DNA of 64,000 nucleotides from Litoribacter populi (GTDB lineage: Bacteria; Bacteroidota; Bacteroidia; Cytophagales; Cyclobacteriaceae): contig NZ_VMKN01000001.1 of NCBI RefSeq assembly GCF_007483685.1, positions 2,595,549-2,659,548 on the forward strand. Direction: 5' to 3'. Below are positions 1 through 64,000 of the stretch, in pieces; position 1 is the stretch's first letter; every line of letters starts with the position of its first letter. Under the pieces are notes generated by a model. That model saw only the letters and a program-made list of their open reading frames with translations, was not told the origin of the DNA and ran no database searches. The translations under genes were made by a program, and so were the position numbers.

Positions 1-857
1 ATTCCTGAATCAAGTGCAAACCCTATCGTCAGAATGATTGAATCCTGATTTGGCAATCCTTTTTTACCGGGAATCCCTCTATATCCTATTCCGGTAATAA
101 GTGGTCCATATAAAATTTGTCCGCCAAAATCAAGCTGCATAAATGTGCCTTGCTGTTTATAATTTGCCAACAACAGAAAGCTGTTTTCAGTTGATGACCC
201 ATAACTTGGGGAAAGTGGGAAATTTAGGCCGGTGTGAACACTGTATTTTATAGGTAACTTTCCACCTTCTAAATCAGGATAAAAGGACAAAGAGGGACGG
301 TTAAGGTGGTGTGCAGATAGACCCATCCAAAAATTCTCTCCACTCAATAACCCCCCAAAGGACAAATCAACATATCCATAAGAATCCCGGCCGGGCTGGA
401 CATCACCTGAATTGGCAGCAATGGAACGGTTAATCAAATCTACCTGATCCCCAAACAACAACTCATCTAACATCACATTTCTCCTGACATAACTTGCCTG
501 ACTTCCAAATCTGAGATCCACTGATTCAGATAAACTCAAATTATAACTATAAAGAAAAGCTAAGTCAGTGGTTTGGATATTCCAATTTGACTCTTGAAAG
601 CTCGTAACAGATACCCCGTACCCGCTTTTGATATCCGGGTTATAGTAATCCACATAAGCGCTGTATGAATTAAAATCAAAATCCAATCCCGGCCATTGCT
701 TCCGGTAATTCAGGCCTACTCTGAGCATATCGGTTGCTCCAGTCATAGCAGGGTTCAAATATAAAGGGGCTGCATAAAACTGGGAGTAATGAAAATCCTG
801 TGCTTTTGCTACAGATACAGAACCGATTAATATTATCAACAAAATCAATCTAGCCAT
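1..857 (-). CDS. PorP/SprF family type IX secretion membrane protein, C-terminus cut by window edge
   Basis: Reading the minus strand from the ATG at 857 gives a signal peptide (MARLILLIILIGSVSVAKAQ) followed by DFHYSQFYAAPLYLNPAMTG, the N-terminal hallmark of PorP/SprF outer membrane proteins of Bacteroidota, then an open frame to the window edge with about 285 residues visible. Family members (about 300-330 aa) are beta-barrel proteins that assist T9SS secretion or attachment of a partner surface protein. The start codon overlaps the stop of the large surface protein at 857-3874 (TAATG), so the two are translationally coupled. The usual pairing of PorP/SprF with a CHU_C-type protein supports the assignment. 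Only the last residues are missing. Confidence 0.9.
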   Translation of the reverse strand, partial: MARLILLIILIGSVSVAKAQDFHYSQFYAAPLYLNPAMTGATDMLRVGLNYRKQWPGLDFDFNSYSAYVDYYNPDIKSGYGVSVTSFQESNWNIQTTDLAFLYSYNLSLSESVDLRFGSQASYVRRNVMLDELLFGDQVDLINRSIAANSGDVQPGRDSYGYVDLSFGGLLSGENFWMGLSAHHLNRPSLSFYPDLEGGKLPIKYSVHTGLNFPLSPSYGSSTENSFLLLANYKQQGTFMQLDFGGQILYGPLITGIGYRGIPGKKGLPNQDSIILTIGFALDSG

Positions 858-3800
858 TATTTCAAAAGTAAAAAGACCCCGGTCTTTGTCACCTCCCGGT
901 CATCCAATGTGGTAAATCTTAATTTATATACATAGTTACCGGGAATGGCAAGCTGCCCTTTAGTAAAGCCATCCCAACCTGGAGAATCCAATTTAGTGGT
1001 ATGGAATACCAATTCTCCCCATTTGTTCTGCACCCAGAATTCAATAGTCTTGAAATATAAGAATTTGGGGAAAAAGTAATCGTTCAATCCATCGCCATTA
1101 GGGGTGAACGCTTCGGGAATGACTAAATAATAATCCCAAACCTCTATTACCTGTTTTTGTACGGTCTGGCAACCGTATTTATCAGTAACTATCAAAGTAA
1201 TGGTGTATTGACCCTCTGCTGTATAGGTATGAGTGGGGTTTTCCTCAAAACTCACACTTCCATCTCCAAAATCCCAGTAAAACTCTACAATAGGACCATT
1301 AGACTGGTTTACAAAATTGATTTGTTTGTTAATAAGAAAAGACTGGTACAGATCAAATTCTGCTGATTCGATCCCAATATCCATTGTGACGGTAAATTCC
1401 TCAACAGAGAAAATTTGTGAAACCATACAACCTTTTGCATCACTTACTTGGAAAGTATATTCCCCTGAAAGGGAGGATGAGAAACTATATCCATTATTTG
1501 AGATGATTCCCCCGGACCATTCAATACTATAAGGCGGGACCCCACCATCAATTTTTAATTCAATAATTTCATTTATCAGCCTTGGTTCACAACTAATTTG
1601 GGTGCTTCTCTCCCAACTTACTTCAAGTGATGGGGTTTCATTTATTTTTAAATCAACATCAAGAACACCGAAACAACCATTTGCATCATATACTTCTACA
1701 TTATAGTCCCCCCTTCCCTGACCTACCAACAAACGGCCGGTGTCAGGTAAAACATTTCCATTTTTGGTCCATACATATTCATAACCTCCTGCACCTCCAC
1801 TTGCTTCCACCTCAATTGACCCTGTTCCTCTTTCATAACAGATCAGTTCTGTATAATCAATCAGGTGAAGCTGTAAGGCCTCAGGCGCTTTAAGCTCAAA
1901 TGAACTTACATTAATACAGCCTGCCTGATCCTCTACCGAAAGCTCATAAATCCCGGACTTTAAACCGTTGATTTCAAGTTCATCTGAACTAAACCCTTCA
2001 GGGCCTGTCCAAGAATATTGGTAATCCCCCGATCCACCTGTAATGCGGATGCTTATCCACCCATCCTCCATTCCGGAGCAGGAAACCCCATACCCATTAT
2101 AATCACTTATATTTTCATTTATTTCAAGTGGAGGAGTTACTGTTACTCTATGAAAAATGGGATCGGAATCACAAGAATTCTCTCCTGATGTCTGTCCAAT
2201 AATTTCAAAAACGACATCTATGGGGTGTGGGGAATTGTTTGTAAGCATTTGTGCAGGCATATCACCAATCCCTTCGGAAACCAAGCCACCAATACCTGCA
2301 GCGGCGGCATTGGCTCTCCATACAAATTCAGTTCCTTCCAATTGGGAAGCAAAAAACACCCCTTCCATAAAGTTTCCTGAGCAGATCTCTTGATCGGCGA
2401 GTGATGGCGTAATTCTTGGCTTGGGCAAAACTGTTATGGTAATTAGGAACTCATCGCCCTCGCAAATATCGAGCAATGGAATTGCACTGTAAACAATGGA
2501 TTTGGGCTCCGTTCCCTCATGCGAAAGAGTTTGGTGAAAGGGCCTAAAATCCTGGGGAACAGTAACACCTTGGAGCCCTTCATCCTCCTGGACCCTCCAG
2601 TTGAACAAAGCTCCTTCAAGGTGTTCAGAAGGTTCGAAACTTACCGATTCTCCACTACAAATGATGAAATTTTGATGAGTGACCCTAGGTTTGGGTAATA
2701 CTGTAACTGTATAATTCACCGGCTCAGGAATACAGGTTTCGCTATCATAAGGAACCAAACTTGCTTCAAAAACAAGTTCTACAGGCCAATCAGATTGATG
2801 GGTCAATACTTGAGCGGGAATTTCCGAGGCACCATCCTGCTGCACATCCGCGATATTCCCTGAAACCAGCCTCCATGATAAGTCACCCGGAACAGAAGGA
2901 ATAAAATTAACCATCTCCATGTAACCTTCAGAACAGATAACCTGATCCGGGATTGAAACATCTATGACCGGCAGTTGCTTGACTTCTATTATAAATTCTT
3001 CCTCTACATAACAATTGATATCCAGATCTATCAATTTAAAGAAATATGATGTGGTTATCTGGGGGTTAACGGTTATGTTTCTTGAATCAGCATCAGAAAG
3101 GTACTCCTCATTATCTGAGGTCCATAGGAATTTGTAATTTCCATTTGCAGGATAAATTTCCGGATTAATGGTAATAGGATCATATGGGCATGTTTCCAAA
3201 GGTTCACCCACTATTATTTCCGGCAATGGATTGACTTTCTGAATCGCATGGGACATTTTTGTACCACAAATATTACTGATCAGTAGCGTGATATTATATT
3301 CCCCGGGTGTGTCATAAAAAATAGGCCCCGGGTAAGCATCATAAGAATACGAGGGGCTGCCACCTTCAAAACTCCAAATATACCAAATATCCTCCCCTTC
3401 ACAGTCGGTCACCTCGGCATAAGGGAATATTTCACCTGGGCCGCAGAGATCCGTAATACCAAGGACTTCAGAAGTAGGACTCGAGATGGATCTTGCCAGC
3501 TTGGTTTTGGTGAATGTTCCACATTCTGTATAATAGGTTAGGGTGATTTCATACTTTCCGGAATTGATCAAGTGGAAATGGGTCGGATTGGACCTGCTGT
3601 CTCTTCCGTGGATGAATTCCCAATCCGGACCGGGACCGCATGACCCTTCCACATAAGCGGCAGACCACTCAAAGTATTGCACAGGACAGGTAGGAGCAGT
3701 TTCATCTGTTGCTACAAAAAAGAAAGGAGCACAGCCATCATAGTAATCAAGGCTAAAATCCACTTCAAAATCAGCCCAACCTTCCCTATTGAAATTTTCA

Positions 3801-3874
3801 ATTGGTGGCAACGCTAGTCCTAAAGATTTTTCTACAACAAAAAATAATAAGAATATGAGTATTGCGCGCGCCAT
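857..3874 (-). CDS. PKD/SprB-repeat surface protein with T9SS type B (gliding motility-associated) C-terminal domain
   Basis: 1005 aa secreted protein. A signal peptide is visible at residues 1-20. The body has PKD-like repeats (for example YWDFGDGSVSFEENPTHTYT near 880-900) and SprB-like repeats (YQYSWTGPEGFSS, YEYVWTKNG). The last 90 residues form the type B T9SS sorting domain, starting at VIPEAFTPNGDGLNDYF and ending GNYVYKLRFTT..GVFLLLK. Such proteins are exported by T9SS and often act as adhesins or gliding-related filaments. It sits directly upstream of a PorP/SprF gene, overlapping by one base, the usual operon for type B substrates. Specific ligand unknown. Confidence 0.92.
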   Translation of the reverse strand: MARAILIFLLFFVVEKSLGLALPPIENFNREGWADFEVDFSLDYYDGCAPFFFVATDETAPTCPVQYFEWSAAYVEGSCGPGPDWEFIHGRDSRSNPTHFHLINSGKYEITLTYYTECGTFTKTKLARSISSPTSEVLGITDLCGPGEIFPYAEVTDCEGEDIWYIWSFEGGSPSYSYDAYPGPIFYDTPGEYNITLLISNICGTKMSHAIQKVNPLPEIIVGEPLETCPYDPITINPEIYPANGNYKFLWTSDNEEYLSDADSRNITVNPQITTSYFFKLIDLDINCYVEEEFIIEVKQLPVIDVSIPDQVICSEGYMEMVNFIPSVPGDLSWRLVSGNIADVQQDGASEIPAQVLTHQSDWPVELVFEASLVPYDSETCIPEPVNYTVTVLPKPRVTHQNFIICSGESVSFEPSEHLEGALFNWRVQEDEGLQGVTVPQDFRPFHQTLSHEGTEPKSIVYSAIPLLDICEGDEFLITITVLPKPRITPSLADQEICSGNFMEGVFFASQLEGTEFVWRANAAAAGIGGLVSEGIGDMPAQMLTNNSPHPIDVVFEIIGQTSGENSCDSDPIFHRVTVTPPLEINENISDYNGYGVSCSGMEDGWISIRITGGSGDYQYSWTGPEGFSSDELEINGLKSGIYELSVEDQAGCINVSSFELKAPEALQLHLIDYTELICYERGTGSIEVEASGGAGGYEYVWTKNGNVLPDTGRLLVGQGRGDYNVEVYDANGCFGVLDVDLKINETPSLEVSWERSTQISCEPRLINEIIELKIDGGVPPYSIEWSGGIISNNGYSFSSSLSGEYTFQVSDAKGCMVSQIFSVEEFTVTMDIGIESAEFDLYQSFLINKQINFVNQSNGPIVEFYWDFGDGSVSFEENPTHTYTAEGQYTITLIVTDKYGCQTVQKQVIEVWDYYLVIPEAFTPNGDGLNDYFFPKFLYFKTIEFWVQNKWGELVFHTTKLDSPGWDGFTKGQLAIPGNYVYKLRFTTLDDREVTKTGVFLLLK

Positions 3875-4040
3875 TTAAATAAGGTAAACAAAGGGAAAAA
3901 CCAGTATTCTCATTATTTTACATTTAAAAGATTCAGCAATATATTACCTTGTATAATTTTTCAAACATCCAAATAAGAATATTTTTCACCAAAGTTGTAC
4001 AAAACAATTTTGTTAATAGAAAAGTAGTTTTATTACACTT

Positions 4041-4072
4041 AAAAAAACCAGCCCGGAATCCAGACTGGCTTT
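4041..4072 (-). terminator. rho-independent terminator
   Basis: On the minus strand a stem AGCCAG...CTGGTT (4065-4070 with 4046-4051, one G-T pair) is followed by a run of seven T (4047-4041). It lies 60 bases past the stop of the small membrane gene at 4133-4336 and would end that transcript before the surface-protein operon. Confidence 0.6.
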
Positions 4073-4082
4073 AACTCAACTT

Positions 4083-4136
4083 TACTTCGTACTTCCAACT
4101 TCGTACCTCGTACTTAACCTCGTACCTCGTACTTAA
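4083..4136. repeat. degenerate CGTACTT/CGTACCT word repeat
   Basis: Six overlapping variants of the words CGTACTT and CGTACCT occur in 54 bases, reaching into the stop codon of the gene at 4133. The rest of 3875-4132 is AT-rich, holds the terminator above and no gene. Confidence 0.6.
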
Positions 4137-4336
4137 TCAGTTGTAACCTGACTCACTGCCGCCAGTACCGATCCCGCCACCACCGCGTATCCTGCTGCTG
4201 TAATGATCGCGGCAGGAAGGGCAACTGGCGCAGCCAACAGGGTTCCCCCTGCTGCTGCCAGCATCATTCCGGCATATTGCAGCCTCTTGAAAAACGGCGG
4301 CGTGGGCGCCTGCCATCTGTTTTGGATTTCGTTCAT
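4133..4336 (-). CDS. small hydrophobic protein, holin-like in shape
   Basis: 67 aa. Residues 1-20 are polar (MNEIQNRWQAPTPPFFKRLQ) and are followed by two Ala/Gly-rich hydrophobic stretches (about 21-40 and 41-62), suggesting a small double-pass inner membrane protein. Unrecognised family. It is the last member of a same-strand run with the DUF5675 and coiled-coil membrane genes, though 569 bases of repeat DNA separate it from 4906. The order DUF5675, small membrane protein, small membrane protein resembles a phage lysis cassette, but that is inference from shape only. Confidence 0.55.
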   Translation of the reverse strand: MNEIQNRWQAPTPPFFKRLQYAGMMLAAAGGTLLAAPVALPAAIITAAGYAVVAGSVLAAVSQVTTD

Positions 4337-4369
4337 TATGTTTATGGTCTAAAATTTAAGATTACGTTG

Positions 4370-4905
4370 TTGTCATGGTTGTCCGCTGTTCCGATGCTGC
4401 GCATCGGAATTCGCCGTTGTCATGGTTGTCGTGGTTGTCAGATGGAGCATCTCAGCCGGCCATTGTAGCAATTTTTGCCTTTCCGGATTTTTAAATGCTC
4501 AGTGCTCAGTGCTCCGTGCTCAGCGCTCAGAACCACCGTTGTGCGTATGTCTCCGACTTTTTGTTGTCCGCTCTTCCGACGCTGGGCATCGGAACCCGCC
4601 GTTGTCATTGTTATCGTGGTTGTCAGATCCAGCATCAAACGGGACCATTTTTGGCATTCCGGATTTTTAAATGCTCAGTGCACAGTGCTCCCGTTCTCAA
4701 TGCTCCACTCCGCTTCGCTGCGGTTCCCGATTCCCCCCGATATAGCTATCAGGACTGCTCGGGACTATGCGAGAAGACGGCATGTAGTACAGTGACCAGC
4801 GATGCGTCCTCAGTGCCCAGTCCTTTCCGTACATAGAACAATGACAACCCTGACAACAACCCGGGGAGGCGAAGCCGACCCACGGGTGGACAACCCTGAC
4901 AACTA
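4370..4905. repeat. intergenic word repeats, including an imperfect ~180-bp tandem duplication
   Basis: Two imperfect copies follow each other: TTGTCCGCT.TTCCGA.GCTG.GCATCGGAA..CGCCGTTGTCAT at about 4376 and 4562, then TTCCGGATTTTTAAATGCTCAGTGC at about 4481 and 4657. Between them are the words CAGTGCTC and GTTGTC in many variants, and a hairpin TCCGATGC-TGC-GCATCGGA at 4391-4409. Several overlapping open frames on both strands are by-products of this repetition. No gene is supported here. Confidence 0.7.
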
Positions 4906-5142
4906 CTAACTCACCTTCTCTAACACCTGCACCCGCTTCCTCAGCATACCCAGCTGCGTCACCAGCATGGACTTCATCACCAGCTGCTCACCCTGCAGGC
5001 TGTGCATACCGGTTTTCAGCTCAGCAAGCTCACTCTTCAATTCCCGTAGGTCCTGGACAAGGTACCTGAGCAGGAAACCGGAGATGGAAAGGAGGACTGT
5101 GACCAGTCCCCCCACTCCCACTAAATAAATTCCTCCGTCCAT
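4906..5142 (-). CDS. single-pass membrane protein with coiled coil
   Basis: 78 aa. One hydrophobic segment (about 6-27, YLVGVGGLVTVLLSISGFLL) is followed by a heptad-rich coiled coil (LRELKSELAELKTGMHSLQGE...LRKRVQVLEKV). The architecture resembles XhlA/hemolysin-type phage accessory proteins, but no family was recognised. Its start overlaps the DUF5675 gene by 22 bases, so the two are co-translated. Probably an inner membrane protein working with its DUF5675 neighbour. Confidence 0.65.
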   Translation of the reverse strand: MDGGIYLVGVGGLVTVLLSISGFLLRYLVQDLRELKSELAELKTGMHSLQGEQLVMKSMLVTQLGMLRKRVQVLEKVS

Positions 5143-5576
5143 AGCAGTTCTGTTACAGCTAGGTTTAGGGCAAGATCCGCATCGCTGAAGATTTCCAGCT
5201 TGACTTCCTCTCCAGCATCCAAGGCCTCGTACACCATATCCCGAAACAGGTAGGTTGCATTCCGGGAAAAGTTACCTTTCCCCTCGCCTGTATGGTTCGT
5301 CACCGGGGCAATGCAGCCTCTCAGCTCCTTCAGCGCATCATTGGCAGGATGGAAAAGGATTCCAGACCTGTCTTTCACCCCTTTTACCAGCAGGTGCCAG
5401 CCGTATCGCTCGGAATACCGCTTCTCCAACCCATAGACACCCTCCGGAATACAGGACTCATTCCGCCTGTTGTTTCTGTAGGGCAGCTCTATGGTTTTGG
5501 CCACCTCGATCCCATTGTGGGTGATAAACCCGTTGGTGCCATTGGGCCAGTACTCCCTGTTCAATAAGAGCTTCAT
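5121..5576 (-). CDS. DUF5675 family protein
   Basis: 151 aa. It matches the DUF5675 pattern: MKLLLNREYWPNGTNGFITH near the start, then ETIELPYRNN-type, SCIPEGVYGLEKR, RSGILFHPAN and GCIAPVT motifs. The conserved His/Cys-like core (HPAN..LRGCI) recalls small peptidoglycan-active folds, but the biochemical role is not established. Overlaps the upstream gene by 4 bases (ATGA) and the downstream gene by 22, so it is the centre of a tightly coupled operon. Confidence 0.8.
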   Translation of the reverse strand: MKLLLNREYWPNGTNGFITHNGIEVAKTIELPYRNNRRNESCIPEGVYGLEKRYSERYGWHLLVKGVKDRSGILFHPANDALKELRGCIAPVTNHTGEGKGNFSRNATYLFRDMVYEALDAGEEVKLEIFSDADLALNLAVTELLWTEEFI

Positions 5577-6328
5577 GGAGTATCGATTTTTTCGGTCAAT
5601 ATGATTGTACCGGCGTTGTACCCACTGTCATTCATGGGAAACTCCTCCCCATTGACCGTCTGGAAAAATTCAATGCCGAGCACAAACACCCTGTGATTGA
5701 ATTCCAATGGCACCTTGTTAAGCTCCAGGGTCAGTTCAGGGGAACTCGCCCGCACGCTCAACATTTCCGACTCCACTTTCTCCAGGTTGAAATCGGCCAA
5801 TTCAAGATCAATGGCACCTCCCATGAGGTAGATCCTGTAATTGGTGGTGCCGGAGGGTGCCATCAGATAACTCGCGGGATGAAATGCCGGAAGGCTGATC
5901 GCCAGGGTTTCCCCAGTATTGGTGATGACCACGTGCTTTTTCAACACAGATGTAAGGTTGGCTCCGGCATTGAGCTGCAATCCCTTTAACAGGTCCCAAT
6001 TGCCCTCAGTCACCTTTCTTTCTCCCCTGGTGTTTACAGGATCGCTTTTCACCACCTTCACCATCGCATGCTGAAGCCTCCTGTGTAGCCTGGAATCGGT
6101 AGAGGAGATGATTGCCGGCCTGATGCTGTTCTTGAGCAGCTTGACGGCCGAGGCCGCTTCGGCAAACTCCCGCATATTCTCCCTCGTACGGGCATACTTG
6201 GGATCATTCATGATCCGCTCCTTGGTGACCCCGCCTTTTTCGCGGACCATAAAACCGTCTTTGTTTTTGTAAAATGTAAGTTTTCCTATATTGCCGGTGA
6301 AACTCACAAAACTCGCTTGTTGTCCCAT
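5573..6328 (-). CDS. Bacteroidota conserved protein, paralogue of 6455-7192
   Basis: 251 aa. The N-terminus (GNIGKLTFYKNKDGFMVREK, GGVTKERIMNDPKYARTREN) is shared with the next gene upstream (GNMGGINYYKTAKGYYARKK, GGVSKSRIMKDPNYEHTRRN), followed by a helical stretch with NSIRPAI and SRLHRRLQ and a beta-rich C-terminal half. Related N-termini are common in Bacteroidota next to DUF6266-like genes; function unknown. No signal peptide. First gene of the coupled set 6328 to 4906, with 126 bases between it and its paralogue. Confidence 0.75.
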   Translation of the reverse strand: MGQQASFVSFTGNIGKLTFYKNKDGFMVREKGGVTKERIMNDPKYARTRENMREFAEAASAVKLLKNSIRPAIISSTDSRLHRRLQHAMVKVVKSDPVNTRGERKVTEGNWDLLKGLQLNAGANLTSVLKKHVVITNTGETLAISLPAFHPASYLMAPSGTTNYRIYLMGGAIDLELADFNLEKVESEMLSVRASSPELTLELNKVPLEFNHRVFVLGIEFFQTVNGEEFPMNDSGYNAGTIILTEKIDTP

Positions 6329-6454
6329 ATTTTATTGGTTTTAAATGTTAAACATGTCCAAATATCAATTGTAAAACATTGATTAACAAACAATTATGCG
6401 GTTACAGCGGATTCTGCGCATTTTGCGGTCAGTGCGGAAATACAGGCATTAATA

Positions 6455-7192
6455 TTATTCCACCCTGACCACCTTGGCGCCTTTGTACATCGTGGAGCAA
6501 TAGGGGTAATATGTTCCAGCCATCCACTGATAATATTCAATACTGAATATGTATAGCCTGCGCGTGCCGGGGATATCCTGTTTATCCACCACGAGTTCTC
6601 CCCCCTGGAGTGTGGTCCCCATCTCAAACTGTCTGGACAGTTCGACCTGGGAGTCGTTTCCCCTGCCTTCCACGTCCACCGTTACCACGTTCAGAAAAAG
6701 GCTGAGGTGAGTGGCGTTGGCCGGAAACTCAAACTTCTCAAAATCCGTTTGGCTCCACGAAAACCTCAACTCTGAGGTGGTTTCCTCCACACGGATCTCG
6801 GGCGACCATAGTTTCCAGAACTTTCGATCCTTGTTCAGCTCCAGACCTTCCAATAAACTCCAGTCCCCATTCCCGGGTTTCCTGCTCCCGGGAGGATGCA
6901 CAGGATCGGTTTTCGTGATTTTCAGCAGCAGGGTGAAAAACCTCTTGCTAAAGGTGCTGTCAGCACTCCTTTGAATCAGGGGCAGGAACAGGTTTCTGAT
7001 CCTTTTCCCTTCCCCAGCTGCCAGCTTGAATTCCTCCATGTTTCTACGGGTATGCTCATAGTTGGGATCCTTCATGATCCGGGACTTGCTTACCCCTCCT
7101 TTTTTCCGGGCATAATATCCCTTGGCGGTTTTATAATAATTGATACCACCCATATTGCCTTCAAAAAATAATAATCCACTTTGCTTTGCCAT
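6455..7192 (-). CDS. Bacteroidota conserved protein, paralogue of 5573-6328
   Basis: 245 aa. Same plan as the protein at 5573-6328: N-terminal glycine/aromatic motif, GGVSKSRIMKDPNYEHTRRNM, a helical region containing LFLPLIQRSADSTFSKRFF and KITKTDPVHPPGSRKPGNGDW, then a beta-rich C-terminal domain. The two copies share clear motifs but have diverged, indicating an old tandem duplication. No signal sequence or catalytic motif visible. Function unknown. Confidence 0.75.
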   Translation of the reverse strand: MAKQSGLLFFEGNMGGINYYKTAKGYYARKKGGVSKSRIMKDPNYEHTRRNMEEFKLAAGEGKRIRNLFLPLIQRSADSTFSKRFFTLLLKITKTDPVHPPGSRKPGNGDWSLLEGLELNKDRKFWKLWSPEIRVEETTSELRFSWSQTDFEKFEFPANATHLSLFLNVVTVDVEGRGNDSQVELSRQFEMGTTLQGGELVVDKQDIPGTRRLYIFSIEYYQWMAGTYYPYCSTMYKGAKVVRVE

Positions 7193-7224
7193 AGTTGTTT
7201 TCGTTATAGTTATAAAAAATTAAT

Positions 7225-7335
7225 TATTAAATGTTTAATTGTTCAAGGTTCACTGTTTAGGGTTCATAACTCTGAACTGTGAACAATGAACCGTTAACCG
7301 TGAACACGTTAAGCCTTAAACCATAAACCTTAACC
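7225..7335. repeat. GTTCA/GTGAAC and TAAACCTTAA word repeats
   Basis: The spacer holds variants of GTTCAAGGTTCA, GTGAACAATGAACC and TAAACCTTAACC, in both orientations, filling almost the whole gap between two genes. No promoter or gene stands out inside it. Confidence 0.6.
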
Positions 7336-7336
7336 C

Positions 7337-7987
7337 TTATACCCTCCCCACATACACACTGTCCGAAAGGTCCCGGGTTTTGTTTTTGGCCAGAGGTCTG
7401 GAAAAGGAAATGTAGGCCTCAAGTTTCCCTACATGCAGATCGTGCCTGTAAATGGAGACAAGCTGTTGCTTTTCCCATCTGAAATTGCCCTCCAGGACAA
7501 AAAACACGGCTTTGTCCTCCACATTGTAAAGGGTCACCATGACCTGGTCATCCCGCCGGGCACTGCCAAGGTTGGAATTGTCCTCCCATTCAAAGAGGAC
7601 CTTCCCATCCCCGGCCCAGTGGACAGTGGGAGAAAGTGCGCCCGTGAGTGTTCCCCCGCTCACTTTGATCAATGATGGATCCAGCGTGCTGTCTTCAAGG
7701 CTGCCCTTAAACCCGTTTTTGATGGCCCAGCCACAGGCAAGGTGGGTGCCCGTCCGCATGCCTGTGGCCTGTTGCTGAAAACCGAATTCCACGGGAATTT
7801 TGAGCGGTTTGAAAAATTCTCCCGCAAGCCGGAATTTCCGTTGCCCATACTCCTGCAATTTGGTGGGAGGCTTTGCAGCAATTTTTTCAACATGCTTTCT
7901 TACATAGGTCACCCCCTTCACCCGGTAGTAGACCAATGATCCTTTTTTGCCCCGGTAGTGTTTTTCGGGACCTTCTGCTTTTGCCAT
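7337..7987 (-). CDS. DUF6266-like protein
   Basis: 216 aa from the ATG at 7987, which is preferred to a longer frame because MAKAEGPEKHYRGKKGSLVY matches how the family starts. The pattern is DUF6266-like: G(S/T)LVYYRVKGVTYVRK, then LQEYGQRKFRLAGEFFKPLK, then ...ATGMRTGTHLACGWAIKNGF, a KVSGGTLTGA motif and a beta-rich domain with VLFEWEDNS. Function unknown. It shares the short N-terminal glycine-Lys-Tyr theme with the two paralogues downstream, so the three may do related jobs. The 260 bases upstream hold no clear gene. Confidence 0.75.
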   Translation of the reverse strand: MAKAEGPEKHYRGKKGSLVYYRVKGVTYVRKHVEKIAAKPPTKLQEYGQRKFRLAGEFFKPLKIPVEFGFQQQATGMRTGTHLACGWAIKNGFKGSLEDSTLDPSLIKVSGGTLTGALSPTVHWAGDGKVLFEWEDNSNLGSARRDDQVMVTLYNVEDKAVFFVLEGNFRWEKQQLVSIYRHDLHVGKLEAYISFSRPLAKNKTRDLSDSVYVGRV

Positions 7988-8244
7988 TTTTTTGTTGTTA
8001 AACGTGAATAAAAAATTGAAATGAATGCCATTCCGTAAGACCCAAGGCAGCCCTATATGTCCCTTTACCCTAGTCCCGTTTTGAAATTCTTTCGGAACAG
8101 GCACGGAGCACACTCAAGCCGGCTGTTTTGCGAATCTGATGGGCCCCTGAAGCGGACCTGATCGGGAGGAGGTCGGGAGTATATAGCCCTTTGGGTCGGG
8201 GGAGATACGGCCCCACAAAAACTCCCATGACCTCCTGGATTTTT

Positions 8245-8454
8245 TTATAAATACTCTTCAATTTCCTCCACGGGTATCCCGGAAAATTTTGAAAACTCCT
8301 TGACGGTCACAAACTGGTGCTTCCCTTTTTTGTAGTATTTTTTGATCCTGCACAGCAGGTCCTGTCCATAGCGCTCACTCATGTTGGTAATCCTGAGGAT
8401 GTCATTGGCGGAAATGACGCACTTCTTCTTGATCTTTTGATTTTTCTTGTACAT
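8245..8454 (-). CDS. small helix-turn-helix-like protein
   Basis: 69 aa from the ATG at 8454; a start at 8481 would add nine hydrophobic residues. The sequence (VISANDILRITNMSERYGQD, IKKYYKKGKHQFVTVKEFSKFSGI) reads as two short helix-turn-helix-like elements, of the kind found in small Bacteroidota DNA-binding or excisionase-type proteins. No partner gene is evident. It lies between the DUF6266-like gene and the terpene synthase. Role unknown. Confidence 0.55.
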   Translation of the reverse strand: MYKKNQKIKKKCVISANDILRITNMSERYGQDLLCRIKKYYKKGKHQFVTVKEFSKFSGIPVEEIEEYL

Positions 8455-8499
8455 AAAAAGATGGGTTAAAAAGTAATACATGGATTGGCAACTTTGGGA

Positions 8500-9444
8500 T
8501 CAATTGCCGTTTTGGGCCGAACGGTAACGCTGCGTATCGGCTTTTGACCATTCCGTGCTTCCGGAGATCAAAAATCTTAAGGCCATCAGAAATTCATGGC
8601 TGAATCCATCGGTTTCCTCCGCACAGTTGCGGATTTCTACTTCCATCCGGTGGAATCTTGCCACTTCCTCGTAATGCAAATCAAAGACTTTTTTTAGGGC
8701 TGCCTCCGGTTGCAACTGATAATGGTGCCTAATCAGCAGGACAAGGTTATGACAATCATTCTCCAGTTTTTCCTTTTCATAGGACATCAGATCGTTAGCG
8801 ATGTAAATGATCTTTCCTGCCACCACCTGGATAGCTTCGAATTTTGATTTTTGGGTCAATTCAAAGGGAATGTCCCACACGGGAGGGATGAGAATAAAAG
8901 CAATCTTCGCCCCGGAGAATTCCACTCTTTGCCTCATATATTCGCCAATAGCGGGAATCCTGTTTTTCTGACGGTTTCGTGCCTCCCAAGATCCCGCTTG
9001 AAGAAACTTCTCAAAAAGTGTCTGTGCTTCCTTTTGCCAGAGATGGCCGGTCCAGGAACTGATTTCCTCCCATACTTCCTGAAAAGCCTTGGAAAAAAAA
9101 AGTTCCAATTTCCCCTCCTCCCCCTTTATGGCCTTCATCATATCCCGCGAAAGTATTATCCAAAATTCATTTTTGTCCACGATCATATCCGTATAATCGT
9201 CCAATATAAAAAGCAGGCAAAAAAGCTTCGCCACCGCCGTAAGTTTACGCTTGGATGCTTCCGGATATAGCCGCGCCGCAAACCAGGTGATCTTCATTTT
9301 CCGATATTGGGTTATTTCAAAAGGTCCCTTCAATATCTTTTTGCTTTGCGCCCATTGGATCACCTCGGCATCCACAGCTTCCACATGTGGATTGAGATAA
9401 GAGGGAAAGGCGTATTTTATGTTAAGGAGATTATTCATGATCAA
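8500..9444 (-). CDS. class I terpene synthase
   Basis: 314 aa, the normal length for bacterial sesquiterpene cyclases. It has the aspartate-rich DDYTD motif (82-86), a pyrophosphate-sensor Arg (171, in YMRQRV), and a perfect NSE triad NDLMSYEKE (217-225). These bind three Mg ions and ionise a prenyl diphosphate, probably farnesyl or geranyl diphosphate; the product cannot be told from sequence. Cytoplasmic. Its start overlaps the Crp/Fnr-like gene by 14 bases, so regulator and enzyme are co-transcribed. No other terpenoid tailoring gene is in the window. Confidence 0.88.
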   Translation of the reverse strand: MIMNNLLNIKYAFPSYLNPHVEAVDAEVIQWAQSKKILKGPFEITQYRKMKITWFAARLYPEASKRKLTAVAKLFCLLFILDDYTDMIVDKNEFWIILSRDMMKAIKGEEGKLELFFSKAFQEVWEEISSWTGHLWQKEAQTLFEKFLQAGSWEARNRQKNRIPAIGEYMRQRVEFSGAKIAFILIPPVWDIPFELTQKSKFEAIQVVAGKIIYIANDLMSYEKEKLENDCHNLVLLIRHHYQLQPEAALKKVFDLHYEEVARFHRMEVEIRNCAEETDGFSHEFLMALRFLISGSTEWSKADTQRYRSAQNGN

Positions 9445-10042
9445 ATGACGGCCCCTCTTTTTCCAGTTCTTTCAATATCCTGCTCAATACTTCCGGGCTC
9501 ATGCTGAGCATGTTGGCTATGTCCTTTTGCGGCAGAAGTTGCAGGGCATGTGGATCTTTTTTTAAAAAAATCCTAACCCGCTCTTTGGCATTTTTTCCCG
9601 CCATCCGTTCCTGCCATTTGATGTTCTGGTTATATACCTCTTCGGTAATCCGCAAAGCTAGCTTGGCAAAGTCCGGAAGCTCTTCAGTCAGGGGGTTAAA
9701 GTCCTTCTTGTAGAAGACCACCGCGACGGAGCTTACATAGGTCTTAATCAACTTGTTGGAAAGCATCTGGGGGATATATGAATTAAAATCACAGGCAATT
9801 TGATTCTCTTTGAAATATTTTTGGCAAAGCACTCCTTTTTCGGTGTGCGCATATAACCCCATGCCCCCTTCCAAAAGGTAGCGTGCCTTTACCTCCACCA
9901 TACTTCTTCTTTTGACCAGGTACCTGGGTGGATACTCTTCAATATCCAAATATGGGATTACAGCCTTGTAGGTGGTAAAAGGGATCTCGTAATAGGGATC
10001 AAATTGGGCCTTGATTCTTTTTAATATCTTTTCCATATGCAT
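9431..10042 (-). CDS. Crp/Fnr-family transcriptional regulator
   Basis: 203 aa. N-terminal cyclic-nucleotide-binding-like beta roll (YLVKRRSMVEVKARYLLEGG ... SYIPQMLSNKLIKT) and a C-terminal helix-turn-helix (QKDIANMLSMSPEVLSRILK). The nucleotide pocket is not well conserved, as is usual for this family in Bacteroidota. It lacks the Cys cluster of true FNR. ATGs at 10042 and 10036 are both possible. It overlaps the terpene synthase gene and has two FNR-box-like palindromes in its upstream region. Confidence 0.85.
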   Translation of the reverse strand: MHMEKILKRIKAQFDPYYEIPFTTYKAVIPYLDIEEYPPRYLVKRRSMVEVKARYLLEGGMGLYAHTEKGVLCQKYFKENQIACDFNSYIPQMLSNKLIKTYVSSVAVVFYKKDFNPLTEELPDFAKLALRITEEVYNQNIKWQERMAGKNAKERVRIFLKKDPHALQLLPQKDIANMLSMSPEVLSRILKELEKEGPSFDHE

Positions 10043-10289
10043 ATAAATTAAAAATTCAAACGGTCAAAAAAAGGGCTTAAAAAAAAGTCAAACCATGCTT
10101 TACGTTCCAAAATATAAAAACAAAAAAACTAAACCTCCAAATTACGTTACTAAATTGTTAACTATTTAACCTTAAAATAACAAATATCAATTTTAGATTT
10201 TTTCAGGTAAAAATTGATTTATATCCTATGAAGATTTTCATTTAATTGTACTCTATCTAAAAATCAAATAACAAAACCAATTTTTAAAA

Positions 10290-10305
10290 CTTGATATATA
10301 TCAAG
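10290..10305. promoter_or_regulatory. perfect FNR/Crp-box-like palindrome
   Basis: CTTGATATATATCAAG is a perfect 16-bp palindrome and contains the FNR consensus TTGAT-N4-ATCAA exactly. It lies 248 bases upstream of the Crp/Fnr-like gene and 160 upstream of the MauE gene, in the 422-base divergent spacer. The binding protein is inferred. Confidence 0.65.
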
Positions 10306-10375
10306 AATTATTTTGCGACTACAACTACTCCTCCTCTATAAAGGAAAACTGAAAATTCCCATCCTAAAAAATAGT

Positions 10376-10393
10376 ACTTGACCTAGATCAAGT
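10376..10393. promoter_or_regulatory. second FNR/Crp-box-like palindrome
   Basis: ACTTGACCTAGATCAAGT is an 18-bp palindrome apart from one pair, matching TTGA(C/T)-N4-ATCAA. Centre to centre it is 87 bp (about eight helical turns) from the first site. It lies 72 bases upstream of the MauE start. The rest of 10043-10464 is AT-rich with no gene seen. Confidence 0.65.
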
Positions 10394-10464
10394 TTGCTTT
10401 TATATATACAAAAAACATCCTAACTATGCATAAACAAGATTTAAAGTAAAAAACTTCAGGCCCA

Positions 10465-10959
10465 ATGAGACAGAACATCACCATAACTGCAGCGATTCTT
10501 CTTATTATTCTTTTAGGGTATACAGGAGTAGCCAAGCTAACTGACTTTGCCAGTTTCCGCTCAGCAATGCAAAACCAGGAGATTCCGTTGGAGTGGGGAA
10601 GGCAACTTGCCTGGGCAATCCCCCTAGTTGAGATATTTCTTGTAGGTTTTTTACTTTTTGAAAAAACAAGAATCTGGGGTTTTATGGGCTCCTTGGCATT
10701 ACTATCAGTATTCAGCACCTATGTAGGTCTGATCTGGATTGGCAGCTTTCCGAGAGTCCCCTGCGGTTGCGCCGGAATCTTCGACTCCATGAGCTGGGGA
10801 GCACATTTGGTAGTAAACTTGGCATTCGTAGCCATCAGCGCTGTAGGAATCTACCTCTCCACGACAATGCCTGGTGAAGGTCATCAGGAAAGTGGGGACA
10901 GGTTTAAAGGTTTAATTTCCGCTAAAGCGGAGGATGAATGGATTAACGTAAAGCAATGA
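10465..10959 (+). CDS. MauE/DoxX-family redox-associated membrane protein
   Basis: 164 aa with four hydrophobic helices (about 7-22, 48-66, 72-93, 112-134), a DoxX-like first helix (LGYTGVAKLTDFASFRSAM) and two cysteines in VPCGCAG (C100, C102) before the last helix. MauE-type proteins help form or carry disulfides across the membrane, usually with a thioredoxin-fold partner. Here the nearest partner is the thioredoxin-fold protein at 16428-18065. The gene is transcribed away from the Crp/Fnr-terpene pair and shares its regulatory spacer. Bacteroidota often place such genes near DUF6520 peptides, as here. Confidence 0.8.
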   Translation: MRQNITITAAILLIILLGYTGVAKLTDFASFRSAMQNQEIPLEWGRQLAWAIPLVEIFLVGFLLFEKTRIWGFMGSLALLSVFSTYVGLIWIGSFPRVPCGCAGIFDSMSWGAHLVVNLAFVAISAVGIYLSTTMPGEGHQESGDRFKGLISAKAEDEWINVKQ

Positions 10960-11300
10960 GTGGGTTTATGGTTTATGGTCCGCTAATGCGGACGGTTAAA
11001 GTTTAAAACCGAGATCCATAAACCTTAACCCATAAACGTCCGCGCAGCGGACAATAAACTATAAACAAAATTCCGCTTCTTCTGAGAGTGAGGGTCAGAA
11101 GCTCACTATACCAAGCGGGGGTTGAAAGTTCAGGTGTTCAAGGTTCAGTTGTTCAATGTTCAGCTGTTCAAAGGTTCAAATGTTAAATGTCCATGATCAG
11201 GTGCACACGATCCTGAACATTGAAAGGCGTAGCCATGAACAGCGCAGTTGAACGGTGGAGCCCTGTACAGCGAAGCGGTATCTCCCGTCACTTCGACCAG
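10960..11300. repeat. TAAACCTTAACC and GTTCA word repeats with short hairpins
   Basis: Holds variants of TTTATGGTTTATGG and CATAAACCTTAACC, then GTTCAAGGTTCAGTTGTTC words. Small palindromes are embedded: TCCGC-TAAA-GCGGA (about 10918), GTCCGC-TAAT-GCGGAC (about 10979) and GTCCGC-GCA-GCGGAC (about 11038). Between 11300 and 11469 no gene or clear promoter could be identified. Confidence 0.55.
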
Positions 11301-11469
11301 AGCGGAGAAGTCTAAACATGTTTTAGTTTTCTCCAATACAGTCGAATTTGGGAGGTACCCAAAAAAGCCTCTACTGCTCAGTAGAACAAATCCCACACGA
11401 TGGGAGCATGCTCACGGAAACTGGGCTGTAGAGGCTGTCATTTATGTATAATTTCTAAACGCATGAATT

Positions 11470-11754
11470 ATGAAAAAGTTAATTAAATCGCTCCCAGCCC
11501 TAGGATTGGCGCTGGCAGCAACCATAGCATTTGCTTTCAATTCTCCAAATGGAGAAATATTAGAGCAATATGCCTATGACAGTAATGAAGATGTCTGGTA
11601 CAACTTAACTGGACAATCGCCAGGACCAACTACGTACTTGTGCAATTCTGGTACCGTATGTACACAGGAAAGGCCTCATCCAGATGCCCCAATTGTTGCC
11701 ACGGGTATGTTTGTGAAAATTGGGAATTTCCCAATAGTTCCAGAAGATGATTGA
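11470..11754 (+). CDS. DUF6520 family small exported protein
   Basis: 94 aa with signal peptide MKKLIKSLPALGLALAATIA at the start and a short acidic mature part with two cysteines (C58 and C64 in YLCNSGTVC). This matches DUF6520 peptides of Bacteroidota, which are exported and have no known function. Its position between a MauE gene and a SusC/SusD plus thioredoxin-fold set suggests the two cysteines are handled by that redox system, an inference. Ends at a strong bidirectional terminator shared with the susD-like gene. Confidence 0.75.
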   Translation: MKKLIKSLPALGLALAATIAFAFNSPNGEILEQYAYDSNEDVWYNLTGQSPGPTTYLCNSGTVCTQERPHPDAPIVATGMFVKIGNFPIVPEDD

Positions 11755-11760
11755 TTAAAT

Positions 11761-11790
11761 GAAAGGCAGGTGAAAGCCTGCCTTTCTATT
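11761..11790. terminator. strong bidirectional terminator
   Basis: GAAAGGCAGG (11761-11770), loop TGAAAG, CCTGCCTTTC (11777-11786): a perfect 10-bp stem, followed on the plus strand by TATTTTTAT. It sits exactly between the stop codons of the convergent DUF6520 and susD-like genes. Confidence 0.9.
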
Positions 11791-11791
11791 T

Positions 11792-13156
11792 TTATCTCGG
11801 GTTTTGCTCCAAATTACTTAACCTAATTTCATCAGGAGGCAAAGGCAATGTGTATTTGGGATCGTTTGGAGGCAACATATACTCCTCTCCATCGATTTCC
11901 CTTTTTAAGGTTTTGGCAAATCTTTGCTCTTTGTTTAACCTTCTTAAATCCGACCACCTAACATTCCTAAACAACAATTCTTTCCTCCTTTCAAGTAAGA
12001 TTGTACTCAAAAGAGCATCATCATTTTGGTATGACACAGGTTCGTAAGCTCCTTCTTGATACCTTGTCTCGAGCAACTGATCCAAAGTAGCACCCCCCTC
12101 CCCTGCTCTGCCCATTCTGGTTAAGCACTCGGCCTTGATAAGGTATATCTCGTTCGTAGATAGCCCTCCAAATAACTGAATCGAACCTGTATAATTTCCT
12201 TTGAAATTCGTCCCATTTCCTGAAGTTGATTCAGTAAAATAAATTTGCTTTCGCAAATCAGCATCATCATAAGACTGGTATAAATCATCTGCCACTAAGG
12301 TGGTAGATGAAAAAATCATATACATAGATAAAAGAACTTCAGAATGAAAGATAACCTCTGAGTTGAATAAAGGAATAGGGTATGGAGATAATGGATCCAA
12401 ATGGGCATAATTCATTAAGGATCCATCAATTTCCAGACACTTTTCGGCAAATTCCAAGGCTTCTTCATATCTTCCCATTAAAAGAAAAACTTTTGAAAGT
12501 AACGCCGAAGCAGCCCATTTAGATGGTCTGGTGAGAATAGAAGACTTTTCGGACATTAATTTTTCAGCTTCTATCAAATCCTGAATGAGAAAATTATAAT
12601 TATCTTCCAATAATGGCCTTACTGAACTTTCATTTATATTGCTAGTCTTTCGGATGGGCAACCCCAAGACAGTCGAGGAAGTATTAGGATCATATGAATC
12701 AGCAAAAAGTTGCAAAAGATTATAATATGCATTCGCCCTATAAAAATGAGCCCTACCGATCGTCTCCTGCATTTCCCTGCTTTCCTCTAGACCTTGAGGT
12801 GTGAAATCCTTAAGTCCATCAAGCACAATATTACTGTTCAAAATTTGCTTATAACATTCAATCCAGTCAAAGGACTTTTCTGTTTCAGGAAAAATTTGTG
12901 ACTTCCATCTATATAGATTTTGCTCAGCTTCCGTCAAAGAAAATAGCCCGCTCCCAGTTATAGTCAAGTCATCAGCACTGATTACACCAAAATTCGGAGC
13001 GCTGTTCATACCCAAAGGAGTAGCATCTAAAAAACCTTGGTAATCAGCAAGGGTAGTGGGTACCACTAAGGCCATTGAAGGCTTTTCGTCCAAAAACTCC
13101 TGGCACGAGCTTAATACAATCACAATCAACAAGGTGATATAGTTTATCTTTTTCAT
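11792..13156 (-). CDS. RagB/SusD family nutrient-uptake outer membrane lipoprotein
   Basis: 454 aa from the ATG at 13156, chosen because it begins a lipoprotein signal peptide (MKKINYITLLIVIVLSSC, Cys being the lipid site). It carries SusD features: SCQEFLDEKPS, helical repeats such as GRAHFYRANAYYNLLQLFAD, and a C-terminal LLETRYQEGA ... LLERRKELLFRNVRWSDLRR block with the ending NPR. SusD proteins form the lid over a SusC channel and bind the substrate. It follows susC with a 25-base gap. The substrate is unknown; no glycosidase is linked, so a peptide or other nutrient is as likely as a glycan. Confidence 0.9.
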   Translation of the reverse strand: MKKINYITLLIVIVLSSCQEFLDEKPSMALVVPTTLADYQGFLDATPLGMNSAPNFGVISADDLTITGSGLFSLTEAEQNLYRWKSQIFPETEKSFDWIECYKQILNSNIVLDGLKDFTPQGLEESREMQETIGRAHFYRANAYYNLLQLFADSYDPNTSSTVLGLPIRKTSNINESSVRPLLEDNYNFLIQDLIEAEKLMSEKSSILTRPSKWAASALLSKVFLLMGRYEEALEFAEKCLEIDGSLMNYAHLDPLSPYPIPLFNSEVIFHSEVLLSMYMIFSSTTLVADDLYQSYDDADLRKQIYFTESTSGNGTNFKGNYTGSIQLFGGLSTNEIYLIKAECLTRMGRAGEGGATLDQLLETRYQEGAYEPVSYQNDDALLSTILLERRKELLFRNVRWSDLRRLNKEQRFAKTLKREIDGEEYMLPPNDPKYTLPLPPDEIRLSNLEQNPR

Positions 13157-13181
13157 CTCTTTAATATTTGATTTAACATTC

Positions 13182-16100
13182 TTAAAAGTCAAGGCGGACA
13201 CCAAAAGAATAGCTTCTTTGGGCATTGGAGAACCTAAAATCAGGATCTTTTACTTGTTGCGATTTCTTCCAAAGTAACCCCAGATGGTTGGCGTAAGAAT
13301 ATATTTCCACCCGCTTAAACTTGCCGCTACGGGGCTCTAAACTGTAAGAAAACCTCACATCTTGTAGTCGTAGGTGATCCCCAGGCTCAATCAATGCGGC
13401 CGACCTTTGGTAAAAAACCTGTCTATTGTTATTCAAAGAAGACGGCATGGATGGAACGGTAGTGGCCAATTCATCCCCCGGCTGCTGCCACCTGTTCTGA
13501 AAATCTCCATGGGTGATATTCCCATTATACAAAGTCACATAATTGACAGAAGGTCTTCGGAAATAATAATTTAACCTGTAGGAGATATTCATCGATAGAG
13601 AAAAGCCTTTCCAAAAAAAATCATTTCTCAAAGCACCAAACCAAGTGGGCCTAGCCGAACCGTGAAAAATCAAATCTTCAGCGCCTGTAAGATTTATTAT
13701 AGAACTATAGTTATCACTTACTTCTCCATCTAAATACCCTAAGGGATCTCCTGTTTGCGGATCAAGACCAGCAAAAGGAAGACTATAAATGCCATATAAT
13801 GGCCTTCCCTCTACTGGAATCATTGCAGCAGATCCGCCGCCATGAAGTAAATAGTTGAGCGCAGGTATCTCTGCTTCATATTTTGTCACTTGCTCCTCTA
13901 TATGACTGAGCAATAACTGGGTTTTCCATACCATACCTCGATTAATATTGGTGGAATTCAATGTCAAATCAAACCCATTACTCTTAGTATCCGCAAAATT
14001 TCCCCTGAACATTTCCACTCCCCTCGATGGTGCAAACGGTGTATCACCAATCAAATCCAACCCTCTTTTTCTATAAACTTCAATGCTACCATTCACCCTG
14101 CTTTTAAACAAGTCAAAATCCAATGCGAAATTTGCTATTTCTATTTGCTCCCACCTCAGGTCAGGATTTGGAGGATTGACCAATTGGGTATAGGGCACTT
14201 GTCCAAGCTGGTTGAGACCAGCAGGTCTATATATTGCCGTTGTGAATGCTGAAACAGATTTATCTATATTGCCATTGTAGCCGTAAGAAGTCCTTAGCTT
14301 GAGGAAATCAACCCACGAAACATTGAAGAAATCCTCCCCACTTAAATTCCAGGCAAAGCCTGTGGACCATAGCGGCACCGCTTTTTGATTGCTGTTCACT
14401 CCAAAAAGATTTGAAGCATCCCTTCTGGCACTTCCTGAGACGATATACCGCTTTTTAAAGGTGTAGGAAGCATTTACATAGGCTGAAAGAAACCGATCCA
14501 CCAAACCAGAATGCCCCCCATATATCGGAATATTAGCCAATGAATTATTATGCAGTCTTCTAAACCTGGTGACTTGATCCACAGGTTGGCTGATACCAAT
14601 TTCCTCATTAAATCCATAATACCTAAACCGATCGGTTCTGCTTTGGTGGTCTCTTATTTCAAATCCACCCAGTGCCGTCAACTCATGCTCTTGATTCCAG
14701 ATTTTGTTGTAATTCAGTTGCCCCCTTATATTGTGACTGAAAGCGTGGCCATTGGCCACATCATAAATTCCCCCTTCCGGAATAATTCTAGTGATCTGCC
14801 CAGCCCCATCTCTCTGAGAAAATTGGTTGATCAGGTTTCTGCTAAAATAACTATTGGCGCTATTCAAGGTGGAGAGGTCTGCGGAGTTTTCCCAATACTG
14901 ATAAAAAGCTTCCGCCCTCAGTCCTGGTGCAATCCGGTACCCTACAGAAGTGTTTACCCTTACATCATGATTTCTACTTTTTTGAACAGTCCTGCCAATT
15001 TCCCCAAGCGGAGAATAGGTCCAATCCAAAAGGGGTAGGTCTGACACCTCACGAAGAAATCTGGTACTATAATCCCTAATCACACTAGTTGGATTACCGG
15101 CAGCATCCACTAGCCGATCATGAGGAAACAGGTTTCCCACATCGGGAGCACCGCTTTCACTGGTAGTTTTCGCATAGTAAAGTCCCACTTTAATATCCAG
15201 TCGGTTATTCAAGGCACTCCATTGGTTCTGGGCATTTAAGGTGATCCTATCACGGTGATTCCCCACTTCGTTTTGGAGATTCTTATCATAACCAGCAGAG
15301 ATAACATATTGATGCGTCCGGTTTCCGCCACGGATATTCATTGAATGCTGCTGGTTGACCGCTGGTCTTAATAGGTGCCGTGAAATATCATTTCTGATGT
15401 CCTGCCTCTGGTGTTGTCCCAATAGGTTATTGAGCTCCATTTCAGAGATTTCACCTCGGCTTTCTGCTATTAAGGCCTCTACCACCGGGGAAAGAGCAGG
15501 CCGGTTGTTGCTGTTGATCATGCTGTTATAAAACCCTCTCTCAAAAAGACTCTTTTCTACGTTGACAAAATCATCCATTCCCATCTGGGGAAGATGAAAT
15601 AAATCCGGCTTGTCCACCACAGTTACGTTGGTGTTGAAAGTGATTTTAGGGACTGCCATCTCTCCCCCTTGTTTGGTGGTAATGATAATCACCCCATTCC
15701 CCGCTCGGGCGCCCCAAATAGAAGCGGCAGCAGCATCCCGTAATACAGTGATGCTTTCCACATCATTGGGATTAATGTTTTCCAAAGGTCCATCATAGGG
15801 GAAGTTGTCAATGACAATCAAAGGTTGGGCATCTGAAAAAATAGTACTGGTACCCCTGATGCTGATCGCATTGCCCGAAGATGAAATATTGCGGTTGAAA
15901 ATCAAGCCAGAGGTGACATCTTCAAGCCTATCCAACAAATTGGTACTGACCCTTCTATTTACCAGCTCCTCATCCAGATGCACAAAGGAACCGGTAGCCC
16001 TTTCTTTGGATAACTTCTGGTAACCGGTGGAAAGCACCTCTACCCCTTCCATCTCAATTCCATCTTCCAACAATATTTTGAGCTCCCCTTGAAATGGAAT

Positions 16101-16382
16101 CTCCAATTCCATAACCTTCGTTTCATACCCCATAAACCTTACCTCCAGAATATGTATTCCCGCCTGCAAATGAAGGCCAAAAGACCCTTGGTCATCCGTA
16201 AGGGCACCATTGTCTGTATTACGCACATAAACCGTAGCTCCTGGCAGGGGTAAGGAACTGGATTTGCTAAAAACGCTTCCCTCCAAGGGAAAAGCCTTAT
16301 CTTGGGCTTGTACCGTATTGGTCCAAGCAATTAGGCTCCACCAAAAGGCAAAGCCAATGCTGATGTAGAATTTTGTTTTCAT
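13182..16382 (-). CDS. SusC/RagA family TonB-linked outer membrane protein
   Basis: 1066 aa. A signal peptide (1-26), then a carboxypeptidase-regulatory-like domain (LPLPGATVYVRNTDNGALTD ... FMGYETKVMEL), a TonB plug (AISIRGTSTIFSDAQPLIVI ... NPNDVESITVLRDAAAASIW) and a long beta barrel ending SYSFGVRLDF. It imports a large solute using TonB energy, with SusD as its lid. First of the susCD pair, 45 bases after the thioredoxin-fold gene, so the three probably form one operon. Confidence 0.93.
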   Translation of the reverse strand: MKTKFYISIGFAFWWSLIAWTNTVQAQDKAFPLEGSVFSKSSSLPLPGATVYVRNTDNGALTDDQGSFGLHLQAGIHILEVRFMGYETKVMELEIPFQGELKILLEDGIEMEGVEVLSTGYQKLSKERATGSFVHLDEELVNRRVSTNLLDRLEDVTSGLIFNRNISSSGNAISIRGTSTIFSDAQPLIVIDNFPYDGPLENINPNDVESITVLRDAAAASIWGARAGNGVIIITTKQGGEMAVPKITFNTNVTVVDKPDLFHLPQMGMDDFVNVEKSLFERGFYNSMINSNNRPALSPVVEALIAESRGEISEMELNNLLGQHQRQDIRNDISRHLLRPAVNQQHSMNIRGGNRTHQYVISAGYDKNLQNEVGNHRDRITLNAQNQWSALNNRLDIKVGLYYAKTTSESGAPDVGNLFPHDRLVDAAGNPTSVIRDYSTRFLREVSDLPLLDWTYSPLGEIGRTVQKSRNHDVRVNTSVGYRIAPGLRAEAFYQYWENSADLSTLNSANSYFSRNLINQFSQRDGAGQITRIIPEGGIYDVANGHAFSHNIRGQLNYNKIWNQEHELTALGGFEIRDHQSRTDRFRYYGFNEEIGISQPVDQVTRFRRLHNNSLANIPIYGGHSGLVDRFLSAYVNASYTFKKRYIVSGSARRDASNLFGVNSNQKAVPLWSTGFAWNLSGEDFFNVSWVDFLKLRTSYGYNGNIDKSVSAFTTAIYRPAGLNQLGQVPYTQLVNPPNPDLRWEQIEIANFALDFDLFKSRVNGSIEVYRKRGLDLIGDTPFAPSRGVEMFRGNFADTKSNGFDLTLNSTNINRGMVWKTQLLLSHIEEQVTKYEAEIPALNYLLHGGGSAAMIPVEGRPLYGIYSLPFAGLDPQTGDPLGYLDGEVSDNYSSIINLTGAEDLIFHGSARPTWFGALRNDFFWKGFSLSMNISYRLNYYFRRPSVNYVTLYNGNITHGDFQNRWQQPGDELATTVPSMPSSLNNNRQVFYQRSAALIEPGDHLRLQDVRFSYSLEPRSGKFKRVEIYSYANHLGLLWKKSQQVKDPDFRFSNAQRSYSFGVRLDF

Positions 16383-16427
16383 ATTTTATAAATTTGGGAT
16401 TGGTGTTAATTTGCTTTTCAATTCCTC

Positions 16428-18065
16428 TCATCTGAGGTTTTCTAATTTTTTCCATAGACCATCTGCATTTTTTTCATCTGGCTCCCACCCTATATATTGT
16501 CCCCGTTTATCCATTATTAGCAGGTGTGGAAATGATTTGATATTATAGTTCTCGAGCCAGGATACTTCAGACTGGGGGATATGGAGATTGAGCAAGGATT
16601 TATCAGTATACTTTCCAGAGGCAAGACCTAAATCCCAAAGCTCCATTGTTCTGTCTACAGAAACACTCACTATCCGAACCTCAGGTGCATCTCCTAAAAG
16701 ATCTTGGAGCCGGCTGATTTGATATTCATAAAAATTGGCACTCGCACCACAGCCATAAAACCAGAAATAAAAGATTACATACTTATCCGCAAAGTCTTCC
16801 TTGCTCCAATGCCTACCTGATTTGTCTAGAAAAGCGAAATTCTCAACCAAAGCTCCTGCCTGTTGCTTTAGATAGTACTGATCAAATACAAACCTCCATG
16901 GGACAGAATTTATTTCAGGATTTGCCTTTTCCATATACCTTTCCTTGTTGGCAATGAAATTGAAATGATTCGCCAAATATTGCGAAAGTAATTTCTCCTT
17001 CAATTCGCCCTCAAAAACGGCATTGACAGCAGCTGTCATTGAAAGTCTTTCTACTATTGCCTTTGCATATATCCATTCTCCAAGAAACTCTAAATAATTA
17101 ATCGAGATAGCACCAGCCTTATCAGAAATTTCATTTAACGATAGGGCTGATATATGATCGCTATAGGCAGCCATCAGTGATTGGTAAGCCTGACTTTCTT
17201 TATCAGGGTAGAATTTTGCGTAGAGATCCCTATTGAATGTTTTGATGAGTTTAGTGTAAAAGCTGCCAATGATTTCACCTTTTAGGATCTCAAATAAATC
17301 TTCATTCAGACTACCCTTATATTGCTTGAGACGCTCCCATTGGGGGTCATCTGTCCAATGCATTTGGACGTCTTCTATAAATCTGGAAACTTGCTCCTCT
17401 CCTTCTTCAATAATATCGAGGTATCCACCAAAAGAGGACCGAGCGGCCAAATAATGACTCCGGTAATCATCTAATTCCAGAAAATCTTCCTTGGACTTAG
17501 TAATAAACCTTGTGGGTTTGCTAAAAGAATTGGATTCCTTTGCAGATGCCATTTCATATTGACATTGGAAGGATTTGGCGGAAGGGCCGGCAAAAGAGAC
17601 TAGAGTTTTGGTCTTATCCACCCTTACCATAATGCTGTCTCCAGGAAGCACCACAAAATCTTTTAATATATATCCTGCGCTATTTTTGAGACTGATATAA
17701 CCTGGTCGGAAATATGGTTCCGTTTCAAATTGAAATACCTGGTCCATTGTGGGAGATACTCCATAGAAAAAAGATTTAGGCGTTCCAATTTGGGTATAGG
17801 ACTTCTGCTTGAAATTGTGAGTGTTTCGTGACAAAAAATATGGCATTGACTCTAAAACTAAAGTGTCCTGTATTAAAGGGAAAGAAGATAATTCCAAATA
17901 GACTATCACAGGAGCTCCGCTACTAGAATCAGTGTCGTAATCTCCCATTTTGGGAGCCATAGTAAAGGATGTCATGTCAGATTCCTTTGGAGAATGAGGA
18001 TTTCCTAACGCATCAATTGAATATTGGCATAGCAGTGCCAGGAAGAAAAAACAAGCTTTTTTCAT
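16428..18065 (-). CDS. TlpA-like thioredoxin-fold periplasmic protein with only one active-site cysteine
   Basis: 545 aa from the ATG at 18065 (signal peptide MKKACFFFLALLCQYSIDAL). The N-terminal 400 residues are a helical/beta domain typical of large Bacteroidota TlpA-like proteins. The C-terminal thioredoxin-like domain starts at AFLDKSGRHWSKEDFADKYV. The active-site segment reads WFYGCGASA, so the second Cys of CxxC is replaced by Ser. The cis-Pro is present in SFPHLLI. Loss of the resolving Cys suggests a peroxiredoxin-like or trapping role rather than disulfide exchange. It precedes susC/susD and may act with the MauE protein. Confidence 0.8.
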   Translation of the reverse strand: MKKACFFFLALLCQYSIDALGNPHSPKESDMTSFTMAPKMGDYDTDSSSGAPVIVYLELSSFPLIQDTLVLESMPYFLSRNTHNFKQKSYTQIGTPKSFFYGVSPTMDQVFQFETEPYFRPGYISLKNSAGYILKDFVVLPGDSIMVRVDKTKTLVSFAGPSAKSFQCQYEMASAKESNSFSKPTRFITKSKEDFLELDDYRSHYLAARSSFGGYLDIIEEGEEQVSRFIEDVQMHWTDDPQWERLKQYKGSLNEDLFEILKGEIIGSFYTKLIKTFNRDLYAKFYPDKESQAYQSLMAAYSDHISALSLNEISDKAGAISINYLEFLGEWIYAKAIVERLSMTAAVNAVFEGELKEKLLSQYLANHFNFIANKERYMEKANPEINSVPWRFVFDQYYLKQQAGALVENFAFLDKSGRHWSKEDFADKYVIFYFWFYGCGASANFYEYQISRLQDLLGDAPEVRIVSVSVDRTMELWDLGLASGKYTDKSLLNLHIPQSEVSWLENYNIKSFPHLLIMDKRGQYIGWEPDEKNADGLWKKLENLR

Positions 18066-18198
18066 ACTACGTGTATTTAAGAAATATAAGGAAGTACAGC
18101 CCCCACCGATAAACCTTATGAGGAGAGTATCGAATAAACCATTTACCTTAATCTGGGGGCTGATATTTTTATTTTGGTTAATGTCAAGTCTCAGCTTG

Positions 18199-18495
18199 TC
18201 ATTCAATTTTCTTGGGCTTCACCTCCAAGCTAAAGATCAGATCCTGTTTTTCCGCCTCATCCCTGAGGATCCGGCTAACTGCCTGGATCAGCAGAATACA
18301 CTGCTGCTGGCTCATGGTCGTGCTAACGTACTTATTGTTGTACAACTCTTCCATCACTATCCCAGGACGGGATCTCCCGGTCTTGCGACCTGCTGTGCCG
18401 GCACTGACGGTACTTACATCGGACTTCCGACATCGGGCATCCGGCATAAAAAGCCATAGCAGTGCCATTAAGAATTGGTGCATTCTTTTTTTCAT
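18199..18495 (-). CDS. small hypothetical exported protein
   Basis: 98 aa. The N-terminus MKKRMHQFLMALLWLFMPDA could be a signal peptide; the middle is basic and Gly/Ser-rich (VSTVSAGTAGRKTGRSRPG); the C-terminal half (SQQQCILLIQAVSRILRDEA) is helical. No family recognised. It lies upstream of the thioredoxin-fold gene on the same strand, so it may be the first gene of that operon. Codon pattern is less convincing than neighbours, so it could also be spurious. Confidence 0.4.
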   Translation of the reverse strand: MKKRMHQFLMALLWLFMPDARCRKSDVSTVSAGTAGRKTGRSRPGIVMEELYNNKYVSTTMSQQQCILLIQAVSRILRDEAEKQDLIFSLEVKPKKIE

Positions 18496-18529
18496 TATGG
18501 AAATAATAGTTAATGGTTAATGATTAAGG

Positions 18530-18785
18530 GTAAACTGTTCAGTTGTTCAGGGTTCGCAACCGTGAACTGTGAACTTCTACAACACCGCAGGGGTGTACCA
18601 TTTGGGTTCAAGGTTCAATGTTCAATGTTCAAAAGCGTGAACCGTTAACTGTGAACTGTGAACCCTTACCCTTCCCCCTCCCAGGCGCCATGGTTATTGG
18701 TGGGAAAACATTGGGGATTAACGGTTAACTGTTAACTGTTAACTCTGACCGTGAAACCTTAACTGCGCAGCTTTGCTTCGCCTCA
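18530..18785. repeat. GTTCA/GTGAAC/GTTAAC word repeats
   Basis: Dense variants of GTTCAAGGTTCAATG, CGTGAACTGTGAAC and GTTAACTGTTAAC in both orientations, with small GC-rich inserts such as CGCAGGGGTG. From 18786 to 19429 no gene could be supported: short open frames exist on both strands but match nothing recognisable. Confidence 0.6.
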
Positions 18786-19429
18786 ATCCGGGCTTTTAAT
18801 CAGATTTCTCTGCAATTGCTTGAATGTTATTCTTAGGTTTTGATAGATAACGGGGACGAGGCAGCAGCATACGGGGTATCCCCATGGATCGTAGCGCAGA
18901 TGTGTGATGAATTTGATAGGTAGGCAGCAAAAATCCACAATCCTTCCCTCCTGCTCTGGCAGGGTCCCTGGCAGTTTTATTACTAAGAAAGAATATGTTT
19001 GGCTTTTGGTGCTCATAATAATGATATATGAGCCTCTTGGAAGGTTGCTTGCTTAAAAGTATAGGGCAGCAACTCCTCTATTAATGCAGCATGGCTCTGG
19101 TAAAGCCACCATTTCTTTCGAAATGGCTCCACACATTAACATAAGGAGCGCCCGCCCTAATAATAAATATAGGGAATCGGGACGACTCACTTACGCTCGC
19201 GTGGAAAATTTACCAGATTTAGCAGCGAGGCTCGTTGAGCAGTCCTTCTATTTGAAGTTCTGCAAAATTAATAAATCACAGTGAATATAGGACTCAACAC
19301 CTTTAAATCTCTGTATTGCATCAAATTTAGAAATAAAAACTTATAAATCAAATATTTTTACTGATAATTTGTAAATTATTCTTTCTGTTACAGACATACT
19401 ACCACACCTTTGATATAAACCAGGGTGGA

Positions 19430-19714
19430 ATGGCAAAAAAGAAGATTTCTGAAATTGAAATGGAGGACCAATTACAGTCAATTGGAGCTTTGTTTGAGAG
19501 TGGGAAAGTTAGAATAATGAAGGATATAGAAAAATTATCCCCCACAAAAATGGCTAAACTCCTCCAATTGAACCATGCGCGATACATTGAGAAATTGTAC
19601 CACCCCGAACAATTTACCTTTGAGGAGATTCATAAAATCTCGATTTTAGTAGGGATAGAACCAAACCTAATTTCTGAAGTTATTAACAAAGAAATAATTA
19701 AAAACTTAAAATAG
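19430..19714 (+). CDS. small HTH-like hypothetical protein
   Basis: 94 aa beginning MAKKKISEIEMEDQL. The middle (LSPTKMAKLLQLNHARYIEK) and the following segment (TFEEIHKISILVGIEPNLIS) look like XRE-type helices in which a positioned short peptide replaces the usual recognition-helix signature. Possible small regulator. It is alone on the plus strand beside the CBASS operon and is followed by a terminator-like element. Partner and target unknown. Confidence 0.6.
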   Translation: MAKKKISEIEMEDQLQSIGALFESGKVRIMKDIEKLSPTKMAKLLQLNHARYIEKLYHPEQFTFEEIHKISILVGIEPNLISEVINKEIIKNLK

Positions 19715-19761
19715 GCTTTTATTAGCCAATCTTGGGCTATTACATCCTGTAAGAAATAATT

Positions 19762-19791
19762 ATACCTCCCAGAGATCAGGGGCTTTTTTTA
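19762..19791 (+). terminator. terminator-like CCTCCNAGAGATCRGGGGCTTTTTT element
   Basis: CCTCCCAGAGATCAGGGG followed by CTTTTTTT, 50 bases past the stop of the gene at 19430. Near-copies occur at about 43601, 53459 and 63611, so this is a dispersed terminator family. A separate hairpin TACCGTC-N11-GACGGTA (19817-19841) follows the stop of the HNH-SAVED gene on the other strand. Confidence 0.55.
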
Positions 19792-19844
19792 CAATCGAAC
19801 CTTGTAGAGGTGGATCTACCGTCCCCTTACTGGAGACGGTAAAT

Positions 19845-20999
19845 TTAAACAAAGGCCTTAGTACCACTTATTTCCAAAGTCTTCATAAATCCACCCTTTA
19901 ACCAATTCTGATCATAAACAATTAAATTCGAATCTGCTTTACTATTCCAGACTCTGCCAAATTCAACAGCTGCAGAAGCTGGCATTGCAGGAAAAACATG
20001 TAATTCAACATCCTGACCATTTAAAGCTTTTACCTCATTGAACATTTTCCTGACAATTCTTTTAAATGCAATCAATTGTTCCCTTTCTCTTAAAAACTCT
20101 ACATCAGGTGATTCAATTTTAATTGACCAGATTGGAACATCCCCAATAGCCTCAATTACTCGGTCATCTGTAATATTTGCGCTAAGTTCCACTTTTAAAG
20201 CTACAACCCTACCCTTTTCTGAAGATTTGTCTAAGTAATAATTGGTCATTCCATCTCCTACCGCCCACTTCCAAGTGTCGGGCTCTCTCTGAGGCTGATA
20301 CACTTCAACAGATGTCAACTCACTTAATAAAGTGCCTAATTTAATAAGCAATGGCTGAGGAGCTAAAGCAAAAATTGAATAATGCTGAACAGCCTCCGTT
20401 TCAATTAATGGTTTAATTTTACTGTTAAATTGTCTTGTCAAACTTGTTTCTTCTGTGTCCCAGAATAACTCTTCATTATCGTAAAAACTCCTTTGATGTA
20501 AGGACAATTCAACAGGCCGATTATTATTCGGGTAAAATATTGGCAAAATAGCCTCTGTAGCTTTCTTAAATGGAATAGAGGCAGATTGGTTTCCAATATT
20601 TGCAGTATAGGTCACAACATTCGTACGGTTTTCCAACGTCAGTCCGGTAACAATTTCAATTCGTTTTTCGTGGGCCTCCTTCATTTCTTTAAGGATCGAA
20701 ACCGAGTGATTTTCCACATCAGACTCATCAATCCTGTTATGACACTCGTCACATAGTAACATTAAATTATCAAACTCAATCTCTAGTTTTGGTGATAAAA
20801 TCTCTGAGCCTCGAGGGCCTTTTGGACTCGCCCCAACAATATGTGAGATATATGCTTTGTTAAGACTCTTCTTTGTCAAAGAGTCTTCAAGCAAATTTAC
20901 ATTGCAGTTATAATACTGGCATCTTCCTCCTGATTTTACCCAAAGCTGTCTTGCCACTTTTCCTGGGATACCCTTTCTTACTCTATTAATAACACTCAT
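19845..20999 (-). CDS. cap5: CBASS effector: HNH endonuclease fused to SAVED domain (Cap5-type)
   Basis: 384 aa. N-terminal HNH nuclease with zinc cysteines C27, C32, C83, C86 and the HNH triad H53 (YISHIVG), N78, H87 (CDECHNRID). The C-terminal half is a SAVED domain; its signature HVFPAMPASAAVEFGRVW is clear. In CBASS, the SAVED domain binds the cyclic nucleotide made by the CD-NTase on phage infection, and the HNH domain then degrades DNA, killing the cell. The start overlaps the E2-like gene by 4 bases. Last gene of the CBASS operon. Confidence 0.92.
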   Translation of the reverse strand: MSVINRVRKGIPGKVARQLWVKSGGRCQYYNCNVNLLEDSLTKKSLNKAYISHIVGASPKGPRGSEILSPKLEIEFDNLMLLCDECHNRIDESDVENHSVSILKEMKEAHEKRIEIVTGLTLENRTNVVTYTANIGNQSASIPFKKATEAILPIFYPNNNRPVELSLHQRSFYDNEELFWDTEETSLTRQFNSKIKPLIETEAVQHYSIFALAPQPLLIKLGTLLSELTSVEVYQPQREPDTWKWAVGDGMTNYYLDKSSEKGRVVALKVELSANITDDRVIEAIGDVPIWSIKIESPDVEFLREREQLIAFKRIVRKMFNEVKALNGQDVELHVFPAMPASAAVEFGRVWNSKADSNLIVYDQNWLKGGFMKTLEISGTKAFV

Positions 21000-21460
21000 T
21001 TTATCTGTTCATTTGAATATTCATCATGTCCACCACCTAGCCATTCTCCATTTGTCAGCCATAGCTCATAAAAAAACAGCCATTCGGAAGCCCACGGGAT
21101 AATTGTGGCAACTATTAACTTCTCTCTTGTCCATTCATTTTTGCCGGGCGAGTATAAGCATAACTCTTGCTTCTCGTGAGAATAGACATGAGGAAGCTTA
21201 GACCTATTTTCCGCAATTTCCAAATCTTCCCCAATTACATAGACTTTTACCCCAAGGAACTTATCATACTGAATTCGAATATTGTAAGATTTACTGAATG
21301 GAGTTGGTTGAATTTTCAGTGATATGGAAAAGGAGTTTCCCTTAACCTTTTCTTTGATTAGATTAGGGAAACTTTCCTTTATTTTTTTAAGCTGAAAACT
21401 AGCAGAAAAACCATTCTTTATAGCTTTATGTGGCTTTTTTATATATTTATTCTTTACCAA
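20996..21460 (-). CDS. CBASS E2-like (ubiquitin-conjugating fold) accessory protein
   Basis: 154 aa. The UBC-fold signature with catalytic cysteine is visible: LPHVYSHEKQELCLYSPGKN (Cys101), then EWTREKLIVATIIPWASEWL and the C-terminal GEWLGGGHD. It is a stand-alone E2 without a fused or separate E1 or JAB protein, as in short type II CBASS. Such E2 proteins conjugate or prime the CD-NTase C-terminus to raise signalling. It overlaps both the CD-NTase gene (14 bases) and the effector gene (4 bases). Confidence 0.85.
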   Translation of the reverse strand: MVKNKYIKKPHKAIKNGFSASFQLKKIKESFPNLIKEKVKGNSFSISLKIQPTPFSKSYNIRIQYDKFLGVKVYVIGEDLEIAENRSKLPHVYSHEKQELCLYSPGKNEWTREKLIVATIIPWASEWLFFYELWLTNGEWLGGGHDEYSNEQIK

Positions 21461-22700
21461 GGTTACCTTCGAAATTATGTTGTTTTACTGACATCCCTAT
21501 TCCTCCTAAAATCCCGGTAGATTTCTCCATCTTCAAAAGTCCTGAATCCCTTTTGCTTCTCATTTTATTACCATATTGGGTAAAAGCTTCATTTACCACA
21601 CTTTGCCCAAACGATAATGAAAACGACTTTTGCAGAGAATATAGCCCGGAATTAGAAGATTCTTGAAGTGCTGCTAAATCCGATTTAACTTTTGATAACC
21701 ACAGGAAAAAATTCTTTTCTTTCCGCGGTGTTTCATGCCATTTGTCAGCAAAATTTTCAGCAGAATTTACAGGGTTTTCTACCCATTTGATTAATTTCCC
21801 ATGCTCAATTGAAAATCTTACCTGGATATACTGTTCCATTCTCGCCACTACATTCACCAAACCTTCTAAAACATCTACTTCTTTATTATAAGCCCTCGCA
21901 GCCAAAGTAGTGATAATGATGGATATTGGTTTATCATCATCACCATTAAAAAGCATATCACGATGCCTTTTCAGTATTTGAACAATTCTTTGAAGAGGTA
22001 ATTTTTCGTCTTGATATTGGGGCACGGGTTTAACAGACTCAGAAAATAATTTAACACCACTTACAGTAATACTTGCCCTATCAAAAAACCATTTCCCATA
22101 CCCGAATGGATTACATTTCAGCCAATTCAAATGGGAGGTTTCCGATTTATAATCCCCGCGTTTCTTGTCAGTAATTCTAATAGCCAATTTATCAATAGGT
22201 TCATTGGAGGAATAAGCCTTCTCTAATAAAATATGATAACCATGATCCACTATAGCAGGAAGTATATCCATGTGATACTTATTTTTGTAATTTTCTGAAC
22301 TCTCCCTATACTTAAGTGTCCAACACCTTCTTCCATCGGGTTGAGCCAAAAGCTCAGCGTATACTTTTTTCTTTTTTAGTTGATCACCGACCTCCTTTTT
22401 TAGGTCAAATTGAGTCCACTCCTCCTTTTTCCCAGTTAATTGGCACACAAGATCGATATCAAGATCATCATCTGGATTAATGGGCTGAATCATTGTACCC
22501 AACAAGAAAGATCCTTGGGGTAAAATGGTGGGGAAATAGGGGTGCAAATTCGAATTGATTTCTGAAAGGTGATTTCCAACAGCATTATAACTTGATACTG
22601 CAGCTTCAAATTGAGTCCGCGAAATATCAAGTGACTCCCCTAAGCATTCTAGGATTTCCCTAAACTGCGACTTCTGTTCTTTATTCAAAGTTAGCTTCAT
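21447..22700 (-). CDS. CBASS cyclic-oligonucleotide synthase (CD-NTase)
   Basis: 417 aa. The nucleotidyltransferase motif is GSFLLGTM (G63-S64) followed by acidic DDDLDID (catalytic D81, D83) and a third acidic residue in MDILPA (D145). The C-terminal helical region (LQRIVQILKRHRDMLF ... ISIIITTLAARAY) is the OAS-like half. The last residues, NFEGNLGKE, end in a flexible tail suited to E2-dependent conjugation. On phage cue it makes a cyclic di- or trinucleotide sensed by the SAVED effector. Clade and product cannot be fixed by eye. Confidence 0.9.
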   Translation of the reverse strand: MKLTLNKEQKSQFREILECLGESLDISRTQFEAAVSSYNAVGNHLSEINSNLHPYFPTILPQGSFLLGTMIQPINPDDDLDIDLVCQLTGKKEEWTQFDLKKEVGDQLKKKKVYAELLAQPDGRRCWTLKYRESSENYKNKYHMDILPAIVDHGYHILLEKAYSSNEPIDKLAIRITDKKRGDYKSETSHLNWLKCNPFGYGKWFFDRASITVSGVKLFSESVKPVPQYQDEKLPLQRIVQILKRHRDMLFNGDDDKPISIIITTLAARAYNKEVDVLEGLVNVVARMEQYIQVRFSIEHGKLIKWVENPVNSAENFADKWHETPRKEKNFFLWLSKVKSDLAALQESSNSGLYSLQKSFSLSFGQSVVNEAFTQYGNKMRSKRDSGLLKMEKSTGILGGIGMSVKQHNFEGNLGKE

Positions 22701-22703
22701 TCT

Positions 22704-22931
22704 TTACCCTTTAATATTTCTAGGATCATTCCCGTGTGAATTCTTTTCACGAATTCTCCCATTCTTTCCGTGAATCAATAGCTCTGAGCTTTGATTTTTT
22801 GAAATTACCCTTGCAGCAGTAATGGCTTCCTTTTGGGTAGATGTTACTTTAGTGGCTTTTGAATTGCCAGCCCCTTTCACTGCCCAGCCTTCTGGGTGTT
22901 TGACAACATGTTGATTTTTACCTTTCCAAAT
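22704..22931 (-). CDS. DUF2188 domain protein, start unclear (ATT or frameshifted ATG)
   Basis: About 75 aa. The frame reads GKNQHVVKHPEGWAVKGAGN ... TQKEAITAARVISKNQSSELLIHGKNGRIREKNSHGND, an almost textbook DUF2188 protein. It ends 3 bases before the CD-NTase ATG, so it belongs to the CBASS operon. There is no ATG in this frame: either translation begins at the ATT at 22931, or at the ATG at 22938 with one surplus base in the TTTGGAAAGG stretch between. DUF2188 function is unknown; its place here hints at a regulatory role in CBASS. Confidence 0.7.
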   Translation of the reverse strand: MWKGKNQHVVKHPEGWAVKGAGNSKATKVTSTQKEAITAARVISKNQSSELLIHGKNGRIREKNSHGNDPRNIKG

Positions 22932-23116
22932 TTGGCATTATGGATAAAAGTTGGAACGTCCATGTTATAGATGGAATTTTCATTGTGAAGCCTTAAAAGG
23001 TATTATTTCCGTCTTTTATTTACTTTTTAAGAAGTCCCAATATTATTCGGGTACACCGCCAGAATCTCTCCTGGAAAACCACTGCTCAAATGATTATTTT
23101 TCTTTATTTTAATATC

Positions 23117-24172
23117 ATGGAAGAAATAACAATAACCCGGGAGGAATTGTACCAAAAAGTCTGGGCTAACCCGCTGACCCAGCTGGCAAAAGAATTTAAA
23201 ATTTCTGATGTTGGTCTCAGGAAAAAATGCTTGAAACGTCACGGAAAAAAGGTAAAGCAAATACCATTACCAAAAGACACGGACCAATCGCCCATAATAC
23301 TTTATATCAAAGATGATAATGGTGTGCCTTGTGACCCAACTGAAGATGAGCGGATCAAAATTAAACATGAAATTTCCAAAGGGTATAAAATTTATCTTGA
23401 GCCGACCACAAAACTCACTACGCCCCACCATTTAGTTATAGCTGCTAAAGATCATTTGATAGGAAATAAAACCAATTATGAAGGCTATATTAGGAATGAC
23501 TCAAGCGAGTTTCTGGATATTTCCGTTTCATCTCAGTCCTTAATTTCTCAAGCATTAAGAGTTTTCAACTCATTCATATGGCTGGCAGAGGCCCGCGGAC
23601 ATCTTGTAAAGGTAGAGAAAGAATCAACAGTAATTGTTATTGATGAAATTGAAATAGCCATTGATATAAGGGAAAGGCAAAAAAGGATAATAGAAAAATC
23701 ACCGGGGTCCAATTACACATATCACAATAAAATTCCTTCTGGAATATTGAGTTTTAGAATAGACACTTCCCCGAAACGGGAATGGGATAACAGCAAATCC
23801 CCAATTGAATCTAACTTTCCAGCAATATTCGCAAAACTTGAAACTTTTGCGGCTGAAAGAAAGCAATGGAAAATTGAAGCCGAGAAACGCCGAATTCAGC
23901 AGGAAAAGGAAAGGAAAATAAAAATTGAGCAATACCATACCAAGTCAGCGGAATTCAAAAAACTTGAAAGGATATTAGAAGACGCCAATAGGTTGGAAAA
24001 AGCCGAAACACTCCGCAAATACGCTGACCATCTGGAAACATTAGGAAAAGAAACTCATGAAGTAGAATGGATCAGAGCCAAAGCAGACTGGATCGATCCT
24101 ACTACTGGCCTGGAAGATGACATTCTGGGAGAATACTGTACTGAGCCTCCAAAATACCCAGGGTATTGGTGA
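23117..24172 (+). CDS. hypothetical protein with N-terminal HTH and C-terminal coiled coil
   Basis: 351 aa from the ATG at 23117 (MEEITITREELYQKVWANPL). The first 50 residues, ELYQKVWANPLTQLAKEFKI followed by SDVGLRKKCLKRHG, form a helix-turn-helix seen in a widespread but uncharacterised family often beside mobile or defence genes. The centre is beta-rich; residues about 260-310 are a charged coiled coil (AEKRRIQQEKERKIKIEQ). Convergent with the McrC-like gene; the region after its stop holds palindromic sequence. Role unknown; probably binds DNA. Confidence 0.7.
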   Translation: MEEITITREELYQKVWANPLTQLAKEFKISDVGLRKKCLKRHGKKVKQIPLPKDTDQSPIILYIKDDNGVPCDPTEDERIKIKHEISKGYKIYLEPTTKLTTPHHLVIAAKDHLIGNKTNYEGYIRNDSSEFLDISVSSQSLISQALRVFNSFIWLAEARGHLVKVEKESTVIVIDEIEIAIDIRERQKRIIEKSPGSNYTYHNKIPSGILSFRIDTSPKREWDNSKSPIESNFPAIFAKLETFAAERKQWKIEAEKRRIQQEKERKIKIEQYHTKSAEFKKLERILEDANRLEKAETLRKYADHLETLGKETHEVEWIRAKADWIDPTTGLEDDILGEYCTEPPKYPGYW

Positions 24173-24462
24173 TGGGGGTTTTGTGTCGCTAACGTTTCGG
24201 TCCTTGGCGCAGTGGCGGATTTCGGCACCCAAACTGTCAATACCCCATCCCGAAAGCTTTCTGGATTCCTGCGAAGTAGAATGTTCAATAACCACTGAAC
24301 CCGCCTTCGAGCCAAACGCCTGTTACCGCCTAGTGCGTCTTTTTGCTCGTTTGTTTGTCGGTCAGTCGTGTGGCTGGGCAGACACACTCTTTGCCAAACA
24401 TTGGTTTGAGCTTTGGCTTGTGCGGCTTGGCAATGTGGGTGTGGCTGTGATGCGTTGGCATT
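24173..24462. other. non-coding boundary with imperfect palindromes (attC-like)
   Basis: 290 bases between two convergent genes, more GC-rich than both. Just past the plus-strand stop is GTGTCGCTAACGTTTCGG. Just past the minus-strand stop is (minus strand) GCCAACGC at about 24448-24455, which is matched by GCGTTTGGC at about 24316-24324 with 125 bases between. TTGGCGCAGTGGCGG (24212-24226) and CCGCCTTCGAGCCAA also pair partly. Open frames across it look like shadows. It may be two cassette-end structures back to back. Confidence 0.4.
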
Positions 24463-26751
24463 TTATCTGATTTTATTTTTCATCAGTTCTGTCAGACATG
24501 TCGTAAATGGAAATGCTGAAGCTCTACCTGTCGAATAGTTTGCAAGTTCTCTGAAATTCCAGCTTACATTTTCAAATTCCGAGTCTGTTACTAGCTCTAT
24601 TTGAATTACGAGATAATTGTCCTGGGAAGGGGATGGATAGCCCTTTTTTATTAAGTCGTCCTTTGAATATACTTTAGGGCCTCTGCTTACAATCTTCCAT
24701 AAGTCACCGGACTCTGTGTCACCTGAAGTATGGAGCAATAAGTATTTTGAACTTACTGTTTCCTTGTCTAGTATGAGTGAACCCGCCCCTGAACCCATTC
24801 TGAAATTGTAAAGTCCGGTTCGTTGAATCCAGTTGTATTGTTCCTGTGAGTTATAATATCCCACCAAAGCAAAAGTGTCGTCCGGTATTAAGTCTCTGTT
24901 AGCATTGTATGGTTCAGGCAATGGTTCTTTGACCACATTGTCAGATTCAGGCGGATTTTTATAGATGTCGAATGTTCTATAAGCAATTTTCTCCCGCTGT
25001 GAAGCACGGTTTATGAAGTGCTCAATTATTTCAAGAATAAATGCTTTTAATTCTCCAATTCCGCTGTCGGTTTTTGATGGTTTTACAGGAAAAGCTCCAA
25101 GACCCGGAATAATTTCGTGAAACCCTTTTTGGTTGATGGATTTGTCACCGGGGTATAAAACATAAGCACCTCCTGTTCTTCTTATCGCATCTTTGTAGGC
25201 GTGCATCTTAAGCAGGTCCGCATTTTTGTAAATGCCTTTTCTGTTTTCTGCTTTTTGTTCGTCAAGGTCGTTATCTGTGTTCTGTTCTAGGAAATCGGTC
25301 AGGTTCGCTATTTTGTATTTTGCATCGAAATGAACATGAACAATTAGTTCCTGCTTTTCAGCTTCCTGTTCCGAAATTCCAAAAGGCCAAAAAGAAAGGG
25401 TATAGTCCGGTCGTAATGTTGTTGTCCAGCTTCCTGAGTGAGGGTATTTTTTCTTACCGCTAAATGAACGATTGTAGTTGAAGCGAATATTTAGTTTTCT
25501 GTTTCCTGAATCATAAACACCACGTAGTGCCGTAAACTTGCCTTGCTTTAATTGAAGGTTTAAGCCATCAGGTGTTTCTTTAATTAAATTTTCAATGTCT
25601 TTGGGCTCAATATCAAAGATAGATTGAAACAGGTCGAGCAGTTTAAAAAAAAGCCAGTATTCATAAAGAGTGGCAATATCTTTTTTACCACCGCTGTAGA
25701 TATCGTCACCTCCACTCCAGATTAATTTGGCAGCAAGGTCAAACATGAGCCATACCCTCAAAACTTCACGGTAACCTTCTTTACGCTGTAAGACCGGGCT
25801 GTTAAGCTTCAATGTTGTTGGTCTAGAAATATCTTTGAAAACAGTATGATGTAGCTGACTTTCCAGTTCACGAATCATATTTTCTGATTCGTTTTCCATT
25901 TTTTTATGGCTGAACTCTAATGCCTTATTATTTATATCCGTGCAGAATTTCAGAAAGTTTTCAAGGGCATGTTTAATAAAACGGTTTTCCGGAGTATCAA
26001 CTGAATCTGTCTTTCTGTTGGTGGTAATTCGCTCGGGCAAAGTTTCAATGCCATAGTTTCTCAAAAAATTGGACTCCGGCAATTTGGTACGTTTTCCACC
26101 CTTCAGTAGTTCTCGTATATTGGCATTGGAAAATCGCCTAGCATTCCTGATATCTTTTTCTTCCGTTGTTTCGGTCCATTTGGTTACGGGTGTCGTAACA
26201 ATTCGGTGAATTGCTTCGATAAACTCATCAGAACCAATTATCGATTTGATGAAAGCAAATTTCTGATAAAGGGTTTGGCTGTCCTTGGTGTAGTCTATAT
26301 CAAAATGGTGGGAAACAGGTGAATTTGCCTGCAAAAGCAGGTCGGTAGATTTTTCAGTAATGAGTTCCAGCATATCACGATAATCATCACGATACCCTGA
26401 TTTTATAGATTGAACCTCAAGTTGAACTTTGCTACATTCCTTGGATGTTTCTTTTTCAATTAATGGGATTAAAAGCGTACCTACAAAAATGTTTGGTGCA
26501 ATGGTTCCCAAATTTGTTGTCCGCCTATGTTGTTGTATGATGTTTTCCCCAACATCACCCAAAACAAATTCAGGATTACTGATTTGAAAATCATAATAAC
26601 ATCCTTCAACCAACTGAAAACGGGCTTCATTATTTTCAGTGGCGCTTTCTTCCGCATCAAACAAAGAATCCGGTCTGCGGGCATCTATCCAAAGCCGCAA
26701 ACCTTCTTGAACTCTGTCAAGGTTGATTTCTATGTGTGATATTGATTTCAT
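24463..26751 (-). CDS. McrC-like restriction subunit: DUF2357 plus PD-(D/E)XK nuclease domain
   Basis: 762 aa. The N-terminal two thirds match DUF2357 proteins (SVDTPENRFIKHALENFLKF; LKLNSPVLQRKEGYREVLRV; IATLYEYWLFFKLLDLF). The nuclease follows: LRPDYTLSFWPFG and HVHFDAKYKI give the D...(D/E)xK core, near residues 445 and 480. A C-terminal extension of about 170 residues may be a DNA-modification reader. It lies 3 bases after the McrB-like gene. Together the two should form a nucleotide-driven translocating nuclease that cleaves unmodified or modified DNA. Confidence 0.82.
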   Translation of the reverse strand: MKSISHIEINLDRVQEGLRLWIDARRPDSLFDAEESATENNEARFQLVEGCYYDFQISNPEFVLGDVGENIIQQHRRTTNLGTIAPNIFVGTLLIPLIEKETSKECSKVQLEVQSIKSGYRDDYRDMLELITEKSTDLLLQANSPVSHHFDIDYTKDSQTLYQKFAFIKSIIGSDEFIEAIHRIVTTPVTKWTETTEEKDIRNARRFSNANIRELLKGGKRTKLPESNFLRNYGIETLPERITTNRKTDSVDTPENRFIKHALENFLKFCTDINNKALEFSHKKMENESENMIRELESQLHHTVFKDISRPTTLKLNSPVLQRKEGYREVLRVWLMFDLAAKLIWSGGDDIYSGGKKDIATLYEYWLFFKLLDLFQSIFDIEPKDIENLIKETPDGLNLQLKQGKFTALRGVYDSGNRKLNIRFNYNRSFSGKKKYPHSGSWTTTLRPDYTLSFWPFGISEQEAEKQELIVHVHFDAKYKIANLTDFLEQNTDNDLDEQKAENRKGIYKNADLLKMHAYKDAIRRTGGAYVLYPGDKSINQKGFHEIIPGLGAFPVKPSKTDSGIGELKAFILEIIEHFINRASQREKIAYRTFDIYKNPPESDNVVKEPLPEPYNANRDLIPDDTFALVGYYNSQEQYNWIQRTGLYNFRMGSGAGSLILDKETVSSKYLLLHTSGDTESGDLWKIVSRGPKVYSKDDLIKKGYPSPSQDNYLVIQIELVTDSEFENVSWNFRELANYSTGRASAFPFTTCLTELMKNKIR

Positions 26752-26754
26752 TCT

Positions 26755-28749
26755 TTATGCTTCAGCAAAACTTGCAAACCCATTATCTATTGCCCCGCGG
26801 TACATACGTGCAATTTTTTCGAGTGATATCGGATAAAGAACGTTTGACCCTTTGAAATCAAAGTCTGCATTTTCATAAACATCTTTTATGATTTTGACTT
26901 CACCCGACATGCAGAATGAACCAAGTGTTTCTAGTATAGGACAAAGTTTTCTTCTTGAACCATGCAGCTTAGGCAACAACTTTTGCATGATGGCAATGTC
27001 GATTTTTTCATGGATTAAAAGTCTCTCATCCAATACACCAAGATGATTTATCAACCTAAGAATCTCTGTTGCACTTCGGTACCCGAATTCTGCACCAGTT
27101 TTTTTCAACTCTTCAAAAAACTGTAATAGCACTTCGTTTATTTCATCTACACCTGCAACAGAAATTGATTTGTCTGAAGTCAATTCAAGAAAGCTTTTTG
27201 CCATTCCTGCCCCCATTCCATTAAGGACTTCCATGTTTATGAGCTTCATATTACTTAAAAAACCTTTCATTTCATCCTTAGTTACCCGGAATTCAATTGT
27301 ATTGGCCCTATCTAATACTTTGGGACTGAACATATTGGTGGTTTCGTCAATGTTTACCGTTCCAATTATAAAAAGATTTCTAGGTATCACCAATTTTGCA
27401 GGAACACCATTATTAACTGTACCTTCTGGATAAAGCGGAATTGCCGCTTTGGATTCCATAGCACTCAAAAAATCAGCAAAATATCGCTCAACGTGGCTTA
27501 GGTTCATTTCATCCAAGATCAGAAAATGTGGCAAATTAGGATGATGACCCGCTTGAATAATCAAGTCCAATACTCCACTATCTGGCTTTACATATTCCTC
27601 AGGTTTAAGTGCATTTGGATATCCAAATAATGGCTCACGGTTCGTCCAGTCGGCCCCTACTGGAATAATACAATACTGACTTTCATCCTGACAAATCCAT
27701 TGAACAAAGGCTTGGGATAATTTTGTTTTGCCTGAACCTGAAAGCCCTGTAAGTATTACAAAAGGTTTAGAGATAATAGAAGATATAAACCTAGTTAGAA
27801 GTAACGGATCAAATGATAAACCAGCTTCTTTAAGCTTAACTTCAAAATGAGTTTTATCAAATATCTCAAATTGTAATCGATCCAACTTAATTAAGGAATA
27901 AACCCCTTGAGTATACTTAAGTAAATATTCCGGAAACTCTTTTTCAAAATATTTCTTTAAGTTAGAAAACGACAAATCTCCCTCTTGATTTCCCACCCAT
28001 TGTGTTGTGAAATAATAATGATTTCCATATTTAATTAGGACTTCCTCCTCAAAATACCTAAGGGTATTTGACGAGGTCAATGTGTCTTTTGTTTGTTTAG
28101 ATTTAAAGCCACCAAGTAAACGTTTGAATAAACTAAAATTCAACAACTTAAAATCAATTCCATTAATTTTCGAATCTTTCTCCTCTGAAAGGTCAATTAC
28201 AAATTCCCAATCATTTCCATAGAAGTGATTAAAAACTGAAAAAGCGAATTCCCGTATCGATTTAAAAGAAAAAACAGTATTTTCAAGTTTAGGAATGCTT
28301 CTTGACTTTGGAGTAAAAAGAGAAATTGTATATTTCAATTTGGTTATAGCATTGTCAATATACTTTTCATCCAAAGGAATGTGTGATTCTGGATCATTAT
28401 GATCTAATATAGGGGAATTTGCCCACATTATTATCTTGCTCAAAGTCGAGAACATAGGTTTGGTCTGGACTGTACATTGGGCATTTGCTGGTTTATCACT
28501 ATAATGAGCACTGCCTAAATCTCTCCATTTTCCTTCAAGATAATCTTCGTGGCCTCTAAACTCATTTAAATTTGATTTAATATCAATTAGACAATTTAAA
28601 TATGATTCTAAACTTAAAGTGAAGAATTTTTTATTCCCACCTTTTCCAGAGTTACTAAAGTTTATGTGGCCTCCATTCTCAGCTAGTTCTGCAGTAAATT
28701 TTGAGTTTGTCGTCTCATATTTTGAAAAATCTATTAGTTTGCTACTCAT
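26755..28749 (-). CDS. McrB-like AAA+ NTPase of a restriction system
   Basis: 664 aa. N-terminal 330 residues are a putative DNA-recognition region of unknown fold. The AAA+ core has Walker A GLSGSGKTKLSQAF (about 337-350), GADWTNREPLFGYPN, Walker B FLILDEMNLSHVERYFADFL and a sensor segment IIGTVNIDETTNMFSPKVLD-RAN. Classical McrB carries NTAD for guanine recognition; here it reads NIDE, so nucleotide preference is uncertain. Between a methyltransferase gene (1 base gap) and the McrC-like gene, an order like LlaJI-type systems. Confidence 0.85.
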   Translation of the reverse strand: MSSKLIDFSKYETTNSKFTAELAENGGHINFSNSGKGGNKKFFTLSLESYLNCLIDIKSNLNEFRGHEDYLEGKWRDLGSAHYSDKPANAQCTVQTKPMFSTLSKIIMWANSPILDHNDPESHIPLDEKYIDNAITKLKYTISLFTPKSRSIPKLENTVFSFKSIREFAFSVFNHFYGNDWEFVIDLSEEKDSKINGIDFKLLNFSLFKRLLGGFKSKQTKDTLTSSNTLRYFEEEVLIKYGNHYYFTTQWVGNQEGDLSFSNLKKYFEKEFPEYLLKYTQGVYSLIKLDRLQFEIFDKTHFEVKLKEAGLSFDPLLLTRFISSIISKPFVILTGLSGSGKTKLSQAFVQWICQDESQYCIIPVGADWTNREPLFGYPNALKPEEYVKPDSGVLDLIIQAGHHPNLPHFLILDEMNLSHVERYFADFLSAMESKAAIPLYPEGTVNNGVPAKLVIPRNLFIIGTVNIDETTNMFSPKVLDRANTIEFRVTKDEMKGFLSNMKLINMEVLNGMGAGMAKSFLELTSDKSISVAGVDEINEVLLQFFEELKKTGAEFGYRSATEILRLINHLGVLDERLLIHEKIDIAIMQKLLPKLHGSRRKLCPILETLGSFCMSGEVKIIKDVYENADFDFKGSNVLYPISLEKIARMYRGAIDNGFASFAEA

Positions 28750-28750
28750 A

Positions 28751-29866
28751 CTATAGTAATTGTTTTATTATTTCTAATGCTATTGATTTAACAACAGGGA
28801 TTGAGACACTATTGCCAAATTGTTTATATGCCTGATTATCTGACACTGGAATTTCATACCAACTATCAATGGGATATCCTTGCAACCTGGCTGCTTCAAT
28901 TGGATGAAGTTTTCTTGGCCTGTCTGGTCTTCCTAAAATTCCATTTTGCTCAATTAAAATTTCACTCCCATCTTTATAATATCGTGCTGAAATAGTACTA
29001 GTATATGGTGAATTAGAATTGAAAGAAGAATATCCGAAACCATTACCTTTTTGGGCATGAGCAAGCCTTCTCCTTTGATGACCATTCCAAAGCTTTTCAG
29101 AAATAGTATAAGTTTTATTATCTCTTTTTTCAAAGCATTCTAATTCTGATCTATTCAAAAGTATTTCTCCAACTACTACTTTCTTCGCCTCTACTTCTAT
29201 TTGAGATTTTTCAAAGATTACTTCTCCTTTGTCATTTAATCCGAATGGAAACTTGAAGTCAGATTTTTTTACACTTTCTCTGTGCCAAGCAACTATAAAA
29301 ATTCTTTCTCTATTTTGTGGCACACAGAAATTTTTACTGTTTAATACTTCAGCGGCTACATCATACCCCAAATCATTTAGAGTTTTTTTAATGACTTTAA
29401 AAGTATTCCCTTTATCATGGTTTCTAAACCCCTTAACATTTTCCAGTAAAAGAACTTTCGGTATAGAAACTCTATTATTATGCTTATTAGCTTCAATTTT
29501 TGCCCTTACAATTTCTTTTATATTGAAGAAAAGTGTCCCTCTAGTATCGTCAAACCCCTTCTTTAAACCAGCATGAGAAAACGGCTGACACGGGAATCCT
29601 GCACAGAGCACATCAAAATCCGGAATCTTAGAATAATCTAGATTTGGATCAGTAATATCCTCATTAAAATTCCCATTTTCAAAAATTTCAGGTGACAATT
29701 TTTGAAAATTATGTTCATATGTCTTTCGTGCAAACTTATCAATTTCTGACGCAAACACGCATTTGCCGCCAATTTCGTGCATTGCAATATGAAACCCTCC
29801 AATTCCCGCAAACAAATCAATAAACCTAAATGCCTTCTTTACTCTCATTTGATAATTTACAATCAT
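28751..29866 (-). CDS. DNA (cytosine-5) methyltransferase linked to the McrBC-like pair
   Basis: 371 aa from the ATG at 29866; a TTG seven codons upstream is possible but less likely. All core motifs are visible: FIDLFAGIGGFHIAMHEIGG (I), CAGFPCQPFSHAG with catalytic Cys (IV), LLLENVKGFRNHDKG (VI), PQNRERIFIVAW (VIII) and AYKQFGNSVSIPVV (X). The long stretch between VIII and IX sets the target site, which cannot be read. Its job is to shield host DNA from the McrB/McrC-like nuclease that follows in the same operon. Confidence 0.88.
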   Translation of the reverse strand: MIVNYQMRVKKAFRFIDLFAGIGGFHIAMHEIGGKCVFASEIDKFARKTYEHNFQKLSPEIFENGNFNEDITDPNLDYSKIPDFDVLCAGFPCQPFSHAGLKKGFDDTRGTLFFNIKEIVRAKIEANKHNNRVSIPKVLLLENVKGFRNHDKGNTFKVIKKTLNDLGYDVAAEVLNSKNFCVPQNRERIFIVAWHRESVKKSDFKFPFGLNDKGEVIFEKSQIEVEAKKVVVGEILLNRSELECFEKRDNKTYTISEKLWNGHQRRRLAHAQKGNGFGYSSFNSNSPYTSTISARYYKDGSEILIEQNGILGRPDRPRKLHPIEAARLQGYPIDSWYEIPVSDNQAYKQFGNSVSIPVVKSIALEIIKQLL

Positions 29867-29983
29867 TTGTTCTTCGCAATAATACAAGTAAAATTTCTTT
29901 TTTCGATCTCTAATATTTTCACGAACCTCTAATTAATCATATAGCACAGTAGCGTCTTTACTTTTCATTAACCCAGAAAGTTT

Positions 29984-31198
29984 TCACAATAAAATTTGTT
30001 TCCCCTTCACCAATTTCAAAAATTCCTCCACTAAAATTATCTCCTTCTGCTGAGAATCTGAATAGGTATATAAAATAGGCTTTGGAATAACCAACTGTAC
30101 AAGTTTTATCCTCATCTCCTCAGTTTGATTCTTGCTGATGGCAGGCTCTAAGGTAATGAGGTGCTTTTTGTCAATTCGGTCTGCCTCAGGTAATACCTGC
30201 CTCCACCTGTCTTTTGCAGTTGTCTTTAATCCCAGCATGGTGAGCAGTTCAGATGAAAATCCGGCATCTAAATACTCCTCTATTCCTGGAAACAGGAAGT
30301 CAGGTTTGTTATTTCGGTCGGTTTTGACTCCCCTGGAATATTTCACGCAATGCTCATCAAAAATGACGGCCAAATGGTTTTCAAAAGCATATCCCGCCCT
30401 GGATTTTCTCCGGTTTTGTACACTGAGGGAGAATTTGATAAAATCATCAACATCAAGACCATCCTTACCAAAACCTTCACCTAATTTTTGGGCTACCAGA
30501 TACCTTTCGAATGTTTTGAACAAAATCTCCTCCCATTCCAGCCAAGCCATTAAGGTATCATCCGGCGCTTCTAAAGGGGATACTTTATCTCTATAAGTTT
30601 TTCGTGCATACTCGGAAAAAATAGCTGTAGTAGGTAATTTGGGGCCAAACAATTTCAACATCTCCACCAAATAATCAGGTTCCTCTTCCTCTACCTCGAG
30701 TCCTAGGTTGGAAATAATAAGTTTTCCTGCAAAACCCAGATCCCCCTTTTGATCTTTAAATTCTTTGACTACAAACTTCTTCTCAGATTCTTCAAGACCA
30801 AATAACCATAACAGCTGGCTTTCATGGGTAGAGCCGTTGGGGCATACTACCACCAAAAGCGTATCATCCGTTGATTTAGCTATTATGATTAAATCAGACT
30901 CTTGGGCTTTTTTAATTATCGAATTTGGTGTGTAATAGAATCGAAATTCTGGACTTCTGTTTTTTTTATTCTTACGTGAATCATACCACGTCATAGAAAC
31001 ATCTTCCACCAGCTGCTCATCTTCTTCGTCAGCTAGATAAAGAAACTTAGTTTGGAAGATGCTTTTTTCAGATCCGAATATATGCCTAAACCCCCCACCA
31101 TTTAATTCATGTTGATTAGATTTCTTTTCATTAATCTCAACTTGGCTAAGTCTTTTCGCTCCTGCAGCTACAATATATTTGGAAAGGGGATTATTCAT
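29984..31198 (-). CDS. EcoRII-type type II restriction endonuclease
   Basis: 404 aa, full EcoRII length. The C-terminal catalytic half shows the family signature: KSRAGYAFENHLAVIFDEH, YSRGVKTDRNNKPDFLFPG, and TTAKDRWRQVLPEADRIDKK with HLITLEPAISKNQTEEM. The N-terminal half (about 1-170) would be the effector domain that binds a second site. EcoRII cuts before CCWGG and needs two sites. Its start overlaps the end of the methyltransferase gene by 8 bases. Recognition of CCWGG is inferred from family and from the Vsr gene nearby. Confidence 0.87.
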   Translation of the reverse strand: MNNPLSKYIVAAGAKRLSQVEINEKKSNQHELNGGGFRHIFGSEKSIFQTKFLYLADEEDEQLVEDVSMTWYDSRKNKKNRSPEFRFYYTPNSIIKKAQESDLIIIAKSTDDTLLVVVCPNGSTHESQLLWLFGLEESEKKFVVKEFKDQKGDLGFAGKLIISNLGLEVEEEEPDYLVEMLKLFGPKLPTTAIFSEYARKTYRDKVSPLEAPDDTLMAWLEWEEILFKTFERYLVAQKLGEGFGKDGLDVDDFIKFSLSVQNRRKSRAGYAFENHLAVIFDEHCVKYSRGVKTDRNNKPDFLFPGIEEYLDAGFSSELLTMLGLKTTAKDRWRQVLPEADRIDKKHLITLEPAISKNQTEEMRIKLVQLVIPKPILYTYSDSQQKEIILVEEFLKLVKGKQILL

Positions 31199-32402
31199 TT
31201 TTAGATTGGGAGTCTAAAACTTTTACGATTTGCTTCCCCACATCCTGCATCAAAGTGGTTACTACTGAATTTCCAAATTGCTTGTATGCTTGTGTATCAG
31301 AAACAGGAATCTTAAAGTTTTCTGGAAACCCCTGAAGCAATGCACATTCTTTAGGTGTAAGCCTTCTCGGATTTTTTCCTTCGTGGGGAATGAGTATTTC
31401 AGATCCATCTTTATAATATCTTGCGCTGAGAGTCCTTGAAATTCCATCAAACTTCACCAAGCCAAATCCAAATCCATTCCCTTTGGCTTTATGCTTTTGA
31501 GCATATTTTTGAAGGTAATCCCATAGTTTTTCGGAAAGCGTATATTTCTCCAGTACATCCTTGTGCAAAATATCCTCCATTACCATTGGAGGGTTATCCG
31601 GCATCTCCGGAAAACTGAAGTCCTCATTTCCTTGGAAGACATCTCTATTGAAGCCCACTATAACAATCCGCTCTCTATGCTGTGGTACATAATATTTCCC
31701 ATCCAACACACGGTAATGTATATTGTACCCGAGTTCCTTCAGTGCATGGGTAATCACTTTAAAGGTTTTACCTTTGTCATGGGACACCAGGTTCTTCACA
31801 TTTTCTAATAGAAAGGCCTTAGGTCTTTTCTCTTTCAAAATTCTGGCTACATCAAAAAACAAGGTGCCCTGCGTTTCATCCAAGAATCCATGTTTCTTTC
31901 CTAAGGCATTCTTTTTGGATACACCGGCAATGGAAAAGGGCTGACAAGGAAATCCGGCTACCAAAATCTCGTGGTCAGGAATTTCCTTTTCATTTATTTT
32001 GGTAATATCTCCGAACGGCACCTCTCCGAAATTCGCTTCGTATGTTTTTTGAGCGTAATGGTTCCACTCGCTGGTAAAAACACATTTTCCCCCCAAGTTC
32101 TGAAATGCTAATCTAAAGCCTCCGATTCCCGCGAAAAGGTCAATGAATTTAAAGGTAGGCTTTTCAGGAGGAGGAAATGGGACGTCCCACTTGATGGGAA
32201 GATATCCCTGATACCAAGGTTCTTCCACAAGGCCCAAGTCTTCATCAACTGTTGAAGCATAAGCCTTGGCTCCTTTCTCAAAATGGTGAGCGGCCCCATT
32301 ATCCATGGTATGAAGAAAGTGCGTCAAGTGAGCCAACTCAGTTTGCTCAGGCTTTTTCACATCAATTTTCAAGTTTTTCTTGAGGTCAGAGTATTTTGGC
32401 AT
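31191..32402 (-). CDS. EcoRII/Dcm-type DNA (cytosine-5) methyltransferase
   Basis: 403 aa. Dcm-like N-terminal extension (residues 1-80), then motifs FKFIDLFAGIGGFRLAFQNL (I), VAGFPCQPFSIAGVSKKNA (IV, catalytic Cys), FLLENVKNLVSHDKG (VI), YYVPQHRERIVIVGFNRDV (VIII) and AYKQFGNSVVTTLMQDV (X). Close in layout to E. coli Dcm and M.EcoRII, which methylate the inner C of CCWGG. Cognate modification enzyme for the nuclease gene it overlaps. An inverted repeat 79 bases upstream may be its operator. Confidence 0.9.
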   Translation of the reverse strand: MPKYSDLKKNLKIDVKKPEQTELAHLTHFLHTMDNGAAHHFEKGAKAYASTVDEDLGLVEEPWYQGYLPIKWDVPFPPPEKPTFKFIDLFAGIGGFRLAFQNLGGKCVFTSEWNHYAQKTYEANFGEVPFGDITKINEKEIPDHEILVAGFPCQPFSIAGVSKKNALGKKHGFLDETQGTLFFDVARILKEKRPKAFLLENVKNLVSHDKGKTFKVITHALKELGYNIHYRVLDGKYYVPQHRERIVIVGFNRDVFQGNEDFSFPEMPDNPPMVMEDILHKDVLEKYTLSEKLWDYLQKYAQKHKAKGNGFGFGLVKFDGISRTLSARYYKDGSEILIPHEGKNPRRLTPKECALLQGFPENFKIPVSDTQAYKQFGNSVVTTLMQDVGKQIVKVLDSQSKNE

Positions 32403-32480
32403 CTGTAAAGGGAAGTATTATAATCAATGGATTTCCAAAGATAGAAAAATTGGTGAAAGAGGAAGGGATTATTTTGACCA

Positions 32481-32505
32481 TAGTGAGACATTTGCTGTCG
32501 CACTA
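32481..32505. promoter_or_regulatory. inverted repeat upstream of the EcoRII-type operon
   Basis: TAGTG-A-GACA, five-base centre, TGTC-G-CACTA: nine of ten arm positions pair. It starts 79 bases before the methyltransferase ATG. Such sites often bind the methyltransferase itself or a controller protein. No controller gene is seen nearby, so the binding protein is unknown. Confidence 0.4.
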
Positions 32506-32594
32506 TTTACAAGGTGACTTTAACTTGGATACTTCAATGTCAATTTTTAAATTATAAGAAACTAATTGTCACCATTTAAACAAAATACAAGAAC

Positions 32595-32726
32595 ATGAAA
32601 ACCATCAAAACTTTAGATGAGGTAAAGCTATATATCCAGGGTTTAATTGAAGACGGTTTAATTTTCCACCCGGATGAAGCCTTCGCAAATTACGTTGATC
32701 TCAAAACTGGTACACCCACCTATTAA
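32595..32726 (+). CDS. short conserved protein, C-terminally truncated
   Basis: 43 aa: MKTIKTLDEVKLYIQGLIED, then FHPDEAFANYVDLKTGTPTY and stop. The pattern FHPD..F..Y..L.TG.PTY is that of a small Bacteroidota hypothetical family of about 70 aa in which the sequence continues after PTY; here the rest is missing, so it is probably a remnant. It is followed by a GC-rich hairpin. Confidence 0.5.
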   Translation: MKTIKTLDEVKLYIQGLIEDGLIFHPDEAFANYVDLKTGTPTY

Positions 32727-32749
32727 CTATCCGAAGCCGCCCACCATAA

Positions 32750-32773
32750 CCCCTCCCTTGTGAAAGGGAGGGG
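32750..32773. repeat. GC-rich hairpin CCCCTCCCTT-GTGA-AAGGGAGGGG
   Basis: A perfect 10-bp stem with a 4-base loop, 24 bases after the truncated small gene. Hairpins of this type are dispersed repeats in Cytophagales intergenic DNA. No T-tract follows directly, so it may not be a terminator. Confidence 0.65.
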
Positions 32774-32847
32774 GAGGATATTTATTAGGCGGGGATGATG
32801 ATTAAGTTAATTTACAATAGGTACAACAAGGAATAGGTTCCAGTTCG

Positions 32848-33570
32848 TTAGTTTCTGCCATATGGCATTCCCATCCTTTTTAAGGAAAGTCCTATGCCTA
32901 AGCCCCACCATCTTGTCCCATTATAGATGTAATTTGTTCCAGGTCTGTTTACAGCAAAATCCCAGGCAGCAGGAACAAAAATAAAACTGATGTCATTATA
33001 AGAATAAGTTAATTGCAAACCTGTAGAAACAAACAACTGATCCAATTCTGAATAAGGAAAATCAGCATTTACATTATTCCCAGTCAGCTTTTCAACAGAA
33101 AACCCCATTAAACCTCCAAAAGACAAATAATGTGAAGAAACTTTTCCAGAAGAAAAATACCTATTCATTCCCCAATTTATTACCCCCAATCCAAGATAGG
33201 CATTAGTTAATCCAAACTGTGCATTTGAGGGCATGACATCAGGTTCCTCTGAAAGAAAAGGTTGATAACTTAAAGAGGGTCGTACTTTTAAAGGTACTGT
33301 CAACACAGAAACTTTGGGATAACGGAATTTTAAAAAGTATTGATCATTGTAAACATTAAAACGTGAAAAACGAACATTATGAATTACTGGTTCCTCATTT
33401 TTAAACCCAACGAATTTCCACAAACCTGTTGATTCATCAAACTTTGAACTAACTACCTTAATTTTTTTTGATTTAAACTCTAGAAAAGTAAGTGTATCAG
33501 GTTTGGACTCTTGGGCATAACTTTTCGATATAAAAATACCCAAAACCAAAATAATTGTGAAAATTTTCAT
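32848..33570 (-). CDS. exported beta-barrel-like hypothetical protein
   Basis: 240 aa with signal peptide MKIFTIILVLGIFISKSYAQ. The mature part has alternating aromatic beta strands (YLGLGVINWGMNRYFSSGKV; HYLSFGGLMGFSVEKL; LQLTYSYNDISFIFVPAAWD), as in small outer membrane barrels. No family recognised. It lies between the EcoRII-type system and the Vsr gene but does not look like a defence protein. A copy of the AAAAATACC inverted repeat lies 65 bases upstream. Confidence 0.7.
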   Translation of the reverse strand: MKIFTIILVLGIFISKSYAQESKPDTLTFLEFKSKKIKVVSSKFDESTGLWKFVGFKNEEPVIHNVRFSRFNVYNDQYFLKFRYPKVSVLTVPLKVRPSLSYQPFLSEEPDVMPSNAQFGLTNAYLGLGVINWGMNRYFSSGKVSSHYLSFGGLMGFSVEKLTGNNVNADFPYSELDQLFVSTGLQLTYSYNDISFIFVPAAWDFAVNRPGTNYIYNGTRWWGLGIGLSLKRMGMPYGRN

Positions 33571-33634
33571 GATTCCCTAGTTAGTTTAGATTATAAAAAA
33601 TTAGAAATTAAAATTCAAAAATAAATCTGATAAT

Positions 33635-33660
33635 AAAAATACCTGGTTTGGGGTATTTTT
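33635..33660 (-). promoter_or_regulatory. AAAAATACC-N8-GGTATTTTT inverted repeat, copy 1
   Basis: Arms 33635-33643 and 33652-33660 pair perfectly over 9 bp with an 8-base centre. It lies 65 bases upstream of the exported-protein ATG at 33570 on the minus strand. The rest of 33571-33916 has no supported gene; a short plus-strand frame at 33802-33927 is broken by a TGA. Confidence 0.65.
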
Positions 33661-33916
33661 ATGCTTATTTGGCTTAGAAAAATCCTATAGAAGATCAATC
33701 ATCTAAGATTACTCTTCAAAAGTCAAAAATCCATAGAAAACAAAAAGATGTAGCTTTTCCCTTCACAATCTTCGTGATACACTGCCATAAATAAAGCAAC
33801 TATGCCCAATAAAGCATTCCCCCTAAAATTAGGTGAAAACTTGCAGGCCTATAATCAACGAACCCCATGACCTGTTAAGGTATCGCAAAAGCAAAGGGAA
33901 ATCGAAGGGGATTTAT

Positions 33917-34159
33917 TTAGTCCTTAATTCCCTGCCCTTCGGAAATCTGCCTAATCATTATCTCCCTCCCCTCTTTTAACGACATTACATTCCCAAGTTC
34001 ATCAAAAGAATCCTCATCCCGGTAAATACCATTGGGATCATTCCAGCTTAGCCATTCAATCAGCTCTTCTCTGGAAAGTTTGTTGACCTCATCGACCAAA
34101 ATGTCTTTGGGTAGGTCGATATAGAATCGGTATGGTTTGAGTTGGGAGGTTTGTTCCAT
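33917..34159 (-). CDS. small hypothetical protein downstream of vsr
   Basis: 80 aa from the ATG at 34159 (MEQTSQLKPYRFYIDLPKDI), preferred over a 107-aa frame. The sequence LSREELIEWLSWNDPNGIYR DEDSFDELG is acidic and helical, with no signal peptide. No family recognised. It follows the Vsr gene by 92 bases on the same strand and could be co-transcribed. Confidence 0.65.
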   Translation of the reverse strand: MEQTSQLKPYRFYIDLPKDILVDEVNKLSREELIEWLSWNDPNGIYRDEDSFDELGNVMSLKEGREIMIRQISEGQGIKD

Positions 34160-34251
34160 GGGGTAAAGTGTTAAGTAGTGGATATCAAAAAAGTACTGTT
34201 CTGGAATGCTATTTTTTCGTAGCATAAAAATAACACACAAAACACTTTAAA

Positions 34252-34734
34252 TCAATTTATTAGGCTATTTTTACGAATAATAAAATCTACAATTTCTTTG
34301 ACGCAGACCCCAAGGTCCTTCTGTACTTCAAAATCCCAAAAGCGGAGTACCATCCATCCCTTTGCTTTGTACCAGGAATTGATTTCCCTATCCCGCTGCA
34401 TGTTTCTTTCGATCTTTAGAATCCAAAAATCCCTATTGGATTTGATAGTTTGTTGCCTGTGTTCCCAGTCGTGACCATGCCAAAAACTCCCATCCACAAA
34501 AACGACCAGTTTGTATTTTATGAATGCTATATCCGGTTTGCCAGGCAGCTTCCTTTTATTGCTCCTATACCTTACCCCCGCATCCCATAAAGCCTTTTTC
34601 AACATTTTCTCCGGCTTGGTACCACTGCCTTTAATCCGCGACATATTGTATGACCGCTTCTTAGTGGTATAAAAGCCATTCTCCTCACAGAATTTTGGCA
34701 CCTGTATTTTAGGCTGGTGATAGGGTTTACTCAT
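34252..34734 (-). CDS. vsr: very short patch repair endonuclease Vsr
   Basis: 160 aa. The Vsr family pattern is clear: MSRIKGSGTKPEKMLKKALW, YRSNKRKLPGKPDIAFIKYK (catalytic Asp), VVFVDGSFWHGHDW with the zinc/catalytic His residues, and WMVLRFWDFEV at the end. Vsr nicks next to T:G mismatches that arise when 5-methylcytosine in the Dcm/EcoRII site deaminates. Its presence 1.85 kb from the Dcm-like gene fits an EcoRII-specificity module, although other genes now lie between. Confidence 0.92.
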   Translation of the reverse strand: MSKPYHQPKIQVPKFCEENGFYTTKKRSYNMSRIKGSGTKPEKMLKKALWDAGVRYRSNKRKLPGKPDIAFIKYKLVVFVDGSFWHGHDWEHRQQTIKSNRDFWILKIERNMQRDREINSWYKAKGWMVLRFWDFEVQKDLGVCVKEIVDFIIRKNSLIN

Positions 34735-34798
34735 AATTCATCCTTTTAGGCACTGTGAAAAGAACCAAGAATAGGAAGAATTAGTGCCGGATTTGGAA

Positions 34799-34933
34799 AT
34801 GGCTATTATCAATATTCTTTTCAAAAATAGGCTCGGACCACCATTGGCTATTCTGATTAAAATTAAACGGAATGGTGAGATTGATTCTAAATTTGAGAAT
34901 TTAGTGGTGGACAATATATTTATAGCTGAATGA
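34799..34933 (+). CDS. possible small ORF or gene remnant before the NUDIX gene
   Basis: 44 aa (MAIINILFKNRLGPPLAILI, then KRNGEIDSKFENLVVDNIFI). Its TGA overlaps the NUDIX ATG (ATGA), the usual mark of translational coupling. The frame is open further upstream to about 34760, so it may be the tail of a lost gene. No family recognised. Confidence 0.3.
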   Translation: MAIINILFKNRLGPPLAILIKIKRNGEIDSKFENLVVDNIFIAE

Positions 34934-35328
34934 AAGTAATTGATAAATTGGCATGGATCCACATCCAAGACCAACGCCTCCTGAGTACCCGAAGCACCGG
35001 CAAAGAGGTTTACTATATTCTAGGCGGAAAAAGGGAAAGCGGGGAAAGTGATGCTGAGGCGCTCATCCGGGAGATACAGGAAGAACTGAGCGTGCAATTG
35101 GTTAAAGACAGCCTGCATCATATAGGTACTTTTAAAGCTCAGGCACATGGCCATCCTCAAGGCGTCATGGTCCAGATGACCTGTTATGCCGCCTACTATA
35201 CAGGCAAGCTTCAAGCTGCAGCTGAAATTGAAGAAATAGTCTGGCTCAGTTATGCTGACAAAGAAAAGGTATCGCCGGTGGATAAAATCATCTTTGATTG
35301 GCTAAAGGAAGAAAGGAGGATTAGATAG
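34930..35328 (+). CDS. NUDIX hydrolase
   Basis: 132 aa. The Nudix box GGKRESGESDAEALIREIQEEL fits Gx5Ex7REUxEExGU, near residues 36-58. Such proteins hydrolyse nucleoside diphosphates linked to another moiety using Mg. The fold is complete (MKVIDKLAWIHIQDQRLLST at the start; IEEIVWLSYADKE at the end). Substrate unknown. Placed in the defence island it may be cargo or a nucleotide-signal degrader, but a housekeeping role is as likely. Confidence 0.88.
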   Translation: MKVIDKLAWIHIQDQRLLSTRSTGKEVYYILGGKRESGESDAEALIREIQEELSVQLVKDSLHHIGTFKAQAHGHPQGVMVQMTCYAAYYTGKLQAAAEIEEIVWLSYADKEKVSPVDKIIFDWLKEERRIR

Positions 35329-35434
35329 ACCTTGTGAACTTGGACAATGGGCTCCCCCCTCCTACCAAATTTCTGGATGGGTTGAACTGCTGCCGGTAGG
35401 TATGGCTTATGTTATTTCTCAATTAGCGTTCCCG

Positions 35435-35554
35435 GGCTATGAGCAGGCGGGCTTTAAATGCTCCAACCTGTCCGACCGAACAAATGTAGCTAAAATGCCC
35501 AAACATTTCGTAACTCACTGTCCGCCCGCTTGCTTATAGCCTCGTGTTGTGCAC
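35435..35554. repeat. imperfect palindrome with attC-like layout
   Basis: GGCTATGAGCAGGCGGGC (35435-35452) pairs with GCCCGCTTGCTTATAGCC (35524-35541) at 16 of 18 positions, with 71 bases between. Next to the outer arm is GTGTTGTGCAC (35544-35554), whose exact reverse complement lies at 36839-36849 on the other side of the ATPase gene. Stem with two extrahelical positions plus a terminal inverted core is the layout of integron attC sites. From 35329 to 35434 no gene is seen. Confidence 0.5.
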
Positions 35555-35556
35555 AG

Positions 35557-36825
35557 TTATTTTATTTCACTGATCTCTCTTTTAGAAATATTTTCTCCCT
35601 CCTTTACAAGAGTAGCCCTTAAACACATTCTAAACTTTGGATCTGTGAAGTAGTATGCGTCTCCTTTTGGATTTCTTTTGATAATGGGCGTTTCAGCCTT
35701 GGATATCTCAGTTAAAATTGCGCTTGGGTTTATAGCCTTACCTTCCGTTTTAGTAGGGAATTCACTTCGAATTAACTCTTCAATTTCATTAAGTCGAATT
35801 TCATTTTTTTCCAAGAGACTTAGACAGTACAAGGTTTGATTGCGCCTACCTATGGAGGTTTCCCTAGAATTCATAACATTTTCAATAGCTGTGTATGTTT
35901 GACTCAATGATTCATTAATCCATTTTTGGTCGCAAGAGGTCAAGTCGTTAGCATCTAATTTTTTATCTGATTCTCCCTTACGAGCAAGAATTAAACAATA
36001 CTCTTGAACTCTTTGAGGAATTCTATCGGTGACCCATTTAAGGTGGGATATTATCTGATCTCTGTTCTCAACTTGGTATTTTAAGGATTGGAAGCCATGA
36101 TCAAACAATTTCTCAGTCTCATCTTCGGTCATCCTTGATACTTCTGTAAGTTCTTCAACTCTATTGGAGAGTGGCCCGTTGGCAGGATAGTTAGAAAAGA
36201 AATACATGATATCTGAAGGAGTTCCTACAATAAGGATTTTAATGTTATACTGTCCGTAGCGTTCGTCATCCAGGAGTAATATGATATTTCCTAATTCTTC
36301 TAGTAGCTCCTCCTTTCTCAGGATAGATTCGAAGTTTTCAAATACTAAAACGGCACGTTTTTTCTTTGATTTTTTCCTTAGATATTCTAGACAAGCTTCA
36401 AATGGTTCTTTTGCTAGAGTTTTATAACTGGTTTGTTTATTTCGTTTAAGAATTGTCTTTGCCTTGAGAACAACTCCAGTCCACCAACCACTGAGTCCAC
36501 CTTCTGTATGTAATGCACCCTCATTAGTAATAGAATAACCTGTTTTCTGTTTTTTCAACTCTCTATTAACAGTATTCTCAAATTCTTGATTTAAAGAGCC
36601 CAATCTAGAAGCGTTAGTGAGGTTTACGGTAAGGTGCCTTATATCATTCTTTTTTAAAAAATCCTTGTATAACCATGACTTTCCCGTACCGCTATCTCCG
36701 TGCAAAAAAATATGCTTGGAACCTTTGAAACCTTCTTCTAGACTTTTTAAGTGCAATTTCCTCTCAACATAGGAATACTGATTTATTGAGTGGGATCGGG
36801 GTGTGAATACTTCTTCTGGTTTCAT
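35557..36825 (-). CDS. AAA/STAND-like ATPase in a compact cassette
   Basis: 422 aa from the ATG at 36825. Walker A is GDSGTGKSWLYKDF (about 41-54) and Walker B RAVLVFENFESIL (about 160-172). The C-terminal part (TLYCLSLLEKNEIRLNEIEE ... AYYFTDPKFRMCLRATLV) looks like a winged helix, as in Orc/Cdc6-like or STAND ATPases. Possible phage sensor or NTP switch; no effector domain is visible. The gene starts 13 bases after one copy of an 11-bp inverted repeat and stops 2 bases before the other, so it fills the whole cassette. Confidence 0.75.
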   Translation of the reverse strand: MKPEEVFTPRSHSINQYSYVERKLHLKSLEEGFKGSKHIFLHGDSGTGKSWLYKDFLKKNDIRHLTVNLTNASRLGSLNQEFENTVNRELKKQKTGYSITNEGALHTEGGLSGWWTGVVLKAKTILKRNKQTSYKTLAKEPFEACLEYLRKKSKKKRAVLVFENFESILRKEELLEELGNIILLLDDERYGQYNIKILIVGTPSDIMYFFSNYPANGPLSNRVEELTEVSRMTEDETEKLFDHGFQSLKYQVENRDQIISHLKWVTDRIPQRVQEYCLILARKGESDKKLDANDLTSCDQKWINESLSQTYTAIENVMNSRETSIGRRNQTLYCLSLLEKNEIRLNEIEELIRSEFPTKTEGKAINPSAILTEISKAETPIIKRNPKGDAYYFTDPKFRMCLRATLVKEGENISKREISEIK

Positions 36826-36838
36826 GTTTTTTTTAATT

Positions 36839-36849
36839 GTGCACAACAC
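36839..36849. repeat. 11-bp inverted repeat partner GTGCACAACAC
   Basis: Exact reverse complement of 35544-35554. Directly beyond it (36865-36901) is another stem, TGAGGCTTATC...GATAAGCCTCA, 11 bp perfect, with 15 bases between. Confidence 0.6.
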
Positions 36850-36954
36850 TTATATCTCCATAAGTCCTATGAGGCTTATCTACCCAGATTAGAAGGGATA
36901 AGCCTCACAAAGAGTTAATGTTTATCAGGCATGAATAGAGCAAGGGACTTTTCC

Positions 36955-37046
36955 ATTCATTCGGTCAAGAACAGTTCGAGGATTTCATAATTCGTCTGAT
37001 AGACTGTGGCATTACCTGCTTGATCGAGTTTTCCTTACTTCCTCCA
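36955..37046 (-). pseudogene. degraded copy of the small gene at 52946-53188
   Basis: The minus strand reads QAGNATVYQTNYEILELFLTE, stop, MEKS, matching KARNVTVFPTDYEILEIFWT-NWMEKS of the 53-kb gene. A Trp codon has become TGA, and about 90 bases of the 5' part are missing. The upstream sequence (AATCTTGGAGGAAGTAAGG, then TGTAATTAATT) and the inverted repeat at 37071 are also shared. A word-repeat tract with GATGTCCGA variants follows at 37097-37165. Confidence 0.6.
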
Positions 37047-37070
37047 AGATTAAGGAATTAATTACAATTA

Positions 37071-37096
37071 AAAAATACCGTGATTGGGGTATTTTG
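37071..37096 (-). promoter_or_regulatory. AAAAATACC-N8-GGTATTTTG inverted repeat, copy 2
   Basis: Arms 37071-37079 and 37088-37096, eight matching pairs of nine, 8-base centre GTGATTGG. It lies just upstream of the degraded small gene on the minus strand. Confidence 0.65.
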
Positions 37097-37272
37097 TGAG
37101 ATGTCGGAAGTCTGGGTGACTGATGTCCGATATCGGATGAGAGGATTTCAGATGACCGATGCCTGACTGAATTCAGAAACCAACCTCATGGATCCCATAG
37201 TTGAAATCGGTTGTTATGAATGGGTTAGTATAACTCAAACCATTCAGTTCTACTAGATCAATGATGTTTTCT

Positions 37273-37836
37273 CTATCTAAAATTAATTTGGAAATAATAA
37301 TAAGTGGTATCATATTCCCCATCCTTCCCTTTCTTAAAGTAGATCTTACCAGCATTATAATCAATGATTGACTCAGTATTTATAAAATCATTATCAGTAA
37401 CAGGTGATTTTTTAAAAACCAATGTATCTCCTCTAATTTCATATTTGCCCTCAAACCTTTCTTCCCCAAGAAACCAGTTAGCAAAAATGATATAGTTACC
37501 ATTCTCAAACAACATCAGATCCATTCGGCTTCTTTCATCAATAAATGCCGCTTCCAGAGATTTATTCCAAAAAAGACCATTACGAAATCCATAAATCCCA
37601 AGAAACAAACCTCCTGAAATAAATAATATGGAAAGTAATTTGAAATCAGGCAATTTGACCTCTTTAATCCCAGTCACGATTAGCATTAGAAATAAAGCCA
37701 CTGCACCAATAGAAAGAAAGGCCAAAGGAAGGAAAATTAAAAAACTAAAAGCCCCCAACCAATCTTGAATAACCATAAGGTAAAGAACTAAAGCCCCTAC
37801 CGTCACAAAAATCAAAGCTTTCAATACCTTTTCCAT
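37273..37836 (-). CDS. hypothetical membrane protein with three to four helices
   Basis: 187 aa. Hydrophobic segments at about 5-22, 26-42, 44-56 and 68-84 form an N-terminal membrane part; the rest is a soluble beta-rich domain (SRMDLMLFENGNYIIFANWF; GKYEIRGDTLVFKKSPVTDN). The soluble half resembles small Bacteroidota lipocalin-like or immunity-type domains only in general shape. No family recognised. It follows the ABC-3C operon on the same strand after 70 bases. Confidence 0.65.
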   Translation of the reverse strand: MEKVLKALIFVTVGALVLYLMVIQDWLGAFSFLIFLPLAFLSIGAVALFLMLIVTGIKEVKLPDFKLLSILFISGGLFLGIYGFRNGLFWNKSLEAAFIDERSRMDLMLFENGNYIIFANWFLGEERFEGKYEIRGDTLVFKKSPVTDNDFINTESIIDYNAGKIYFKKGKDGEYDTTYYYFQINFR

Positions 37837-37906
37837 ATACTTAGTTTCTCAGTAAAAACCTACACCTCAATCCTTGGCATCAAGTCCTACGGTTATTTAC
37901 CAGAAA

Positions 37907-39736
37907 CTAAAACTCAAACCCAAACAGAGGACCTTTACTTTCTTTATCCAATAATAAAACAGTTTCCTGTTTTGGGAAATAAATTGGTTGCTCATTTTCA
38001 TCAACCGGTAGATCAGATTTAATTGCTGATAAGATGTACTGGAAATCATATTGGCCAGTAAGCTCCCTTACTAATTTAATAAGTCTATTTTTTATACCGT
38101 TATCCTGCTGTGACAAAACATCATCATGGTATACAAAACGGAAATAGGATTCTTTATTATAGGCACATAAAACAGCTAGATCAAAGGCCACACAAAGAAT
38201 TTTTTTGTAGGTCCTACCATCATCTTTGGAGGTGTCTTTTTTCACCCCACCCTTAGCCTGTATTTTCGGTGGCACAAAATCTACATTGTTATTTGAATTA
38301 ATTGACCAAGAAATTCGTACTTCCTCATCCATCACCTGTTTATAAAATTGGGCAAATAGGGTACGGATCAATGAATACTTTTGGTTCTCTTCTGTATGCT
38401 TATACACCTCCTTGAGCTGCCATACTGTTCCTTCTATTTCACGGGCAAGGGTTTCCCTTTCGGTTTCTAGAGTGAAAATTTTATCGATAATGCCTAGCTT
38501 TTCCCTTATAGCATACAGTTGGCCTTGAACTTGGACTAAATCCTTTTGGTAAAGTTTAAATCTCCTAAAAGAATCGGTATCTCTTAAATGGGAGAGTAAA
38601 GATTCCTTTTCTTTATTCAAATCAGCTAGTCTTTCGTTTATTTTTTGAAGTTCCGACTCTTTCTTTTCTAAGGCTTCTTTCAACAATTTGTTCCTCTCTT
38701 TGGTCAGTGACTTATTGAAGTCCATAAGAGCTTCATAGTCATTTTTCAATTGGTCTGGAAAATACAATTCGGATTCTTCAAACACCTTATTTACCTTATC
38801 CAAATTGAAAGCAAACTTGTTCTTTATGGACTGTTGGAGCTTATTAATTTCAAAATTTAACCTATACGAAGAGGAATTTAAGGTACTGATGCTTTCTTCA
38901 ACTTCGTCAATCCCTTTACTGATCAGGTTTTTATCTTGCTCATAAAAATTAAAGCTATCGATTGCATTTTCTGATTTTTGGGCCTCTAATTCAAGTTGCT
39001 GAATCTGAGCCACTAGATCATCCCGATCTTCAATCTTTACTGAAAATTCATTTTTTAATTTTTCAATGTATTTTTTTATATCTTCTCGTTTAGCGTCATT
39101 ATCATATTTTTCAGAAAGTAGATTCCCATTAAAACCTAGAAGTGAAAACATAAAAGGTTTCCAGTCTTTATCGTATCCCCCCACATATTTGGAAAGTTTA
39201 TATACGTCCTCATAATCTCCCTGGAGCCTCAGACAATAATTAATTGCTTTTCGGAAGTCATATTTTTTGTCTTGAAAAAAGTGAAGGGACAGGTATTCCG
39301 CTAATTTAACTTTGGCCTTTTCAAATGGGACTTTTTCGCAATCCCATGTCTTCGGAGGGTTAAATCCATCCACAGTCTGATCATGAAGAGCAAAAGCAAT
39401 TTTAGTAGCGGAATCTACAGCTCTTCTTATGGTCAGATATTCTCCAGAATTCAAGTAAAGCTCCAGATAGAAGACATAATCTTTAAAAATTGGATCAGAC
39501 CCTGAGCTTCCGGGCTTAAGGAGGAAACTATGCTTTGGATTGATTTGCTTTAAAAATAAAAAATCAATTAATTCAGCAAGCTTAGTTTTGCCTAAGCTAT
39601 GGGAGTTTTTCTTATTTGTAGTGGAAGCTTCATTTTCGCCTAAAAGAACATCAGCATATACCACACTGATCCCTTGCAAATTAAACTTAACATGCTTAAA
39701 ATTATTTTTATTGCAGTATAACTTACTAAGCTTCAT
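37907..39736 (-). CDS. ABC-3C system ATPase, DUF2326 family
   Basis: 609 aa. An SMC/RecN-like layout: N-terminal Walker A variant NSHSLGKTKLAELIDFLFLK (about 43-62), a long coiled coil (about 230-430, for example ERNKLLKEALEKKESELQKI) and a C-terminal half with Walker B-like FRFVYHDDVLSQQD (about 525-538). DUF2326 ATPases are the motor of ABC three-component systems. It overlaps the middle component by 11 bases. Role inferred: DNA or nucleoprotein sensing that licenses the effector coded two genes upstream. Confidence 0.83.
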   Translation of the reverse strand: MKLSKLYCNKNNFKHVKFNLQGISVVYADVLLGENEASTTNKKNSHSLGKTKLAELIDFLFLKQINPKHSFLLKPGSSGSDPIFKDYVFYLELYLNSGEYLTIRRAVDSATKIAFALHDQTVDGFNPPKTWDCEKVPFEKAKVKLAEYLSLHFFQDKKYDFRKAINYCLRLQGDYEDVYKLSKYVGGYDKDWKPFMFSLLGFNGNLLSEKYDNDAKREDIKKYIEKLKNEFSVKIEDRDDLVAQIQQLELEAQKSENAIDSFNFYEQDKNLISKGIDEVEESISTLNSSSYRLNFEINKLQQSIKNKFAFNLDKVNKVFEESELYFPDQLKNDYEALMDFNKSLTKERNKLLKEALEKKESELQKINERLADLNKEKESLLSHLRDTDSFRRFKLYQKDLVQVQGQLYAIREKLGIIDKIFTLETERETLAREIEGTVWQLKEVYKHTEENQKYSLIRTLFAQFYKQVMDEEVRISWSINSNNNVDFVPPKIQAKGGVKKDTSKDDGRTYKKILCVAFDLAVLCAYNKESYFRFVYHDDVLSQQDNGIKNRLIKLVRELTGQYDFQYILSAIKSDLPVDENEQPIYFPKQETVLLLDKESKGPLFGFEF

Positions 39737-39983
39737 TGTATAAAAAGGCGTCTTTACTGTTCTCGTATTTAATTTTTCCCAATAAATAAAGGAAATTCAG
39801 AGCATAAGGAAAATTTTCCTTGGCATTTTCCCCGATTTCCTTGGTAACCCGCTCCAATAATTCATCGTATGAAACGGTGTAATAAGTGCTTAACTCTCCC
39901 AATATGAAGGAACTGATGTTGATCACAGAGTAATCTAAATTGGTATGTCTATCAGGTCGGATCATCTTTTTCCTATTAAACAT
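39726..39983 (-). CDS. ABC-3C middle component
   Basis: 85 aa (MFNRKKMIRPDRHTNLDYSV; then SSFILGELSTYYTVSYDELL; then NFPYALNFLYLLGKIKYENS). Small all-helical winged-helix-like proteins of this length and pattern are the middle component of ABC-3C systems, bridging effector and ATPase. Overlaps both neighbours, by 22 and 11 bases, so the trio is one translational unit. Confidence 0.78.
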   Translation of the reverse strand: MFNRKKMIRPDRHTNLDYSVINISSFILGELSTYYTVSYDELLERVTKEIGENAKENFPYALNFLYLLGKIKYENSKDAFLYNEA

Positions 39984-40909
39984 TCTACATACATATAGTG
40001 CAGCAAGGTCGACACATGTCTTTTGGTACCTCTTAAAGTGCTTTCTCCATCACAGATTTTCTTGTAGAGAAAAACAAGGATTTCTTCGAAGGAGCCAAAA
40101 TTACTCCTTTTTAGAGAAATCATTTCATTGATCTCTGCAGCAATGTCAAAATAAACCTCCTTATATTCTTCATTAATTGGATTCTCCAAAAATCTTTGGA
40201 TCTTATCAAAATCCATTGAAGATCTTCCTTGTATGTTATCCTCGAAGTATTCCCGCCCTAGATTATTTCTCTTGTTTTTCTTTTTAATCTGTACCAGGTC
40301 AAAATCATACTTCAAGGTGTTTGGATTCTGGCCAAACTCCTCTGGAAAGTTTGACAACTGTTCTTTAAACCCCAAGATCAAATCTTTTATTTCCTCATCC
40401 GAAAAATCAAACGGTATGTGAAAAAGATCGAGATTATATAACCTAATTAGCTTTTTATTTGGATTGATGTAATGATCATTTAGAGTTTCCTTCCCAATAA
40501 TCGTCACATTTTGAATGCCTGTCTCATAAACTAGTTTCTGCGTCAGCTTTTCTCCAGTAATTGCAGGATATTTCCGATTTGTAAACAGCAAATAACATTC
40601 TACTTCCCCGTTTTCCTTTAGCTTTTTTAATTTGGGGATTTCTTTGGAAATTATATGATTTGAAAAATCCGAATCTCCACAAGATGCTATGGGGTTAGTG
40701 GTATGTTTGGCTTGAATGATAAATTTTCCTTTCCAATTGGAAGAAGTCGTTGATGGGAAATTTTTCGCTTCGCCTTCGAATTTACCATCTCGGCCACCAT
40801 CCTTTCCTTCTGAAAAGGAAACCACTCCTATTCCTAATAGTTCTTGGCAAATTGAATTCACCAACCTTTCAAAAGTTTTACTGTCTAATAACTCAAGCCT
40901 ATAATCCAT
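39962..40909 (-). CDS. ABC-3C effector with N-terminal Mrr-like restriction domain
   Basis: 315 aa. Residues 1-170 are a PD-(D/E)XK nuclease domain: FSEGKDGGRDGKFEG (D37, D41) and GKFIIQAKHT (Q66-A-K68), with a GTGIQNVTIIG-like segment later. Residues about 225-315 form the C-terminal ABC-3C interaction domain (NEEYKEVYFDIAAEINEMIS ... VSTLLHYMYVECLIGKR). The nuclease would cut foreign DNA once released by the ATPase and middle component. First gene of the operon; a copy of the AAAAATACC inverted repeat lies 60 bases upstream. Confidence 0.83.
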   Translation of the reverse strand: MDYRLELLDSKTFERLVNSICQELLGIGVVSFSEGKDGGRDGKFEGEAKNFPSTTSSNWKGKFIIQAKHTTNPIASCGDSDFSNHIISKEIPKLKKLKENGEVECYLLFTNRKYPAITGEKLTQKLVYETGIQNVTIIGKETLNDHYINPNKKLIRLYNLDLFHIPFDFSDEEIKDLILGFKEQLSNFPEEFGQNPNTLKYDFDLVQIKKKNKRNNLGREYFEDNIQGRSSMDFDKIQRFLENPINEEYKEVYFDIAAEINEMISLKRSNFGSFEEILVFLYKKICDGESTLRGTKRHVSTLLHYMYVECLIGKR

Positions 40910-40968
40910 TATGCCTGTAAAAATTATTTTTTAAAAGAGTTGCTAAGAAAATGATTATCATTCATTAA

Positions 40969-40994
40969 AAAAATACCTTGATCAGGGTATTTTT
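40969..40994 (-). promoter_or_regulatory. AAAAATACC-N8-GGTATTTTT inverted repeat, copy 3
   Basis: Arms 40969-40977 and 40986-40994, perfect 9-bp pairing, centre TTGATCAG. It sits 60 bases upstream of the ABC-3C effector ATG and 39 bases after the stop of the AAA+ gene. Confidence 0.7.
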
Positions 40995-41032
40995 GCAGTA
41001 GGGAATTACCGTCCTACCCTTTAGCCTAATAT

Positions 41033-41902
41033 CTAGGAAAAATTAGAAGGGGTTTCTTGGTCGTCATTTGGATCGTATTTAAAAGTGAGCTGGTTCAAAC
41101 ACTCATCTACAATCCTCTTTACATTGATATCCGGCAGGGAAAGAATATACTTTCTCTGAATATCTAGCATAAACTCCTCGATCTCCGAAAAACTCAGTCC
41201 TTCCAGCTTCTGAGCTAAAAGGTTGTGTGGATGTTGCAATGAATATTTAACCTGATTTTCAAATTTCTTTAACCAAACGATGATCATTTGCCGGTTAGGC
41301 TTATCCAATTCCAATCTTACTTGGAACCTTCTCCAAACTGCACGATCCAGCAGCTCCGGGTGATTGGTAGCTGCCACCGTTACCACGTAAGATGGCAATC
41401 GGTCGATCTGCAGCAAAAGTGAACTCACCACTCTCTTGATTTCACCGGTTTCGTGGGTATCCCCACGCTCTTTACCGATGGCATCAAATTCGTCAAAAAA
41501 CAACACGCATTCTTGGGTACGGATAAAATCAAACATGGCCTTCAGCCTGGAGGCCGTCTCTCCCAAATAGCTCCCAATAATCCCATCATGCTGCTCACCT
41601 ACCAGGTCGGCAATGCTCTTCCTGTTTTCATCCGTCAGGATTACATCATCCAGGCTTTTCTGGGGATGTACCCTAAACAAAAAATTCTCAAGCTTTTCAT
41701 TAAGCAAATTGCCGGTATTCCGGTGGTTGGACGAAAAATTGGCGGGAGATTTCCGCAGCACATTTTCCAGCTGACCTGCCAGGACATGGTGCTGCTTATG
41801 CTTTTCTTCGGCAATAATGGATTCGGCAATCCTATTGAACAAAGCCGTATCACCGGCACTGCCCGCCTTCACCAATTTCACCAATAAATCTGCTCTCGCC
41901 AT
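41033..41902 (-). CDS. AAA+ ATPase with the Walker A region deleted
   Basis: 289 aa. The N-terminus (MARADLLVKLVKAGSAGDTA ... EEKHKQHHVLAGQLE) and the second half (DGIIGSYLGETASRLKAMFD; Walker B CVLFFDEFDAIGKERGDTHE; sensor AATNHPELLDRAVWRRFQVR) belong to a known AAA+ family usually paired with a subtilisin-like protease. Between GEQH (about 122) and DGIIGSYLGE the strand-loop that should carry GPPGxGKT (about 35-40 residues) is absent, in frame. No protease gene is adjacent. The protein cannot bind ATP normally; it is probably a decayed system. Confidence 0.8.
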   Translation of the reverse strand: MARADLLVKLVKAGSAGDTALFNRIAESIIAEEKHKQHHVLAGQLENVLRKSPANFSSNHRNTGNLLNEKLENFLFRVHPQKSLDDVILTDENRKSIADLVGEQHDGIIGSYLGETASRLKAMFDFIRTQECVLFFDEFDAIGKERGDTHETGEIKRVVSSLLLQIDRLPSYVVTVAATNHPELLDRAVWRRFQVRLELDKPNRQMIIVWLKKFENQVKYSLQHPHNLLAQKLEGLSFSEIEEFMLDIQRKYILSLPDINVKRIVDECLNQLTFKYDPNDDQETPSNFS

Positions 41903-42001
41903 TGTCTAAATCTGTTTCCCAACCCAAAATAAGTGAAAAAGAAGATATAAAATTCAAATCTCTCCCGATTCCCCCACAACTTAACTCATAATTACAACAA
42001 A

Positions 42002-42027
42002 AAAAATACCCTGATCGGGGTATTCTA
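42002..42027 (-). promoter_or_regulatory. AAAAATACC-N8-GGTATTCTA inverted repeat, copy 4
   Basis: Arms 42002-42010 and 42019-42027, seven of nine pairs, centre CTGATCGG. It lies 100 bases upstream of the AAA+ gene start. Confidence 0.65.
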
Positions 42028-42145
42028 TCGCCATACCAAAACAAATCCCTGAATTGTGTCACGAATAGTCACACTTTTTTTTCCGCTAGCCTTCAACCTA
42101 CAAATAAACCTTTTATCTTTAAGCACAACCTAAAACAATAAAATC

Positions 42146-42283
42146 ATGAGCAAAAAGACTGTCCCCGTAGAGCGACACAAGAGGTCAACACCATCTCCTA
42201 TCCCAAGAAAAAATCCCGATGCTCTAAAACCAGGACCTAAGACGGTGCCGGTTAGGGATCATAAGAGATCACGGCCGAAGTAG
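42146..42283 (+). CDS. small basic protein with internal repeat
   Basis: 45 aa: KKTVPVERHKRSTPSPIPRK, then NPDALKPGPKTVPVRDHKRS. The unit KTVPV..HKRS.P occurs twice, making a Lys/Arg/Pro-rich peptide without a hydrophobic core. Similar short basic peptides are known from Bacteroidota, but their function is not. The gene has a clean start and stop and a purine-rich leader. It stands alone on the plus strand. Confidence 0.5.
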   Translation: MSKKTVPVERHKRSTPSPIPRKNPDALKPGPKTVPVRDHKRSRPK

Positions 42284-42345
42284 AAAAAAGGGGCTGGAAA
42301 GCCTCTCCGCTCTTAAATTGACTTTACTAAGTTAAATGAATAAAA

Positions 42346-42474
42346 ATGAACAGCTATGTAGCAGAGATGGATTACGAAACATTTATCAGAAGAGCGTTTA
42401 ATTGTGATTATGATACTTTCGCCAGCCATAACACATTACGTAAAGATCATAAAGAACACAATTGCCAAAAATAA
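42346..42474 (+). CDS. possible small ORF
   Basis: 42 aa (MNSYVAEMDYETFIRRAFNC, then DYDTFASHNTLRKDHKEHN). Polar, with two cysteines, no family recognised. It sits between the small basic gene and the membrane-protein gene on the same strand. Low support. Confidence 0.3.
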   Translation: MNSYVAEMDYETFIRRAFNCDYDTFASHNTLRKDHKEHNCQK

Positions 42475-42576
42475 ATATTACCTAGAAACCCTATTCTGCA
42501 CACCTAAAAGTAAACCCTTACAATATACCAAATGGTAAAATAAAAAATTTTATTTCGACAACTTAATCGATATATT

Positions 42577-43203
42577 ATGTCACTATTAGAACAAATAAAA
42601 TACTTAGAAAAAGAAATTTCATGGTCAAATATAATTTATAGAAACTTAAGTAAAACAGAAAAATTTAAAATTTTTACTACAATAACAATAACATTACTAT
42701 TGTTTTTCATCGCTTTCTATTTCAATTATATATTACCATTTTTTATTTTATCCGTAGGCACAATAACTGTAGCTATTCTATTGAGGAAATCTCAAAATAG
42801 AATAGTACATCCCTATCAGGAAGAAAAATATACTGAATCTTCTATTTTCAGAATTAGAAAAAAAATAATCAAAGAAAAATTGAAAAAAAACAACCGTTTA
42901 AATAAAGAAAAACTAATTTTTCTTATAGAACATTGCAATATGCAAATCCCGAAGTTCAGGTATACCTTATTCACCAATTTATTGTTACTTTTTCTTGGAG
43001 TAATAATTGGAAGATTAATCCAGGATTATCAACTTTTTGGTATAGAAAGTATCTCTTCCTACTTAATTTTTATAGTTATAATATTATTTATATTTTTGAT
43101 AGACTCCATTACAATAAAAGATTATTTTAGATATAGGCATAAAAAAGAGAAAAGGTTAAAAATTATATTAATAAAAATTTATCAAGAAAAATATTTGAAA
43201 TAA
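42577..43203 (+). CDS. AT-rich hypothetical membrane protein
   Basis: 208 aa with two helical pairs (about 31-49/52-68 and 129-145/157-176) separated by a very basic loop (RIRKKIIKEKLKKNNRLNKE). The gene is far more AT-rich than its neighbours, with almost every third position A or T, a sign of transfer. Layout of paired helices plus cytosolic basic parts is seen in membrane effectors of defence systems, but nothing specific was recognised. Confidence 0.6.
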   Translation: MSLLEQIKYLEKEISWSNIIYRNLSKTEKFKIFTTITITLLLFFIAFYFNYILPFFILSVGTITVAILLRKSQNRIVHPYQEEKYTESSIFRIRKKIIKEKLKKNNRLNKEKLIFLIEHCNMQIPKFRYTLFTNLLLLFLGVIIGRLIQDYQLFGIESISSYLIFIVIILFIFLIDSITIKDYFRYRHKKEKRLKIILIKIYQEKYLK

Positions 43204-43617
43204 CTTTAGGTTTGAAGGTCAAAATCGCAACAATAGACCCAACAAACGGTGTATACAATCCCTTTTAGTATATTTGAGCTCATTTCAAGATTAAGGTGAA
43301 ACCTACTATATGACCAGAATGAGAGTTCGGAGATTGAGGAGTGGATAACTCTAGCTGATGGAGACCACTCGCAAAAAAGCCGGATTCATTGATCCGACGT
43401 TCGTTGAATTGCTTCATACGCTTCCATTCCGTTCCCGACAATGACGGTAGGACTGATCCCCTTGAATTTAGAAATGAGAAAAATGAAAAATGAGAGGTGA
43501 ATATCTATTGGTCTTAATTGATCAATTCCCTAACTTATCCTTAGAAAGAAATTTAAAAAATTGTTTGAGACCCATCCAGTCCAACGAGTACCCATAGGCC
43601 TCCAAGGGATCAGGGGC
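43204..43617. other. gene-free spacer with terminator-like repeat
   Basis: 414 bases. It contains a GGCCTCCAAGGGATCAGGGGCTT element (from 43599), one of the dispersed terminator-like family, which here lies at the stop of the minus-strand gene. No open frame in it is supported. Confidence 0.5.
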
Positions 43618-44247
43618 TTATTTTTTTGATTGCCATTTAAAAAAATCCCATTTATTATCTTTAGCAAATGCCTTATACTCATCAACATATTTCAATAAAT
43701 TTTGAGTTTGGGTATTACTATGAATAACAATGTCATAATCAAAATGAGATATACATTCTTTTAAAATATCCTGAAGCTCGTCCAGGAGTTCCCTGCATTC
43801 TTCAATTTCATCAATATCGAAACCCTTAAAGGATAAAGGGCCTCCATACTGGTCCATATCACTATAGGCCAATTTTTTATCTCTTAAGTGGAGTATTTTA
43901 CTAAACAGGCCACATTTTAATAATTCAATTCGATTTGTAAGATTTTCACTAATCGCCTTAAAGCTAGGGGGTACACTAAGTTCAACCTCTCCAATTAAGC
44001 GTTTTAAACTCGCATAATGGTTGTCTCGGTATTTAGCTGGACCCTTGGAATTATTAGGCTCCATCAATTTGCAAATTTCCATTACGAGCATATAATGAAG
44101 TGAGTAATTATAAAACCTGAATGTGGGCGACTCAGCAATGGATGTTTTAAACTTCTTATCATGCGATAGGATTGATGAAATCTCATTGAGTGATTTATAG
44201 CTTAAATGTAAAGCCATTAGACAATATTGAACGTTCTTAAGGTGCAT
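43618..44247 (-). CDS. HEPN/AbiU2-like helical protein
   Basis: 209 aa, all-helical. Segment FSKILHLRDKKLAYSDMDQY resembles the R-x4-6-H region of AbiU2-like HEPN domains (RDKxxAH), but the His is Tyr. Flanking helices (HYMLVMEICKLMEPN near 50-65; ECRELLDELQDILKECISHF) fit the four-helix HEPN fold. Possible inactive or variant HEPN protein linked to abortive infection. Only moderate support; no partner gene is seen. Confidence 0.5.
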   Translation of the reverse strand: MHLKNVQYCLMALHLSYKSLNEISSILSHDKKFKTSIAESPTFRFYNYSLHYMLVMEICKLMEPNNSKGPAKYRDNHYASLKRLIGEVELSVPPSFKAISENLTNRIELLKCGLFSKILHLRDKKLAYSDMDQYGGPLSFKGFDIDEIEECRELLDELQDILKECISHFDYDIVIHSNTQTQNLLKYVDEYKAFAKDNKWDFFKWQSKK

Positions 44248-44273
44248 ATCCTTTTAGATTTCATTAATTAAAA

Positions 44274-44408
44274 CTACGCCAAAGGAAGCTTAAATATCAA
44301 GCCCTCCTCCTCCATCATTTTCACCAAGTACCCCGCCCGAAACAGATTGTCACTACTAATGGCACTTTGCGCTTCCTCAATCAATTTAAGCAGAACTCGC
44401 GCCTTCTC
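44274..44408 (-). pseudogene. 3' part of a small gene split by the IS21 element
   Basis: Continues the frame of 47029-47148. Joined at one copy of the CTTCTC duplication the two pieces read a single 82-aa protein ending KMMEEEGLIFKLPLA. This piece codes for ARVLLKLIEEAQSAISSDNL followed by FRAGYLVKMMEEE and the stop at 44274. Confidence 0.85.
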
Positions 44409-44510
44409 TGTCTATTACGGCGATGATGGGCCAGTGATTACGGAGCATGCCGGGCCAGTGATTACGGGAATAACTGGGCCACTTTCCATGTGCAATTATG
44501 GGATTATATT

Positions 44511-45248
44511 TTAATTGTCCAACTTCTTTCTACTTCTCATAGATTCCCCTTCCAGTTCTATCCTGTGGGAGGAGTATACCAGCCTGTCAAGAACGGCATC
44601 TGCAATGCTGTCATCTCCGATGGTAGCATGCCACTGGGCCACCGGGATCTGTGAGGCTATGATGGTAGAGCTTTTCCCATACCTGTCCTCCATAACGTCC
44701 ATCAGGGCATGCCTGGCTTGGGTGTCCATGGGTGCCAGTCCAAAATCATCCAGGATCAATACCGCGGTTTTTTCCAGCTTTTTAAGTAGGTTATGGTAGG
44801 TGCCCTCCAGCTTTGCAAGCCGGACCGTGTCAAAAAATCTCGAGGTATTGTAATAAAGTGTTTTGTACCTGAACTGGCATGCCTTTACGCCGAGGCACTG
44901 GGCTAGGTGACTTTTTCCGCAACCTGTGGCACCGGTAAGTATGATGTTTTCCCTGTTGCGGATGAAGCCAAGCCCTAGCAGCCTTTCAAACACCGACCTG
45001 TCGAGATTACGTGAGGCATGGTAATCGATGTCAGTGGCGGCGGAAGCCTGCTTGAAACCGGCCTGGCGGATTAGGTTGTCAATCGTCCTGTTTTGCCTTT
45101 GTTCCCATTCGCTGTCGACCAACAAGGTCAACAGCTCATCGGCAGAAAATTCTTTGTAAAGGTTTTCGGTGAGCCGTTTGTGGTAAAGTTCGGCCATGGC
45201 CCCCATGCGCATCTGTTTCAATTTTTCGATTGTGTTGTATTCGTTCAT
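44511..45248 (-). CDS. istB: IS21 helper ATPase IstB
   Basis: 245 aa, complete. Walker A ILTGATGCGKSHLAQCLGVK (about 101-120) and Walker B TAVLILDDFGLAPMD (about 160-174), followed by EDRYGKSSTIIASQIPV. IstB is the AAA+ regulator that loads target DNA for the IstA transposase. It lies 43 bases after istA on the same strand, as usual. Confidence 0.95.
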   Translation of the reverse strand: MNEYNTIEKLKQMRMGAMAELYHKRLTENLYKEFSADELLTLLVDSEWEQRQNRTIDNLIRQAGFKQASAATDIDYHASRNLDRSVFERLLGLGFIRNRENIILTGATGCGKSHLAQCLGVKACQFRYKTLYYNTSRFFDTVRLAKLEGTYHNLLKKLEKTAVLILDDFGLAPMDTQARHALMDVMEDRYGKSSTIIASQIPVAQWHATIGDDSIADAVLDRLVYSSHRIELEGESMRSRKKLDN

Positions 45249-45291
45249 AGTTTATATGGATTGGTTTTTAATGTAGATGGGTTGAAGCCGC

Positions 45292-46830
45292 TCAACTGAA
45301 AAGCCCCCTGATGTTTTTGTGTTCAGGTGTCACTCGGTCCTCCGGAAAGGGGATCTCCTCCATATCCATTTTGTTCTGCAACACCCTTTCAAGGGTATGG
45401 TAAGAGGCTTTTTCGAATCCCAGAGCCCTTTTACAGGCCCTTTCCAGGCGCTCCGGTTCGTAGCTTTTCAAAAAGGCAAGGATCCCCTGGGCCTGCTTGT
45501 AGCCAATTTCGGGATAGTCATACTGCCCGATCAGCCTGCCGATGTACTCTTGGGTGTGGGGACCGACCTTTTGGGCTCTCCGGTGAAAAAATTCGGGGCT
45601 CCATTCATTGAAGTATTGGTGGCTGCTGGGCATATGGTCGCCCACTGTGATGTAGTGACCTGCTTTGAAGCTCCTTTTGTGGAAGGCTATCCTTTCCTGC
45701 CTGTGGAAGATCTCCACTATGTCCTGATTGTACTGTACTTCCACGGCCAGCCCGATATAGCGGTGGGGACAGCTGTAATAGTTCTTGTCCTCTCCCATGA
45801 AGACGTGGGAGGTTTTCTGGACTGTGGCTTTTTTATAGTTCCTGATACTATAAATACCACTTGGCAGGGGCTGAAGGAACTCTTTTTCAATATCGATGAA
45901 CTGGCTCCTCCTGCTGCCCTGTCCGTGGCTCAACAGATAATCGTTGAACTCCACCAATTTGTCGGCAATGGCATCGTTGAGCTCGGCCAGGCTGAAAAAG
46001 GTGTGGTTGCTCAGGGGGTAGTATATCCGTTGATAGACAATGGTTACCGTCCGCTCGACAAGGGCCTTGTCCTGTGGGCTGTAAGGGCGTGTGGGGTCAA
46101 GTGCACAGCCATAATGTTGTCCAAAATCGGCAAAAGTCTTGTTGAGTATGGGGGCATATTTTGAACTTTTGCTTACGGCAGACTTAAGGTTGTCCGGCAC
46201 CACCGCATAGGGGACGCCTCCTATCCATCCGAGGCAATGGACTAGGCAGCTGATAAAATCTTCACGGTTCTGGCTGGCCACGGCCTTGACGTAGGTATAT
46301 TGGCTACAGGGCATGATCCCCAAAAAAACCTCAACATCGATCTGTTCGCCGGTATGCCTGTCCACATAAAAGAGTTTCTTGCCGCAAAAGTCCACAAAAA
46401 GCTTTTCTCCGGCCCTGTGGGTCAGCTTTCCGCTAACATGGTGGCGTTTGCTCCATTGCCGGTAATGCCAGGTAAACTGGCTGTATTTATAGCCTTCCGG
46501 ATGTTTTGCAATATATGCCTTCCAAAGTGCCTGCAGGGTGCACCCGGGCTTTTTCATCTCTTTCTGGAAGTGTGGGAACTGTCCGGAAAGCTGTTCGTAC
46601 CGTTCCTTTTCCGTCTGGCTGTTTTGGGTGAAAAGTTCCTCAAGATCCTTTCCCTCAAGAGTCAGGAGCTCCCCGTACCCCAAGCCGAGTTCCTTGAACC
46701 GCTTGATGTACTCGTCTACGGTTTTCCGGTTGACACCCAAAAGGGCGGCCACCTTTCGGTTGCTCAAGCCTTTTTGCTTAAATGCTATCAAACTTCTTAA
46801 TTCCATGATGTTTATTCTTTGTCCTGCCAT
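45292..46830 (-). CDS. istA: IS21 transposase IstA
   Basis: 512 aa, complete. N-terminal HTH (SLIAFKQKGLSNRKVAALLG), DDE catalytic domain with D in KLFVDFCGKKL, D in YAVVPDNLKSAV and E in QDKALVERTVTIVYQ, and a C-terminal beta domain. It cuts and joins the element ends together with IstB. Confidence 0.95.
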   Translation of the reverse strand: MAGQRINIMELRSLIAFKQKGLSNRKVAALLGVNRKTVDEYIKRFKELGLGYGELLTLEGKDLEELFTQNSQTEKERYEQLSGQFPHFQKEMKKPGCTLQALWKAYIAKHPEGYKYSQFTWHYRQWSKRHHVSGKLTHRAGEKLFVDFCGKKLFYVDRHTGEQIDVEVFLGIMPCSQYTYVKAVASQNREDFISCLVHCLGWIGGVPYAVVPDNLKSAVSKSSKYAPILNKTFADFGQHYGCALDPTRPYSPQDKALVERTVTIVYQRIYYPLSNHTFFSLAELNDAIADKLVEFNDYLLSHGQGSRRSQFIDIEKEFLQPLPSGIYSIRNYKKATVQKTSHVFMGEDKNYYSCPHRYIGLAVEVQYNQDIVEIFHRQERIAFHKRSFKAGHYITVGDHMPSSHQYFNEWSPEFFHRRAQKVGPHTQEYIGRLIGQYDYPEIGYKQAQGILAFLKSYEPERLERACKRALGFEKASYHTLERVLQNKMDMEEIPFPEDRVTPEHKNIRGLFS

Positions 46831-47028
46831 GTAGATTGTTTTTAAAAACTACAAGGCTAATAATTATCATGGAAAGTGGCCCAATGACCTCCGGAATTCG
46901 AATGGGTTGCCGTAATTAAATGGCCCAATGACCTCCGGAAACAACGCCTGATTTTTGGCCCGTTGATTCCCGGAATGGCTGGCCCAGTATCAGCGTAAAC
47001 TATGGCCCAGTGACCTCCGTTTTAGACA

Positions 47029-47148
47029 CTTCTCCAACCGCTCAAAGGGGAACGGATCAGGATTCTGGGAAATGAGTAGGTCCATTTTTGCGGATATCCT
47101 TTCCGCTTTATCCTTAAGATCTCTTTTTAATAAGGGAATATCAAGCAT
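47029..47148 (-). pseudogene. 5' part of the small gene split by the IS21 element
   Basis: Starts at the ATG at 47148 with MLDIPLLKRDLKDKAERISA, then KMDLLISQNPDPFPFERLEK, broken by the IS after the Glu-Lys codons (GAGAAG), which are the duplicated target. The helical, charged protein belongs to no family that I recognise. Confidence 0.85.
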
Positions 47149-47330
47149 TATTTATTATCTAAACATTACAATGTTTATAATATAGACATATTTATGTAAA
47201 ATGTAAAGGGGCGGTTTAAGTTTTTCCCGATAAATGCTTTGAGATTCTAGGCCTATTGGTTAACGGATTATAAGATTAAAAAAAGTTACTTCTGGATCTT
47301 CCAACCCTCAATGAGAGATTAATATGGTGC

Positions 47331-47415
47331 GTCCCGCTGGGACTTATAAGCAGGCAGGTGTTGCTGACCGCCGGTTGCCACCGGCGGTTATTATATCGGC
47401 CGCTCCTAACGGAGC
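47331..47415. repeat. cluster of three REP-like palindromes
   Basis: GTCCC-GCT-GGGAC (47331-47343), ACCGCCGGT-TGCC-ACCGGCGGT (47367-47388) and GCTCC-TAAC-GGAGC (47402-47415) lie within 85 bases. Such clusters are dispersed in Bacteroidota genomes. The rest of 47149-47655 shows no supported gene. Confidence 0.7.
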
Positions 47416-47655
47416 TGTGATCACCCGTTGTGCAAATGTCTTCAGACTTCGCACCCCTGAGATGTGGGTCTCCGACTCGAGGGTATCGGTTACTATACCA
47501 AAGCAAAGATTAGAAGAAGCACAGAGAGATTTAGGTGAGAAGTAGGAAGTGAAGTGAAAAATCGGCTGTCCTGAGAAAAAGTTCAACTCCCCGCTTTGCG
47601 ATTTCTAAACCCCTAAACCAGACCGCAGGGCGAATAACCTTCTAAACTACCCAGT

Positions 47656-48309
47656 TTAAGCCTGCACTTTCAAAAACACCTTCTTAATCGTACTGTTTTC
47701 CTCTACTGCTTTCACTTGGAGTATCAATGGTCTTTTTGATTTATGGAAGACCTTGGAGTGGACCATCTTGATATATCCAATTGGTGTATCTCCTTTCAAT
47801 ACCTTAACTGCAAACCGGTCATAGGGATTGTCCGGCTCTTTTTCATAGGTCAATAAATCTCCGGGACGTAATATTCCTGGCTTGAGTTTAAACTGACTCA
47901 ATCCAGCAAGGTCTGTCAAAAACCTAAGCTCCTTCACAGGATTGTATTCCGCCAAGAATTCAAAATTATCGGTAGGGTTCAAACCTTGGGTATGGGCGAG
48001 CATGTAGTATTTATCCCCTTTAAACTTGGGGTCAATTTCCCAAAAATCAAAAAGGTCTTGAATATCTGACCTTTCTTGTTTCATAATCCTTTGACCAAAA
48101 ATTTCCAATACCCCGGATTTATATTCCTTTTCTAAATCCGGAAATTCAGTGTAAGGTGAAAAACCATCCTCCTGGGCTTGCTTAACCCCTTCAGACAAGT
48201 ATTTGAAAAGAACCCCATTGGTAGCGCTTCTTTTCAAAACGCCAACCCGATGTCTTCTTTTCCCCTGACCTTCTCTCCAGGTTAAATAAATAAGCCCAAT
48301 TTCTTTCAT
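47656..48309 (-). CDS. HIRAN-domain protein, partner of the HipA-like kinase
   Basis: 217 aa. The C-terminal half is a HIRAN domain (LRPGDLLTYEKEPDNPYDRF followed by AVKVLKGDTPIGYIK), a DNA-end or damaged-DNA binding fold. The N-terminal half (RVGVLKRSATNGVLFKYLSE; TEFPDLEKEYKSGVLEIFGQ) resembles the HipA N-terminal subdomain. It overlaps the kinase gene by 4 bases (ATGA). The pair may work as a split HipA-type toxin with a DNA sensor; which is the antidote is unknown. Confidence 0.72.
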   Translation of the reverse strand: MKEIGLIYLTWREGQGKRRHRVGVLKRSATNGVLFKYLSEGVKQAQEDGFSPYTEFPDLEKEYKSGVLEIFGQRIMKQERSDIQDLFDFWEIDPKFKGDKYYMLAHTQGLNPTDNFEFLAEYNPVKELRFLTDLAGLSQFKLKPGILRPGDLLTYEKEPDNPYDRFAVKVLKGDTPIGYIKMVHSKVFHKSKRPLILQVKAVEENSTIKKVFLKVQA

Positions 48310-49376
48310 AATAAGCTTTTGTAAATCTCATTTAGATGTTGAAAACGCGAAATTAGCAATTTCGTAATCAACTCTTTTCTTTCACTTGGTAATTTCTTGT
48401 CCGGAGCAACTTTTTGGAGTTCATCATCTACAGCAAATACTATTTTCCGGATTTTGTCTGGGTCGAACTTTTCTACTATCCGCTTTAAAGGCCACCTGAC
48501 GTATTCTTGATATTGATCTATAGCAGCAATTTTTTCAATAAGAAAAAAATGATTCAGCTTTTCGCCTTCCCAATGAATTTCTGCTTTACTCTTTCGTACA
48601 TAGCTATTAAATGCTTGCTTATCCTTTAATAATAAAGCCACTCTTTCATCATTGAGTTCCCGACCAAAGCAACATCCACTATCATATATCGGAGCAAACC
48701 GATTTTCTTTGGGGATCATTAATCGTGCCTGAACAATTTCTTTCTTGAGTCTTCCTTCTTTATTCGTATACAGGAATTTGATGATTTTTTTAACAAAATC
48801 AGGAAACCCATCTAAACTTTCATTTTCTACAGAGTCTGAAACTTCAGCGATAGATTGAGAAAAGGCGGAATGTTTAGTGATGATTGCCCAATTTTCCTGA
48901 TGACGGTCTCTATTGCCTATTAAAGCATCAAATACGATTACTTCTATTATATTTGAAATGTATTTTTCTAGCTTCAATACGGTTAATGATTCAGCAATTA
49001 AATGAAAGCCATATAAGTGCCTAGTTTTTGTATCTTCAGGTCGAAATGCAGAGTCAACAACCTGAAGGTATTTTCCCCCTTCAATTAATTCTTCTCCTGA
49101 TATACTTATCATTGATTTTGAGATACAACCAACGATGTCATTTCTAATAGCTATATGATAAGGCAAAATATCAAAGCCACATAATGCTCCAACTTCATAA
49201 GCAATTATCTCGGACCAGAACTCGTATTTGTAATCCATCTTACCCTTTTTGTAAGACTGCTTAAAATAATAAAGCTCCCCATCCTCTGGATTTTGATATA
49301 TTTTCTTATCTCTGGTGCCCCCTGTATTCCACCAAGGTTGTTCGTTCCAGGTATTGATTTCAAAAAGTTGTGCCAT
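48306..49376 (-). CDS. HipA/CtkA-like serine/threonine kinase
   Basis: 356 aa. Glycine-rich start WNTGGTRDKKIYQNPEDGEL YYFKQ gives the P-loop-like region with Lys; the catalytic loop is DALIGNRDRHQENWAII (about 163-179) and the Mg site YDSGCCFGREL (about 241-251). It lacks the HipA N-terminal subdomain, which seems to be on the neighbouring gene. HipA family members phosphorylate a translation factor or aminoacyl-tRNA synthetase and stop growth. Overlaps the HIRAN gene by 4 bases, and lies 11 bases after the hsdR stub. Confidence 0.8.
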   Translation of the reverse strand: MAQLFEINTWNEQPWWNTGGTRDKKIYQNPEDGELYYFKQSYKKGKMDYKYEFWSEIIAYEVGALCGFDILPYHIAIRNDIVGCISKSMISISGEELIEGGKYLQVVDSAFRPEDTKTRHLYGFHLIAESLTVLKLEKYISNIIEVIVFDALIGNRDRHQENWAIITKHSAFSQSIAEVSDSVENESLDGFPDFVKKIIKFLYTNKEGRLKKEIVQARLMIPKENRFAPIYDSGCCFGRELNDERVALLLKDKQAFNSYVRKSKAEIHWEGEKLNHFFLIEKIAAIDQYQEYVRWPLKRIVEKFDPDKIRKIVFAVDDELQKVAPDKKLPSERKELITKLLISRFQHLNEIYKSLL

Positions 49377-49387
49377 CTTAATTGGAA

Positions 49388-49654
49388 TTACAACCGCTCT
49401 CCATAACTAACCTGGTAAAAAGCCCTCCCCAGATCCTCATATTCCAGCGAAAGCGACAGTTCCGCGCAAATACGTTCCACATCCCCATCCGAAAGCACCG
49501 GATTGAGCCCATGGATCCTTTCAAAAAGAATGTCGGTAAAGATATTCGTCTCCGGGTCCCATTGCCGCCCCTTCAGCGAAAGGTAAGTATACCCCAACCT
49601 CACCAGGTGCAACACAGCCGGTATTTTAACTCTAGAATCCTCGTTGAAAGCCAT
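49388..49654 (-). pseudogene. N-terminal stub of type I restriction subunit HsdR
   Basis: 88 aa from the ATG at 49654. FNEDSRVKIPAVLHLVRLGY, then TYLSLKGRQWDPETNIFTDI matches the N-terminus of type I HsdR proteins, but translation ends after SLSLEYEDLGRAFYQVSYGERL, so the nuclease and helicase (about 900 residues) are lost. No hsdM or hsdS genes are present. Likely a remnant left by replacement with the kinase-HIRAN pair. A 12-base G run lies 62 bases upstream. Confidence 0.75.
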
Positions 49655-49715
49655 AGGCAAAAGTTACTTTAAAAATGGTGATGGGAAGATATTAAGGAAT
49701 TAGGGGATTTGCAAA

Positions 49716-49727
49716 GGGGGGGGGGGG
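49716..49727. repeat. homopolymeric run of 12 G
   Basis: AAA followed by twelve G, then ATAG, upstream of the hsdR stub and kinase genes (C-run in their sense strand). Long G runs slip during replication and can switch promoter spacing. Confidence 0.8.
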
Positions 49728-49872
49728 ATAGATTACCTTAACGACCTCGGGTATGAAAAGTAGGGCATTTCGAAGCTTCTAACAATACGCCTGAAACCAA
49801 GCTTGTAAAGTACCGAAACTTGCGGTAAACACCGCCCCCTTATGTTTTATTCCTATTTTTAGCAGAAGTTTC

Positions 49873-51117
49873 TTATTTTGGTAAATGATATAATTGAATT
49901 GCTAGTTTTAATTCTCGGTTCTTATCTCCGTTTATATGAAATCGATAGTTATACCAATTCTCATCTGTTTTATCTACAAATCCCAAGTAATTTTCATGCT
50001 CTTTGGTGGATCTCTCAACTTTCTCAAGAATAGAGGAAAAGTCTTTTTGTCGAACAAACATAACAACTGACGCTTTAGTATCTCTCCATGTCAAGTAATT
50101 CAATAGTTGGGAAATTGTCTTCAGATACCCTTTTTCCCCACTCCAAAATTTACATTCAGCAATGAAAATAACTGAACTGTCATACCTTAATTGAATGTCC
50201 GTTTTACCTGATTTATTGAAAGTCTCTCCGCTCGCACTTCCAAATTCGAAATTTGGATCAAGAGTCATTAGAATATGGTCTCTCAAATCTTCCTCTTCTT
50301 TGCCCTTGTACACACTCGGCATCCTTTCAAAGTTTTTACCGATATCATTAATTAATTTTAGAATATGTCGATAGTTGTTGTCATCAAGTGTTGGTTCAGG
50401 TTTAAACCCTTTTTCTAATACAGATGGTTTTATTGAGAGCTTTTCTCTAAATCTCGGCTGTGGAACGGAAAATGTCTCTGAAGTATTGGATTTCTTTTTT
50501 AGGGGAACACCCAAAGATGACAATAAATCATTTTTAGCAAAGAGCTTTTGTTTCCTTTGACTTAGAAGCGATTTTGTATTTGAAGCAAGTGAATTATTAA
50601 AATTTATTATGTCGTTTCTAAGAGTTTGATAATTCCGATGAACCCCACTTACCTCATTGTCAAAATCTTGCTTTATTTTTTGTGGGTCATTATTGAAGTT
50701 GATAAACTCGGCAACGATTGTATTCCCTTTAATGTGAAAATTTCCTCCACCACCAAGAGATATTGAGGAAGCCGGACAACTTGATAACAAATCGGCATCT
50801 CCTTCGACTGGTATTATAAACTGAATTATTTCCTTCTTGTACTTTTTACCTTCATATACATAAAAAGACATAGGAAAGTACTCCGCTGGAATATCCTCTT
50901 CGTAACTGTCCGCATAAACGTCCTCGAACATAATTTCAGGAACTTTCATTAAATATTGTTCAGTTATGTGGTTAACATATTCAGTTTCGTTCACATTCAA
51001 AATATAATCCTCTGTCTCGCTTTCAACAGTTCTTTTGATGCTATCTAAAGCAGATTCAAATTTATCTGAGATTCTTCCCGAACTAAATATTCTCGTACGA
51101 CTATTATATCTATACAT
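49873..51117 (-). CDS. PD-(D/E)XK nuclease-like protein
   Basis: 414 aa. The nuclease core is near the C-terminus: EEDLRDHILMTLDPNFEFGS, then KSGKTDIQLRYDSSVIFIAE with ECKFW (about 315-340), giving D...ExK. The N-terminal 200 residues (IIQFIIPVEGDADLLSSCPA; a beta-rich, glycine-containing part) are unrecognised. A lone one-gene cassette: no methyltransferase next to it, and repeat-like sequence on both sides. Possible single-protein defence nuclease. Confidence 0.7.
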   Translation of the reverse strand: MYRYNSRTRIFSSGRISDKFESALDSIKRTVESETEDYILNVNETEYVNHITEQYLMKVPEIMFEDVYADSYEEDIPAEYFPMSFYVYEGKKYKKEIIQFIIPVEGDADLLSSCPASSISLGGGGNFHIKGNTIVAEFINFNNDPQKIKQDFDNEVSGVHRNYQTLRNDIINFNNSLASNTKSLLSQRKQKLFAKNDLLSSLGVPLKKKSNTSETFSVPQPRFREKLSIKPSVLEKGFKPEPTLDDNNYRHILKLINDIGKNFERMPSVYKGKEEEDLRDHILMTLDPNFEFGSASGETFNKSGKTDIQLRYDSSVIFIAECKFWSGEKGYLKTISQLLNYLTWRDTKASVVMFVRQKDFSSILEKVERSTKEHENYLGFVDKTDENWYNYRFHINGDKNRELKLAIQLYHLPK

Positions 51118-51181
51118 CTTGGTTGTTCAAATTACCGATAGTGGTCAAGTATAAGTGTAGTGCTAGATTTCAGAGCGATTC

Positions 51182-51272
51182 ACTGTCCGCCCACCGTAAA
51201 GTTTCTCAATAGCAAAAATGCTCAATTTTAGCAGTCCAGACCGCAATATGCTTATACAATGTTGGCGGTAGT
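51182..51272. repeat. attC-like inverted-end region after the SLATT gene
   Basis: ACTGTCCGCCCAC (51182-51194) pairs with GTTGGCGGTAGT (51261-51272) over most positions, with about 65 bases between that hold smaller imperfect repeats (TAGCAAAAATGCTCAATTTTAGCA). It begins 2 bases after the SLATT gene stop. The same TCACTGTCCGCCC word occurs at the 35.5-kb palindrome. Confidence 0.45.
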
Positions 51273-51274
51273 TT

Positions 51275-51778
51275 TCATTCATTGTCAGGTAGAAAATTAA
51301 GTTCTTTTGGATATTTATTAAAAGATTTGACCTTCTTTTTCGCTTCATTGTAATGACTTTCTCTAACATACATCGTTTTTAAAGAATCCCACCTTGATTT
51401 AACTGAATTAATCTTGTCGTCAAGTTCTGGGTTATTAATTTGTGTTGTCAAAATCATTTCTATTTCATGCCGAATTCTCTCATACTCAATCCCTAATTCT
51501 CTGTGTTTCTCTGCCTTTTCACCTGGTCTAATAAACGATTGATAACCTGTTAAAATAGCTACAGCAAACAGAATTAAAGGCAAAAGATATTCTTTGACCC
51601 AAGGTTGTTCGATGAAAGGAAATCGATAAGTAAAAGCAACAACAGTAGATAGAATAAAAGCCCAAATACCTGCCCTACGCTCTGTGTGACTGAAAGATAT
51701 AGATTGGAAACAATGCGCATATTCAAGCTGATGAACCTTTCTCATCCAATCTAATAGCATAAGTTCCTTCTTACTCAT
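51275..51778 (-). CDS. SLATT-domain two-helix membrane effector
   Basis: 167 aa. Trp-containing N-terminal helix (LLDWMRKVHQLEYAHCFQSI), two membrane helices (about 38-52 and 63-84: AGIWAFILSTVVAFTY; LLPLILFAVAILTGYQSF) and a C-terminal coiled coil with HRELGIEYERIRHEIEM. This is the SLATT layout of membrane-permeabilising effectors in nucleotide-linked conflict systems. It overlaps the cupin-like gene by 4 bases (ATGA), so the two are a two-gene system. No CD-NTase or SLOG gene is nearby. Confidence 0.78.
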   Translation of the reverse strand: MSKKELMLLDWMRKVHQLEYAHCFQSISFSHTERRAGIWAFILSTVVAFTYRFPFIEQPWVKEYLLPLILFAVAILTGYQSFIRPGEKAEKHRELGIEYERIRHEIEMILTTQINNPELDDKINSVKSRWDSLKTMYVRESHYNEAKKKVKSFNKYPKELNFLPDNE

Positions 51779-52680
51779 AATTGACTGTCGATTTTATCCA
51801 ATAGGTATATTGGAGAGATATTCATTTTTCTATTTACTTCGGATTCGGTGATTTGCTTTGGTCCGATAACAAAAGATTCTCCTAAACCATCTTTTCCTGT
51901 GAATGAAAAAAATGTGGCTGAGCATTTCGGTGAATTTTTATGACCTGATTTATGAAGCTTACTTGGCTTAATTTCATAAACCGCCATTTCATGATGCACT
52001 TCTTCGCTGACTTTTATAAGTTCTGCATTAATATTCTTATTCACAGCTTTGGAGGTGTGTTGGTTAACTTCATTCAGAGAATCATTATAGATAACTTTAA
52101 AGAATGAGTGATTTGCATTTTTGGAATTCTTAATATACTCAAATCTGTCATTGACTATTTTCCCTGTTACTACCCAACTCTTTGCGAAAAAAGTATGAGA
52201 ATGGATCGAAAAGTCTTCCACTTTTTGCAAGTCCATATAATCATCGAGTGAATCATCCCAAATGTGCAAGCGTAAAAAGTCAAAGGTTTCTAATGTCTCT
52301 TCCTTCTTGTATATTGGAATAGATAAAAAGCCCTGTGAACCAATAGATGATATAATATAGTTTGAGGGAATTATTCTAATTGATTCTGAGATTAGTCGCC
52401 AAACTGCTTTTGTGTCAAGATACAAATTATTGTCTCTACATGAAATTATTTCACGAGTTCCTAGAAGTCTGTATATTAACGATTTTACAAACTTGTCAGT
52501 TTGCTTTTTTATAGCTTTTTGAAGGTCAATAATTGTTTGTCTTTCGCTTTTCTCAAAAAAGATTCTAAGCAGAACATCTTTAGAAACGATTTCATTTTTA
52601 AAGCTTTCGCTATAACCTTTAAGTATTGGCTCGTAAAAGCCAATAAACTCTTCTTTTGTGATTATTTGATTCTGCTTCAT
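51775..52680 (-). CDS. cupin-like (cysteine dioxygenase-like) protein paired with SLATT
   Basis: 301 aa. The first 115 residues are helical. Then LRLHIWDDSLDDYMD, FSIHSHTFFAKSWVVTGKI (H160-S-H162) and HHEMAVYEIKPSKLHKSGHKNS (H243) have the spacing of metal ligands in a double-stranded beta-helix (cupin) fold; strand VHHEMAVYEI and FTGKDGLGESFVIGP close the barrel. No named family recognised. It starts 24 bases after an imperfect palindrome and overlaps the SLATT gene. Inferred role: sensor or ligand-making partner for the membrane effector. Confidence 0.6.
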   Translation of the reverse strand: MKQNQIITKEEFIGFYEPILKGYSESFKNEIVSKDVLLRIFFEKSERQTIIDLQKAIKKQTDKFVKSLIYRLLGTREIISCRDNNLYLDTKAVWRLISESIRIIPSNYIISSIGSQGFLSIPIYKKEETLETFDFLRLHIWDDSLDDYMDLQKVEDFSIHSHTFFAKSWVVTGKIVNDRFEYIKNSKNANHSFFKVIYNDSLNEVNQHTSKAVNKNINAELIKVSEEVHHEMAVYEIKPSKLHKSGHKNSPKCSATFFSFTGKDGLGESFVIGPKQITESEVNRKMNISPIYLLDKIDSQL

Positions 52681-52704
52681 GTTTAGTTCATATTACCTCC
52701 AACG

Positions 52705-52783
52705 CAAAGTGTTTTAAACGCAATCCTGTCAAAAAATAACTATTCTATTTGACATTTCAAGATTGCGGTTTAAACAACTTGTC
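52705..52783. repeat. imperfect palindrome upstream of the SLATT operon
   Basis: AAAGTGTTTTAAACGCAATC (52706-52725) pairs with GATTGCGGTTTAAACAACTT (52761-52780) with a few bulges, and TGTCAAA with TTTGACA inside. Directly next to it, 52698-52704, is CCAACGC (GCGTTGG in the gene sense) before the gene start, resembling the end of an attC site. Confidence 0.5.
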
Positions 52784-52945
52784 CCATTCTTTCAGGATAG
52801 TTGGACTAAGCCGGGACACTCCTATATGTATTATTCCTTTTAGTTTGGGGCGCTTCGGTTGTTTTAGGTCAGATCTCGAGATTTTGGACAGCCCTCATTT
52901 CTCAGCGCCCAGCGCTCCAACTTCAGACCTTGGAATCACTCGAAT

Positions 52946-53188
52946 TTACTTCACCCCCAAAAACCCCGAAATCTCCTGCTCTGCGTCCATTTCCGAGGTA
53001 AGGGTTCTCTTCATCTTAAATCTCTTGACTCCTGACTTTTCCATCCAGTTTGTCCAGAATATTTCGAGGATTTCATAATCCGTTGGAAATACAGTGACAT
53101 TCCTTGCTTTATCTAAGGACCGGTCATTGAATTTCATCCAATGACCTATATAGTTTCCAGCCTGTGCTATCTCCTGAGTCCAAAACAA
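52946..53188 (-). CDS. small hypothetical protein, possibly 5'-truncated
   Basis: 80 aa (FWTQEIAQAGNYIGHWMKFN; then SLDKARNVTVFPTDYEILEI; then KSGVKRFKMKRTLTSEMDAE). No ATG in frame; a TTG at 53188 follows a good purine tract (GGAGGAGGTAAAGGG). A degraded paralogue lies at 36955-37046. Both follow a copy of the AAAAATACC inverted repeat. Unrecognised; could be a truncated gene. Confidence 0.5.
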   Translation of the reverse strand: MFWTQEIAQAGNYIGHWMKFNDRSLDKARNVTVFPTDYEILEIFWTNWMEKSGVKRFKMKRTLTSEMDAEQEISGFLGVK

Positions 53189-53234
53189 TCCATTCCCTTT
53201 ACCTCCTCCAAGATTAAGAAATTAATTACAGATA

Positions 53235-53260
53235 AAAAATACCTAGATCGGGGTATTTTT
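53235..53260 (-). promoter_or_regulatory. AAAAATACC-N8-GGTATTTTT inverted repeat, copy 5
   Basis: Arms 53235-53243 and 53252-53260, perfect 9-bp pairing, centre TAGATCGG. It is 46 bases upstream of the small gene start at 53188. The flank GGTATTTTTTATCTGTAATTAATTTC resembles that of copy 2. Confidence 0.7.
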
Positions 53261-53261
53261 G

Positions 53262-53370
53262 AGATGTCGGATGTGGGGATGACGGATGTAGGGATGTCCG
53301 AAGTCCGATGGAGTGATGTCGGGTGCCAAATGTCAGATGTCGGATGTCAGATGGAGAGTGTCCGAGGTGA
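53262..53370. repeat. GATGTCCGA/GATGTCGGA word repeat
   Basis: At least eleven variants of GATGTCGGATG or GGATGTCCGA follow each other. A shorter tract of the same words lies at 37097-37165 next to inverted-repeat copy 2. Confidence 0.65.
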
Positions 53371-53512
53371 ATATTTAATATACAGGCTTTGGAAAATAAA
53401 GTGGCTTACCCAGCTCTGCAACCAATCCCGGCACAGTTTAAACCGAAACAGGTTGGGCCTCCGAGAGATCGGGGGCTTAATTTATAGTTTATAGCGACTA
53501 GGATCCCACATA

Positions 53513-53629
53513 TTATACGCTCTTCTGCAGCTCCATCTCAGGCATTTCATCATATGTCCTGCCATTGAGTTCTCTTCCCTCCTTCTTTTTGTTTTTACCG
53601 CCCCACTGCTTGAAAAAGAAAGCCACTAC
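53513..53629 (-). pseudogene. C-terminal fragment of a DUF5131 (phage Gp37/Gp68-like) protein
   Basis: Codes for [20 protein letters not shown], then [17 protein letters not shown] and a stop, near-identical at DNA level to the end of the gene at 63673. The copy is cut off at 53629. The downstream spacer with GAGATCGGGGGCTT is duplicated too. Confidence 0.75.
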
Positions 53630-53744
53630 CGGCTTCTATGAACCACGAAATTTTACGGCCCAGACATACAATCAAAAGGACATATTCAAAGTCAAACCAG
53701 CTAAAGGGATTCGAAGGTTTTGGGGGCATAGTATTGCTGTTACC

Positions 53745-54434
53745 TCAGTAGAGGACTAAGTCCTTGAAGTAACCTTCGGTGCCGATATCCACCCACAGAC
53801 CAATGGAGCCTGACTTGCTGGTTCCCAACATTTCATTAACGAGGAAAGCAGCAGCCTCCTGTTCGTTAAGGAAGAGTTTTGCGGATTTCCCCTGGAATTC
53901 TATCCGCATGGTAATCCATTCATCCAGGCCGATATCCGCATAGGTTTCAAATTCTCCTTTGGACTCTGCTCGGAGACGGTCGAATTTATGGTCCGGATAT
54001 GCATAATACTGAATAGTATGGTTTCTCCGAAACTGATCCTCTGCCCTACCGTTGGTGGGCCTGAGGTAGATTGATTCATATGCTGAATTGTCCTCCGTCA
54101 CCCTAAAGGCCAATCCAATAAAACCACGCGCAAAGGGAGGAGCGCTGGACAATAAACGGCTCAAGACTTTCACTTCCACTTTTCCGTTTTCTAAATCCAC
54201 GCCCTTCAGTTTTAGAAAAGTGGGCTCGTCCACCGTCTCGCCCAACCTGTCTGGATCAAAAGGAAGTGATTGTAAATCCCGCTCGAGCCTTATTGCTTTT
54301 TCACCGTCCAACTCGACAACCGAAGCCTTAACATGGGACTTTTCAAATTCATGGCCTTCAAATTCCAAGCTTTGTGCCTGTGCTCCTAAAGAAATGAAGC
54401 TTAATGCGATAAGAAAACATTTCCCTTGTTTCAT
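53745..54434 (-). CDS. exported laminin-G/DUF1080-like beta-sandwich protein
   Basis: 229 aa with signal peptide MKQGKCFLIALSFISLGAQA. The mature part is a jelly-roll (GFIGLAFRVTEDNSAYESIY LRPTNG; then WITMRIEFQGKSAKLFLNEQ; then GSIGLWVDIGTEGYFKDLVL), as in periplasmic concanavalin-like proteins that bind or cleave sugars. It lies 51 bases downstream of a parallel beta-helix gene on the same strand, so the two may act on one polysaccharide. Catalytic residues not identified. Confidence 0.75.
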   Translation of the reverse strand: MKQGKCFLIALSFISLGAQAQSLEFEGHEFEKSHVKASVVELDGEKAIRLERDLQSLPFDPDRLGETVDEPTFLKLKGVDLENGKVEVKVLSRLLSSAPPFARGFIGLAFRVTEDNSAYESIYLRPTNGRAEDQFRRNHTIQYYAYPDHKFDRLRAESKGEFETYADIGLDEWITMRIEFQGKSAKLFLNEQEAAAFLVNEMLGTSKSGSIGLWVDIGTEGYFKDLVLY

Positions 54435-54485
54435 AATAGCTCAATTTAATTACCTTTAAATATACCTATAAGTCAAACCTTAATT

Positions 54486-55571
54486 TTATTTTCCCCCCTG
54501 GTAAAACAGCCCGGCACCTAATTCACTTCCCAGGGAGCCCGGGGAAAGCTGCAGATAGTACCTGCTGGTGGGATCTTTGACAATTTCCAGACTGCCTTCC
54601 TTTTGGATGATTACGTTTTCTCCCCTTATTAGCTTTGAAGGATCTGCAGGGGTTCCCAAATTTGCGGGGCCTCCTCCTTTATTGACCAATTGGTCGTAAC
54701 CTACTACCAAGGAATTAGACAATTCGAAGCTGTTTTTTTCATCTTGATGTAATATCCATAGGGCCTCGGCATCGGTTACCACATTGTTATAGAATTCAAA
54801 ATCCTCAGCCAAGGACCAGGTCCATACTGCAGCTCCATAAATATTGACAATTAGGTTGTGGTGCATGGCAGAGTTTTCAGCCGGTCGGTCTGAATGCCAA
54901 AAAACCACGGCATCCTTGACACCATAGAACACACAATGGTCCACCACTACTCCTTGTCCACTAGCCAATACAGGCAGATGGTTTGGGGCTGCATGGATGT
55001 CTCCCAAAAAAAGGCATTGGGTCACTCTTAGATCATCCAGATCCCTGCCTTCTCGAATGATGGGATAATTGCGGATCACCATCCCCTCTTTTGGTTGTTC
55101 GTGGACAGGTGATCCCAGCATGCGCATGCCTTGGATCGTCACATGGCTAGTCTCTATTTGAATGCCATTTGAAGCACCACCCAAACGGTCATCCGGGATG
55201 TTTTGGAATGGCATGGTAGAAATCAGCACGGGCATTTTCCCATGATGCCACTCGGGGTCATCAGGGAGGATTTCAGCCCGGATAATCAACCTGTTTTCGC
55301 GGGTAAAAGTCCAACCCTCCGGCTCAAACCTAACGGTGGTATCCAATGCGTATATGCCTTCGGAAAGAAAAACCGTAACAGCCCCATTGCCTTCAGCTTC
55401 ATTTATCAGGCGGGCAGCTTGATGAAGGGTACGGAGCGGCTGTTCTCTTTGTCCAGATTGATCATCTTTTCCTTGCTCTGGATTGACATAAAGAACCCCG
55501 TTACTCAATTGTGAAAATCCCTGCAAACAGAAGACGTGCAAGAACAGAACGATAGCAATTAGTTTTTTCAT
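54486..55571 (-). CDS. exported right-handed parallel beta-helix protein
   Basis: 361 aa from the ATG at 55571 (MKKLIAIVLFLHVFCLQGFS signal peptide). The start GVLYVNPEQGKDDQSGQREQ with PLRTLHQAARLI is typical of DUF1565/pectate-lyase-like beta-helix proteins, followed by repeats (HVTIQGMRMLGSPV; VVDHCVFYGVKDAVVFWHSD; HHNLIVNIYGAAVW). Likely carbohydrate-binding or lyase; the active site is not clear. Outer surface or periplasm. Confidence 0.8.
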   Translation of the reverse strand: MKKLIAIVLFLHVFCLQGFSQLSNGVLYVNPEQGKDDQSGQREQPLRTLHQAARLINEAEGNGAVTVFLSEGIYALDTTVRFEPEGWTFTRENRLIIRAEILPDDPEWHHGKMPVLISTMPFQNIPDDRLGGASNGIQIETSHVTIQGMRMLGSPVHEQPKEGMVIRNYPIIREGRDLDDLRVTQCLFLGDIHAAPNHLPVLASGQGVVVDHCVFYGVKDAVVFWHSDRPAENSAMHHNLIVNIYGAAVWTWSLAEDFEFYNNVVTDAEALWILHQDEKNSFELSNSLVVGYDQLVNKGGGPANLGTPADPSKLIRGENVIIQKEGSLEIVKDPTSRYYLQLSPGSLGSELGAGLFYQGGK

Positions 55572-55733
55572 CTTTGACATTTTTATGCTGACAAAGTTCT
55601 TCCTAATAATTGGGCTGGACCCTTAACATAGGTTAAGAAATTCAACAAACCGTTTATAGGGAATTGATAGCTTATCTAGAGTGCTATTTTATCTGCCCCC
55701 CATTCCAAAAGAAGCATTAAGCCAAATCCTTTC

Positions 55734-55988
55734 CTACTTCAAGGATTTCTTCTGTTCGATAGGATGCATTCTTTTAGAAATTCTAGCCGTTACTTTTCCC
55801 GCAATGGGGATAATAAAAAAAGCCGTAACATAGGCAACTGGAGCCATTACTATCCATGAACTGAATAGCATTTGACTCCACCCTTCTTCAAAACCATAGT
55901 TGCGGGCAATTGCTACTAAGGCCATGATGAAGGTCATGGGCAAGACTACAAAAAAGGTATTGAGAAGTTTTAAATATTTGTTATTCAT
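55734..55988 (-). CDS. DUF2798 family membrane protein
   Basis: 84 aa with two hydrophobic helices (about 8-28 and 41-63: LNTFFVVLPMTFIMALVAIA; WIVMAPVAYVTAFFIIPIAG) and the DUF2798 end KVTARISKRMHP. Function unknown; inner membrane. It follows the oxidoreductase gene by 37 bases on the same strand, so probably in its operon. Confidence 0.8.
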   Translation of the reverse strand: MNNKYLKLLNTFFVVLPMTFIMALVAIARNYGFEEGWSQMLFSSWIVMAPVAYVTAFFIIPIAGKVTARISKRMHPIEQKKSLK

Positions 55989-56025
55989 TATTGAAAGATT
56001 ATTTTCATTTGTGTAATAATTGGAG

Positions 56026-57000
56026 TTATGCTTCGGTTAGAACTACGATTTTCCCACCTGCCGAATTACTTTCCATAAATTGATGTGCTGCTGAGATTTC
56101 GGACAGTGAAAATGTTCTGCTGATATTCAGCTTTACCATGCCTGCTTCTACCTCACGGATGAACTGCTGAAAGCTTTGCTGGTCCACCCGAACCTGGCCG
56201 CTATCGTAGATCGTAAGCTGAACAGTAGAGGGAATAGCATCCATGGGGGAAAAATCGGCCATTGACCACTGTTCTGCCAGCATGCCCGTCATGCATACTG
56301 CTCCACCCGGAGCGGTACACCTCAGAGAATCTTTTAGGGTAGCGGTACCCACCAGCTCCAGGACTTTGTCCACGCCTTCGGGATAGATAGCTTTTAGCTT
56401 TTCCTCCAAATAGCCATCATCTATCAGTACGTGATCCACTCCATTGTTTAATAACAACTCTTTTTTCTCCGCTTTTCTGGTAGTAGCCAGAACGGTAAGA
56501 CCGCAATTCTTAGCAAGCTGTGTGGAGAGCATACCTATGGAGGAAGTTCCTCCCCTGATCAGCAGGGTCTCCCCTTTCTGGATCTTCAGTGCCAGATGCA
56601 GGGAACCGTATACTGTCTGAAACATTTCAGGAATAGCCCCAAGTTGCTCCCAGCTTAGGTGACTTTCGAACGGGTATAACAAAGCCCCGGGCAGTAGGGC
56701 AAACTCTGCATAGCTGCCATCAAACTCACGGCCCATGCCACCCATAAAGGCAGCTACTTTTTGCCCCGGTTCAAACTTCCCTGCAGGATCATGTGCTACT
56801 TCTCCAACACACTCAATGCCCAGTACCCTTGGAAAACTGACATTTGGCGACAGGCCTTTTCGGGTCATCACTTCGGACCTGTTTAGGCCAAAGGCTTTTA
56901 CTTTGACCAGCACCCAATCGCTTATAGCCACTGGCAGCTGCCTGTCTTCCAAAATCAAATTTTCTGTTCCTCCTGGCTGATATATTACGGCGGCTTTCAC
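56026..57000 (-). CDS. zinc-independent quinone oxidoreductase-like MDR alcohol dehydrogenase
   Basis: 324 aa. N-terminal GroES-like fold (VLVKVKAFGLNRSEVMTRKG, GIECVGEVA) and Rossmann domain with LLIRGGTSSIGMLSTQLAKN. No catalytic Zn cysteines, so QOR-type: NADPH-dependent reduction of quinones or enones. Cytoplasmic. Downstream of two NTF2-like genes and upstream of the DUF2798 gene, it belongs to a stress-response style cluster whose order recurs in Bacteroidota next to Crp-like regulators. Confidence 0.87.
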   Translation of the reverse strand: MKAAVIYQPGGTENLILEDRQLPVAISDWVLVKVKAFGLNRSEVMTRKGLSPNVSFPRVLGIECVGEVAHDPAGKFEPGQKVAAFMGGMGREFDGSYAEFALLPGALLYPFESHLSWEQLGAIPEMFQTVYGSLHLALKIQKGETLLIRGGTSSIGMLSTQLAKNCGLTVLATTRKAEKKELLLNNGVDHVLIDDGYLEEKLKAIYPEGVDKVLELVGTATLKDSLRCTAPGGAVCMTGMLAEQWSMADFSPMDAIPSTVQLTIYDSGQVRVDQQSFQQFIREVEAGMVKLNISRTFSLSEISAAHQFMESNSAGGKIVVLTEA

Positions 57001-57024
57001 TTTTCTTGGTTTTATCTGGTGTGG

Positions 57025-57417
57025 TTACTTTCCTCTTACATTATTGAAGATGTAACGGTAAATTTTCCAACCTTCTTTCCCTTTACGAAGAACAAAGAAG
57101 TCACGGCTTGTCTGCTTAACTTCCTGGTTTTTTTCAAGCTTGGTAGTGGTAGTTTTTGCCATGGTCTGTACAAATGCATACTCCCCATCAATCACGGTGT
57201 CCGGTACTGTAAAGTCAATCTGAAAGCGGACATTCTTAAAAAAGCCTTTGCTTGTACCTAATAGATCTTCTGTAGGCAGGCCTTTATAGCCATCGGGCAT
57301 AAACAGCCCATCCGCTGTGTAAAAGGAAGGTATTAAAGCTGTGTTTGCTGAATTCAAGGCTTCAGCATAATCGGTAAGCAATTTTTCAACTGCTGTTTTT
57401 TCAAATTGCGTGCTCAT
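57025..57417 (-). CDS. NTF2-like (SnoaL/YybH-type) small protein
   Basis: 130 aa from the ATG at 57417 (MSTQFEKTAVEKLLTDYAEA). It shows the NTF2 cone fold: LNSANTALIPSFYTADGLFM, FKNVRFQIDFTVPDTVIDGE YAFVQTMAKT, and WKIYRYIFNN at the end. Such domains bind small hydrophobic ligands or act as hydratases. Substrate unknown. It lies 24 bases before the oxidoreductase gene. Confidence 0.8.
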   Translation of the reverse strand: MSTQFEKTAVEKLLTDYAEALNSANTALIPSFYTADGLFMPDGYKGLPTEDLLGTSKGFFKNVRFQIDFTVPDTVIDGEYAFVQTMAKTTTTKLEKNQEVKQTSRDFFVLRKGKEGWKIYRYIFNNVRGK

Positions 57418-57483
57418 TTTTTTCGGGTTAATCATCGTATTTACCTGTTTCAGTTATAGGTAATTAAAAATAGGTTTTCATTC

Positions 57484-57835
57484 TTATTTTTCCAGCCTGA
57501 AATCCGCCACCGTGTGGTACCTTATCTTGTCGCCTTCCAGGAAAAAAGTATCCGTACCCATGGGGATTTTGGCAACAGCCGATTCGCTTGCCCATGCGAT
57601 GTAGCCTACAGGGCCGGTAGTAATCAGTTGCTTCATTTCGAAGGCAGAACCCGTTGGTATCGCTTTGAAAAAAGTTTCAAAGAAATTGCGGATTGCCGCG
57701 AGCCCTTTCAAAGAGCCTTCTGGTGTCAACACCTTCCTCTGTGTAATCTTTCATGATCTCATCAAGGTCATTGTTGCCAAAGGCAGTAAGGTGATGCGTT
57801 AATATATCGCTTGTTGCTGATTCGGGGGTTGCCAT
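57484..57835 (-). pseudogene. SnoaL-like NTF2 protein with a single-base frameshift
   Basis: Starts at the ATG at 57835 (MATPESATSDILTHHLTAFG, then NNDLDEIMKDYTEEG) and continues one frame later as LTPEGSLKGLAAIRNFFETF ... HTVADFRLEK. Dropping one G in GAGGAAGGTGTTGACACC (about 57737) restores a 116-aa SnoaL-like protein. Either a sequencing error or a recent inactivation; the rest is intact. Confidence 0.8.
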
Positions 57836-58039
57836 ATTGTTTCTGGTTTAAATATTTCTGTTTAGGCTCACCTGTTGATTGTCTTACTGTTTCTGTAAGT
57901 GAAGCATACTTCTCTAGCAAGTGGAATATTTTCCAGACAAATTCATTACAGGCATCATTTTCTATATGCAAAGATCCGGAACCCAGGAGTCGTAGACCAA
58001 TGAACTATCTTAAGAAATATCCTTAATCTAGTTCAAGCG

Positions 58040-58639
58040 TCAATGATTTTGCGTCAGGTCTTTTCGGATTTTGCTTAGAAATTCAGGGGTTATCCCAAGG
58101 TAGGATGCAACCTGGGTGTTGGGCAGGCGATTGGACAGATTGGGGTAATGCTCAAGGAAGGAAAGGTACCGTTCATTGGCTGTAGAGCTGATGTTTTGCA
58201 GCACCCTGTTTTGGAGCTCAATATATTTCTGTTCAATGATAATCCGGAAGTTTCGGTCAAACTTATGGTAGTTGGTGTAAAGATGAAGCAAGTCCGGGTG
58301 CTTGATTTGTAGCATAACAGATGGCTCCATAGTTTCTATATAAACACTGCTGGGTTTTTCCGAGTAAAAGCTACTCAAATCAGTTATCCAGTCATTTTCT
58401 GCTCCAAACTGGAGATTATGCTCTTTACCGGATTTATCAACTGCATACATTTTTAGGCAACCTTTCACAATAAAGGTGAAATGGCGGCATACCTCACCCT
58501 GCTGTAGGATCAAGGCACGACGTTTTACCTTACGCTCAATGAAGCGCGTTGACAGTTCATTCCTTTCCTTTTCATTTAATGGAAAGAAATTCTTGAAATA
58601 TTTTATCAATTTATCTAAGGCGTCGTGGTGATCATTCAA
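58040..58639 (-). CDS. Crp/Fnr-family transcriptional regulator
   Basis: 199 aa. Beta-roll sensor (RRALILQQGEVCRHFTFIVK; KEHNLQFGAENDWITDLSSF) and HTH (LPNTQVASYLGITPEFLSKI). Similar to the Crp-like protein at 62403-62981. Placed upstream of the NTF2/oxidoreductase genes on the same strand but separated by about 200 bases, it may control the cluster. Ligand unknown. Confidence 0.88.
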   Translation of the reverse strand: MNDHHDALDKLIKYFKNFFPLNEKERNELSTRFIERKVKRRALILQQGEVCRHFTFIVKGCLKMYAVDKSGKEHNLQFGAENDWITDLSSFYSEKPSSVYIETMEPSVMLQIKHPDLLHLYTNYHKFDRNFRIIIEQKYIELQNRVLQNISSTANERYLSFLEHYPNLSNRLPNTQVASYLGITPEFLSKIRKDLTQNH

Positions 58640-58788
58640 TTTGGTAGGGTTAAAGGTTCATTCAGTTAAGTTCCTGATTTTAATTTTTAGAATTGCTAAT
58701 AATTATGTTTTTTCTAAAGCTTGATTAATCTGCTAAAAAACCACATGATAAATAAAGAATAGAAACTTTTCAACTAATTAATGATTTA

Positions 58789-59577
58789 TTAAATTTCTTT
58801 TAAGCATTTCAGTACTATCTCTCTTAATAACACAGGATTTTCTGAATATGCAAAATGACTTTGCCCAACTAAAGGATATACAGTGACACCTTTTACCATT
58901 GAAACGACACCTGCTGCAGCTATTCGTAATACACACCAAGATTCATCACCCAAGAGCAACCATATTTTTGCTTTTATTTTTTCGGGATTTACTGCCGTGG
59001 AATTAAAGGTGTCTAATACTTCCAATTCCCTTACAAAAATTGGGGTTCGTTTGATAAAAGTATTCCAGAATGGACTGTTACGAAACATTTCTACACTTGC
59101 GCCTGGGATACCCACTATTTTAAGTTGTGCAAGCAATGTGGCCCCATCTAAATCTCCTTTTTCTACCAGTACTTTCAATTCTTTCAAATAGCCCTCACTT
59201 ACCTGTCGTAAAATAGAGTTCATCGGCTCATACATTATCAGCTTGCCGGAGAAACCCTCCCGCATGGTGTATGCTAAGGCAACAGCGCCGCCAAAGCTGT
59301 GACCCAATATGATTGTGGCACTGGTATGATCTACCATTGCCGCCAGATCATCTAACTCTTTGTCGAAGGTATAAGGACTGTTTGTGTCAATGCTTTGCCC
59401 TCTTCCTCTGCGGTCATACACATATACAGTGAAAGTGACAGCAAGCTTCTTTGCAAAAGCAAACCAATCTTCTTGCCCTGTATATGAACCATGAGAAATA
59501 ACGATTGCCTGGCCGTTACCAAATTTGGTGTATCCTATTTCTGTACCATCTCCGGAAATTACAATTCCTGTTACCAT
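58789..59577 (-). CDS. alpha/beta hydrolase
   Basis: 262 aa. The nucleophile elbow is ILGHSFGGAVALAY (Ser near 94), the oxyanion segment VISHGSYTGQEDWF, and the catalytic His is in GQSHFAYSENP near the end. Family acts on esters or other small substrates; the substrate is unknown. Cytoplasmic. Alone between two Crp-like regulator genes. Confidence 0.88.
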   Translation of the reverse strand: MVTGIVISGDGTEIGYTKFGNGQAIVISHGSYTGQEDWFAFAKKLAVTFTVYVYDRRGRGQSIDTNSPYTFDKELDDLAAMVDHTSATIILGHSFGGAVALAYTMREGFSGKLIMYEPMNSILRQVSEGYLKELKVLVEKGDLDGATLLAQLKIVGIPGASVEMFRNSPFWNTFIKRTPIFVRELEVLDTFNSTAVNPEKIKAKIWLLLGDESWCVLRIAAAGVVSMVKGVTVYPLVGQSHFAYSENPVLLREIVLKCLKEI

Positions 59578-59876
59578 TGATTTTTTTGATTAGTACATCT
59601 TCATATGATGAGATGTATGAACGGTTACTTTTCTTTTTTTAACATACTAATCAATAATAATAAAGCCATTGTTTGGTTTTAAGCTTTTTGAATCTCCTTA
59701 TTACTCCGCCTTAAACGATATATTTAAATCCTTTAGCACCTCCCTACATAGAAGAAGAACTGGAACCAATGAATTATTTCTGCTCATGCACATAGGATAA
59801 ATTTTTCTCCCTTTTATGCCAAATTCATTGTGGTCAAATCCAAAATTAATAATGTCAAATCAAGCATCGCAAAAGC

Positions 59877-59906
59877 AAAAGCCAGTCGGTTTACCGCCTG
59901 GCTTTT
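59877..59906. terminator. strong bidirectional terminator
   Basis: AAAAGCCAG, inner stem CGGT-TT-ACCG, then CTGGCTTTT: two nested stems with A and T runs at the ends. It lies 40 bases past the YceI gene stop on the minus strand. Confidence 0.88.
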
Positions 59907-59945
59907 GAATAATCCTGTAAGGGTTTGGCGCTCTGTTGATTCCAG

Positions 59946-60593
59946 TTATTTGCCCGTAGCAGCTACTGTACTTTCAGTAGCAGTCACCAGCTTCATGTCA
60001 ATGAGAAACTCATTATTGATGGCTTTGTCTCCCAAATCTGCAAAGAAGGAAGGTGAACCATATCGCACATCAAACTTGCTCCGATCTACGGCAATGGTAG
60101 CTACAGCCTCAGTTGAATTTCCGCTGATAAGGACAGTGGCAGGAAAACTAATGTTTTCAGTTTTTCCTTTAATGGTCAATGCACCATCAATCCGGTAATT
60201 GTTGGCGCCTGCTTTGGCACCGGCTATTAGTGTTGCCTTGGTTACTTTGAACTTGGCTTTAGGATGCTTTTCAACACCAAAGAAGTCGTCGGATTTAAGG
60301 TGCCCCACCAGTTTTGCATTATACTCAGCATCGGTAAGATCGGTGTTGGTGATGGTGTTCATGTCAATCTCGAAGGCACCTCCCACAAGCTTGTTCCCCT
60401 CTACCTGTAGTGACCCTGAAGTCAGGGAAATTTTCCCGGTATGCTCGCCGCCAATTTTCTTGCCAGTCCAAACCATGCTGGAACTGTGAATGTCTACGGG
60501 AAGAGTTTTTGAGGCTACTTCCTGTGCTACAACTTCGTTAGAAGTAATGGCTACTATAGCCAAAACTGCGAATAAATACTTAGTAATTTTCAT
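59946..60593 (-). CDS. YceI-family periplasmic protein
   Basis: 215 aa with signal peptide MKITKYLFAVLAIVAITSNE. The lipocalin-like YceI pattern is visible: SSMVWTGKKIGGEHTGKISL, GAFEIDMNTITNTDLTDAEY, HLKSDDFFGVEKHPKAKFKV and TIAVDRSKFDVRYGSPSFF. YceI proteins bind polyisoprenoids or similar amphiphiles in the periplasm. Lies 92 bases downstream of the extradiol dioxygenase gene. Confidence 0.9.
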   Translation of the reverse strand: MKITKYLFAVLAIVAITSNEVVAQEVASKTLPVDIHSSSMVWTGKKIGGEHTGKISLTSGSLQVEGNKLVGGAFEIDMNTITNTDLTDAEYNAKLVGHLKSDDFFGVEKHPKAKFKVTKATLIAGAKAGANNYRIDGALTIKGKTENISFPATVLISGNSTEAVATIAVDRSKFDVRYGSPSFFADLGDKAINNEFLIDMKLVTATESTVAATGK

Positions 60594-60685
60594 AAATTTA
60601 ATTGGTTAAGTTTTGATATAAATTGAATTTTAAAATGTGTCTTTTTAGACCCCATTAGCTACTGGAGGAGGTATAAACTGTTTTC

Positions 60686-61567
60686 TTAGCCAATTTTCAC
60701 AGAAGTCATGGTCAAGGAACCGCCTACCACTCTGTCATTGAAAAATGACACTTCATCTTTGCTTCCCCTCAACCCTAAGGTGTAAAGCAGGGGCCAGTAA
60801 TGTTCCGGGGTAGGGATAGCAAGTAAGGCCTCTTTTCCCAGTTGTTCGTATTTAATTAGTTGATCGTGATTCCTGTTACTGATTAGGTCTTTGAATTTTG
60901 TGTTTATATCCACAGCCCAATCGTAGCCCCATTCCGGTTCGTCAATTTTATCCCAGGCTACCATGCCTAAGTTGTGCACCATGTTGCCGCTACCCATAAT
61001 TAGTACGCCTTTTTTTCGAAGGCTTGCCAGTTCTTTTGCCAGCTCATAATGGTATTGCGGCCCCTTGGAGTAATCAATGCTTAACTGCAGAACCGGAATG
61101 TTGGCTTCTGGATACATATGCCGAACCACAGTCCAGGCACCATGGTCAAGCCCCCAGTCATGGTCCATTTCCACTTTGGCGGATTGGATGATGGAAGCTG
61201 TTTCCCTGGCCAGCTGTGGGTTGCCTGGGGCTTTATACTGGACATCAAACAAGGCCTTAGGGAAGCCACCGAAATCATGGATGGTTTCAGGAAAATCCAT
61301 GGCCGTGATACGTGTACCTTTACTCAGCCAGTGTGCCGAAACAACCAGAACCGCTTTTGGTGTAGGGATCTCCTTGCCCAGTTGTGTCCATTTCCGGCTA
61401 AATTCATTATCCAGAATGCCATTCATGGGGGAACCATGGCCTACAAACAAAACAGGCATGATTTGCTCCTGCTCATTTAGGCTATTTGTAAATCGATTGA
61501 AAGCGGATAATGTGGACATACCTATTGCTCCAGTGACTATTGTTTTAATAAATTGATCCCTTCGCAT
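60686..61567 (-). CDS. 4,5-DOPA extradiol dioxygenase (LigB-like)
   Basis: 293 aa. A Tat-like N-terminus (MRRDQFIKTIVTGAIGMSTL) precedes the class III extradiol dioxygenase core: MPVLFVGHGSPMNGILDNEF, VVSAHWLSKGTRITAMDFPE, DFGGFPKALFDVQYKAPGNP, DHGAWTVVRHMYPEANIPVL, SGNMVHNLG. His residues of these motifs bind the metal. Cleaves catechol-type rings; the natural substrate is unknown. Next to a flavin/F420-type reductase and YceI genes. Confidence 0.88.
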   Translation of the reverse strand: MRRDQFIKTIVTGAIGMSTLSAFNRFTNSLNEQEQIMPVLFVGHGSPMNGILDNEFSRKWTQLGKEIPTPKAVLVVSAHWLSKGTRITAMDFPETIHDFGGFPKALFDVQYKAPGNPQLARETASIIQSAKVEMDHDWGLDHGAWTVVRHMYPEANIPVLQLSIDYSKGPQYHYELAKELASLRKKGVLIMGSGNMVHNLGMVAWDKIDEPEWGYDWAVDINTKFKDLISNRNHDQLIKYEQLGKEALLAIPTPEHYWPLLYTLGLRGSKDEVSFFNDRVVGGSLTMTSVKIG

Positions 61568-61637
61568 TATTGCTTGTTTTTTTGAATCAAATGGATGCAG
61601 AGGGACGACCCATCCTGAATTACGGCGGATTGGCTTA

Positions 61638-62289
61638 CTAGTGTAGGATTTTCCATCCTGCCAGCCAGTTGTAGTTATACTTCATGTTCAGCTGAATAAG
61701 CAAAAGTTGCATGTTTTCCAGCGTTCTGCTAACCGTAAGATCACCTGCTACGAGAGGGTTGAAACCCACGGTGCTTACCAGTTCAGCAGCAGTCTGCAAA
61801 GCGGATTCATCGTTTCCTGCTATAAAGGCATCCACTTGCTTGCCGTCAATCAGCGGGCTTGAAAAGTCGGCGGCAAAAGTGGTGTTGAATGCTTTTACTA
61901 CTTTTGCATTAGGCAACAGTTTTTGCAGTTCTTCGGCTGCACTGGTATCAGGTGCTGTCACCAGGCCGTCATAGGTGCTGTTTAGTGGATTTGAGATGCT
62001 GATTACGATTTTTTGGTTGGCAACTTCCTGAATTTTTCGAGCCACATCTTTTTCAGCTTCAAAAGGAACCGCAACGATGATAATGTCCGCTTCCCAGGAA
62101 GCTTCCACAGAACAGTCAATGGCCTCTAAGTTTGCAGAAAGGATTGTTGCTTTTGATTTCCTCAACTACTGCATGGACTTTTTCCTGCTCATTGGTGCAA
62201 AGGAGTAATCTGTAATTGCCTTTTGCCAGCCTTTTTGAAATGGCAGAGCCCATATTTCCGGAGGCTCCGATGATAGCGATTGTTTGCAT
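61638..62289 (-). pseudogene. NADPH-dependent F420-reductase-like oxidoreductase with a single-base frameshift
   Basis: Starts at the ATG at 62289 (MQTIAIIGASGNMGSAISKR, a Rossmann GxxGxxG start, to EEIKS) and continues one frame later as KATILSANLEAIDCSVEASW ... ADIIIVAVPFEAEKDVARKI and the F420-type ending. One surplus A in the CAAAAGC stretch (about 62148) explains it. If repaired, a 216-aa NAD(P)-binding reductase. Lies between a Crp-like regulator and the dioxygenase gene. Confidence 0.82.
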
Positions 62290-62402
62290 TGTCTTCCTGG
62301 TTTAAATTTCTTACAATGCAAAGGTACTACCGCGCCATGCTACCATGCATTGCGCTTAGTCAAGAAAAACCATTGACTTTTGTCAATGAAAAAGGTGGTG
62401 AT

Positions 62403-62981
62403 TTATTTGCGGTTTGCCAGCTTTTTCCTGATTCGGCTTAATGTTTCAGGAGTCAGGCCCATGTAGGAGGCAATCATGTGCTGGGGCACTCTCTGGACAA
62501 TGTCAGGATACTTTTCTGTAAAGTTTATGTAACGTTCTTCTATGGGCAAACTGATATTGGATGTAAGACGTCTTTGGAGCGCTATATAGGCGTTTGTGAT
62601 AAGCAGGCGCATATAGGTCTCATACTTGGGCTGTGTTTTTAGAAGCTCTTCATGCGCATCCTTGGTTATCAAAACCAGTTCGGTATCCTCCAACGCATCG
62701 ATATGGTAAGTAGCAGGTTCACCTGTAAAGAAACTGAATAAGTCCGAGATGGTCCAGCCTTCGAGGGCAAATTGAATGATGTGTTCCTTTCCGTTTTCAA
62801 CAGCGTACTCCCGTAAGGCTCCATTTTCCACAAAAGCAATAACTTTACAGACATCTCCTTCCTGCAATAGGTATTGTTTTTTCCGTAGCTTTTTAGGGGT
62901 TAAATACTTCTTGATTTGTTCCTGTTCTTCATCAGATAGAGGAACTTTCTCATTGTATTTTTGAAAGAATAGGTTGTACAT
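62403..62981 (-). CDS. Crp/Fnr-family transcriptional regulator
   Basis: 192 aa. Beta-roll sensor (KKQYLLQEGDVCKVIAFVEN; EHIIQFALEGWTISDLFSFF) and HTH (QHMIASYMGLTPETLSRIRK). Close relative of the regulator at 58040-58639. It precedes the reductase/dioxygenase/YceI genes on the same strand and may control them. Effector unknown. Confidence 0.88.
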   Translation of the reverse strand: MYNLFFQKYNEKVPLSDEEQEQIKKYLTPKKLRKKQYLLQEGDVCKVIAFVENGALREYAVENGKEHIIQFALEGWTISDLFSFFTGEPATYHIDALEDTELVLITKDAHEELLKTQPKYETYMRLLITNAYIALQRRLTSNISLPIEERYINFTEKYPDIVQRVPQHMIASYMGLTPETLSRIRKKLANRK

Positions 62982-63281
62982 CTATAAATGAATTTTACTG
63001 TCAATACGAAATTAGATTATTGCCTTCACAAGAATTATTTGGACATTTTCATTTTTGGTTCCCCTGAATCAGTTATGGATCACTAACGCATCAATTTACG
63101 GAGCAGTTGTAAGATGTTTCAAGAATTAACTTCGAAACTGGCCCCTCTATAAAATAAACCCAATCTGATTGTAATAATTATCCAGGAGATGGTAAATCTT
63201 ACCGTACCTAATAAGTCGATGGAATCTGAATTAATATGTTTGCCTTATAAACATGTTAGTGTCAATAAAATAAACACCTAG

Positions 63282-63500
63282 ATGGATACCATGGAAAAAG
63301 ATCTGCTAGATCTAAAAAATCGTTGTGAGACTAAGCTTAAATTTCTCTACGGATGGCAAAAGCTACCTTATGATAGGATCGTAAAAGGAAAAGGCATAAT
63401 CTCGACCATAGACTTAACACTCCAATACATGAATGATGGCAATGAAGAAGGCAAAGAGAGATGTCAAAAAGAGCTTAGGGATATGGGATTTCAATTATAA
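63282..63500 (+). CDS. small hypothetical protein
   Basis: 72 aa (MDTMEKDLLDLKNRCETKLK, then YGWQKLPYDRIVKGKGIIST). Helical, charged, one Cys, no family recognised. Alone on the plus strand; the 300 bases before it (62982-63281) hold no supported gene. A terminator-like GAGATCGGGGGCTTTTTTT element follows 110 bases downstream. Confidence 0.55.
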   Translation: MDTMEKDLLDLKNRCETKLKFLYGWQKLPYDRIVKGKGIISTIDLTLQYMNDGNEEGKERCQKELRDMGFQL

Positions 63501-63672
63501 TATTTCAAGCCAATTTCCAACAACAATTTATTGTATGCCAAGCCTTTAATTCTTATATTTCATAAGCAATAGCTAATACGACAAAGTTGTGACCCACCCT
63601 CCAGTGAGTAATTTGGGCCCTTGAGAGATCGGGGGCTTTTTTTATAGTTTATAGCGACTAGGATCCCAAATA

Positions 63673-64000
63673 TTATACGCTCTTCTGCAGCTCCATCTCA
63701 GGCATTTCATCATATGTCCTGCCATTGAGTTCTCTACCAGCTTTCTTCTTGTTCTTCCCTCCCCATTGCTTGAAGAAGAAAGCCACTCCTGCACGATCGC
63801 ATTGCTCCTGGATATCCAGTACCCAGTCCGCATCCATCGGCCTGGGTTTATGACCGCTCTCCCCTCCTACTATCACCCAATCGATTCCGGAAAGGTTAAG
63901 GTCGGGTAACGGTCCAATAAGCGGTTCACATGAAAGGAACTTGACCCGTGCACCGGTCTGCCTAAGCAGATCTATTCGGTCTGTCACCCGCTCATCTTCC
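63673..64000 (-). CDS. DUF5131 (phage Gp37/Gp68-like) protein, cut by window edge
   Basis: At least 108 residues are visible, in frame to the window edge ([76 protein letters not shown]). The CEPLIGP and GGESGxxxRPM motifs are hallmarks of the family, which is radical-SAM-like in its full form and often partners a three-Cys-motif protein (TcmP). The N-terminal part lies beyond the window. A fragment of a second copy is at 53513-53629. Confidence 0.88.

Follow-up and report, generated by a model that had tools for sequence, protein, structure and literature searches.

A hipIN-family gene pair of Litoribacter populi as a candidate kinase–lid switch with a HIRAN domain

The window, i.e. the whole 64,000-nucleotide stretch of Litoribacter populi DNA that was analysed, carries on its minus strand an overlapping gene pair which is a member of the published hipIN family and not a system of a new kind. 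With slightly better than even confidence, this pair is read here as a two-gene, toxin–antitoxin-like abortive-infection switch, in which HipN would serve in trans as both the lid and the DNA sensor of the kinase HipI. The domain make-up of the two proteins, as read from profiles and the predicted fold, the invariance of the catalytic residues, the tight linkage of the genes, the existence of natural fusions and the defence context were observed. Both ORFs claimed for 47656–49376 in the preliminary description were found there on the minus strand, sharing 4 nt, and its notion of a split HipA, with the lid segment fused to a HIRAN domain in the partner, was backed by the comparison of profiles, by the predicted structure and by residue conservation. 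The features are listed below with the basis of each assignment in brackets.

48306..49376, minus strand: hipI, HipA-type Ser/Thr kinase core of 356 aa without N-subdomain-1 (ORF, family profiles, invariant residues)
47656..48309, minus strand: hipN, HipS-like and HIRAN domains, 217 aa, putative antitoxin/sensor (ORF, Pfam, PADLOC, predicted fold)
48306..48309, minus strand: ATGA, 4-nt overlap of the hipI stop and the hipN start (ORF coordinates)
48888..48914, minus strand: HipI catalytic loop NRDRHQENW, residues 155–163 (invariant residues)
48693..48887, minus strand: HipI stretch from the catalytic loop to the Mg-binding motif, residues 164–228, 65 residues (alignment)
47944..48297, minus strand: HipN HipS-like (HipA N-subdomain-1-like) domain, residues 5–122 (hhalign, fold comparison)
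47659..47937, minus strand: HipN HIRAN domain, residues 125–217 (Pfam PF08797, fold comparison)

The hipIN and hipL families and their HipS-like and HIRAN domains were described by Gerdes, Baerentsen and Brodersen (mBio 2021, PMC8262856), and the sections of that paper cited here propose that phage DNA ends activate the hipIN kinase in abortive infection, neutralisation by HipN being a proposal as well. The preliminary description independently arrived at this hypothesis, already in print, and no experimental test of hipIN was found in the openly licensed PMC literature. As presented in PMC8262856, hipIN is similar to the window pair in gene order, in the domains of both proteins, in the lack of N-subdomain-1 and in a Thr (T21) beside the Gly-rich loop; the core Hip motifs without N-subdomain-1, the downstream HipS-like partner and the C-terminal HIRAN domain that mark hipIN were all found in the window. 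In the published Hip tree, hipIN is placed in main clade XI. The difference lies in kinase length, which is 356 aa in the window and 313–409 aa in 49 members of its clade against the 279–321 aa published for four short-kinase families, and the main text of that paper contains no word starting with "bacteroid" or "restriction". New here are the counts of partner linkage, the long-insert clade, the asymmetry of broken genes and the type I restriction neighbourhood. PADLOC identified the window kinase as PDC-M03A (2.6e-58) and the adjacent HipN as PDC-M03B (1.4e-27), the two components of a computational candidate defence system which is named in no openly licensed PMC paper found; when 8 fusions, 31 kinases and 31 HipN (70 proteins) were scanned, 39 matched PDC-M03A and 39 PDC-M03B. 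NCBIfam gave no match for either HipI or HipN, and the PHROGs matches were to families of unknown function only, one of which, phrog_26212, matched different parts of HipI and HipN.

Several related systems share part of this architecture. According to the relevant sections of PMC8262856, hipL has the same three domains in the order kinase–HipS–HIRAN, but in one gene instead of the two in the window, while hipJS combines a related kinase with a downstream HipS, as in the window, and differs by having no HIRAN domain. The hipBST system, as outlined in the cited parts of PMC10627512 and PMC9325769, also has a split kinase with a separately encoded lid, but its lid gene is located upstream and lacks a HIRAN domain, an HTH gene is present and the lid has a Glu-x-Trp motif. 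Membership of the window pair in hipBST was rejected because its lid gene is downstream and no HTH match was found among the scanned neighbours, and membership in hipBA because the HipA N-subdomain-1 is in a separate gene. The HipB-type HTH gene said to be lacking was indeed not found: none of the neighbours scanned with Pfam matched an HTH family, the small ORFs being judged by eye only. A hipBST-like locus (HTH-like gene, HipS and HipT) is present in the same genome outside the window (G000:C1:2850380-2851434, L003) and offers a contrast to the hipIN pair. The kinase–HIRAN pairs in the Actinomycete HIRAN and HipA operons, predicted as defence in the cited section of PMC11706625, resemble the window pair, but they have a third gene for a deoxydinucleotide nuclease (diDNase). 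HIRAN, HipA and PDC-M are not mentioned in the text available for PMC11514479, and the corresponding text of PMC11090510 mentions HIRAN and not HipA.

With the single HipI sequence, the Pfam HipA_C family scored 22.7 bits, below its cut-off of 30.5. For profile work, the sequences were clustered at 85% identity with exclusion of contig-end and short ORFs, reducing 143 HipN to 82 and 138 kinases to 84 (window included), and removal of one broken kinase (L073) by hand left 83 kinase rows. The profile of 83 kinases found CtkA best in the PDB (8.8e-25), followed by a Golgi-casein-kinase-type protein (1.1e-4) and, more weakly, HipT (0.008) and HipA (0.05). CtkA (PDB 3akj, titled a Helicobacter pylori proinflammatory kinase) is thus the nearest solved sequence relative. 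Residues K39, E56, D150, N155, D157, R158, H159, E161, N162 and D232 of HipI were among those invariant in all 83 aligned kinases, as were G20, K24 and W163, and the invariance of the catalytic residues indicates a strong constraint on the active site. The glycine of the Gly-rich loop is residue 20, the N-terminal subdomain being missing. The kinase part of a natural fusion, a relative and not the window protein itself, gave alignments with HipA chains that began no earlier than HipA residues 67–149 (mostly 93–125), with CtkA as the nearest structure (Z 24.8–26.1).

A quick tree, rooted at the midpoint, was made from 96 kinases, with fusions trimmed to the first 322 residues and the hipJS-like L249 to the part following its 110 N-terminal residues. 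In it, the window kinase fell into a mostly Bacteroidota clade of 50 rows (SH-aLRT 97), which also included a Planctomycetota MAG (L053) and a viral contig (L093). Catalytic loop and Mg-binding motif were 20–87 residues apart (median 65) among 49 members of this clade, compared to 13–28 residues (median 14) in 34 kinases outside it; in the window HipI this long insert, 65 residues, adjoins the active site. Two other loci from the window's phylum, L008 and L009, fell elsewhere in the tree and had a short insert of 17.

HipN is predicted to represent the missing N-terminal subdomain of HipA followed by a HIRAN domain. The latter was recognized by Pfam PF08797 directly (E 1.2e-6, 28.7 bits, cut-off 24.7), and the AlphaFold2 model built with 82 sequences had a mean pLDDT of 95.3 and a pTM of 0.90. 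In this predicted model, residues 5–122 superimposed on HipA residues 2–107 (Z 11.6, rmsd 2.6, 104 aligned) and on HipS chains (7vkb_B, Z 10.9; 8ezr_A, Z 10.5), and residues 125–217 on the HIRAN domain of HLTF (Z 10.8, rmsd 2.2, 88 aligned), on 3k2y (Z 13.5) and on Rad5 (Z 9.3), with a match to the Hachiman defence protein HamB (Z 7.1) that is too weak on its own. Foldseek alone placed the HLTF HIRAN domain on top, with E values from 0.006 for HipA and of 0.02 for HipS. By hhalign, HipN residues 1–126 matched a HipS profile with a probability of 83% (E 8.9e-6), the sole control of that comparison being the HIRAN half (0.8%); the 19-row HipS profile was needed, a single HipS sequence against the HipN profile giving a probability of 1% (E 0.054). 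The search of the PDB with the 82-HipN profile returned HIRAN proteins and weak others, including neither HipS nor HipA, and the HipS likeness therefore rests on the profile–profile and fold comparisons. Residues W11, Y37, F50, R74, R80, D114 and G178 of HipN were invariant in 82 of 82.

In the hipBST system, a Glu and a Trp of HipS are set against the HipT active site. This Glu-x-Trp is absent from HipN, where the aligned stretch is K77-Q78-E79 beside the invariant R80, so inhibition, if real, must use other residues; the invariant R74 and R80 may form a new plug in place of the HipS Trp. In the HIRAN domain, N161 was kept in 79 and D164 in 78 of the 82 HipN, and in the profile search of the PDB N161 aligned to HLTF N91, a position at which the double mutant N90/N91 of HLTF loses HIRAN function according to the cited part of PMC4666394. 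With the HLTF contact residues taken from Achar 2015, the position of Tyr72 was a Tyr in only 4 of the 82 HipN, and that of Tyr93 was Tyr in 25, Phe in 19 and His in 14 (Y163 in the window). In the section of PMC7804152 cited here, the HIRAN domain of HLTF requires the 3' hydroxyl of ssDNA and that of yeast Rad5 does not, binding ssDNA without end preference and with no preference for 3' ends. Since HIRAN ligands thus differ, a DNA-end ligand of HipN is something that we infer.

Toxicity of the kinase, its target, its inhibition by HipN and the DNA trigger are likewise conditional parts of the proposed mechanism. HipI would stop growth, its phosphorylation target probably being part of the translation machinery, as are GltX for HipA and TrpS for HipT. 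HipN would give in trans the lid that HipA has in cis, its HipS-like domain docking near the Gly-rich loop of HipI and keeping the kinase inactive. The HIRAN domain may bind DNA ends (3' termini or single strands of very short length), for example those arising from restriction enzymes or from breakage during phage replication; with DNA bound, the lid would be weakened and the kinase freed. Should DNA fragments prove to activate the kinase, one small protein would link restriction to abortive infection. Handles for testing are provided by the intact pair among defence genes, by HipI D157, by HipN R74, R80 and N161, and by the natural one-chain version.

The linkage of the two genes was followed in 161 kinase-anchored loci, comprising 79 genome loci from the best 80 of 292 matches, 79 viral loci and 3 further genome loci which may overlap the 79. 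Near-copies were frequent among the viral loci, and since the genome loci come from the best 80 of 292 matches, the counts describe the nearest relatives and not the whole family. HipN was located downstream of the kinase in 144 of these loci, fused to it in 15 and absent from 2, both lying at contig ends; recurrence in 159 of 161 loci, with the genome loci drawn from the best 80 of 292 matches, argues that the pair is not a product of chance. The spacing between hipI and hipN was at most 10 nt and mostly an overlap in all 130 intact pairs, being –4 in 69 of them. No relative on viral contigs was confirmed by the single-sequence kinase search or the HipN-alignment search, while the kinase alignment succeeded. 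Both profiles were run against 395 genomes of the window's phylum, Bacteroidota; full-length HipN (E<1e-50) was found in 4, and the kinases with E<1e-60 were in the same 4 genomes. A further 29 genomes had a match to the HipN profile, covering the HIRAN part only in 28 and the HipS-like part only in 1. The three kinases ranked after these (E 4e-32 to 4e-21) had downstream a HipS-like segment without HIRAN, recognized by profile in two genomes and by eye in L249, and resemble hipJS.

Fusions in the order kinase–HipS–HIRAN were found at 15 of the 79 viral loci, and a scan with the fusion alignment gave 15 loci, all on contigs found before. Clustering at 90% identity reduced them to 8 distinct prophage proteins of 546–554 aa, which nested in the quick tree among two-gene kinases from Pseudomonadota and viral contigs (SH-aLRT 97 for the fork of the 8 fusions and 99 for the fork with two-gene L097 and L112); the one-gene form therefore looks derived in this set. 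A naturally fused protein from a viral contig was modelled in place of the two-chain complex of the window, using 70 rows hand-picked from alignments A3, A4 (kinases) and A5. Its model (pLDDT 92.5, pTM 0.85) is compatible with one packed unit, the docking position not being given by pTM.

The same linkage could also be expected if HipN were not an inhibitor but a required targeting subunit, whose HipS-like domain completes the kinase and whose HIRAN domain brings it to DNA ends, where the kinase would phosphorylate a protein of repair, of replication or of a phage. Such a role agrees with N-subdomain-1 being integral to HipA, with the fused versions, from which the domain cannot leave, with the absence of the inhibitory Glu-x-Trp of HipS and with the fact that kinase and partner are almost never apart. 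The state of the genes points in the other direction. In 138 scorable two-gene loci (those left of the 161 after removal of 15 fusions and 8 loci at contig ends), scored by length as broken when the kinase was below 290 aa or HipN below 200 aa, 130 pairs were intact, 8 had a broken kinase with full HipN and none showed the reverse, which is expected of an inhibitor and not of a needed activator. If breaks followed gene length alone, the chance of 8 against 0 would be about 0.02, albeit for an asymmetry that was spotted in hindsight. A single break was seen in four of the eight broken kinases (L067, L071, L090 and L171), possibly a sequencing error, and several cases were MAGs or viral contigs. 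For a small sample, the asymmetry fits a toxin with its antitoxin. Moreover, the HIRAN-less hipJS-like loci L250 and L251 keep the lid without the DNA domain. The targeting role is an unlikely alternative.

As judged from its gene content, the window is a defence island. It includes genes for a CD-NTase accompanied by a SAVED effector, for cytosine methylases together with an EcoRII-type enzyme, for a DUF2357/PD-(D/E)XK protein alongside an AAA-type protein, and for PDC-M68B and AbiU2. Next to hipI, outside the module, there is one more feature.

49388..49660, minus strand: truncated hsdR, N-terminal part, type I restriction remnant (ORF, weak Pfam)

This fragment stops 11 nt before hipI and has no second copy in the genome. 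It matched Pfam HSDR_N over profile positions 2–79 with E 0.02, below the cut-off, and its residues 22–83 shared 48% identity with the beginning of the L017 HsdR frame (cut at the locus edge), which is identified by Pfam as HSDR_N plus SWI2_SNF2. The short HsdR piece was considered as a third gene of the module and ruled out, since its sequence looks like the truncated N-terminal end of a known protein, weak as its Pfam score is. In the best 80 of 292 matches, 9 nearest relatives had at least 3 kb of upstream sequence, and 8 of them (L014, L016–L019, L021, L023 and L024) had type I restriction genes upstream on the same strand, directly adjacent in 7 and with ORFs between in L018; L020 had none. 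These genes were checked by Pfam for L014, L016 and L017 and assigned by BLAST cluster for the rest. The order in L017 was hsdR-hsdM-hsdS-hipI-hipN, with 3 nt from hsdS to hipI, and the window arrangement could be the product of a deletion that began early in hsdR and stopped just short of hipI.

Over all 79 genome loci (best 80 of 292 matches), any of three restriction-type clusters was present in the flank of 22, with uncertain cluster links in L076, L086 and L089, and in none of the other 57, the flanks extending up to 6 kb per side, less in some (66 of 79 loci with at least 5.5 kb upstream), and these being raw counts. Such a cluster was directly upstream (same strand, at most 100 nt) in 10 of the 79 genome loci from these best 80 of 292 matches. 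The pair was located behind an N4/N6 DNA methylase gene in L025, and in L091 between an SNF2-type helicase gene and Eco57I-type cluster genes, with an adjoining MZB-domain helicase, a gene set which we take to resemble DISARM. L090, whose kinase is broken, likewise has hipIN between helicase-type and Eco57I-type genes in a DISARM-like set. Two hipJS-like kinases were also found behind restriction-type genes (TaqI_C above the cut-off in L250, MmeI_TRD just below it in L251). In eight loci from Flavobacterium and a Flavobacteriaceae MAG (best 80 of 292 matches), the module was behind one common non-restriction gene. By eye, HTH-like genes of 132 and 129 aa were directly upstream of the kinase in L031 and L039, i.e. 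in 2 of the 79 genome loci (best 80 of 292 matches). The placement behind restriction and DISARM-like genes in part of the family suggests where the signal may originate.

One speculative and doubtful extension of the switch is that the pocket of the HipN HIRAN domain would read deoxydinucleotides or 3' ends released from invading DNA digested by restriction systems and exonucleases, making hipIN a second, arresting layer built into restriction and DISARM-like operons. An adjacent diDNase, where present, would be the off-switch, and R74/R80 would replace the Trp plug of HipS. This idea was drawn from the placement of part of the relatives in restriction operons, from the published HLTF HIRAN crystal, described in the cited section as containing a dinucleotide, thought to be co-purified, in a cavity fitting only one, and from the dinucleotide-specific DNases that adjoin HIRAN–HipA pairs in Actinomycetes, a link left open by the authors in the part of PMC11706625 referred to here. 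The missing counterpart of Tyr72 counts against a dinucleotide.

The same neighbourhoods would suit hipIN as a guard of restriction-modification in type I or other methylase operons, rather than a sensor of phage DNA, firing in response to cuts in host DNA that result from failed modification or from interference by an anti-restriction protein. The upstream type I genes of 8 out of 9 closest relatives (7 adjacent; best 80 of 292 matches), the methylase of L025, the SNF2/Eco57I-type setting of L091 and the hsdR fragment 11 nt upstream in the window all agree with it, but the 57 of 79 genome loci (best 80 of 292 matches) with no restriction-type cluster in the flank do not, and in the window the restriction genes were lost with hipIN intact; we hold this role to be improbable. 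That the window hipIN is no longer functional, being a decayed remnant or a neutral passenger left from a vanished restriction operon, as the rearrangement indicated by the hsdR fragment and the nearby IS21 element and the short HIRAN piece behind an HsdS-like gene with no kinase match in a same-genus genome (L010) might suggest, is highly improbable, since both genes are full length and have all family-invariant residues and the usual overlap.

The HIRAN piece of L010, with 43 residues matched, is located behind the HsdS-like gene and a 237-aa gene, and is an apparent relic of the module. In the window, an IS21-type transposase gene and its helper (the latter named by eye) are located beside hipIN at 44511–46830; the transposase, farther out, gave HTH matches. 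An intergenic repeat element is present at 47240–47560, with partial copies of 80–86% identity in six other places of the genome. An Mrr-like/ABC-3C CTD12 protein (PDC-S73) adjoins an IetA-like AAA ATPase at 39962–41902, and a single-gene defence candidate, PDC-S54 (5.6e-148), is located at 49873–51117. Finally, at 51275–52680 a SLATT_4 gene overlaps a 301-aa gene without a match above any family cut-off, and the two possibly form a two-gene effector unit.
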